Part shown: positions 1 through 32,089 of the stretch, piece by piece
Layout: each line of letters opens with the position of its first letter
How positions within the stretch are numbered: position 1 is the stretch's first letter
Source: Arthrobacter sp. HY1533
Lineage (GTDB): Bacteria; Actinomycetota; Actinomycetes; Actinomycetales; Micrococcaceae
Length of the DNA: 32,089 nucleotides
Direction: 5' to 3'
NCBI RefSeq assembly: GCF_027568515.1
Contig: NZ_JANKZF010000042.1
Span: forward strand, 1-32,089
Made by a program: the position numbers and the translations under genes
Notes under the pieces: generated by a model
Told to the model about the DNA's origin: nothing
Databases searched by the model: none
Seen by the model: only the letters and a program-made list of their open reading frames with translations

Positions 1-64
1 CCCTGCCTCCAGCACGGCCAACACAATCACTTTGTTCTTTCCCATAAACAATGCTCGACCGAAG

Positions 65-121
65 TGGGAACCATGTCTCGAGACATCGGGGAAGTATCAC
101 CTGGGAACTATGTCCTGAGAT
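65..121. repeat. Pair of imperfect direct repeats, probable IS481-type element end
   Basis: Two 20-bp copies, at 65-84 and 102-121, match at 16 of 20 positions around the core ATGTCnnGAGA. They lie in a stretch with no convincing gene. From memory, repeats of this kind (GGAACnATGTC..GAGACA) occur just downstream of IS481-family transposase genes in actinobacteria. I therefore read this as the terminal region of such an element whose transposase lies left of the window, or a solo remnant. No transposase coding sequence is visible here, so the assignment rests on the repeats alone. Confidence 0.4.
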
Positions 122-151
122 CACACACCACCGTCACCGCCAATCGCAAGG

Positions 152-195
152 CCCCTGCTTCCCTTTGTTTAGAAGGAAAGCAGGGGTTTTGTTTT
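152..195 (+). terminator. Rho-independent terminator
   Basis: The arm CCCCTGCTTCCCTT pairs with AAGGAAAGCAGGGG with one mismatch around a short loop, and is followed by TTTTGTTTT. This is a classical intrinsic terminator on the plus strand. It would close a transcript entering from the left of the window. It also precedes the stop of the hydrolase gene running the other way. Confidence 0.75.
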
Positions 196-229
196 GCCCA
201 AAAACAGGGCCGCGGGGAAGCGGCAGATC

Positions 230-874
230 CTATTGGGGACTGGCCAGCAATGCCTTCAGGGCATCAAGGGGATTGGCGACCTCGCCGCCGTGGGAAAACA
301 ACACCCGCCCAGCGTGAATTGCCACAACCCGGCCCAGCGACTCCTGCGCCTGTTGGGCGTCATGGGTGAATGCCGCCGGGGATCGGCGGACGCCTGACCC
401 GTCACTGCCCGCCACATCCCCCGGAAAGAGCACTGAAAGTGCCGGATGAAACAGGCTCCTGTGACCTGGTGTATGCCCGGGGGTTGCCAACGCCAGCAAC
501 CCCCTGACGTCGTCCCCGTCAGCCAGCGCCTTTAGCCCCATTGTTTGGGGCATGTGGGCGTGATCCTCAATGCCGGCCCAAACAACCGGGTTTTGGGTTT
601 TCTTCAGGACCTCGGCCAATCCGCCAGTGTGGTCCATGTGTGAGTGGGTGAGAACAATGTCGCTGACATCCCCCCACGCGTCGTCCATGCCTGCCAGCGC
701 CTTGCCTATGTGCTCCGCACTGCCCGGCATGCCTGTGTCGATGAGGACAACACCATTCGGATGCGGAACGAGGAAGCAGCGAACGTCAAAATCGAGTGGT
801 TCAGGACCCGCAACTCCCGCTGGCAAATGAACGTCCATGACGACGGCTTGGACTGCTGAATTGTCAGCGTTCAT
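230..874 (-). CDS. MBL-fold metallo-hydrolase
   Basis: Predicted 214-residue metallo-beta-lactamase-fold hydrolase, probably a cytoplasmic thioesterase, lactonase or glyoxalase-II-like enzyme. The zinc ligands are visible in order: HSHMDH (77-82), PGH (His134), FPGD (Asp153) and a late SHGG histidine near 196. The frame stays open upstream to 1099, but that extension overlaps the divergent acetyltransferase and is low-complexity. ATG 874 has a purine-rich site (AGGGGTGG) just upstream and begins where the family similarity starts. It shares an 88-bp divergent intergenic region with the next gene. The substrate cannot be read from sequence. Confidence 0.85.
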   Translation of the reverse strand: MNADNSAVQAVVMDVHLPAGVAGPEPLDFDVRCFLVPHPNGVVLIDTGMPGSAEHIGKALAGMDDAWGDVSDIVLTHSHMDHTGGLAEVLKKTQNPVVWAGIEDHAHMPQTMGLKALADGDDVRGLLALATPGHTPGHRSLFHPALSVLFPGDVAGSDGSGVRRSPAAFTHDAQQAQESLGRVVAIHAGRVLFSHGGEVANPLDALKALLASPQ

Positions 875-962
875 GGTGCCACCCCTGCCTTGGTGGAAAG
901 GTTTCTTCAGTATGGGCTTTTGCGTCGACGGCGGCAATGAAACGGGTTCTAGACTGGAAACC

Positions 963-1517
963 ATGAACGAGACTGCGCAGAAGCCCTCCATTGAAATCCG
1001 CCGGATGCTCGAATCCGACAAACCAAAGGTCCTCGAGCTCATTGCCGAGGCCCGTGGAGATGCCCTCAGCCCGGAGGAGCGCGCGGAGCGTGGCTTCATT
1101 CAGGGAACTGTCAACGAAGGGCTGCTCGACGCGGCATTGACGGGCCCCGGCATCTACCTTGCAGTGTCCGGAGATGAGGTGGCCGGGTTCGTGATGTCGT
1201 GGGGTCCGGAACAAATTGGCGAGCAGAACCGGGTCGGCACTGAATCACTGCGCCTCGCGGCGGAAGCCTTCCCCGGCTCCCGCGTCTTCATGTCCGGTCC
1301 CGTGGCAATTTCCGAGCGTTTCCAGGGCCAGGGGCTGTACCGGAAGATGGCCTCCGCCCGTGATGCAGCACTCGCCGGCGATTTCCAGTGCGCCGTCCAG
1401 TTCGTTGACACCGCAAACGTAAAGTCGCTGAACGTGCACCGCCACATGGGAATGACGGAACTGGAGCAGTTTGAGGCCAACGGCAGCCAGTTCGTCCCCT
1501 TCGCCTACGCACTGTAG
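963..1517 (+). CDS. GNAT family N-acetyltransferase
   Basis: Predicted 184-residue GNAT-fold acyltransferase. The acetyl-CoA pyrophosphate loop is seen as RFQGQGLYRKM, matching the R/Q-x-x-G-x-G/A signature, followed by the usual C-terminal block (TANVKSLNVHRHMGM) in which an Asn and a His-rich helix support the fold. ATG 963 is preferred over an upstream start at 837 because that extension runs antisense into the hydrolase gene. A GGAAAC stretch lies 4-9 bases upstream. The substrate is unknown. A hairpin with a T-run 65 bp after the stop probably ends the transcript. Confidence 0.85.
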   Translation: MNETAQKPSIEIRRMLESDKPKVLELIAEARGDALSPEERAERGFIQGTVNEGLLDAALTGPGIYLAVSGDEVAGFVMSWGPEQIGEQNRVGTESLRLAAEAFPGSRVFMSGPVAISERFQGQGLYRKMASARDAALAGDFQCAVQFVDTANVKSLNVHRHMGMTELEQFEANGSQFVPFAYAL

Positions 1518-1582
1518 AGAGGAAACCGGGACCACCGCGCTGCCTTGGGCACCCGCGCCCTGAATTGCTAAGCTTGGGCATC

Positions 1583-1608
1583 CGCCGATGCCTTCGGCGA
1601 GCTTTTTT
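1583..1608 (+). terminator. Rho-independent terminator after GNAT gene
   Basis: CGCCGA and TCGGCG form a 6-bp stem around TGCCT, followed by AGCTTTTTT. The flanking AAGCT upstream and AGCTT downstream could extend the stem. It lies 65 bp after the acetyltransferase stop on the same strand. Confidence 0.6.
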
Positions 1609-1687
1609 CGTTGCACGCCACATCTGCGTGGCCGAAAGCAACGACTACCCCGGCCCGCACACGAGGGCCGTCGAACAAAGGAAACCA

Positions 1688-1825
1688 TTGGGTACTCAAG
1701 TAACTGACCAGCACTCAGAAAACGCGCACGGAGAGCCCAGCGCCCTGGCCAGCAACATCATCGGCTACGGGACTGTGGTCGGCGGTGCCGTCTGCTTCGG
1801 CCTCCTGATCTGGCTCGGCCTGTAG
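1688..1825 (+). CDS. Small single-span membrane peptide, hypothetical
   Basis: A 45-residue reading frame. The first 22 or so residues are polar, followed by one hydrophobic segment (roughly residues 23-45, from NIIGYG to the C-terminal WLGL) ending at the last residue. The start chosen is TTG 1688 because AAAGGA sits 6 bases upstream; the longer frame from 1565 crosses a terminator hairpin. It is flanked by two terminators, which suggests its own transcript. I do not recognise a family. Typical roles for such peptides are membrane regulators or complex subunits, but nothing here proves it. Confidence 0.55.
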   Translation: MGTQVTDQHSENAHGEPSALASNIIGYGTVVGGAVCFGLLIWLGL

Positions 1826-1840
1826 CAACTAAACGCCTGG

Positions 1841-1873
1841 CAAGAACGCCCATCAATTTGATGGGCGTTCTTG
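1841..1873. terminator. Strong bidirectional terminator hairpin
   Basis: A perfect inverted repeat with 16-bp arms and almost no spacer (real loop about 3 nt). It lies between the stop of the small membrane peptide and the stop of the convergent excalibur gene. AAACG before and CGTTT after allow use from both directions. Confidence 0.75.
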
Positions 1874-1913
1874 CGTTTCACGGGCCCGGAATCAAGGCCT
1901 GTGGCTGCTGCGC

Positions 1914-2765
1914 CTACCGCTCACAGGCAATGCCGTCGCTGTCACCGTCCATTTTGGGCCGGTAGCCGGGCTGTCCAATGTACAGAGGGGCCGCTCCAGC
2001 GGCCTTGGCCTCCGAGCAATTCGCGTAGTAAACGTCCCCGGCGGGAGCCTCCAGCAACGGCTGAATGGGCGGAGCCTGCTGCTGTGCCGCCTTTTCGGCT
2101 GCCACCCGTGCCGCCTCATCCGCCGCTGCCTGAACCGCTGCAGCCTGTTCGGCGGCGGCCTTCTCGGCCGCAGCCTTCTCTGCCGCGGCCTTTTCGGCAA
2201 CGGCCTTCTCCTGGGCCACGCGGGTGACTTCAGCCCTCTCGGCCAGGAGCGTCTTGGAGTCCTTTTCCGTCATCCACACCAGGACCCCCTTGTCATTTTT
2301 GGTGCAATTGAGGGTTCCGCCGGGTTCAACAAATGACGTGCCTTCAGAGGCGCATTCGTCGAGCAGCCTACTTTTGGGCGTGGGGGTTGGACTGGGCGAC
2401 GGAGTTGCGGTAACCGTAGCCACAACCTTTGTCTCCGCCAGCGGGACCATGGTGCTGGGTGCTGGATCTGCCGCAGCAGTAGCGACAAAGCCCAGAACCA
2501 GGGCGGCGAAGCCGGCACCCACGGCAGCTCCAGCTCCCTTGCGGTGGGGCAGTCCGAGCCATGATCTGCGTCCGAAGACCAAGGAATACAGGGCCGTCAC
2601 TATGAGGAACAGGGCGAACAGGACCAGCCAGGCGCCGAACGCTCCGGCAACGCCGGAGACCAGCATGAGGATGAGCAGAAGAAGCCAAATCCCCGCAGTA
2701 ATCCAGAATGATTTTTTGGGGCGCCTGCCGGCTTTACTGGTCCCCGCAGAAAAGGTGTTTGTCAT
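1914..2765 (-). CDS. Membrane protein with C-terminal excalibur calcium-binding domain
   Basis: A 283-residue protein. Two adjacent hydrophobic segments (about 20-41 and 43-65) and a third (78-99) anchor it in the membrane. A linker follows, then an alanine/glutamate/lysine-rich helical stretch with repeated AAAEK units (about 185-235), likely a coiled coil spanning the wall. The last 38 residues are an excalibur domain with paired cysteines (YANCSEA and GIACER) and the acidic loop DGDSDG that resembles a calcium EF-hand loop. ATG 2765 has a clear GGAGGA site; the upstream extension to 2909 lacks one. It probably acts outside the membrane in cell-envelope or calcium-dependent processes; the ligand is inferred from the domain family. 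Confidence 0.8.
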   Translation of the reverse strand: MTNTFSAGTSKAGRRPKKSFWITAGIWLLLLILMLVSGVAGAFGAWLVLFALFLIVTALYSLVFGRRSWLGLPHRKGAGAAVGAGFAALVLGFVATAAADPAPSTMVPLAETKVVATVTATPSPSPTPTPKSRLLDECASEGTSFVEPGGTLNCTKNDKGVLVWMTEKDSKTLLAERAEVTRVAQEKAVAEKAAAEKAAAEKAAAEQAAAVQAAADEAARVAAEKAAQQQAPPIQPLLEAPAGDVYYANCSEAKAAGAAPLYIGQPGYRPKMDGDSDGIACER

Positions 2766-2835
2766 GAAGTCCTCCGCAAGAATGAAAAATGCAACGAAGC
2801 GATGATTCACCAGTCCGGTGAACGGCCAGTGTAGG

Positions 2836-2857
2836 ACACAGAGAACACACAGGGACC
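2836..2857 (+). promoter_or_regulatory. Tandem 11-bp direct repeat, candidate response-regulator site
   Basis: ACACAGAGAAC is followed directly by ACACAGGGACC (9 of 11 identical). OmpR/PhoB-type regulators generally bind two head-to-tail half-sites about 11 bp apart, so this is a candidate autoregulatory site. It lies 39 bp before the regulator start and within the divergent region shared with the excalibur gene. Confidence 0.4.
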
Positions 2858-2896
2858 ATTCAGCCAGCATCGTGACGCGTGCCAGAGAATGAAGAC

Positions 2897-3643
2897 ATGG
2901 AATTTCCACGCCCGGCCACCGAACCTGCCACCCTCCCCAAGCTGACCCGCACCGACGGCGAACCCATCCGCGCGCTCGTGGTGGACGACGAACCGGAGTT
3001 GGCCGATCTCATGCGCCGCGGACTGGAGATGACCGGCTGGCAGGTGGAAACGGCCCACGACGGGTTTGAGGCAATGAACATCGCCCGGGGCTTCATGCCA
3101 GACGTGCTGGTGCTGGACATCATGATGCCCGGCATGGACGGCGTGGAACTGCTCCAGCGCATCCGCTCCATCCACCCCGACGTCCCCGCGCTCTTCCTGA
3201 CCGCCAAGGACGCCGTGGCGGACAAGGTCACGGGCCTGCAGGCAGGGGGCGACGACTACGTCAGCAAGCCCTTCAGCATGAAGGAGGTCCTGCTGCGCCT
3301 CCACCGCATTGTGCAGCGCTCGGGCATCACCGCCCCGGATTCGGCCCAACTGAGCGTCGGCGACCTTTCCCTGAACAAGGACACCAAGGCGGTCCAGCGG
3401 GCGGGGACCGAAATCGCCTTGACCACCACCGAATACGAGCTTCTGAAGTTCCTCATGGAAAACCCGCGCCACGTGCTGAGCAAGTCCCGCATCCTTGACC
3501 GCGTCTGGAACTACGACTTCGGCGGCCAGAGCAACATTGTTGAGCTGTACATTTCCTACCTGCGCAAGAAAATCGATGCCGACCGCGAACCCATGATCCA
3601 CACCGTCCGCGGCTCCGGCTACGTGATCAAGCCATGCCAGTGA
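2897..3643 (+). CDS. OmpR-family two-component response regulator
   Basis: A 248-residue DNA-binding response regulator. The receiver domain (about 25-140) has the acidic pair Asp30-Asp31, the phospho-acceptor Asp74 (LVLDIMMPG), Thr102 and Lys124 (SKPF). A winged-helix domain of the OmpR/PhoB type fills the C-terminal half, ending in HTVRGSGYVIK. ATG 2897 is chosen with AGAGAA upstream; an in-frame GTG at 2879 is possible but has no good site. Its end overlaps the kinase gene start by 10 bp, so the two are translated together. The downstream membrane and YcnI genes suggest envelope or copper-related control. Confidence 0.92.
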   Translation: MEFPRPATEPATLPKLTRTDGEPIRALVVDDEPELADLMRRGLEMTGWQVETAHDGFEAMNIARGFMPDVLVLDIMMPGMDGVELLQRIRSIHPDVPALFLTAKDAVADKVTGLQAGGDDYVSKPFSMKEVLLRLHRIVQRSGITAPDSAQLSVGDLSLNKDTKAVQRAGTEIALTTTEYELLKFLMENPRHVLSKSRILDRVWNYDFGGQSNIVELYISYLRKKIDADREPMIHTVRGSGYVIKPCQ

Positions 3644-5298
3644 CCACCCCCGCAGCCCCCGCCACACCACCGCGGACAGCGGCAACGGCCCGCGCCAAGG
3701 AACTCCTGCACCCGGCCTCGTGGCACTTGAGCACCCGCCTGGTGGTGGTGATGCTCGCCCTGTTGACAGTCATTTGCGCACTCGTGGGCATGGTCAGCTA
3801 CACAGCCCTGAGCGTCACCGTGAAAAGCCAGCTCGACGCCTCCCTCCAGCAGGCCGCCGTGCGCACCGCCGCCTACTACACCAGCCCCGGCACCACGGGC
3901 CCGGGCCCCGACCCCCTCAACGCCCGGGCCACGAGCGCAGGCCAGTTGAGCGCGGTCCTGAGTGACGGCGTCGTCCATTACGCCGGAATCCTCTCCAGCC
4001 GCGGCACCCGGCAGCAACTGACCACGGCCGACGCCGACATCCTGGCAGGCCTGTCCACCAACGGGACATTCAGCGACAGGACACTCTCGATCGGCGAGTA
4101 CCGCCTCGCCGCCCAGGCAGTCCCCAACGGCGACACCCTCATCACCGGCCTCCCCCTGGCCGCCACCAAACAGACACTGCAAACGCTGGTGGTGTCCATC
4201 ATCCTTGTCTCGCTCGCCGGGCTGCTGGCGCTGGGCTGGGCAGGCACCGCCATCATCCGGCGCAGCCTGCGCCCCCTGGCCGTGCTCTCCGGCACGGCCA
4301 CCAAGGTGGCCACGCTAAGGCTCGACGCCGGCGAGGTCGCCCTGAGTGCGCGCGTCCCAGAAGCGGCCGCCCGGCCCGGGACGGAAGTGGGCAACGTGGG
4401 CCACGCATTCAACGCCATGTTGGAGAACGTCTCGCACGCCCTGCAGGCCCGCCAGCACAGCGAAACCAAGCTGCGCCGCTTCGTGGCCGATGCCAGCCAT
4501 GAACTCCGCACGCCCCTGACGGCGATCCGCGGCTACGCCGAGCTGCTTTCCATGACCGAGCCGCTGAGCACCGACGGGCAGACCGCGCTGGGCCGGGTGC
4601 AGGCCCAGTCGGTGCGGATGAGCAAGCTGGTCGAGGACCTGCTGACCCTGGCCCGGCTGGACGAGCAGCAGGCCGCCGCGGGAACGGCTGCCCCATCGCA
4701 GGGCGGCAGGAACCACGCTGCGGCCGCGGTTCAGGCCCCCGTGAACGTGAGCCCCCTGGTCATGGAGGCCGTGCGCGACATCCAGGTGGCCACCCCGGGC
4801 CACGAATGGCAGTTCACGGTCCCCGACGAACCCGTTGAGGCGGCCTGCGGGGAATCCGCCCTGCGCCAGGTGCTGCTGAACCTGCTCTCCAATGCCGCCA
4901 AGCACACACCCACCGGAACGGCGGTCCACACCTCGCTGTCGCAGGCGCCTGACGGCAGCGTTGTGCTGGAGGTCAGCGACAACGGCCCCGGCATCGACCC
5001 CGCCTTCCTGGCCGTGGTCTTTGACCGGTTCTCGCGCGCCGACACTGCCCGGACCGGCACCACCGGCAGCACGGGGCTGGGCCTGAGCATTGTGCAGGGC
5101 ATGGTGCAGGCCCATGGCGGCACCGTGCAGGCTGCAAGTGTGCCCGGACGGACCACCTTCACGGTCAGGCTGCCCGGTGCAGCCTCCCCGCAGGCCCCCG
5201 CCAAGGCCACTCCCCGGGCCCCCGCGCCTGCGCCCAATGTGACAGCCAATCCGCAGGGCCTTCCGCCCCGAATGCCAGACAGGGGAATTCCCCGATAA
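3634..5298 (+). CDS. Sensor histidine kinase
   Basis: A 554-residue membrane sensor kinase, cognate to the regulator it overlaps. An N-terminal tail precedes the first membrane helix (about 36-56). An extracytoplasmic sensor region of about 120 residues has no recognisable domain. The second helix (about 183-208) leads to a HAMP linker. The HisKA motif SHELRTPL carries the phospho-accepting His289. The ATPase domain shows the N box (LLNLLSNAAKHT), G1 (DNGPGI), F box (FDRFSRAD) and G2 (GSTGLGLSI). The final 40 residues are Pro/Ala-rich and probably disordered. The signal sensed cannot be read from sequence. Confidence 0.92.
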   Translation: MPVTTPAAPATPPRTAATARAKELLHPASWHLSTRLVVVMLALLTVICALVGMVSYTALSVTVKSQLDASLQQAAVRTAAYYTSPGTTGPGPDPLNARATSAGQLSAVLSDGVVHYAGILSSRGTRQQLTTADADILAGLSTNGTFSDRTLSIGEYRLAAQAVPNGDTLITGLPLAATKQTLQTLVVSIILVSLAGLLALGWAGTAIIRRSLRPLAVLSGTATKVATLRLDAGEVALSARVPEAAARPGTEVGNVGHAFNAMLENVSHALQARQHSETKLRRFVADASHELRTPLTAIRGYAELLSMTEPLSTDGQTALGRVQAQSVRMSKLVEDLLTLARLDEQQAAAGTAAPSQGGRNHAAAAVQAPVNVSPLVMEAVRDIQVATPGHEWQFTVPDEPVEAACGESALRQVLLNLLSNAAKHTPTGTAVHTSLSQAPDGSVVLEVSDNGPGIDPAFLAVVFDRFSRADTARTGTTGSTGLGLSIVQGMVQAHGGTVQAASVPGRTTFTVRLPGAASPQAPAKATPRAPAPAPNVTANPQGLPPRMPDRGIPR

Positions 5299-5335
5299 GC
5301 TGGGAAAGTTGGCCAGAGCGCGGAAGGGAGCACAC

Positions 5336-5983
5336 ATGGACCACGCGCCATTTCGGCTCCTGCGCACCTCGCTGGTCGGCGCCACCATCATTGGCCTGGC
5401 AGCCGGCGCCCACCTGCTGGGTGGCGGCACACTCCCGGCCCCCGGCATCATGGTTGGCATCCTGGCCCTGCACGTGCTGTGCTCAACGGTTGCCACCAAG
5501 TTCAAGCTCTCGATCCCTGCCATGGCCGGCCTGCTGGGCAGCAGCCAAATAGTGCTCCACCAGGCGTTCGACGCCCTGTCCCACGGCGCCCACGCAACCG
5601 GTGTTGGCGGGGCAGCCGCCGCGGGCCACCACGGCATGACGGCCGAGGCCCACGCGGCCAGCCTGCTCGCCGCGGCCGCGCCACTGGCGGACCCGGCCAC
5701 CGCATCGCTGGGCCATGCGGCCGGGATGTCCGGCTGGATGTTGGCCGCCCACATTGCAGCCACCCTGGCCGCCGCCGGACTCCTCGCCTATGGCGAAAGC
5801 GCCCTCTGGGCCCTCGCGGGCTGGCTGCGGCCGCTCTGCCAAAGCGCCGCCGTCATCCGGCTTATCCCGGTGCAGGACGCCCGGCCCCGCATTGTGCCGC
5901 GCCCCCTGCCGCGCCTGCCGTGGCGCAATCTGCGCCCCAACACCCGGCGCGGCCCGCCCGCCGCTGCAGCAGTCTTCGCCTGA
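5336..5983 (+). CDS. Four-helix His-rich integral membrane protein
   Basis: A 215-residue membrane protein I cannot place in a named family. Four hydrophobic segments are visible (about 10-30, 38-58, 62-82 and 128-155). The loop between helices 3 and 4 is rich in His, Ala and Met (HGAHATG, GHHGM, AEAHAAS), with further histidines inside helices. The C-terminal 35 residues are Arg/Pro-rich. ATG 5336 has AAGGGAG upstream. It begins 37 bp after the kinase and precedes a YcnI gene, a context that fits metal binding or transport, possibly copper. That role is inferred from composition and neighbours. Confidence 0.7.
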   Translation: MDHAPFRLLRTSLVGATIIGLAAGAHLLGGGTLPAPGIMVGILALHVLCSTVATKFKLSIPAMAGLLGSSQIVLHQAFDALSHGAHATGVGGAAAAGHHGMTAEAHAASLLAAAAPLADPATASLGHAAGMSGWMLAAHIAATLAAAGLLAYGESALWALAGWLRPLCQSAAVIRLIPVQDARPRIVPRPLPRLPWRNLRPNTRRGPPAAAAVFA

Positions 5984-6049
5984 CGCCCTGTCGAACCAGT
6001 CACAGGGCGCGATTCCCTGTAATTTTTTCCTGTTCGAAAGGCTTATGCC

Positions 6050-6754
6050 ATGCGCATTTCACGCACCCTCAAGACCACCCTTGCCCTCGGAGCCACGAGC
6101 GGCCTGATGCTGCTGGGGCTGGGCAGCGCCTCCGCCCACGTCAGCGCCACCCCCACCGAAACGGCCGCCGGCGCCTACACGCTGGTCACCTTTGCCACGG
6201 GCCACGGCTGCGACGGCTCGCCCACCACGTCGATGACCATCACGCTGCCCAAGGAACTCAACGACGCCACGCCCACGGTCAACCCGAACTGGACCATCAG
6301 CAAGGCGACGGAAAAGCTGGACACCCCCCTCACGCTGCCCAACGGCAGCAAGGTCAGCGAGCGCACCGCGTCCATCACGTACACGGCCAAGACTCCCCTG
6401 CCCGACCACCAGCGCGACACCTTCACCCTGTCCCTGCAGCTGCCCGACGTCGCCGCCGGCACCACCCTGCACTTCCCCACGCTGCAGAAGTGCGAGACCG
6501 GGCAGACAGACTGGAAGGAAATCCCGGCCGCCGGCGCCGACCACGACTCCGTGGACGCCCCGGCACCCTCACTGACCATCACGGCGGCAGTGGCCGGCGA
6601 CGCCCACGGTGCACACGGCGCGGACGCGACTTCCGAGACCGCTGAAACGTCCGACGGCGGCACCACCTGGCCGGCATGGCTCGGCCTGTGTGCCGGGCTG
6701 GCCGGGCTGGTCCTGGGCGGCCTGGCCTTCCTGCGCACCTCCCGCAAGGCTTAG
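6050..6754 (+). CDS. ycnI: YcnI/DUF1775 family copper-associated exported protein
   Basis: A 234-residue secreted, membrane-anchored protein of the YcnI (DUF1775) family. The signal peptide ends SASA-H, so the mature protein would start at His30. In Bacillus YcnI the N-terminal histidine binds Cu(II). The family signature GHGCDGSPTTSM follows, with the beta-rich domain to about residue 180. An Asp/His/Gly-containing linker (AHGAHGAD) leads to one C-terminal helix and a short basic tail (RTSRKA), giving an anchored outward-facing domain. GAAAGG lies upstream of the ATG. It probably handles copper outside the membrane, together with the membrane protein before it. Confidence 0.88.
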   Translation: MRISRTLKTTLALGATSGLMLLGLGSASAHVSATPTETAAGAYTLVTFATGHGCDGSPTTSMTITLPKELNDATPTVNPNWTISKATEKLDTPLTLPNGSKVSERTASITYTAKTPLPDHQRDTFTLSLQLPDVAAGTTLHFPTLQKCETGQTDWKEIPAAGADHDSVDAPAPSLTITAAVAGDAHGAHGADATSETAETSDGGTTWPAWLGLCAGLAGLVLGGLAFLRTSRKA

Positions 6755-6759
6755 CATCC

Positions 6760-6793
6760 GCGCAGGGGCGGGCGGGATGGTCCGCCCCTGCGC
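6760..6793 (+). terminator. GC-rich hairpin after ycnI
   Basis: A perfect 12-bp inverted repeat (GCGCAGGGGCGG / CCGCCCCTGCGC) with a 10-nt loop, starting 6 bp after the ycnI stop. There is no T-run, so it may terminate poorly or stabilise the mRNA end. It separates the kinase/ycnI operon from the lipoprotein gene. Confidence 0.5.
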
Positions 6794-6889
6794 GTTGGCG
6801 CCCGTGCGAATGCGCAGGGGAGCCAGCGCGCGACACACCGGGGGCCCGGCCGGGTTGACTCGGGATTGCTGTGGGGCAAAAGTGGGGGC

Positions 6890-7549
6890 ATGACTATTCC
6901 CCCGAGAAGCCGCACCTACAAGCCCCACGCAGCCAGGATCCTGGCACTTGCTTCGGTCCTGGCCCTGGGGGCGACTCTCTCGGCGTGCGCCCCGCGGGAA
7001 TCAACGGGCTCCGAAACCACGGCACCGGCCACCTCGGCCGGCCCCAGCGCCACCGCACCTGCCGAGACCGGGGAGGCCACGCCGTCGTCCGCCCCAAGCA
7101 GCGCACCGGCAGCCACCACGCCGGCCCCTCCCCCGCTGTGCACGGCGGCCTCGCTCGCGGGATCCCTGGATGACACCGGTGGTGGCGCGGCCGGGCACAT
7201 CTACATGAAGCTTATTGTGAGCAACAGTTCCAGTGCGGACTGCATCCTTGACGGGTACCCGGGGGTTTCGCTGGTTGCGGCCGGAAGCACGGAACCGATC
7301 GGCGAACCCGCCGAGCGCGATGCGTCGGCACCCTCCAGCGGTCCCATCACCCTGGCTCCGGGCGACAGCGCCGCCGCGGTGCTGCGCTACACGCAGGCAG
7401 GGAACTACCAGGACTGCAACCGTGTGGATGCCGCTGCCGTGCTGGTGTACCCGCCCAGCGCGACGGACAGCCTGTCGATCGCGCGCCCGTTGACCGCCTG
7501 CAGCAATGCAGGGATCAAGCTGCTCACGATTGGTGCTTTCCAGCCGTAG
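6890..7549 (+). CDS. DUF4232-type lipoprotein
   Basis: A 219-residue predicted lipoprotein. A basic N-terminus and hydrophobic stretch end in the lipobox LSAC, with the acylated Cys33. A Ser/Thr/Ala/Pro-rich linker runs to about residue 85. The C-terminal domain resembles DUF4232: an early Cys, an SNSSSADCIL-like strand, GYPGVSL, a proline/glycine-rich turn and a late cysteine near TACSNAG, likely disulfide-forming outside the cell. ATG 6890 is used with GTGGGGG upstream. Function unknown. It lies after the ycnI hairpin, so it may be transcribed separately. Confidence 0.8.
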   Translation: MTIPPRSRTYKPHAARILALASVLALGATLSACAPRESTGSETTAPATSAGPSATAPAETGEATPSSAPSSAPAATTPAPPPLCTAASLAGSLDDTGGGAAGHIYMKLIVSNSSSADCILDGYPGVSLVAAGSTEPIGEPAERDASAPSSGPITLAPGDSAAAVLRYTQAGNYQDCNRVDAAAVLVYPPSATDSLSIARPLTACSNAGIKLLTIGAFQP

Positions 7550-7583
7550 CGCGGCGTCCAGCCCCGGCGCGGACAGTCGGGGC

Positions 7584-8171
7584 TCAGCGGGGGGTGCGGC
7601 TCAGCGGTGACTGCGGCTCGTTGGGGTCGAATTCCTCGAAGGAGCCGATGAAGCCGGGGTCTGAATCCTGCGATTCCCGGCGCCGGCCGTGCCGCAGCAC
7701 GTACAGTTTGTTGGCGGCGAAGGCCAGGGCGCCAACGGCCACCAGGTGCATCGCGCCGCCCAGCACGTCGACGTGGATGACAGCTGCCAGGAACCCCGTC
7801 ACGGCGACGGCCCCGCCCACCGTGACGAGCAGGCGCAGCTGTTCAAAGCGTCCGTACACGGCAACGGCTGCGCCAATGGCCAGCCATGGCCCGGCGCCGT
7901 TGAGGAAGGGAATCAGCGCGAACAAGACGATGCCAAGGCCGGTTCCCCCGGCAAGGTACAGGTAGTGATTCCGTGGGGCCAGCCACCACGACGGGTGCTT
8001 CCACAGCCAGGCTGCGCTCAGGGCGCCCACCACGATGGCGCCGGCAACGAAGAAGCGAGCGTCGGCGCCGTTTCCCTTCTCAGCCACCATGCTGATGGCG
8101 AGGGAAACCAGGAAGAGGAAGGACAGGCCAAGCATCGGAACCCAGTTGTTCCCCACATGCCTTGTCTTCAC
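7584..8171 (-). CDS. Six-helix membrane protein, hypothetical
   Basis: A 195-residue integral membrane protein of unknown family, with about six hydrophobic helices spread over residues 8-165. A charged cytoplasmic-type tail (RHGRRRES, then FEEFDPNEP) follows. GTG 8171 has GGGAGG eight bases upstream. An alternative ATG at 8252, also with a good AGGAG site, would add 27 residues. It is convergent with the lipoprotein gene and divergent from lhr. Confidence 0.7.
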   Translation of the reverse strand: MKTRHVGNNWVPMLGLSFLFLVSLAISMVAEKGNGADARFFVAGAIVVGALSAAWLWKHPSWWLAPRNHYLYLAGGTGLGIVLFALIPFLNGAGPWLAIGAAVAVYGRFEQLRLLVTVGGAVAVTGFLAAVIHVDVLGGAMHLVAVGALAFAANKLYVLRHGRRRESQDSDPGFIGSFEEFDPNEPQSPLSRTPR

Positions 8172-8312
8172 TGTGCCAGCCTCCCAAACCGTCCAAACCA
8201 ACCAGGCTGGCCGTGGGCGTGCACAAGCTGCCGGACCGGCCCCGGCATTCATTGCCGCTCCTACCGTTTAGATTACCGCTAGCCACGGACACTTGCGGAC
8301 CGCTGCCGCAAT

Positions 8313-11300
8313 GTGGGCACCATGCGGCATGATGGAGCCGTGCAAGGAACAACGCCCGGCGGTCCGCCCACCACCGCCATGACCCAATTCGCCGCGGCCA
8401 CGCGCGAATGGTTCCTCGGCGCGTTCGGATCCCCCACCCCGGCCCAGGCGGGGGCCTGGGAGGCCATTGCCGGCGGCGCACATTCCCTGGTGGTTGCCCC
8501 CACGGGTTCCGGCAAGACCCTGGCTGCTTTCCTGTGGTCGCTGGACGGGTTGATCGCCCAGCCGCCCGCGAACCCCCAGCCCGGGGAAAAGGCCAGCACC
8601 CGTGTCCTGTACATTTCGCCGCTGAAGGCCTTGGGCGTGGACGTGGAACGCAACCTCCGGGCGCCCCTGATCGGCATCACCCAGACAGCCGCCCGCCTGG
8701 GCCTGGCCGCCCCGCACGTCAGCGTGGGCGTGCGTTCCGGCGACACTCCGGCCAGTGAGCGCCGCCGCCTCCTGAGCCACCCCCCGGACATCCTCATCAC
8801 CACGCCGGAATCCCTGTACCTGATGCTGACGTCCAAGGCCCGGGAAACCCTCACCGGCGTGCACACCATCATCATTGACGAGGTCCACGCCGTGGCCGGC
8901 ACCAAGCGCGGCGCCCACCTGGCCGTTTCACTGGAGCGGCTCGACGCCCTGCTGGACACCCCTGCCCAGCGCATCGGGCTCTCAGCCACCGTGGAGCCGC
9001 ACTCCACCGTGGCCCGCTTCCTGGGCGGGTTGGCGCCGGTGACCATCGTGGCGCCCGCGAGCACCAAGACCTGGAACCTGGCGGTCACTGTCCCTGTTGC
9101 CGACATGACCGAGCTGCCGGCGCTGGCCGCCGCACACGACCTCGGCCCCGCCTCCGGGCTGGCCCCCAACGCCTCCATCTGGCCGCATGTGGAGGAAAAG
9201 ATTGTGGACGCCGTGCTGGCCAAGAACTCCACCATCATCTTTGCCAATTCGCGGCGGCTGGCCGAGCGGCTCACGGGCCGCCTCAACGAGATTTACGTGG
9301 AGCGGCTCGAACTGGATTCGCTGGTCGAGCCTGTCGAGACCCCTGGACCGGACTTCGACAAGCTCAACCACCGGTCCCCCACCCGGCTGCCGGCGGAGAT
9401 GATGGCGCAGGCCGGATCCGTGGCGGGTGCGCCCAACGTGCTGGCCAAGGCCCACCATGGCTCGGTCTCCAAGGAACAGCGGGCGCTGATTGAGGACGAC
9501 CTCAAGTCCGGCCGGCTGCGCGCCGTGGTCGCCACCTCCAGCCTTGAGCTGGGCATCGACATGGGCGCCGTGGACCTTGTCATTCAGGTGGAATCGCCGC
9601 CGTCGGTGGCCAGCGGGCTGCAGCGGGTGGGCCGCGCCGGGCACCAGGTGGGCGAGATCTCCGAGGGGTTGCTGTTCCCCAAGCACCGGGCGGACCTGCT
9701 GCATTCGGCCGTGACGGTGGAACGCATGCTGGCCGGCGGGATTGAGCCACTCTCCATCCCGGCCAACCCGCTGGACATCCTGGCCCAGCAGACAGTGGCG
9801 GCCACGGCCCTGGAATCCGTGGACGTGGACGTGTGGTTTGAGACCGTGCGCCGCAGCGCACCGTTTGCCGCCCTGCCGCGATCGGCCTTTGACGCCACGC
9901 TTGACCTGCTGGCCGGGCGCTACCCCTCCGACGAATTTGCCGAGCTGCGCCCGCGCATCGTGTGGGACCGGACCGCCGGCACCATTACGGGACGCCCCGG
10001 CGCACAGCGGCTGGCCGTGACCTCCGGCGGGACCATTCCTGACCGCGGCCTGTTCGGCGTGTTTATTGTTGGTGACTCTGGCGACCGGGCTGGTGGAGAG
10101 CCAGGCGCCACCGCCGCCGCCAACAAGGGCGGGCGCCGCGTGGGCGAGCTCGACGAGGAGATGGTCTACGAATCCCGGGTGGGCGACGTCTTCGCCCTGG
10201 GTGCCACGAGCTGGAAGATCGAGGACATCACCTTTGACCGGGTCCTGGTCTCCCCCGCGTTTGGCCAGCCCGGCAAGCTGCCGTTCTGGAAGGGCGACTC
10301 CCTGGGCCGGCCGGTGGAGCTGGGCCGGGCACTCGGCGCGTTCATCCGCGAGGTCAGCGCCGCGCCGCGCAAAAAAGCACTGGCCCGCTGCACGGCCACG
10401 GGGCTCGATGAGTGGGCCGCGGACAACCTGCTGGGCTACCTGGACGAGCAAAAGGCCGCCACCACGCAGGTCCCGGATGACAAAACCCTCATGGTGGAAC
10501 GCTTCCACGACGAGCTCGGCGACTGGCGCGTGGTCCTGCACAGCCCCTTCGGCATGCCCGTCCACGCCCCCTGGGCGCTGGCTGTCGCGGCAAGGCTGCA
10601 CGAACGGTACGGCCTGGACGGCTCCGCCATGGCCTCCGACGACGGCATTGTGCTGCGCGTGCCCCTCATGGACGACGAACCGCCCGGCGCGGAACTTTTC
10701 ATGTTTGACCCCGAGGAACTGGACGGGATCGTCACGGCCGAGGTGGGCGGCTCCGCCCTGTTCGCCAGCCGATTCCGCGAATGCGCAGCCCGCGCGCTGC
10801 TGCTTCCGCGGCAGAACCCCGGCAAGCGCTCGCCCCTGTGGCAGCAGCGCCAGCGCTCGGCCCAGCTGCTGGACGTGGCCCGGAAGTACCCGCAGTTCCC
10901 CATCGTGCTGGAAACCGTCCGCGAATGCCTGCAGGACGTCTACGACCTCCCCGCGCTGAAGGACATTGCCTCCTCCCTGGAGCGGCGCGAGCTGCGCATG
11001 GTGGAAACCACCACCAACGAGCCCTCGCCCTTTGCCCGCTCCCTGCTCTTTGGCTACGTGGCCAGTTTCCTCTACGAGGGTGATTCCCCGCTGGCCGAGC
11101 GCCGCGCGGCCGCCCTGTCGCTGGACCCCGCCCTGTTGGACGAGCTCCTGGGCCGGGCCGAGCTCCGCGAGCTCCTGGACCCCAACGTCATTGCCCTCAC
11201 CGAGTCGCAGCTGCAGCGCCTGGCCCCCGACCGCCGTGCCCGCGGCATGGAGGGTGCGGCGGACCTGCTGCGACTGCTCGGGCCACTCTCGTTGGACGAG

Positions 11301-13178
11301 GTCGCCGCCCGCCTTGTGCCGGAAGCTGCCCCTGAAACAGACGACGGCGGGCACCTCGCCACGGCGGCCGGCCACCTTGCCGGGCTGGTTGCCGCCAACC
11401 GCGCCCTCCGCGTCAACATGGCAGGAGGGGAACGCTTTGCCGCCATCGAGGACGCGGCCAGGCTGCGCGACGCCCTCGGCATCCCGCTGCCCATGGGTGT
11501 GCCACTGGCCTTCATCGAGCCAGTGGCAGACCCCCTGGGCGACCTCATCGGCCGCTATGCCCGCACGCACGGCCCCTTCACCGCCGCGGATGTGGCGGCC
11601 AGGCTGGGACTGGGTGTCGCCGTCGTGCATTCCGGGCTGGCACGGCTGGCCGCGGACAAGCGGGTCACGGAGGGCGAGTTTATCCCCATCGGCTCCCCTC
11701 ACTCGCAAGCTCGTGACGGGTCCCTCGCCGCCGTGGGCCCATCTGAGGGGCTCGCCCGGCAGGAATCGGGCAGCGAGTGGTGCGACGTCCAGGTGCTGCG
11801 GCAGCTGCGCAGCCGGTCGCTGGCGGCATTGCGGGCCGAGGTTGAGCCAGTGGATGCCGCCGCCTTTGCGCGGTTCCTGCCGGCCTGGCAGCACGTGACG
11901 GCAGCTTCCGGTTCCCCTGCCCTGCGCGGCCTGGACGGAGTCCTGACGGTGGTGGACCAGCTGGCCGGCGTGCCCATTCCGGCCTCCGCGTGGGAGCCGC
12001 TGGTGCTGGCGGCCCGGGTTGCCGACTACTCCCCCGCCATGCTCGATGAGCTCACGGCCACCGGTGAAGTGCTGCTTGCCGGGGCTGGTGCCATTGGCTC
12101 CAACGACGGCTGGTTGAGCCTGCATGTTGCGGAATCCGCGGAGCTGACGCTGGCACCGCCGGCCGACTTTGACCCTACGGAGTTCCAGCAGCGCGTGCTG
12201 GCGGCACTGGAAAACGGTGGCGCCTACTTCTTCCACCAGCTGCGCGAGATGACTGCCGACGGCCCCGACCTTGCCGCCTCCGACTCCGACCTCACGGCTG
12301 CCTTGTGGGAGCTGCTGTGGGCCGGGCGGATCAGCAACGACACTTTCTCCCCCGTCCGGGCGCTGTTGGCCGGCGGGCACACGGCGCACAAGCAGAAGGC
12401 TCCGCCGTCGCGCCTGCGCCCTGCCCGGGCCGGCCGCTACGGCCGGCTGCCCGGACGTGCCGCGGGTGCGCAGCGCGGCGCGCCTCCCCTGGGTGCGGGC
12501 CGCTGGAGCCTGCTGCCTGCCTCACCGCTGGCCGATCCCGCCTCGATGGGCAGCGCCCAGGCCACCCTGCGCGGGCATGCCCTGGCCGAGCTGTTCCTTG
12601 ACCGGTACGGGGTGGTGACGCGCGGCTCCGTCATGAATGTGGGGCTGCCGGGCGGATTCGGCCTCATGTACAAGGTCCTGGCCCGGCTGGAGGAGAGCGG
12701 CAAGTGCCGGCGTGGCTACTTCATCGAGCACCTGGGCGCGGCACAGTTCGCCGTCCCGGCCACGGTGGACAGGCTGCGCACCTTCAGTGAGGATGCCGCA
12801 CTGAACCCGCGCCCGCCGCAGGCCCTTGCCCTGGCCGCCACCGACCCCGCCAACCCGTATGGCGCCGCCCTGCCGTGGCCGCCGCTGGAGTCGGGCCACC
12901 GGCCGGGGCGCAAGGCCGGCGCCCTGGTGGTGATGGTCGACGGCGTCCTGGTCCTGTACGTGGAGCGCGGCGGCCGGACGCTGCTGTGCTTCAGCGGCGA
13001 TGAGTCCGTGGTTGCCCTGGCGGCCGGGGCCTTGGTCCAGGTGGTCCGTCGGGGCGCGATCGACAAGATGGCCATCGAGAAGGTCAACGGGGCAGACGTC
13101 CTGGGCACGCCCCTGGCCGCGGCGCTGCTCGCGGCCGGCGCCAACAGCTCCCCCCGGGGAGTGCGGATCCGTGCCTGA
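8313..13178 (+). CDS. lhr: Lhr-type ATP-dependent DNA helicase, full length
   Basis: A 1621-residue superfamily-2 helicase of the long actinobacterial Lhr type (mycobacterial Lhr is about 1500 residues). Motifs on this numbering: Walker A APTGSGKT (62-69), DEVH (189-192), SATVEP (near 225), a SSLELGIDMG block (near 412) and QRVGRAGH (437-444). The winged-helix and Lhr core follow, then the long C-terminal extension. Mycobacterial Lhr is a DNA-translocating helicase induced by DNA damage. The start is uncertain: the frame opens at GTG 8313, and GTG 8340 or ATG 8379 are possible, none with a strong ribosome site; conserved sequence begins after 8379. The gene carries in-frame insertions (9321-9371, about 10066-10125 and about 11690-11785). 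Its TGA overlaps a copy of the nei start sequence. Confidence 0.93.
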   Translation: MGTMRHDGAVQGTTPGGPPTTAMTQFAAATREWFLGAFGSPTPAQAGAWEAIAGGAHSLVVAPTGSGKTLAAFLWSLDGLIAQPPANPQPGEKASTRVLYISPLKALGVDVERNLRAPLIGITQTAARLGLAAPHVSVGVRSGDTPASERRRLLSHPPDILITTPESLYLMLTSKARETLTGVHTIIIDEVHAVAGTKRGAHLAVSLERLDALLDTPAQRIGLSATVEPHSTVARFLGGLAPVTIVAPASTKTWNLAVTVPVADMTELPALAAAHDLGPASGLAPNASIWPHVEEKIVDAVLAKNSTIIFANSRRLAERLTGRLNEIYVERLELDSLVEPVETPGPDFDKLNHRSPTRLPAEMMAQAGSVAGAPNVLAKAHHGSVSKEQRALIEDDLKSGRLRAVVATSSLELGIDMGAVDLVIQVESPPSVASGLQRVGRAGHQVGEISEGLLFPKHRADLLHSAVTVERMLAGGIEPLSIPANPLDILAQQTVAATALESVDVDVWFETVRRSAPFAALPRSAFDATLDLLAGRYPSDEFAELRPRIVWDRTAGTITGRPGAQRLAVTSGGTIPDRGLFGVFIVGDSGDRAGGEPGATAAANKGGRRVGELDEEMVYESRVGDVFALGATSWKIEDITFDRVLVSPAFGQPGKLPFWKGDSLGRPVELGRALGAFIREVSAAPRKKALARCTATGLDEWAADNLLGYLDEQKAATTQVPDDKTLMVERFHDELGDWRVVLHSPFGMPVHAPWALAVAARLHERYGLDGSAMASDDGIVLRVPLMDDEPPGAELFMFDPEELDGIVTAEVGGSALFASRFRECAARALLLPRQNPGKRSPLWQQRQRSAQLLDVARKYPQFPIVLETVRECLQDVYDLPALKDIASSLERRELRMVETTTNEPSPFARSLLFGYVASFLYEGDSPLAERRAAALSLDPALLDELLGRAELRELLDPNVIALTESQLQRLAPDRRARGMEGAADLLRLLGPLSLDEVAARLVPEAAPETDDGGHLATAAGHLAGLVAANRALRVNMAGGERFAAIEDAARLRDALGIPLPMGVPLAFIEPVADPLGDLIGRYARTHGPFTAADVAARLGLGVAVVHSGLARLAADKRVTEGEFIPIGSPHSQARDGSLAAVGPSEGLARQESGSEWCDVQVLRQLRSRSLAALRAEVEPVDAAAFARFLPAWQHVTAASGSPALRGLDGVLTVVDQLAGVPIPASAWEPLVLAARVADYSPAMLDELTATGEVLLAGAGAIGSNDGWLSLHVAESAELTLAPPADFDPTEFQQRVLAALENGGAYFFHQLREMTADGPDLAASDSDLTAALWELLWAGRISNDTFSPVRALLAGGHTAHKQKAPPSRLRPARAGRYGRLPGRAAGAQRGAPPLGAGRWSLLPASPLADPASMGSAQATLRGHALAELFLDRYGVVTRGSVMNVGLPGGFGLMYKVLARLEESGKCRRGYFIEHLGAAQFAVPATVDRLRTFSEDAALNPRPPQALALAATDPANPYGAALPWPPLESGHRPGRKAGALVVMVDGVLVLYVERGGRTLLCFSGDESVVALAAGALVQVVRRGAIDKMAIEKVNGADVLGTPLAAALLAAGANSSPRGVRIRA
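9321..9371 (+). repeat. REP-like palindrome inside the lhr coding sequence
   Basis: GAGCCTGTCGA (9327-9337) faces a near-complement at 9355-9365; the extended 15-bp arms match at 13 of 15. It is the same element found twice at the lhr-nei junction and in part at 22366. It is read in frame as LVEPVETPGPDFDKLNHR (residues about 337-355), between the helicase lobes, where Lhr homologues as I recall them have a shorter loop. Confidence 0.75.
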
Positions 13179-13382
13179 GGGCTTGACCGTGCCTGAGGGC
13201 TTGGCGGTGATTGAGCCTGTCGAAATCGCCACCGGGTCTCGACAGGCTCGACCACCAGCACCCACTCGGGCACAGGGAGCTCACCGTGCCTGAGGGCTTG
13301 GCGGTGATTGAGCCTGTCGAAATCTCCACCGGGTCTCGACAGGCTCGACCACCAGCACCCACTCGGACACCGGGAGCTCACC
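13171..13382 (+). repeat. lhr-nei junction repeats: GTGCCTGAGGGC copies and two 97-bp units with REP palindromes
   Basis: GTGCCTGAGGGC occurs at 13171, 13189, 13286 and 13383. The last is the nei start and the first contains the lhr stop. The 97-bp units 13189-13285 and 13286-13382 differ at only 3 positions. Each contains a perfect 11-bp inverted repeat (GAGCCTGTCGA / TCGACAGGCTC; 13213-13249 and 13310-13346). Without the 212-bp insertion, the lhr stop and nei start would overlap as GTGCCTGA, so this looks like expansion of an overlapping junction. Confidence 0.85.
13189..13293 (+). CDS. Micro-ORF 1 in the lhr-nei junction repeat
   Basis: A 34-codon frame beginning GTG CCT GAG GGC and ending on the TGA inside the next copy of that sequence. 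The GTG copy at 13171 lies in the same frame and would give 40 residues. The product (VPEGLAVIEPVEIATG..) is low-complexity and not expected to be functional. Its interest is that it overlaps lhr or its start sequence at one end and the next micro-ORF by 8 nt at the other. Confidence 0.3.
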   Translation: MPEGLAVIEPVEIATGSRQARPPAPTRAQGAHRA

Positions 13383-13390
13383 GTGCCTGA
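13286..13390 (+). CDS. Micro-ORF 2 in the lhr-nei junction repeat
   Basis: A 34-codon frame copied from micro-ORF 1 by the 97-bp duplication. It starts at the third GTGCCTGAGGGC and stops at the TGA inside the fourth, which is the nei start (8-nt overlap). It could serve as a translational relay from lhr to nei. Expression is untested. Confidence 0.3.
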   Translation: MPEGLAVIEPVEISTGSRQARPPAPTRTPGAHRA

Positions 13391-14195
13391 GGGCGACACC
13401 GTCTGGCGCCAGGCCAAGGATCTGCGCGCCGTCCTTGAGGGGCGGGAGCTGGTGTCCAGTGATTTCAGAGTCCCCGCCCACGCCACCTTGGACCTGGCCG
13501 GATCCACTGTCACCTCCGTGCAGTCCCGCGGAAAGCACCTGCTCATGTTCGTGGCCGGACGGGTCATCCATTCACACCTGTCCATGGAAGGGCACTGGGA
13601 CATTTACCCCGTGGACGTCACCGGCCGGGCAGCAAAATGGCGCCGGCCCGCGTTCACGGCCAGGGTGGTGCTGCAAACCAGTGCGGCGGCAGCCGTGGGC
13701 TTCTCACTGGGCACGCTGGAAGTCTTGCCCGAAGCCCGGGTTGGGGACGCCGTCGGGCATCTTGGGCCGGACCTGCTGGGGCCGGACTGGGACGCGGAGG
13801 AAGCACTGCGGCGCCTGCAGGCGGATCCGGGCCGGGCTGTGGGGCTCGCGTTGCTGGACCAGCGGAACCTGGCCGGCATTGGCAACATCTACCGCAATGA
13901 ACTGTGCTTTTTGGGCGGCGCGCACCCCGCTGCGGCCATCGGGGACGTGCCCGGCTTGCCGCGCATGCTCGGGTTGGCCAAGCGGCTGCTGGAGGCCAAC
14001 AAGGACAGGGCGGCACGGTCCACCACCGGCGGACCTGCGCGCGGAGATGCCGCCTCGTGGGTTTACGGGCTGGCCGGGAAGCCGTGCAAGCGCTGCGGCA
14101 GCCTGGTCAGGCACGGCAAGTTGGCCGATCCGGCGTTTCCGGCCCGCGGCGCCCGGGACATTTACTGGTGCCCGCGCTGCCAGCCAGGTCCCTGA
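13383..14195 (+). CDS. nei: Fpg/Nei family DNA glycosylase (endonuclease VIII type)
   Basis: A 270-residue base-excision repair enzyme that removes oxidised bases and nicks the abasic site. After Met removal the protein starts Pro-Glu-Gly: catalytic Pro2 and Glu3. The conserved beta-hairpin Lys51 lies in SRGKHLLM. The helix-two-turn-helix is seen at NLAGIGNIYRNE, and a four-Cys zinc finger at the C-terminus (CKRC ... CPRC). GTG 13383 must be the start because the catalytic proline has to be residue 2; upstream in-frame sequence is REP repeat. In mycobacteria nei2 is also the neighbour of lhr, supporting a joint repair role. Upstream repeats duplicate its first 12 bases. Confidence 0.92.
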   Translation: MPEGDTVWRQAKDLRAVLEGRELVSSDFRVPAHATLDLAGSTVTSVQSRGKHLLMFVAGRVIHSHLSMEGHWDIYPVDVTGRAAKWRRPAFTARVVLQTSAAAAVGFSLGTLEVLPEARVGDAVGHLGPDLLGPDWDAEEALRRLQADPGRAVGLALLDQRNLAGIGNIYRNELCFLGGAHPAAAIGDVPGLPRMLGLAKRLLEANKDRAARSTTGGPARGDAASWVYGLAGKPCKRCGSLVRHGKLADPAFPARGARDIYWCPRCQPGP

Positions 14196-14198
14196 GGG

Positions 14199-14846
14199 CT
14201 ACTTGGCGGCAGCCAGGCGCTGGCGCAGGGTTTCCACGCCGGGCCCCTGAAGTTGTTCCAGGTAGGCGCCGCGCCCCGCCATTGCCATGACGAGCGCCAG
14301 GGTTGGCCCGGTGACCAATGAACCTGTGCCCGCGCCGAAGGGGCCGTCGTCGGCCTTGAGTTCAAGGCCGGCGGCGTTGCTGCGGCTGGGTACGGCGAAG
14401 TCCCGGCGCGCGAAGAATTCCGCGACAGGTGTGAGGGCTTCGATGCTGGGAACGTGCGGCAGCCCCAACGGCTGGCGGATGTCCTGAGCGTGCACCACCA
14501 CCTCGCCCAGGTAGGCGGCGGTGTCGGAGGTCGGCGCCGTGGTGCTGGTGACGATGGCCCGGAACTGCTCCAGGGTCTGTTGCGGGGTGGCCCCCAGATG
14601 CTCATTCAGCCGGCGCAGGTTGTGCACGTCCGGGCGGAACCGTGCACCGAGCATGCTGCGGATCCAGCGCCACTGGCCAATGCTCGCCGCGGCGCTCAGG
14701 TGCGCCACCACCTGCTCAACGTCCCATTGCCCGCACAGGGTACCGTGGCGCCACTGCTCTTCGCTGATTCCCGCGAGGTCTTCCGCCAGTGCGGCGCGCT
14801 CCGCGTGGGCAAGTGCCCACAGTTGGGTGTCCTGGGTTTTGGCCAC
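14199..14846 (-). CDS. DinB/maleylpyruvate isomerase-like protein (TIGR03083 type)
   Basis: A 215-residue protein of the DinB-like, mycothiol-dependent maleylpyruvate isomerase N-terminal type. It shows the family pattern of a helical bundle with WDVEQVVAHL (a metal-ligand His) and a later conserved VVHAQDIRQPLG histidine block. GTG 14846 is chosen for the AAAGGA upstream; the extension to 14939 lacks a site. Actinobacteria carry many such proteins, mostly uncharacterised, some linked to mycothiol-dependent reactions. It is divergent from the CPBP protease gene and nearly abuts the end of nei. Confidence 0.8.
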   Translation of the reverse strand: MAKTQDTQLWALAHAERAALAEDLAGISEEQWRHGTLCGQWDVEQVVAHLSAAASIGQWRWIRSMLGARFRPDVHNLRRLNEHLGATPQQTLEQFRAIVTSTTAPTSDTAAYLGEVVVHAQDIRQPLGLPHVPSIEALTPVAEFFARRDFAVPSRSNAAGLELKADDGPFGAGTGSLVTGPTLALVMAMAGRGAYLEQLQGPGVETLRQRLAAAK

Positions 14847-15007
14847 GGTGTTCCTTTGCTCGGCTCGGGGGATGTCGACTTTCACACTTGTGGGTGTGGC
14901 CCGTCGCGGCAAGGCTGCGACGTGTAGCTCCGATAACATCCTATCTAGGGCCGTCCATTGGCCCGATCCGCGATAGCGCTGACCTCAATGACCGAAGGGG
15001 ACCGATC

Positions 15008-15838
15008 ATGACCAGCCACGAAACATCTTCAGCATGGCAGCGATTCTGGGAGCGGGGCGGCTGGTGGAAGGCCGTGATCCTTGCCGCTGTCTACTTTGCG
15101 CTGTATGAGCTGGTCCCCCTTGTCATGTTGCCTATCCTGCGACCCTGGCTGGCTGATCCGGCGTCGGCGTCCTATGTTGTGGCCGGCTTTGTTGTTCCCA
15201 TCGCGTTCGGCGGGCTGCTGCTGGTGTTGTTTGCCCTTTCCGTGGGCTGGTTCAAGGAATTGTTCGCCCGCCAACCCATCCGGGGAGGCCGCTGGATGTG
15301 GGCGGCAGTCGCCGTGGTCCTGGTCTTCAACATCCTGCGCTTTGCCACGACCGACTACGCCGGGGCCGGATTCTCCTACGCCGCCGCCTGGCTGCTGGCG
15401 GGCCTGTGCATTGGCTTCGCCGAGGAGGTTCTGACCCGCGGCTTTGTTGTCAATCTGATGCGCAAGGCCGGGCACAAGGAGCTCGCCGTGGCCCTGGTCT
15501 CGGCAGCAGTGTTCTCCGCACTGCATGCCGGCAACCTGCTGGGCGGACAGTCGCTGTTCGCCACGGCCTTTCAGCTTCTGTACACCTTCGCGTTCGGCAT
15601 CTGCATGTACCTGACGCTGCGCGTCACCGGCAACTTGATCTGGCCGGTTCTGCTGCACGCCAGCACAGATCCCAGCATCTTCCTGCAGACGGCGCATCCC
15701 GTCGATAGCCCGCTGAGCCAGATCGCGTCCATGGGAAACTTTCCCGTCATTGCCTTGGGGCTGGTTGCCATCTTCTTCATCCGCGGCCAGGTGGCCAGCA
15801 AGGACGGCCTCGACGCCGGCTCCCTCGCTGAGCGCTAG
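15008..15838 (+). CDS. CPBP family intramembrane metalloprotease
   Basis: A 276-residue membrane protein of the CPBP/CaaX-protease-like (ABI) family. The active-site motifs are present: EEVLTRGF with Glu139, Glu140 and Arg144, then FSALH (Phe169 and His173), and HASTD (His217). About seven to eight hydrophobic helices surround them. ATG 15008 follows AAGGGG eight bases upstream. Members cleave prenylated-type or other membrane substrates, or act in bacteriocin self-immunity; the target here is unknown. It is convergent with the lipoprotein gene, 16 bp apart. Confidence 0.88.
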   Translation: MTSHETSSAWQRFWERGGWWKAVILAAVYFALYELVPLVMLPILRPWLADPASASYVVAGFVVPIAFGGLLLVLFALSVGWFKELFARQPIRGGRWMWAAVAVVLVFNILRFATTDYAGAGFSYAAAWLLAGLCIGFAEEVLTRGFVVNLMRKAGHKELAVALVSAAVFSALHAGNLLGGQSLFATAFQLLYTFAFGICMYLTLRVTGNLIWPVLLHASTDPSIFLQTAHPVDSPLSQIASMGNFPVIALGLVAIFFIRGQVASKDGLDAGSLAER

Positions 15839-15854
15839 CAGCTTCGACGGCGGC

Positions 15855-16508
15855 CTACAGCTCTGCTGAAACGGTCACAATGACCACCTGGGTGTCCTTG
15901 CTGCCGTCATAGCGAAGGTCGTAGCCCACGTTGAAGCCGAGCGCGTTGCCGTCCCCGAGGGAGTAGCTGCTTTTCCTGCCAGGATCGGCCTCGGCCCCGG
16001 AGATCCAGCGTTCAGTGACCTCGGCGTCGAGCCCGTAGTCCCGAACGCCGTCGCGCAGCAAATTAACATACTCCTGCAGGCTCGTGGCGGTGAGGAAGTA
16101 ATAGACGGTATCCAGTTCCGGGCTGGTGTCCGTGGTGCCGAACCTGGCGTGGTCGGTCTCCGCTTCAAGGGTGCCGGCGCTGCCGGTGATGGACAGGCGG
16201 AACTTCTCACCCTTGGCGGCGACCACGTCGGGGGCATGGGCGGAATCCGGCAGGCCGACGTCGGACTTGGCGATGGACCCGTCCCTGAAGTCGAGCCGCA
16301 ATGATTTCGACGCCTTGGCCCGTGCAATGCCCAGCTCGTCCAGGGTTGAGAATTCCGCATTGTCCACCAGCTCTTCCGGCGTGAAGTGCGGCGGTCCGCT
16401 GGTTTTCCGGAAGGTGAACCCGCAACCGGCCAACCCCATGCCGAGGGCAGCAGCGGCACCGGCCAGAACGGTGCGGCGGCGCAGCAACGGAGAAGTGGAC
16501 GGCGACAT
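15855..16508 (-). CDS. Putative lipoprotein with Tat-like signal
   Basis: A 217-residue exported protein. The N-terminus has a twin/triple arginine (residues 10-12), a hydrophobic stretch and the lipobox LAGC (Cys29), so it probably becomes a lipoprotein, possibly through Tat. The mature part contains polar beta-rich sequence with alternating Asp/Ser; no family is recognised. A GAAGGAAG site precedes the ATG. Function unknown. Confidence 0.75.
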   Translation of the reverse strand: MSPSTSPLLRRRTVLAGAAAALGMGLAGCGFTFRKTSGPPHFTPEELVDNAEFSTLDELGIARAKASKSLRLDFRDGSIAKSDVGLPDSAHAPDVVAAKGEKFRLSITGSAGTLEAETDHARFGTTDTSPELDTVYYFLTATSLQEYVNLLRDGVRDYGLDAEVTERWISGAEADPGRKSSYSLGDGNALGFNVGYDLRYDGSKDTQVVIVTVSAEL

Positions 16509-16645
16509 GCGGCTTCCTTCGGGGCAGGGGATTTCCCTCAGGCTAGCAGCGATGCGCCCGGTCCCCCCATGGGCAGGACTCCCCCACGCCTGCCGTGCTG
16601 GCGAGACGGCTGGTCCGGCCTCCTCGGAAGCCTCGGTACCCTTGA

Positions 16646-17578
16646 ATGGTGATGAAATCTCCCCTTCCCGTGCGCAATGGCGTCAATGCCACCCGCATGC
16701 GCATCCCCGTTGAGGGCCCCTGGACCACCGCCATGGAATATGTGCTGGACAGGTTCAACCATGTGGACCCGGCAGGGATCGTGGAGCGGTTTGAACGCGG
16801 CGAGGTCAAGGCGCTCGGCGGGGAAATCGTCACCCCCACCACGCCGTTGGCCGAGCACCTGTTCATTTGGTACTACCGCGAACTGCCCGTGGAGGAACGG
16901 CTGCCGGTGGAGCTGTCCATCCTGCACCAGGACGAGAATCTGGTGGTGGTGGACAAGCCGCACTTCCTGCCCACCACGCCGGGCGGAATGTATGTGCAGG
17001 AATCGGCCCTTGTCCGGCTGCGCGTCCTGCTTGATGCGCCGGACCTGGTGCCCATCCACCGCCTGGACCGCATGACGGCCGGCGTGCTGCTGTTCTCCGC
17101 CAATCCGGAGACCCGCGGCAAGTACCAGCTTCTGTTTGAGAAGCGCCGCATCGAAAAGACCTACCGCGCCGTGGCCCCCGTCCGGGAAGACCTGGAATTT
17201 CCGTTGGTGGTCCGCAGCCGCATGATCAAGTCCCGCACCTACCTTTTGGCGCAGGAAATTGTGGGCGAGCCCAATGCGGAAACCCGCATTGAGCTCATGG
17301 ACACCCGCGTGGATGCCGCAACCGGCCAGACGCTGGGCCTGTACGACCTCCAGCCGCACACGGGCAAGACCCACCAGCTGCGCGTCCACCTGGCATCGCA
17401 GGGCATCGGCATCGTGAACGATCCCTTCTACCCCGTGCTCCACGAACAGGCTCCGGACGACTACACCAAGCCGCTGCAGCTGCTTGCCCACAGCATCTCC
17501 TTCACGGACCCGCTGACCCACCAGCCGGTGAAGTACTTCTCCCAGCTGGAGCTGTCGGAGTTTCCGGACCACAAGTAA
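16646..17578 (+). CDS. RluA-family pseudouridine synthase
   Basis: A 310-residue RNA pseudouridine synthase of the RluA type. The catalytic motif HRLDR (138-142, Asp141) is present, preceded by VVDKPHFLPTTPGG and followed by the C-terminal LQPHTGKTHQLRVH block typical of the family. The first 70 or so residues (about 20-65) may form an S4-like region. Three possible starts (ATG 16646, GTG 16649, ATG 16652) lie together. The exact RNA target cannot be decided from sequence. It is convergent with the Asp23 cluster. Confidence 0.88.
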   Translation: MVMKSPLPVRNGVNATRMRIPVEGPWTTAMEYVLDRFNHVDPAGIVERFERGEVKALGGEIVTPTTPLAEHLFIWYYRELPVEERLPVELSILHQDENLVVVDKPHFLPTTPGGMYVQESALVRLRVLLDAPDLVPIHRLDRMTAGVLLFSANPETRGKYQLLFEKRRIEKTYRAVAPVREDLEFPLVVRSRMIKSRTYLLAQEIVGEPNAETRIELMDTRVDAATGQTLGLYDLQPHTGKTHQLRVHLASQGIGIVNDPFYPVLHEQAPDDYTKPLQLLAHSISFTDPLTHQPVKYFSQLELSEFPDHK

Positions 17579-17618
17579 GACCCGCAGCTGGTGGCGTCAA
17601 AGCCGCGCCCGGCCCCGC

Positions 17619-17969
17619 CTACACGCCGATCGCCGAAATCTCCACGACGGCCTTCACCTCCACCCCGGGACGCTGCACGGCCACATGGGTGCGGATTCCG
17701 GCCGCGACGGCACGGGCCAGCCCTGGCGCCGGCAGCGAGCCGTCAGTGCCAATCCGCACCCGCACACTCATGGCGGGAGCGGCACCCGGCACGCCGGCGT
17801 CGTCAGCTTCTTCGGAGCACACCACAAACGGCACGGGCGCGGCCTCGCCGGGGCCCAGCAGCGAGCCCAGTTGTTTCACGGCCGTCAGCCAGACGGGGTC
17901 GGCCGCGTAGACCGCTGCCACGCCGTCCATGCCCAGCACCAGCTGGTGAATCTCAGCTTCAAGGCTCAT
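17619..17969 (-). CDS. Small Asp23-cluster protein
   Basis: A 116-residue protein, last gene of the Asp23/sigma cluster. It has an N-terminal helix, a hydrophobic central strand (VPFVVC) and a terminal VKAVVEISAIGV that resembles part of an Asp23/Gls24 fold. The assignment leans on context. Its ATG overlaps the preceding TGA by 4 bp, so it is translated with the zinc-motif protein. No membrane segment is seen. Confidence 0.6.
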   Translation of the reverse strand: MSLEAEIHQLVLGMDGVAAVYAADPVWLTAVKQLGSLLGPGEAAPVPFVVCSEEADDAGVPGAAPAMSVRVRIGTDGSLPAPGLARAVAAGIRTHVAVQRPGVEVKAVVEISAIGV

Positions 17970-18565
17970 CGCCCCTCCTCCCGCGTCCCGTCACCGGCGG
18001 AGCCTGGCGGCGCCGGAAGTGGCGGACGAATATCGGTGAAGGCCACGTGCACGGCGGCCACATTCAGTTCGGTCTCCAGCAGCAGCTCCTGAATAACGGC
18101 GACCCGCAGTTCATCGGCGAGGGCCGGCAGCGGGTGCCCGTACCGAGCGGACACGTTGATCCGCACTTCCACCGGAGCACCGGCGGTGGACACCTCACCC
18201 TCCAGCCTGCAGCGCCCAATCAGCACGCCGCCCAGTGAATCGCCCACGGCCCGGACCATGGCAATCACGGCACCTTCGGTTTCGGTGAGCTCATCCAGCG
18301 GGCCGCCGGACAGCGGAATGGGGCGCCCGGCACGGGTTTCCAGCCGCAGGTTGGCGAGCATGCCGTCGAGCCAGCCGGCGTCGTCGGCGGAGGCAACGTC
18401 GCTGTCCATCAGGTCCAGGGCAGCCGCACTGAGGCTGCGCAGCCCGGCCAGGCGCGCCTGGCATTGCGGGCAGTTCTCAATGTGCCAGGCATCCGGAGAC
18501 GCCCCTGTGTCGAGGTAGTCGCTGAGGTCTTCGATGCGCCGGCCGCAGTCTTGCGTGGGGTTCAT
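17966..18565 (-). CDS. Zinc-motif anti-sigma-like protein fused to an Asp23-type domain
   Basis: A 199-residue soluble protein with two parts. The N-terminus (1-45) has a ZAS-like pattern: Cys7, then His28-x3-Cys32-x2-Cys35, as in zinc-binding anti-sigma factors. The C-terminal half (about 80-180) resembles Asp23/Gls24: a conserved hydrophobic strand with a RYGHPLPALADELR-like helix start. No membrane helix is present. ATG 18565 is chosen because GAGGAA sits 5 bp upstream; it overlaps the sigma-factor TGA as ATGA. It is the likely regulator of that sigma factor. The fusion may link envelope stress proteins directly to transcription, but this is inference. Confidence 0.75.
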   Translation of the reverse strand: MNPTQDCGRRIEDLSDYLDTGASPDAWHIENCPQCQARLAGLRSLSAAALDLMDSDVASADDAGWLDGMLANLRLETRAGRPIPLSGGPLDELTETEGAVIAMVRAVGDSLGGVLIGRCRLEGEVSTAGAPVEVRINVSARYGHPLPALADELRVAVIQELLLETELNVAAVHVAFTDIRPPLPAPPGSAGDGTREEGR

Positions 18566-19131
18566 CGCCATTCCTCCATTTCGATAACGAGCGTGGTTCG
18601 TGCCCTGGCCAGCCGGCCGCGCACGCTGGCGGCGCTGATGCCCAGCGTCCCGGCAATTTCTTCATAGGACTGGCCGCCAAATTCCCGCAACACCCAGCAT
18701 CTTCGCTGTTCCTCCGGCAGCCTGGCCAGTGCCGCGTTCAAGGCACGACGCGCGGACCCGGCCACCGCCGACTGCGCCGGGCCGGGTGTGTGGTCCGGCG
18801 CTTCGGGGCGGTCCTCGAGGTTGTCGTGGACCTTTCGGCGCCTGCCGGTGTCAACGGCCCTGTGCCCCACGATCTTCATGAGCCAGGCCTTCACGGCCGC
18901 GCCGTCCTGCAGCGAGCCAATGTCCCGCCATGCGGTGATCAGCGCCTCCTGCACCACGTCGTCGGCCTCTTCATAGCTGCGCGCCAGCCTGCGGGCATAG
19001 GCGCGCATGAGCGGGCCATGCCTGCGGGCCAGGGTTTCAAAGGCTGCCACATCGCCGTCGCCGGCACGCTCGGCCAGGATGGCGTCGGGGATGTCGGGCC
19101 CGGTTTGTGGCAAATCCTGCGGATTTTTCAC
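18562..19131 (-). CDS. ECF-type RNA polymerase sigma factor
   Basis: A 189-residue sigma-70 family protein of the extracytoplasmic function class. Region 2 is seen as EEADDVVQEALITAWRDIG; region 4 is the helix-turn-helix YEEIAGTLGISAASVRGRLAR. GTG 19131 has AAAGGG about 9 bp upstream; another GTG at 19170 would add 13 residues. It sits between glsB (110 bp upstream) and the zinc-motif gene it overlaps by 4 bp, so it would be co-expressed with its likely anti-sigma. The target promoter sequence is not known; the other Asp23-cluster genes are obvious candidates. Confidence 0.9.
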   Translation of the reverse strand: MKNPQDLPQTGPDIPDAILAERAGDGDVAAFETLARRHGPLMRAYARRLARSYEEADDVVQEALITAWRDIGSLQDGAAVKAWLMKIVGHRAVDTGRRRKVHDNLEDRPEAPDHTPGPAQSAVAGSARRALNAALARLPEEQRRCWVLREFGGQSYEEIAGTLGISAASVRGRLARARTTLVIEMEEWR

Positions 19132-19162
19132 CGGTGTGCACCCTTTCCGTAGGTTCCGGCCG

Positions 19163-19181
19163 GCTCCCACCAGTTGGGAGC
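19163..19181. promoter_or_regulatory. Inverted repeat before the sigma-factor gene
   Basis: GCTCCCA and TGGGAGC form a perfect 7-bp inverted repeat with a 5-nt spacer, 31 bp upstream of the chosen sigma start. It could be an operator or an mRNA hairpin controlling sigma translation. Confidence 0.3.
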
Positions 19182-19197
19182 GAGCCTACGCGAAGTG

Positions 19198-19230
19198 CCG
19201 CCCCGCAGGCCTGAGGGGCCTGCAGGGCGG
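19198..19230 (-). terminator. GC-rich hairpin after glsB
   Basis: Fourteen-base arms pair with one G-U wobble around a 5-nt loop, 12 bp after the glsB stop on the minus strand. There is no T-run. It probably attenuates rather than fully ends transcription into the sigma gene. Confidence 0.45.
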
Positions 19231-19241
19231 GACGTTTATGG

Positions 19242-19499
19242 CTACTTGCGGCCCTTGATGGCACCGTAGGCGGCGGCAACCACCAGGCCGCCGGCGATGG
19301 ACAGCAGCCACGTCTTGATGTTGAAGAAGCTGCCCAGATCGGTGTTGAAGATGAGCGATCCGAGCCAGCCGCCCACGATGGCCCCGACCACGCCCAGGAT
19401 GATGCTGGTAACCCAGCCGCCCTGGACCTTGCCCGGCATGACGGCCTTGACGATGGCCCCGACGATCAGGCCGAGGATGATGAAACTGATGAATCCCAT
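19242..19499 (-). CDS. GlsB/YeaQ/YmgE family stress-associated membrane protein
   Basis: An 85-residue membrane protein of the transglycosylase-associated/GlsB type. It is almost entirely hydrophobic with glycine-rich helices: IILGLIVGAIVK, then PGKVQGGW, then ILGVVGAIVGGWLG and a third helix ending AAAYGAIKGRK. AGGAGAAC precedes the ATG. Family members accompany Asp23 proteins and respond to stress. It lies 24 bp after the AmaP-like gene, and a hairpin follows its stop. Confidence 0.9.
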   Translation of the reverse strand: MGFISFIILGLIVGAIVKAVMPGKVQGGWVTSIILGVVGAIVGGWLGSLIFNTDLGSFFNIKTWLLSIAGGLVVAAAYGAIKGRK

Positions 19500-19523
19500 G
19501 ATGTTCTCCTAGTTGCTTGTTGC

Positions 19524-20135
19524 TTATGCCACGCGTTCAGTGCGGGCAAACTTGCTGCGGGTTCCTGAGGTGATCCGAACCAGCACGGGAAGCCGGGTGC
19601 CCAGGAGGATGTCCAGGCCCTCCACCAGATGGTCGACGGCGGCCCCCACCTCGGCGGGCGAGGCCCCCTTGCGCACCTGGACACTGATTTTCAGTCCGGT
19701 TGCGCCTCCCGTTCCAGGCGTCTTCCAGGACTGTGCCTTTGCCGAAAGCACCTGGGGGTTGCCCGCCAGCGCCTCCTTGATGGCCTCGGCGGCCACGGCC
19801 GTGTCCACAGTGGTGTTGCCGCCGGCGCCCTCCCGGCTGGCCAGTTGGTTACTGCGGCCTGTGTCCTGCGACGCCATCCAGCACACCAGCAGCACGCCCG
19901 CCACGATAATGGCGGCGAAAGCGGCCACGGTCCACCAGCTGGTGCCGGTCCCGGGGATGCGTGCCTCCGCGAGCTGCTGCTGGGTTTGCGCCCAGGCACG
20001 TGTTCCGGCCATGGCCCAGTCCCGGGCGAACGACCCGCTGGCCCCGGCCCATGCGGCAGCGAGGCCGACAACCATGAGCACTGCCCCGAGCGCCCCCAAC
20101 AACGTGCGGTTCAGTCCGCGGTGGGTGCCGTTCAT
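19524..20135 (-). CDS. AmaP-like membrane anchor protein of Asp23 cluster
   Basis: A 203-residue protein with two membrane helices (about 10-31 and 68-88) and a soluble C-terminal domain (about 105-200) that looks like an Asp23-type fold. In Staphylococcus, AmaP anchors Asp23 at the membrane, and the layout here matches that idea. ATG 20135 overlaps the preceding TGA by 4 bp; the open frame extends further but would run over the gene before it. Function is by analogy. Confidence 0.65.
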   Translation of the reverse strand: MNGTHRGLNRTLLGALGAVLMVVGLAAAWAGASGSFARDWAMAGTRAWAQTQQQLAEARIPGTGTSWWTVAAFAAIIVAGVLLVCWMASQDTGRSNQLASREGAGGNTTVDTAVAAEAIKEALAGNPQVLSAKAQSWKTPGTGGATGLKISVQVRKGASPAEVGAAVDHLVEGLDILLGTRLPVLVRITSGTRSKFARTERVA

Positions 20136-20740
20136 GCCCCCACCGCCCCGTGCTTGTCCCCGGGTTTGTTCAGGGAGACGCCCACGGCCAGGGCCCTGCG
20201 CAGCCCGTAGCCGGCAACTTCGTGTTCCACGGCCGCCCTGACGGCAGCTGTGTCCACTGCCCTGCCTGTGACGGGCCGGACCACTACGTCCAGGCGCCTG
20301 CGCCCCACGCTGCATGTGACCTGTTCCGGCGCGAGCCGGGCCTCGGTGCGTGCCGCCCGTGCAGCGGCCGATGCCAGGACCTGCGCATCAACCACCACGG
20401 CGGAGCGCGGGTTGGCCACAATGTGCCGCGCCTTGGTGCCGGGCAGCACGGCCGCCGCCAGCAGGGCCAGGCCCAGCAGTGCCACGGCTGCGCCCGCCGC
20501 AATGAGTGCGCCGGGGATCGTGGTTGCCGGCAAGGCAATTGATCGCTGCGCAAGTTCGGCGGGCGGGAGCAGCAGTGCCGCGTTCCCCGTCGCCGAGAGT
20601 GTGAGTTCCACGGCCAGCCATACAGCGGCCAGCAGCAGCACTGCTGCCACGGTGATGGACAGGGCTGCCCGGCTGGAGCGTGTTTCACGCCGGTTTAGCC
20701 GGTTGACCAACTTCGGATTGCTTGAGTCCTGGTTTCTCAT
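20132..20740 (-). CDS. DUF6286-type membrane protein
   Basis: A 202-residue protein with two hydrophobic helices (about 26-48 and 75-100) and a soluble C-terminal domain (about 110-190) containing RRRLDVVVRPVTGR. It resembles DUF6286 proteins, which in actinobacteria sit in Asp23 clusters. ATGA overlaps join it to the genes on both sides. Function unknown; likely membrane partner of the Asp23 proteins. Confidence 0.65.
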   Translation of the reverse strand: MRNQDSSNPKLVNRLNRRETRSSRAALSITVAAVLLLAAVWLAVELTLSATGNAALLLPPAELAQRSIALPATTIPGALIAAGAAVALLGLALLAAAVLPGTKARHIVANPRSAVVVDAQVLASAAARAARTEARLAPEQVTCSVGRRRLDVVVRPVTGRAVDTAAVRAAVEHEVAGYGLRRALAVGVSLNKPGDKHGAVGA

Positions 20741-21129
20741 CCCACCCTCCCTGCAGCAGTGTTCTTCCCGTGGTGGATGCCCGTGAACCGGATGTCCACC
20801 CTTGCCACGGACGCACCCGACAACTCCTCGATGCGGTCGGCAACCACGGACCGGGCCCGCGCTGCGCGCTCAAACACCGTGCCGCCGTCGTGCCCGGCCT
20901 TGGACCCGGTGGGGCCGTGCGGCCCAAGCTGGAACGCCAGGGGCAGCGCGAGTGAGACGCTGAGTTGCCCCTGCTCGTCGCCGATCCCGGCCCGCACGTC
21001 ACGCCGCGGGACCGTAAAGGCCTCGGCGGCTATGGCTGCGGCCAGCTGGTGCATGGTCCCGGAGGAGATGCTGGTGTATCCGGCACGCACGCTTGCTTCC
21101 GCTTCAGGGCCCAGCGTGCCGGCGCTCAT
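20737..21129 (-). CDS. Asp23/Gls24 family protein, second copy
   Basis: A 130-residue soluble protein. The central region has the Asp23 pattern of a strand with alternating hydrophobics (SVSLALPLAF), a helix-forming RSVVADRIEEL and a final VARVDIRFTGIHH strand. It is more divergent than the first Asp23 copy, with an insertion rich in Gly/His/Asp (about 70-85). ATGA overlaps join it to the DUF2273-like and DUF6286 genes. No signal peptide is seen. Confidence 0.7.
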   Translation of the reverse strand: MSAGTLGPEAEASVRAGYTSISSGTMHQLAAAIAAEAFTVPRRDVRAGIGDEQGQLSVSLALPLAFQLGPHGPTGSKAGHDGGTVFERAARARSVVADRIEELSGASVARVDIRFTGIHHGKNTAAGRVG

Positions 21130-21317
21130 CGCGAGGTGCGCTTGCCGCGCAGGGCGTCCAGTGCGCCGCGGAGGTCAATCCTGCCGCGCACGCTGCTTCC
21201 GGCCACGGCTCCGGCGGCCATGAAAAGAGCCACTAGGAGCATCGCCCAGAACCCGAAGGCCAGGGCCGAGATGGCCAGGACGGCGCCTAGTGCGGCGCCG
21301 GCCAGGGTGGCACTCAT
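21126..21317 (-). CDS. DUF2273-like small membrane protein
   Basis: A 63-residue protein with two adjacent hydrophobic helices (about 4-22 and 24-42) and a basic tail (RGKRTSR). It fits the DUF2273 family of small integral membrane proteins that accompany Asp23. It overlaps both neighbours by 4 bp (ATGA). It probably places Asp23 proteins at the membrane. Confidence 0.7.
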   Translation of the reverse strand: MSATLAGAALGAVLAISALAFGFWAMLLVALFMAAGAVAGSSVRGRIDLRGALDALRGKRTSR

Positions 21318-21814
21318 GAGACGCGGGCTTCGCGCTGGCCGTCCTGCTCGTCGTCGACGCGCTTGTGGGAGGCCTGCTTTTCCTCTGACTCGTCCGAGGC
21401 AATGTGGATGTCTGTGATGGACACGTTGACCTCCGTGACCTCCATGCCCACAACGTCTTCAACGGCCGCGTAGATGGCGTCGCGGACGTCTTCTGCGACC
21501 TTCTGCAGCGGGTGCGGGTACTCCACCACGAGCGTGACGTCGACTGCCACCTGGGTCTGGCCAACTTCCACGCTCACGCCCTGGGTAAGGTCCTTCTGTC
21601 CCACGGCTTCGCGCAGCGATCCGAGGGCGCGGGCTGCGCCGCCGCCGAGCGCATACACGCCGGGGATGTCCTGGGCCGCGATGCCGGCCACCTTGGCAAC
21701 AACGCCGTCCGCCACTGTGGTGGTGCCGCGGCTGGTGGCTGTCTGCCGTGCCGCGGCAACGGTGGCCGGGCTCGTGGCTGCGCCCTGGTTCTTGTTCTGA
21801 GGCTGAGTAGTCAA
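21314..21814 (-). CDS. Asp23/Gls24 family envelope stress protein, first copy
   Basis: A 166-residue Asp23/Gls24 protein, first gene of the cluster. The family core is clear: VADGVVAKVAGIAAQDIPGVYAL, VSVEVGQTQVAVDV, VEYPHPLQKVAEDVR and the late VNVSITDIHI strand. The N-terminal tail and the acidic/basic C-terminus (SEEKQASHKRVDDE) are disordered. TTG 21814 has GGGAGTG seven bases upstream; the frame runs on to 21883 without a better start. In other bacteria Asp23 is abundant, membrane-associated and linked to cell-wall stress. Confidence 0.85.
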   Translation of the reverse strand: MTTQPQNKNQGAATSPATVAAARQTATSRGTTTVADGVVAKVAGIAAQDIPGVYALGGGAARALGSLREAVGQKDLTQGVSVEVGQTQVAVDVTLVVEYPHPLQKVAEDVRDAIYAAVEDVVGMEVTEVNVSITDIHIASDESEEKQASHKRVDDEQDGQREARVS

Positions 21815-21949
21815 AATAATCACTCCCGAAATTCTTCGTGTCCGATATTTCTTCAAGCTCGGTGCCGTTTGGCGCCTACACAACTAAGGCGTGTTGAGCC
21901 GGGGAATCGTCACGGTCAATTTCATGTGATCCGCATCACAGGCCTGGAA

Positions 21950-22255
21950 CTAGAGGCTGAGCCACTTTCCGGCGGAGCGGCGGAAGGTGCGCAGGGCACC
22001 CGTGGTGGCCACCTCGTTGACTCCGTGGGCCATCGAGACGGCGGCGTTGCGCGCAAACTGGTTCTCGGCGTCGTACTCGCTGGCCTCAACCATGAAGCGC
22101 ACAGTGATGCGCGGGACGCCGGCCACGATGTCCAGTTGGTTGGCTTCCACCACATGGGCGGAACCGACTGCGGCAACGGCCATGTCCATGACCTCCTCGG
22201 GGGCGTGGCCGGGGCGCAGGCCGGTGATTTGGATCGTGGCGCGGAAGGAAGGCAT
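21950..22255 (-). CDS. Small conserved-looking hypothetical protein
   Basis: A 101-residue soluble protein with alternating strand and helix segments (FRATIQITGL, PEEVMDMAVAAV, PRITVRFMVEA, then RTFRRSAGKWLSL). It looks like a compact alpha/beta domain but I do not recognise the family. GGAACC lies just upstream of the ATG. It sits between ppc and the Asp23 cluster on the same strand, separated from each by more than 100 bp. Confidence 0.6.
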   Translation of the reverse strand: MPSFRATIQITGLRPGHAPEEVMDMAVAAVGSAHVVEANQLDIVAGVPRITVRFMVEASEYDAENQFARNAAVSMAHGVNEVATTGALRTFRRSAGKWLSL

Positions 22256-22288
22256 GGTTCCAGCCTAGGGGAACAGGGCACCACGCAA

Positions 22289-22354
22289 AAATGACACCGA
22301 TCCCGCTTTCTGACACCGGGATATCGGTGTCAGAAAGCGGGATCGGTGTCATTT
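22289..22354. repeat. Perfect 30-bp inverted repeat between ppc and the small hypothetical gene
   Basis: Two perfectly complementary 30-base arms surround a 6-nt loop (GGATAT). Each arm itself holds the 8-mer TGACACCG twice, 19 bp apart. There is no T-run on either strand. The lack of any arm mismatch suggests recent origin or an active role, such as a terminator-like structure, protein site or mobile element. Confidence 0.85.
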
Positions 22355-22365
22355 CTCAAAGCGGG

Positions 22366-22410
22366 GGTCTCGACAGGCTCGACCACCGGCGACCGGCTCG
22401 ACCACCGGCG
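22366..22410. repeat. Partial REP element with tandem half-units
   Basis: TCGACAGGCTC at 22370-22380 is one arm of the palindrome seen at lhr-nei. GGCTCGACCACCGGCG then appears at 22376-22391 and again at 22395-22410. The other arm is missing. It lies just after the ppc stop. Confidence 0.7.
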
Positions 22411-22417
22411 CTGGCGC

Positions 22418-25237
22418 TTACCCCGTGTTGCGCAGGCCCGCGGCCACACCGTTGATGGTGATCAGCATGGCGCGCTGCAGGCGCTCATCCACGTCTGCCT
22501 TGGTGATGTCGGCCTCGCGGACGCGGCGCAGCAGTTCAACCTGCAGGTAGGAGATGGGGTCCAGGTACTGGTCGCGGACGTTCAGGGAACGCTTGAGCAG
22601 CGGCTGGTTGTCCAGCAGTTCGCCCTCGCCGGTGAGCAGCTGGATCTCGGCCACCGTGAGGTCGTATTCGGCGCGGATCGTGGCGAACAGGTGCTGCAGC
22701 TCGGCGGGCACCAGGGTGCGCACGTAGTGGGCGGCAATGTCCATGTCAGTCTTGGCCAGCGTCATTTCCACGTTGGAGATGGTGGAGGAGAAGAAGTGCC
22801 AGTTTTCCAGCATTTCCGTAAGGTCCGCGGACTTGCCGGCCTCGCGGGCAGCCTTCAGGCCCGAGCCCACGCCGAACCAGCCCGGCACGATCTGGCGCGA
22901 CTGCGTCCAGCCGAACACCCACGGGATGGCGCGCAGGCCGCCCAGGCCGGAGCCCGAGTCGGGGCGCTTGGACGGGCGTGAGCCGATGTTCAGCGAGCCC
23001 AGCTGCTCCACGGGGGTGGAGGACAGGAAGTAGGCCGGCAGGTCCTCGTGGTCGATCAGCGTCCGGTACGTGCCGAAGGCGGCGTCGGACATGACCTCCA
23101 TGATGGCGCCGAAGCGGCCAAGATCGTCCTCGGAGTGGCGCGGCGCCTGGTGCAGGGCCGAACCCTGCATGACGGCGGCCAGCGAGAGTTCCAGGTTTTC
23201 GCGTGCCAGTTCCGGCAGGGAGTACTTGTCGGAGATGACCTCGCCCTGTTCGGTGAACTTGATGGCGCCTTCCAGGACGCCGTTGGGCTGGGCCATGATG
23301 GCGTCGTAGGTGGGTCCGCCACCGCGGCCCACGGAGCCACCGCGGCCGTGGAACATGCGCACGTTCACGCCGTGCTTGACCGCGACGTCGCGCAGCTTGC
23401 GCTGGGTCTTGTGAATTTCCCACTGCGAGGTCAGCACGCCGGATTCCTTGTTGGAGTCCGAGTAGCCGAGCATGATTTCCTGCACGTCGCCGCGCAGGCG
23501 GACCAACTCGCGGTAGGACGGGTCGGAGAGCAGCTGGTCCACGATCTCGGCCGAGGCACGCAGTTCGTCAACGGTTTCCAGCAGCGGCGCGAAGCCAATC
23601 TTCGCGTAGCGGTTCTCGCCCGTGAGCTGCACCAGGCCGGCCTCGCGGCCCAGCACGGCAGCGGCCAGGACGTCGTCGGCTCCGCGGGTCATGGAGATGA
23701 TGTACGTTTCGATGACATCCGGGCCGTAGGTGCGCAGGGCGCGGCGGACAACGCGGAAGACGTCGTAGGTGCCGTCGGCAATGCCGTCCAGCTTGATCGG
23801 GTGGCCGGACAGCGGGCGGTGGCTGGCCAGTTCGGTGCTGAGCACTGCCAGGCGCCCGGCACGGTCCAGCTCGGCGTAGGGCTTGCCCAGGTCGCCAACA
23901 CGGTCCATGAGCTGCCCGACGGCGTCGTGGTGGTAGTCGGCGTGCTCGCGGATGTCCAGGGTGGCCAGGTGCAGGCCGAAGGAGGCGATGGCGCGGCGCA
24001 CGGAGGCGAGTGCGCCGTCGGCCACCAAGGCTGCGGAGTTGTTCCGCAGGGAAACTTCCAGCAGCTCCAGGTCGGCAATGAGCTCGGCGGTCTCGCTGTA
24101 GTCGCGGCCAACCTCATGGTAGGAATCGTTGGCAACACGCTTTTGGGTGTTGATCAGCTTTGCCTTGATGCACGTGAGCTTGAGGCGGTAGGGCTCGTCG
24201 GCGTTGAGCTCCAGCACGCGGGGGTCAATGTGCGGCAGGTGCGCCAGGTCGGTGGCGATGGATTCGGTCAGCGCCGCGTCGGCACCGTACAGGGCGCTGG
24301 AGTTGGAGAGGACGCTGAGCAGCTCATCGATCAGGACCAGGGAGATCTTCACGGCGTTCTGGTTCTGCAGGACCAGCACATCGCGGGTCACCTCGGAGGT
24401 GACGTTCGGGTTGCCGTCGCGGTCGCCACCGATCCAGGAGCCGAAACGCAGCGGGGCGGCGTCGGCCGGCAGGGAGACGCCGTGCTGGCCCAGCAGGTCG
24501 CTGAGCTCGGTCAGGACCTCCGGCATGGCATCCGTGAGGATGTTGCGCAGGTAGTAGATCGCGTTCCGGGCCTCATCCATGGGGGTGGGGCGGACCTTGC
24601 GCAGCTCGTCGGTCTGCCACATCTGGTCGATGATTTCGGAGAGCTTGCGGTCCTGGCGGGCGCGTGCCGAGGTGCCCTCTTCGGAGGGTGTGGCCAGGAT
24701 GTCGGAGAGCTTGCGGATCTTGTCCAGCACGGAGCGGCGCGATGCCTCGGTGGGGTGTGCCGTGAAGATGGGGCGCACGTCCAGCTCGTTGGCAACCTTC
24801 TGCAGCGCCTCGGTGCCGGCCTGTTCGGCGATCTCGGTGACGGCCTTGGCCAGCCAGCCATCCTTTTCAGCGCGTGAACGCAGGCTGCGCACGCGGTGCA
24901 CCTGCTCGGCGGCGTTGGCCAGGTGGAAGTAAAACGCAAAGGCACGCACCAGGTCGGTCGCCTGCTCCAGCGGCAGGGAGGAGAGCACCTCGCGGACCTG
25001 CTCGGCGACGTCGTTCGCGCTCCACGGGCCGGTGCCGGACTCGCCGCGGGCCGCTTCCTTGGATTCCTTGGTCAGCAGGCGAACCTGCTCCACCATGGCC
25101 AGCAGCTCGGGGCCGTGCTGGCGGACCAGGGATTCACCCAGCAGGGTGCTGACGCGGCGGACATCGGCGCGCAGGTCGGTGTCCTGCTCCTGGTTGTTCG
25201 CGGGGCCCTGCGGGTTGGGTTGCAAGTCTGAGCTCAT
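22418..25237 (-). CDS. ppc: Phosphoenolpyruvate carboxylase
   Basis: A 939-residue PEP carboxylase, which makes oxaloacetate from PEP and bicarbonate to refill the TCA cycle. The catalytic His161 lies in [13 protein letters not shown]. Further active-site blocks are [10 protein letters not shown] (Lys597) and [14 protein letters not shown] (629-642). The C-terminus is the family-standard LRNTG. The length is near the bacterial norm (E. coli about 880) with a slightly longer N-terminus. AAGGA lies upstream of the ATG. It is a single-gene unit; a REP half-element and a 30-bp hairpin follow its stop. Confidence 0.97.
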
Positions 25238-25373
25238 GAGTCAGCGTCCTTACGGTCTGTGAATCTGGGGTGCTCGTATGCCACGTTGAATACGGTCGGG
25301 CCCTTGGCAGGGCCGTTTGGATCCTACGCGGCGCAGGTGCACGGGAGCCAATCCGTCTCAAATAGTGACGGCG

Positions 25374-25925
25374 TCAGCGGGCCTGGTATTGGGCGTGGAT
25401 TTGCTCCCAGCAAGGGTAAAAGTCGTCCCACCAGCGCTGCCAGTCCACGCTCTTGCCTTCAAGGGCGTCGCACAGGTGGTCCAGGTGGAAGTGCCAGCCG
25501 GCCAGCGACATGAGCACCACCTCCCCGGGCACGGCCACGGTGTTGCTGAACGTCAGCTTGGTGCCGCCGTTCTCGGCCTCAAGTTCAATGCGGATCCGCC
25601 CGTGCATCGAGTTGGAAAGCTCCAGCACCCGGGGCTCCTGCGCCTCGGTGACGCGGCCGTTCCACCAGTCGGTTTCAATGCCGTGGCCCTCGTCCTTGAC
25701 GTTGAGCCACTTCAGGTCGAAGGAGGATCCGGTGCGGGCCTGGCCACGGACCTTGGCCCACCACATCTGCGTCTTTTCGGGGTCCGTCAGCATGGCCCAG
25801 ACGGCCTCGGGGGCTGCGTCGTAGTGCCGGGTGAAGACCAGTTCGGTGCTTTCGGCATCCACGGCGGCAGTGGTGCCGAGCGGGAACCGGGTCATGTCCT
25901 TGTTGAATGTTGCGTTTGATGCCAT
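25374..25925 (-). CDS. SRPBCC/AHSA1-like protein
   Basis: A 183-residue single-domain START-like protein. It has the typical opening FTRHYDAAPEAVWAMLTDPEKTQMWW, a central beta-sheet, and a late LAGWHFHLDHLCDALEG helix seen in AHSA1-type SRPBCC proteins. Such proteins bind hydrophobic ligands or client proteins; the ligand is unknown. It is divergent from the DUF1684 gene. Confidence 0.85.
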   Translation of the reverse strand: MASNATFNKDMTRFPLGTTAAVDAESTELVFTRHYDAAPEAVWAMLTDPEKTQMWWAKVRGQARTGSSFDLKWLNVKDEGHGIETDWWNGRVTEAQEPRVLELSNSMHGRIRIELEAENGGTKLTFSNTVAVPGEVVLMSLAGWHFHLDHLCDALEGKSVDWQRWWDDFYPCWEQIHAQYQAR

Positions 25926-26026
25926 GGAACCATTCTTCCACCACCGGCCGCCGCCCGCCGTGGAATAGCCGCCCGCCGGGGCCCGTTGTGCCTAGAGTGG
26001 ATCAACCGCGCATTCCAAGGAGCCCC

Positions 26027-26833
26027 ATGAGCACGAACGCCGCAGAACTCGACCGCCTCACCCAGCGCTGGGAGCGGTTCCGCACGGGCCGCAATTCGGC
26101 CCTCGCCTCGAAGGACGGCTGGCTCACGCTGACCGCCTTCCACTGGCTGCCCGGTTCCCCCGCCGCTCTGCCCGGCATGCCCGGGCTGTGGAGTTCCGAC
26201 GGCACGACGGCGTCACTCACCGCTTCGGCCGATGACCACCTGACGCTGGTGGAAAGCGGCGAGGCCGTGGTGGGGACGATCTCCACCGAACTGTCCGATG
26301 AGGAGTCCATCAGCTGGGTTTCCTTCGGTTCCGTTGTGGTGGAGCTGGGCATGCGCGCCCACCGCTACATGGTGCGCACCCGCGACGCACAGTCCCCCGT
26401 GCTCACCTCCTTCACCGGCGTGCCCGTTTTTGGCTACGATCCGGAGCTGGTGGTGACGGGGAAGTTTACCCCCTACGACGCACCCCGCAACGAGGCCATT
26501 GAAACCGCCCACCCGGAAGTGCCCGGCGTGGCGAAGCTGGTGGGCGAGGTGTCCTTTGAGCTGGCCGGGACCCCTTACACGCTCGCCGCCGAGGAAGGTC
26601 AATTGGGCTCCCTGGTGGTTTCCTTCCACGATGCCAGCAACGAAGTTTCCACCTCCCACTGGCGCAAGCTGGAACTGACCAAGCCGCGGCCCGACGGCTC
26701 AGTGGTGGTCGATTTCAACCGCACCATCAACTACCCCAGCGCCTTCACCGACTTCGGCACCTGCCCGGCGCCCGTCCCCGGCAACACGCTGCCCGTGGCG
26801 GTCGAGGCCGGCGAGCGCGACCCGCGCAAGTAG
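26027..26833 (+). CDS. DUF1684 family protein
   Basis: A 268-residue soluble protein of the DUF1684 family. The recognisable C-terminal block is present: VVVDFNRTINYPSAFTDFG followed by TCPAPVPGNTLPV and VEAGE. The N-terminal half has LTLTAFHWLPG typical of the family. AAGGAG precedes the ATG by 5 bases. The biochemical function of the family is not established as far as I know. It is convergent with the acyl-CoA dehydrogenase gene. Confidence 0.88.
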   Translation: MSTNAAELDRLTQRWERFRTGRNSALASKDGWLTLTAFHWLPGSPAALPGMPGLWSSDGTTASLTASADDHLTLVESGEAVVGTISTELSDEESISWVSFGSVVVELGMRAHRYMVRTRDAQSPVLTSFTGVPVFGYDPELVVTGKFTPYDAPRNEAIETAHPEVPGVAKLVGEVSFELAGTPYTLAAEEGQLGSLVVSFHDASNEVSTSHWRKLELTKPRPDGSVVVDFNRTINYPSAFTDFGTCPAPVPGNTLPVAVEAGERDPRK

Positions 26834-26876
26834 GCAGGCACCGCGCCAACGCTGCGATAGCGCCTGTCCGGCGGCG

Positions 26877-28094
26877 CTACACGATTGCTGACACGCCCGT
26901 GATGGCGCGGCCGGCAATGAGGGTGTTGATCTCGTGTGAGCCCTCGTAGGTGTAGATCGCCTCGGCGTCGGCGAAGATCTTCGCCATCCGGTAGTCGCTG
27001 ACAATGCCGTTGCCGCCCAGGATGGAGCGGCCCAGCGACACGGTTTCGCGCATGGCCGCCGTGGTGTGCGCCTTGGCCAGCGCCACCTGCGCCATGGCGG
27101 GCAGCTGCTTCCCACCTGCCCCTTCAGCGGAGCCGTCCTGCAGCCCGGCAATGCGCACCATCATGGCCAGGGAAGAGGTGGCGTTGCCCAGCATCCGCAC
27201 CAGCTGGTCCTGGACCATCTGGAACGAGGCGATGGGCCGGCCAAACTGCATCCGCTCCACGGCGTAGGCGCGGGCCACGTCAAAGGCAGCCAGCTGCTGC
27301 CCCACGGCCTGCCACGCCACGGAGATCCGCGAGGCCAGCAGCAGCCTGTTGGTGTCCTCGAAGGAATTGACAGTGGCAACCCGGTCCACCTCCGGAACCC
27401 GCACGTTCTCCAGCGTGATGTGCGCGTTTTGCACTGTGCGCAGGGCAATCTTGTTCTCGATCTTGGTCCGCACCACCCCCGGCGAGTTGGCGTCGAGGAA
27501 AAAGCCCCGCACCTGCCCGGTCTCCGCATCCCTGGCCCAGAGCAGCATCCGCTCGCAGAACGTCCCGTTGCCAATCCAGCGCTTGGCGCCGTTGAGCACC
27601 CAGTGGGTGCCGCCGTCGTCCTCCACGCGAAGGGCCGTGGTGGCCATGCCGCCGGCCACGTCGCTGCCGTGGTCCGGCTCGGTCAGGGCAAAGGCTCCCG
27701 TGGCGCGCAGGGCCAGCGCGTCGGGGAGCATCCGCGCCTGTTGATCGGCGGAACCGACGTCAATGAGCGCCTGGACAAAGAGGTCGTGGTGGACCAGGAA
27801 GAACGTGGCCAGCGAGGTGTCGGTGCGCGTCATTTCCGCCACGACCAGCCCCGTGAACAGGTGGCTGAGGCGGCGGCGGTCAGGGGCGGCCAAATCCAGC
27901 GCCGCTATCTTGGGCAGGATGTGGGCCGGAAATTCGGCATCATTCCACCAGCCGGTGGCGTGCGGCGCCACCTCGGCGGCCAGGAATTCGCGCAGCTGCG
28001 CCAGCTTGGCTGCCTCCCCTTCGCTGAGAAGGGATTCGAAATCGTAAAAGTCCGCCGCGGGCAGATCCCCGGCAGCCTGCCCGTGCCAGCTCAT
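26877..28094 (-). CDS. Acyl-CoA dehydrogenase family protein
   Basis: A 405-residue FAD-dependent acyl-CoA dehydrogenase, of the type closest to glutaryl-CoA or medium/short-chain enzymes. The FAD/substrate block [14 protein letters not shown] and the catalytic Glu384 in YEGSHEIN are present, as are the helical C-terminal domain features (LGGNGI, then FADAEAI). It introduces a 2,3-double bond into an acyl-CoA; the chain length is not clear. Its ATG overlaps the preceding short-chain dehydrogenase stop by 4 bp, so the two are one operon in fatty or branched-chain acid breakdown. Confidence 0.92.
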
Positions 28095-28876
28095 TTCGGT
28101 GCCATCCGGATGGCGCCGTCGAGCCGGATGGTCTCACCGTTGAGCATGGCATTGGCGGCAATGTGCTCCACCAGGGCGGCATACTCGGCCGGCTTGCCCA
28201 GGCGGGAGGGGTGCGGGACCTGCTGGCCCAGCGAATCCTGCGCGGCCTGCGGCAGCCCGGCCAGCATGGGTGTTTCAAAGATCCCGGGTGCAATGGTCAC
28301 CACGCGGATGAGCGAGCGTGCCAGCTCCCTGGCAATGGGCAGCGTCATGGCCGCAACACCGCCCTTGGATGCGGCGTAGGCGGGCTGGCCGATCTGCCCG
28401 TCAAAAGCGGCCACGGACGCCGTGTTCACAATGACACCGCGCTCAGGACCGTACTCCCCGGCGAGCGGCTCGGCGGCCGCCATGGCCTCGGCGCACAGCC
28501 GGACCACATTGAACGTGCCAACCAGGTTGATGTGGATGACGCGGCTGAACTGCTCCAGCGGCAGCACGCCCTCGCGCCCCAGGACCTTGCCGGGGGTGGC
28601 CACGCCGGCGCAGTTGACCACTATCCGCAGCGTGCCCAGCCCGGCCGCGGCGTCGATCGCGGCGCGGACCTGGGCCTCGTCGGTGACGTCGGCCTCGGCG
28701 AACACGGCCCGCTCCCCCAGCTCACCGGCCAGTGCGGCGCCCGCCTCTGCGGCATGCGGCAGGTCAACCAGCACGACGGCGGCTCCCGCGGCATGCAGCC
28801 GCCTGGCCGTTGCCGCGCCCAGCCCCGAGGCCCCGCCCGTGATGAGCGCGACGGTGCCGTTGCCGGAAATTTCCAT
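28091..28876 (-). CDS. Short-chain dehydrogenase (3-hydroxyacyl-CoA type)
   Basis: A 261-residue SDR. The nucleotide site TGGASGLG (13-20) with Asp38 suggests NAD. NCAG (88-91) follows, then the catalytic Ser154, Tyr167 and Lys171 (NTASVAAF and YAASK). Sequence after the active site ([14 protein letters not shown]) fits the type-2 3-hydroxyacyl-CoA dehydrogenase group. GAGGAGG precedes the ATG. It would oxidise the hydroxyacyl-CoA in the same pathway as the overlapping dehydrogenase. A palindrome lies 20 bp before its start. Confidence 0.9.
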
Positions 28877-28896
28877 GGTTCCTCCTCGTTGAGGTG

Positions 28897-28914
28897 TCCG
28901 GCCGCGGCCGGACC
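28897..28914. promoter_or_regulatory. Perfect 18-bp palindrome in the 5' region of the dehydrogenase operon
   Basis: GTCCGGCCGCGGCCGGAC is fully self-complementary. It lies between the SDR start (28876) and the AT-rich region 28931-28950 that holds TTAATGCATACTAA, a possible promoter or TetR-type operator. It could be an operator or a leader hairpin. Confidence 0.35.
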
Positions 28915-28999
28915 CAGTGCTTCACTGCGTTAATGCATACTAACCAAAATTTGTGCGCGGCAGCCACCGGCTGCGACGGCGGACAGTACGCTGGTTTCC

Positions 29000-30064
29000 A
29001 TGACACGGAAAAACGTGGATCCCGCGGACCGCGGACCGGCAGCAGGCACTGAAGTTTCCTGGGCGCCCCTGGCCGAACAGGCGGCAGCTGAGGTCAACGC
29101 CCGCTACGGCCACCGCCTCCTGGGCCTGCCCGGGACCTGGATCGGTTCCCTCACGCAAGGCCCCCACCCGCTTCGGCTCCCCCGACGGCCCTGGCCGGAA
29201 TGGCACTACTGGTGGCAGGCGCACTACCTGGACGCCGTGGTTGACAGCGGCTTTGCGCACTTGCGCAGCGGCTCCCGCCTGGCCGCCCGTGCGGAACTGC
29301 AGCGGGGGCATGCCCTGCTGCGCGGCATCCTGCTGCGCAACGCGGGCCGCTTCCCCAACTACTTCTTCGACGACATGGCCTGGCTGGCGCTCGCCGCCGG
29401 CCGCCTCAACCAGCTTTCGCTGCGGACCGTGGCCAAGCCGGCCCGTCTGGCCGGGCGCGCCAACACCACCTTGACCGGCCAGCTCCACAGCGCCTACGAC
29501 GATGTCCTGGGCGGGGGCATCTACTGGTCCCGCAAGCGCGACTTCAAGAACACGCCCGCCAACGGCCCCGCCGCCCTGCACCTGGCCAGGATTGGCGAAA
29601 CCGACCACGCCCGCGCCCTCATGGACTGGCTGCGCGCCGAGCTGTTCGACCCCGCCACGGGCCTGTACCTGGACGGCGTCCACCCCACGCCCGCGGGCCG
29701 CAGCGTGGAAACCACCATTTACAGCTACAACCAGGGCACCGTGCTGGGCGTCCTTTTGGAGCTGGGCAGCCCCGAGGACCTGCGCCAGGCCGCCGCGCTG
29801 GTCGATGCCGTGGCCCGGAACCTCGGCGATCCGGCCGGCGGCACCCGTCTCCAGCCCGGGGGCGGCGACGGCAGCCTGTTCACCGGCATCCTGTGCCGTT
29901 ACCTGGCCCTCGCCGCGCGCGACACTCGGCTTCCGGCGCACACCCGGCGGACGGCGTCGGGCCTTGTCACCGGAACGGCGCAGCAAGTGAAGGGTCTGCC
30001 GCCGCGGCAGCTCTCCGACGCCGTCCAGCGCTGGACCATCCTCTCGGCGGCCGCCTCCCTGTAA
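29000..30064 (+). CDS. Glycoside hydrolase family 76-type protein
   Basis: A 354-residue all-helical protein of the GH76 type, whose members are endo-alpha-1,6-mannanases. The paired aspartates Asp124-Asp125 in FFDDMAW match the known catalytic pair; GGGIYW and KNTPANGPAAL are further family blocks. No signal peptide is seen at the N-terminus, which is unusual for the family and suggests a cytoplasmic protein, perhaps acting on imported mannosides or glycolipid precursors. The substrate is inferred. It is divergent from the dehydrogenase operon. Confidence 0.82.
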   Translation: MTRKNVDPADRGPAAGTEVSWAPLAEQAAAEVNARYGHRLLGLPGTWIGSLTQGPHPLRLPRRPWPEWHYWWQAHYLDAVVDSGFAHLRSGSRLAARAELQRGHALLRGILLRNAGRFPNYFFDDMAWLALAAGRLNQLSLRTVAKPARLAGRANTTLTGQLHSAYDDVLGGGIYWSRKRDFKNTPANGPAALHLARIGETDHARALMDWLRAELFDPATGLYLDGVHPTPAGRSVETTIYSYNQGTVLGVLLELGSPEDLRQAAALVDAVARNLGDPAGGTRLQPGGGDGSLFTGILCRYLALAARDTRLPAHTRRTASGLVTGTAQQVKGLPPRQLSDAVQRWTILSAAASL

Positions 30065-30112
30065 ATGTTCGACGGCGGGCGGCCGGCGGTTGGGTGCCGT
30101 GCCCGGCCGGGT

Positions 30113-31360
30113 TCAGCGTGCGCTGGCGGCGTGGGCCATGTCCGACTGCCCGGTACCGTCCTCCGCAAGTGAGCCAAGCGCCCGGCCGAGGTCGGCCATG
30201 AGGTCCTCAACGTTTTCCAGCCCGATGGACAGCCGCACCAGGTTCGCCGAGGGCCGCGCATCCGGGGCCACGGGGCGGTGGGTCAGCGCCGCGGGGTGCT
30301 GGATGAGGGAGTCGACGCCGCCCAGGGACACCGCGTGCGTGAACATCCGAACCCCCGAGGTGAGCTGCTTGGCCGCCTCAAAGCCTCCGCGCAGGCTGAT
30401 GGCGACCATGGCCCCCGGGCCGCGCATCTGGTGCCGCAGCAGGCCCCGGGGGTCACCGTCCGCACCCGGGAAGTGCACCTTTTCCACGGCCGGGTGGTCC
30501 GCCAGCCAGGCGGCGATGAGGCGCGCGCTTTCCTGCTGGGCCCGGACCCGCACGGGCAGCGTGGCCAGCCCCCGGTGCAGCAGGTAGGCGCCAAGGGGAT
30601 GCAGGATGGCGCCCGTGATGGCCCGGACCCGGCGGAGGGCCTCTGCGGTTTTCTCGCTGCAGGCAATGACGCCGCCCACCGCGTCGCCGTGGCCGCCAAT
30701 GTACTTGGTGGCGCTGTGCAGCGACATGGCGGCACCGAGGCTGATGGGGTTTTGCAGCACGGGCGTGGCAAAGGTGTTGTCCACCAGGACGGGGACACTG
30801 CCGGCCTGGGCCACGACGCTGCGGATGTCCACGAGGTCAAGGGTGGGGTTGGCGGGTGTTTCCAGCAGGACCAGGACGGTGTTGGCACGGATCGCGGCTG
30901 CCACCCCGTCCTCACCGCAGAACGTGGCCTCCACACCCAGCAGCCCGGAGGCCAGCAGGTGGTCAGTGCCGCCGTAGAGCGGGCGGACGGCGACCACATG
31001 CGGCTTGGCTGCCGGGTCGGCCGCGGGGCTCAGGTTTTCCTTGCTGGCCAGGATGGCCGCCGTCATGGCCGCCATGCCGGAGGCAAAGGCCACGGCGGCC
31101 TGCGCCTTTTCCAGCTGCGCCAGACCGGATTCAAAACGGGCAACAGTGGGGTTCCACAGCCGGGCGTAGACCGCGCCACCGTCGGGCAGGGGGTGCCCGC
31201 CGAGGGCCATGGACTCGTACGAGTCTCCGCCGCGCTCAATATCCGGCAGCGGATTGGTGCTGGACAGGTCCAGGGGAAGAGCGTGGATGCCCAGTGCCTG
31301 CAGGTCCTCCCGGCCGGCATGGACAGCCAGGGAGTCGGCATTCATAAGTTCGTAAGTCAT
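30113..31360 (-). CDS. Trans-sulfuration family PLP enzyme (cystathionine gamma-synthase/methionine gamma-lyase type)
   Basis: A 415-residue Cys/Met-metabolism PLP enzyme. The PLP lysine Lys219 lies in SATKYIGGHGD, preceded by a VDNTFATPVLQNP block; GSGMAA-like sequence appears as ASGMAAMTA. The C-terminal VRLSIGLENVEDL is standard. Members make or cleave cystathionine, methionine or homocysteine; motifs do not decide which. ATG 31360 is preferred, giving the usual family length; the frame extends to 31609 over the divergent regulator. The adjacent Lrp-type gene is its likely regulator. Confidence 0.88.
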   Translation of the reverse strand: MTYELMNADSLAVHAGREDLQALGIHALPLDLSSTNPLPDIERGGDSYESMALGGHPLPDGGAVYARLWNPTVARFESGLAQLEKAQAAVAFASGMAAMTAAILASKENLSPAADPAAKPHVVAVRPLYGGTDHLLASGLLGVEATFCGEDGVAAAIRANTVLVLLETPANPTLDLVDIRSVVAQAGSVPVLVDNTFATPVLQNPISLGAAMSLHSATKYIGGHGDAVGGVIACSEKTAEALRRVRAITGAILHPLGAYLLHRGLATLPVRVRAQQESARLIAAWLADHPAVEKVHFPGADGDPRGLLRHQMRGPGAMVAISLRGGFEAAKQLTSGVRMFTHAVSLGGVDSLIQHPAALTHRPVAPDARPSANLVRLSIGLENVEDLMADLGRALGSLAEDGTGQSDMAHAASAR

Positions 31361-31473
31361 GGCACAACCATGAACGAACGTACAGAGAATGCCTAGATAG
31401 TTGACTGAAAGAACAATAGAATCGTCGGAATCCGCATTTTCCACCACCGCAATACAATGAGACGGGGGCCACA

Positions 31474-31965
31474 ATGGCGAAAAGAGCGCCGAACGGATCC
31501 GCCGCGCCGGCGCTGGACAGCACCGACCTTGCCATACTGCGGGCCCTGTCCACCGATGGCGGGCTGACCAACAAGGCCATTGCATCACGCCTTGGCCTGG
31601 CCGAGTCAACGTGCGCCAACCGCCTGCGCCTCATGCGCGATGCCGGGGTCATCCTGGGCAACCGTATTGCGGTGAACCTGGCCGCCCTGGGCTTTCCGCT
31701 GCAGGCCGTCATCAAGGTCCGCCTGGGCAGCCACAACGCCGAGCACGTGAACAGCCTCTACGCGAGCCTCTGCCAGGTGCCGGGCGTCATCCATGCCTTC
31801 CACGTGGCTGGGGAGGACGACTTCCACCTGCACGTTGCCGTGGAAAACCCGCAGGCCCTGCGCGACCTGGTCCTGCACCACATCACCGTCCACCGGGTGG
31901 TCCGCCAAACCGAAACACAGCTGATCTTCGAGGCCCGCACCGGCGTGGGCGTGCTGGCCCCGTAG
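31474..31965 (+). CDS. Lrp/AsnC family transcriptional regulator
   Basis: A 163-residue Lrp-type regulator. The helix-turn-helix lies at about 30-58 (NKAIASRLGLAESTCANRL); the RAM ligand-binding domain fills residues 70-155, including LGSHN and VPGVIHAFHVAGEDDFHLHV. It is divergent from the PLP enzyme gene with 113 bp between, which fits control of that gene by an amino acid. The stop codon TAG is directly joined to the start of an IS5-type element. Confidence 0.9.
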   Translation: MAKRAPNGSAAPALDSTDLAILRALSTDGGLTNKAIASRLGLAESTCANRLRLMRDAGVILGNRIAVNLAALGFPLQAVIKVRLGSHNAEHVNSLYASLCQVPGVIHAFHVAGEDDFHLHVAVENPQALRDLVLHHITVHRVVRQTETQLIFEARTGVGVLAP

Positions 31966-32089
31966 GGCGTGTCTCTTAGAGCGGTGAGCCAGATGGTGAG
32001 GGCGCGGAGAACGGCTCCGTCTCGGTAGGTAGGGGCGAGTTTGTCGTAGCGGGTTGCCAGAGCGCGCCATTGCTTGTAAGTGTTGAAGT
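31965..32089 (-). mobile_element. IS5-type insertion sequence, truncated by window end
   Basis: The sequence begins GGGCGTGTCTCTTAGA, which looks like an IS terminal repeat, immediately after TA of the regulator's stop codon. The IS427-type branch of IS5 duplicates TA, so TA may be its target. Only one end is in the window. Confidence 0.65.
31966..32087 (-). CDS. IS5 family transposase, C-terminal fragment
   Basis: The minus-strand frame reads YKQWRALATRYDKLAPTY and ends near LRDTP, matching the C-terminus of IS5-family transposases as I recall them. The DDE catalytic part lies beyond 32089. No stop codon is seen inside the element end: the frame continues antisense into the regulator gene to about 31758. 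The natural stop may be lost, or supplied by flanking DNA. Confidence 0.7.

Follow-up and report, generated by a model that had tools for sequence, protein, structure and literature searches.

Reading frames bridging the lhr-nei2 gap suggest relayed translational coupling in Arthrobacter and related bacteria

Short repeats at gene junctions have been described in mycobacteria, where mycobacterial interspersed repetitive units (MIRUs) carry an ORF in coupling with the gene that follows, whose expression is thus little harmed by their insertion, as set out in a review (PMC12548453). Coupling is nearly abolished at a spacing of 20-38 nt, and the most frequent overlaps measure 4, 1 and 8 nt (PMC10666635). 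The mycobacterial lhr-nei2 operon is induced by damage, and both of its genes are needed against psoralen-UVA; in the accessible part of that paper no mention of a spacer ORF or of translational coupling was found (PMC11323726). Here, the lhr-nei2 junction of Arthrobacter sp. HY1533 was analyzed in a stretch of 32,089 nucleotides (hereafter the window) and compared with junctions of other genomes.

The lhr-nei2 junction of the window

The junction lies between an Lhr-type helicase gene and a Nei2-type glycosylase gene, the latter matching NCBIfam NF040775 with E = 4.4e-85 and 285 bits, which is below the model cut-off of 400. As the original prediction held, GTGCCTGAGGGC is present in four exact copies, the first of which contains the lhr TGA and the last of which is the nei2 start (Table 1). 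The copies are spaced by 18, 97 and 97 bp, and no further mismatch-free copy was found in the window. Between them lie the two predicted 97-bp units, whose three differences were located at 13228, 13270 and 13274. Two frames, the first of 40 (or 34) codons and the second of 34, join lhr to nei2 with GTGCCTGA as the overlap, each micro-ORF closing on the TGA of the next GTGCCTGAGGGC copy. The chained 34-residue frames were thus recovered; left out of the prediction was that copies 1 and 2, being 18 bp apart, are in-frame with each other, so that micro-ORF 1 has 40 aa if begun on copy 1. Both other frames of the 97-bp repeat contain stops. The spacer RNA has a predicted fold with z = -6.3, which would cover the nei2 SD and start.

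Table 1. Features of the lhr-nei2 junction in the window.
Feature	Position	Strand	Basis
lhr, large DEXH-box helicase gene	8313..13178	+	ORF-list start; stop TGA 13176-13178 within copy 1; NCBIfam NF007284, 1803 bits
GGGGAG, SD-like, within lhr, 9 nt upstream of copy 1	13156..13161	+	sequence
Copy 1 of GTGCCTGAGGGC: holds lhr stop; earliest possible start of micro-ORF 1	13171..13182	+	exact match
Copy 2 of GTGCCTGAGGGC, in-frame with copy 1, 18 bp downstream	13189..13200	+	exact match
Micro-ORF 1, 40 aa (34 aa from copy 2, 13189-13293), ends on copy 3 TGA	13171..13293	+	ORF
97-bp unit 1: copy 2, palindrome and SD-like GGGAG	13189..13285	+	
Unit 1 core, palindromic, REP-like, related to dispersed genome repeats	13205..13256	+	unit positions 17-68 or parts matched elsewhere
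Copy 3 of GTGCCTGAGGGC: micro-ORF 1 stop, micro-ORF 2 start	13286..13297	+	exact match
Micro-ORF 2, 34 aa, ends on TGA inside nei2 start	13286..13390	+	ORF
97-bp unit 2, differing from unit 1 at 3 positions	13286..13382	+	
Unit 2 core, palindromic, REP-like	13302..13353	+	
GGGAG, SD-like, 6 nt before nei2; paired in predicted fold, mean pairing probability 0.99	13372..13376	+	
Copy 4 of GTGCCTGAGGGC: nei2 start (M-P-E-G)	13383..13394	+	exact match
nei2, Fpg/Nei-family DNA glycosylase/AP lyase gene	13383..14195	+	NCBIfam NF040775 (Nei2)

The units had also been said to carry REP palindromes, and this was borne out by inverted repeats and by dispersed matches. At least 72 matches to the 97-bp unit, whole or partial, were detected in the 4.3-Mb genome (40 of 120 first-look candidates scored). 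Among those found, only the two at the lhr-nei2 junction are full-length; the other 70 span the palindrome wholly or in part, mostly inside unit positions 17-68. The core is therefore REP-like in being a short palindrome interspersed in many copies. A cognate RAYT transposase is a feature of REP-like palindromic repeats. A literature search, mainly outside subscription journals, returned no paper on this REP family. An Rfam identity for the junction was rejected, as three weak microRNA matches, far under the gathering score, were all that was obtained.

The window relay probably arose by tandem duplication of the 97-bp unit, which brings with it the nei2 start, the palindrome and an SD-like site; since 97 = 1 mod 3, every duplication adds one relay ORF. 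As the GTGCCTGAGGGC copies are duplicates, chance similarity is not at issue. In shuffles a relay appeared at this locus with a chance of 0.14-0.23. Taken alone, the relay is not improbable, and its significance rests on other lineages.

Junctions in Micrococcaceae, other taxa and control gene pairs

From 325 matching Micrococcaceae genomes, 100 among the places listed were taken by region together with the loci returned by searches, so that lower-scoring genera are under-sampled. Rows with no lhr found upstream were dropped (9, 11, 6/40 and 10/70 in four batches), as was L032, which had no start; merging duplicate strains reduced 232 rows to 218.

The comparison with related strains that had been proposed revealed the direct 8-nt overlap GTGCCTGA of stop and start as the common state (74/124 Micrococcaceae junctions). 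Because most relatives carry it, the predicted replacement of an ancestral lhr-nei overlap by a chain is upheld. Where junctions are spaced, the spacer is usually a relay ORF of 5-162 codons, starting at the stop of lhr and closing at the start of nei2; the relay sequences are mostly unrelated. Of 40 spaced-junction clusters 37 had a relay, compared with 13.0 expected for random phase (p = 3e-17) and 25.2 for length-matched shuffled sequence (p = 1e-8). With duplicate strains merged and six more Micrococcaceae loci included, the count was 32/37 vs 11.5 expected (p = 1e-14). The gap was 2 mod 3 in 31/40 clusters. Relays were missing in L007 (internal TAG), L266, L268 and L013, where the GTG is lost and the frame is still open. 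When 41 spacers of at least 30 nt were compared as DNA (E up to 1e-3), matches were confined to the gap-38 group (L130, L133, L134, L136, L138-L140, L143) and to L006-L020, L165-L194 and L176-L186.

On a quick tree (~180 residues, 163 rows), 22 changes from direct to spaced junctions were counted, with one or more relay rows descending from 20 of them. Among spaced junctions a further 29 length changes were reconstructed, and 24 of these were multiples of 3 (p = 6e-8). The lineages are not independent, which the tree count lessens and does not remove.

A second family was sampled as a test. At gaps >16 nt, 18 of 23 junctions had a relay (6.2 expected, p = 2e-8) and five lacked it; where a start overlaps the lhr stop, relay phase was found in 22/22 spaced junctions and the whole relay in 21/22. 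Openness alone was little above that of same-length shuffles (18 vs 15.0, p = 0.04). Other families showed lhr-nei2 overlaps of -8, -14 and -1, and the sampled Streptomyces and most sampled Rhodococcus junctions were spaced without a relay.

Four other gene pairs together gave a relay in 4/32 spaced rows, counted by row and not by cluster as for lhr-nei2. For trpB-trpA (30 loci), 28 were direct and two spaced, one with a gap of 646 nt and probably a wrong start, and none had a relay. ruvA-ruvB (30 loci) had 15 direct and 14 spaced junctions, two with a relay, and one unclear case. The poor ftsW-murG set (30 loci) comprised 11 without an upstream match, 12 without a usable start, one direct and six spaced, none with a relay. 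In the fourth pair (30 loci) 14 were direct, 11 spaced and five startless and dropped; after omission of L284, in which an alternative start gives a 4-nt overlap, 2/10 spaced loci had a relay. A pair from the window that includes a methionine gamma-lyase-like gene was searched and not used as a control, its orthologue being clear within the genus only. Few gene pairs served as controls, and their starts are less certain.

The original prediction had offered two readings, preserved coupling and a by-product of repeat insertion. According to the latter, a duplicated stop/start overlap yields a relay without selection whenever the duplicated length is 1 mod 3 and free of stops, as would be easy in G+C-rich DNA, where short frames are often open, and as the shuffles permit at the window locus. 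A chance relay was rejected on the wider set and is very improbable given the excess in Micrococcaceae (37/40 clusters vs 13) and in the second family (18/23 vs 6.2), the 24/29 length changes in multiples of 3 and the low count in other gene pairs (4/32). The comparison favors preserved coupling.

Relay anatomy and transfer of ribosomes

Relays were found at 6/17 gaps of up to 16 nt and at 57/66 longer gaps (p = 6e-5); few relays at the short gaps are expected if close spacing suffices alone. With a relay end permitted anywhere up to +24 of nei2, only +1, +8 and +14 occurred (5, 51 and 10 of 66). At the other end, an RTG lies 8 nt back from the end of the lhr stop in 44/66 and 4 nt back in 20/66. 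In 8/42 relay rows the lhr stop is switched to TAG or TAA and the relay frame is still open. SD-like (anti-SD) pairing was seen before both relay starts and nei2 starts, and before relay starts it was above background across relatives. The stop-free relay frame is largely given by definition in the merged row set, and was hence not counted as evidence.

It is probable that translation of nei2 is coupled to that of lhr and that the spacers between them are kept as relay ORFs passing ribosomes on. Overlap is common in relatives, and phase and openness are kept in many lineages. Ribosomes finishing lhr would restart at once on the overlapping nei2 start; after insertion or duplication of DNA at the junction, coupling would survive only if the spacer is an ORF tied to both overlaps, giving the path lhr > relay ORF (> relay ORF) > nei2. 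Frame and both ends would then be under selection, with the peptide seemingly irrelevant. Against coupling, nei2 starts usually have a good SD-like site, so that independent initiation is possible.

That one phase dominates (31/40 clusters; 22/22 spaced second-family junctions with a start overlapping the lhr stop) also bears on a constraint that merely prevents Nei2 from being extended in-frame at its N-terminus, under which Pro2 must follow the start and one of three phases is removed. The MPEG start of Nei2 is indeed conserved, but such a constraint permits two phases and leaves the open frames unexplained, which makes it the least credible of the alternatives.

That the relay frame yields something useful, be it a small protein or, through +1 frameshifting where lhr ends, a longer C-terminus of Lhr, would fit L013, in which the start codon is lost and the frame nevertheless runs open across the lhr end. 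However, relays measure between 2 and 162 aa when all taxa are taken together, without a common peptide evident by eye, for which reason a small protein is rated low, and frameshifting would need none of the RTG codons at their two positions; we regard this as highly doubtful. Selection seems to keep the reading frame, not the peptide.

The main rival is ribosome cover, in which the relay keeps the spacer RNA from being bare and blocks Rho termination before nei2, exact reinitiation being unneeded. The relay gap is below 60 nt in 43/61 rows, and stretches of that size seem insufficient to expose a loading site for Rho. Furthermore, relays are already common above 16 nt and end precisely at one of three positions of nei2, not just nearby. 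In favor of cover, long spacers of 407 and 473 nt stay open, and polarity by Rho acting on untranslated RNA is established (PMC12548453). Cover is on balance unlikely, and we infer that ribosomes do translate the relay and that what is selected is coupling, not cover as such. On comparative grounds, the frame is most likely kept so that ribosomes leaving lhr reach nei2 through termination-reinitiation, which suggests that the spacers between these two DNA-repair genes of soil bacteria act as dummy genes across which ribosomes must be handed, whatever peptide results.

More broadly, there is a somewhat better than even case for a class of relay ORFs selected solely as open frames of the right phase, without selection on the peptide. 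DNA landing between tightly coupled genes would persist as a translatable spacer, with ribosomes handed over across up to ~160 codons, sometimes in two or three steps. In the titles and abstract openings searched, mainly outside subscription journals, no sequence-independent relay ORFs were described. If the class is real, many short intercistronic ORFs of bacteria may be relays and not genes; it would explain why some short ORFs exist without a functional peptide, caution against annotating them as genes and provide a sequence-free design rule for gene spacing in operons. For this gene pair, wild genomes supply comparative evidence that close stop-start coupling is under selection. Since relays are rare at gaps of up to 16 nt and common above, it becomes testable whether a post-termination ribosome scans or must be delivered.

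Comparison with described systems

With termination-reinitiation pairs (overlaps of -4, -1 and -8 nt; PMC10666635, PMC6728339) the lhr-nei2 junctions share the same overlap types, found at both relay ends, and the need for close spacing; in those pairs the genes themselves overlap, whereas ORFs of arbitrary sequence bridge the lhr-nei2 gap. Like ribosome-delivering uORFs (PMC12548453), the relay would be a short ORF that serves to get the following gene translated, but it is tied at both ends, to the upstream and the downstream gene. mgtQ, between mgtC and mgtB of Salmonella, is likewise an intercistronic short ORF promoting translation of the next gene; it is described as depending on acidic codons and stem-loops (PMC8092293), while the lhr-nei2 relays have no common sequence. 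The mycobacterial lhr-nei2 operon (PMC11323726) is the same gene pair, recognized in the window by gene order and profile matches.

MIRUs are the nearest precedent for the 97-bp repeat of the window, as in both cases the ORF of the repeat overlaps the neighboring genes. MIRUs form one dispersed family and overlap by 4 nt, whereas the 97-bp unit overlaps by 8 nt and, among the matches listed, is present in full at the lhr-nei2 junction only. Also unlike MIRUs, mostly unrelated sequences serve the same role at the lhr-nei2 junction in other lineages.

The lhr-nei2 junction in the window

The 12-mer GTGCCTGAGGGC, repeated at the junction between lhr (a large DEXH-box helicase gene) and nei2 (nei in the original prediction; an Fpg/Nei-family DNA glycosylase/AP lyase gene), codes for M-P-E-G, the conserved nei2 N-terminus, and contains the lhr stop as a TGA in a different frame. 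Copy 2 follows copy 1 at a distance of 18 bp and in an unchanged frame, so that the first ORF comprises 40 (or 34) codons. Two 97-bp units with 3 differences lie between copies 2 and 4, each with a Shine-Dalgarno (SD)-like GGGAG 6 nt upstream of the next copy. The stop/start chain proposed in the original prediction was recovered: lhr, a 40- (or 34-) codon ORF, a 34-codon ORF and nei2 follow one another, each overlapping the next by 8 nt.

The palindromic core of each unit is related to dispersed genomic repeats; at least 72 matches to the unit were scored across the genome (a draft of 4.3 Mb in 68 contigs), and full length was reached only in the two junction units. For nei2 of the window, the nearest named relative found was that of Arthrobacter sp. 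E3 (81% identity). The unit also forms an inverted repeat, a possible clue to the origin of the duplication.

Repeat features of the window
Positions	Feature	Description
13171-13394	GTGCCTGAGGGC	four copies
13189-13273	97-bp unit	imperfect inverted repeat, 35-nt arms including GTGCCTGAG itself
9322-9373	REP-like palindrome related to the junction core	within the coding sequence of lhr and read through in its frame
22365-22410	arm of the junction palindrome (CGACAGGCTCGACCACCGG)	short tandem array

Spacers as relay ORFs in Micrococcaceae

Junctions of relatives were found by locating nei2 plus the lhr C-terminus. Among 124 Micrococcaceae junctions, 74 had the lhr stop directly overlapping the nei2 start by 8 nt, bearing out the expectation of a simple overlap in relatives, and 50 were spaced by a gap; elsewhere in the order, other families show overlaps of 8, 14 or 1 nt. 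Micrococcaceae spacers differ widely in length and mostly in sequence, and nearly all consist of one ORF, or a chain of two to three, reaching from the lhr stop to the nei2 start (relay). The lhr stop is now TAG or TAA in 8 of 42 Micrococcaceae relay rows, the frame being open nonetheless. In all taxa sampled before a second family was tested, 66 relays were found (one step in 57, two in 8, three in 1), ending relative to nei2 at +8 in 51, +14 in 10 and +1 in 5; outside the order, relays turned up only at L062, L086, L088, L089, L090 and L093.

Relays at individual junction loci of relatives
Locus	Relay
L006	86 codons
L024	77 codons
L186	140 codons
L194	162 codons
L053 (Sinomonas humi)	three tandem 28-bp units, 11 codons each
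L051 (Sinomonas albida)	two steps
L020	two steps; second start on ATGAGTGA or 12 nt upstream, same frame
L199	two 5-codon ORFs; overlaps of 4, 4 and lastly 1 nt
L085 (a Cryobacterium)	37 codons

After merging similar spacers into clusters, 37 of 40 Micrococcaceae clusters carried a relay, compared by dinucleotide shuffles with 13.0 expected at random phase (p = 3e-17) and 25.2 expected with length kept (p = 1e-8). With duplicate strains collapsed and six loci sampled later included, 32/37 clusters had a relay (11.5 expected, p = 1e-14; 22.5 with length kept, p = 1e-6). The gap was 2 mod 3, as demanded by an 8-nt overlap at each end, in 31/40 clusters. Parsimony on an lhr C-terminus tree (163 rows, several families) gave 22 overlap-to-spacer changes, 20 of them with one or more relay rows among their descendants; of 29 length changes among spaced junctions, 24 were multiples of 3 (p = 6e-8).

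Control gene pairs of Micrococcaceae were handled likewise; they form a small set, counted by row and with less certain starts. Relays were detected in 2/10 rows of an SDR-acyl-CoA dehydrogenase pair and, with every possible start accepted as the end of a relay, in 0/2 of trpB-trpA, 2/14 of ruvA-ruvB and 0/6 of ftsW-murG. Together this amounts to 4/32 control rows versus 37/40 lhr-nei2 clusters (p = 3e-12) and, at gaps >16 nt, to 2/15 versus 57/66 (p = 1e-7).

Two exceptions, L007 and L013, represent a single event on the tree and both keep the relay phase; L007 has a TAG inside the frame and L013 has lost the RTG, and they look like decayed former relays. Downstream of its TAG, the L007 frame ends on the nei2 start, with fresh start codons 13-22 nt upstream of nei2, and judged from sequence a short leader-like ORF may remain. 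No relay was present at the junctions L266 and L268; L029, L034 and L262 are exceptions as well, with gaps of 7, 15 and 3 nt.

In one genus (L006, L007, L013, L020, L024), the spacers upstream of nei2 are of several kinds, about 200-300 nt long, which gives the junction the look of an insertion hot spot; a 35-nt stretch is common to L006 and L020 (91%), yet the tree places the two as separate events. Around the lhr stop, small tandem duplications were recurrent in several lineages (L088, L090 (Rhodococcus), L025, L199, L207, L216), the units measuring about 12, 14 and 15 bp as judged by eye.

A second family and other taxa

As a prediction test, a second family (f19, taken to be Microbacteriaceae) was sampled afterwards, giving 70 loci, 60 of them with lhr upstream: 22 direct junctions, 21 relays and 17 without relay. 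In 18 of its 38 spaced junctions the sole RTG lies 4 nt back from the lhr stop end, for which the relay phase is a gap of 0 mod 3; all 18 were in phase and 17 were relays. Four further junctions have an RTG 8 nt back, and all four had a gap of 2 mod 3 and a relay. The other 16 have neither RTG and no relay, 11 of them with gaps ≤16 nt. At gaps >16 nt, counted over a range that L430 (994 nt) exceeds, 18/23 clusters carried a relay (6.2 expected, p = 2e-8), the five without being L436, L446, L451, L474 and L488. Same-length shuffles gave 15.0, a weak excess (p = 0.04), so the signal in this family is phase, not openness.

A smaller set of other Micrococcales had relays in 10/10 cases at gaps >16 nt (3.2 expected). 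With the three sets pooled, relays were found in 6/17 clusters at gaps ≤16 nt versus 57/66 at longer ones (p = 6e-5). Among named loci with long gaps, many of them from Streptomyces and Rhodococcus, 8/35 had a relay (2.9 expected); most of these eight are Micrococcales, and the relay rule is one of this order, with scattered cases elsewhere.

Possible coupling and comparison with known systems

The commonest overlaps given in PMC10666635 are 4, 1 and 8 nt, and in the native E. coli and Haloferax pairs described there coupling is nearly lost at gaps of 20-38 nt; section 6 of a review mentions some coupling across longer distances (PMC12548453). A relay ORF brings the overlap back at each end, and we infer that ribosomes travel along it. 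SD-like pairing of ≤ -6 kcal/mol was detected at 88-90% of nei2 starts and 86% of relay starts, compared with 30% inside lhr. For the junction RNA of the window, the predicted fold is much more stable than those of shuffled sequences (z = -6.3). Both the SD and the start codon of nei2 are paired in it (probability 0.99), so that a translating ribosome would open the fold. In Mycobacterium smegmatis, lhr and nei2 are reported as both DNA damage-induced and both required against psoralen-UVA (PMC11323726), which would supply a reason for coupled synthesis.

The component parts, namely overlap coupling, ribosome-delivering uORFs and mycobacterial interspersed repetitive units (MIRUs), are already known. 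MIRUs are described in section 11 of PMC12548453 as repeats whose ORF preserves coupling at insertion sites, and the window locus would work alike. It is not a MIRU member, however, since its overlap type differs and it lacks a dispersed unit. A general rule of frame-kept spacers at one junction was not found in the literature searched. What appears to be new, on sequence comparison, is that mostly unrelated spacers at one junction, from about 20 separate tree events, seem to be kept as frames regardless of the peptide.
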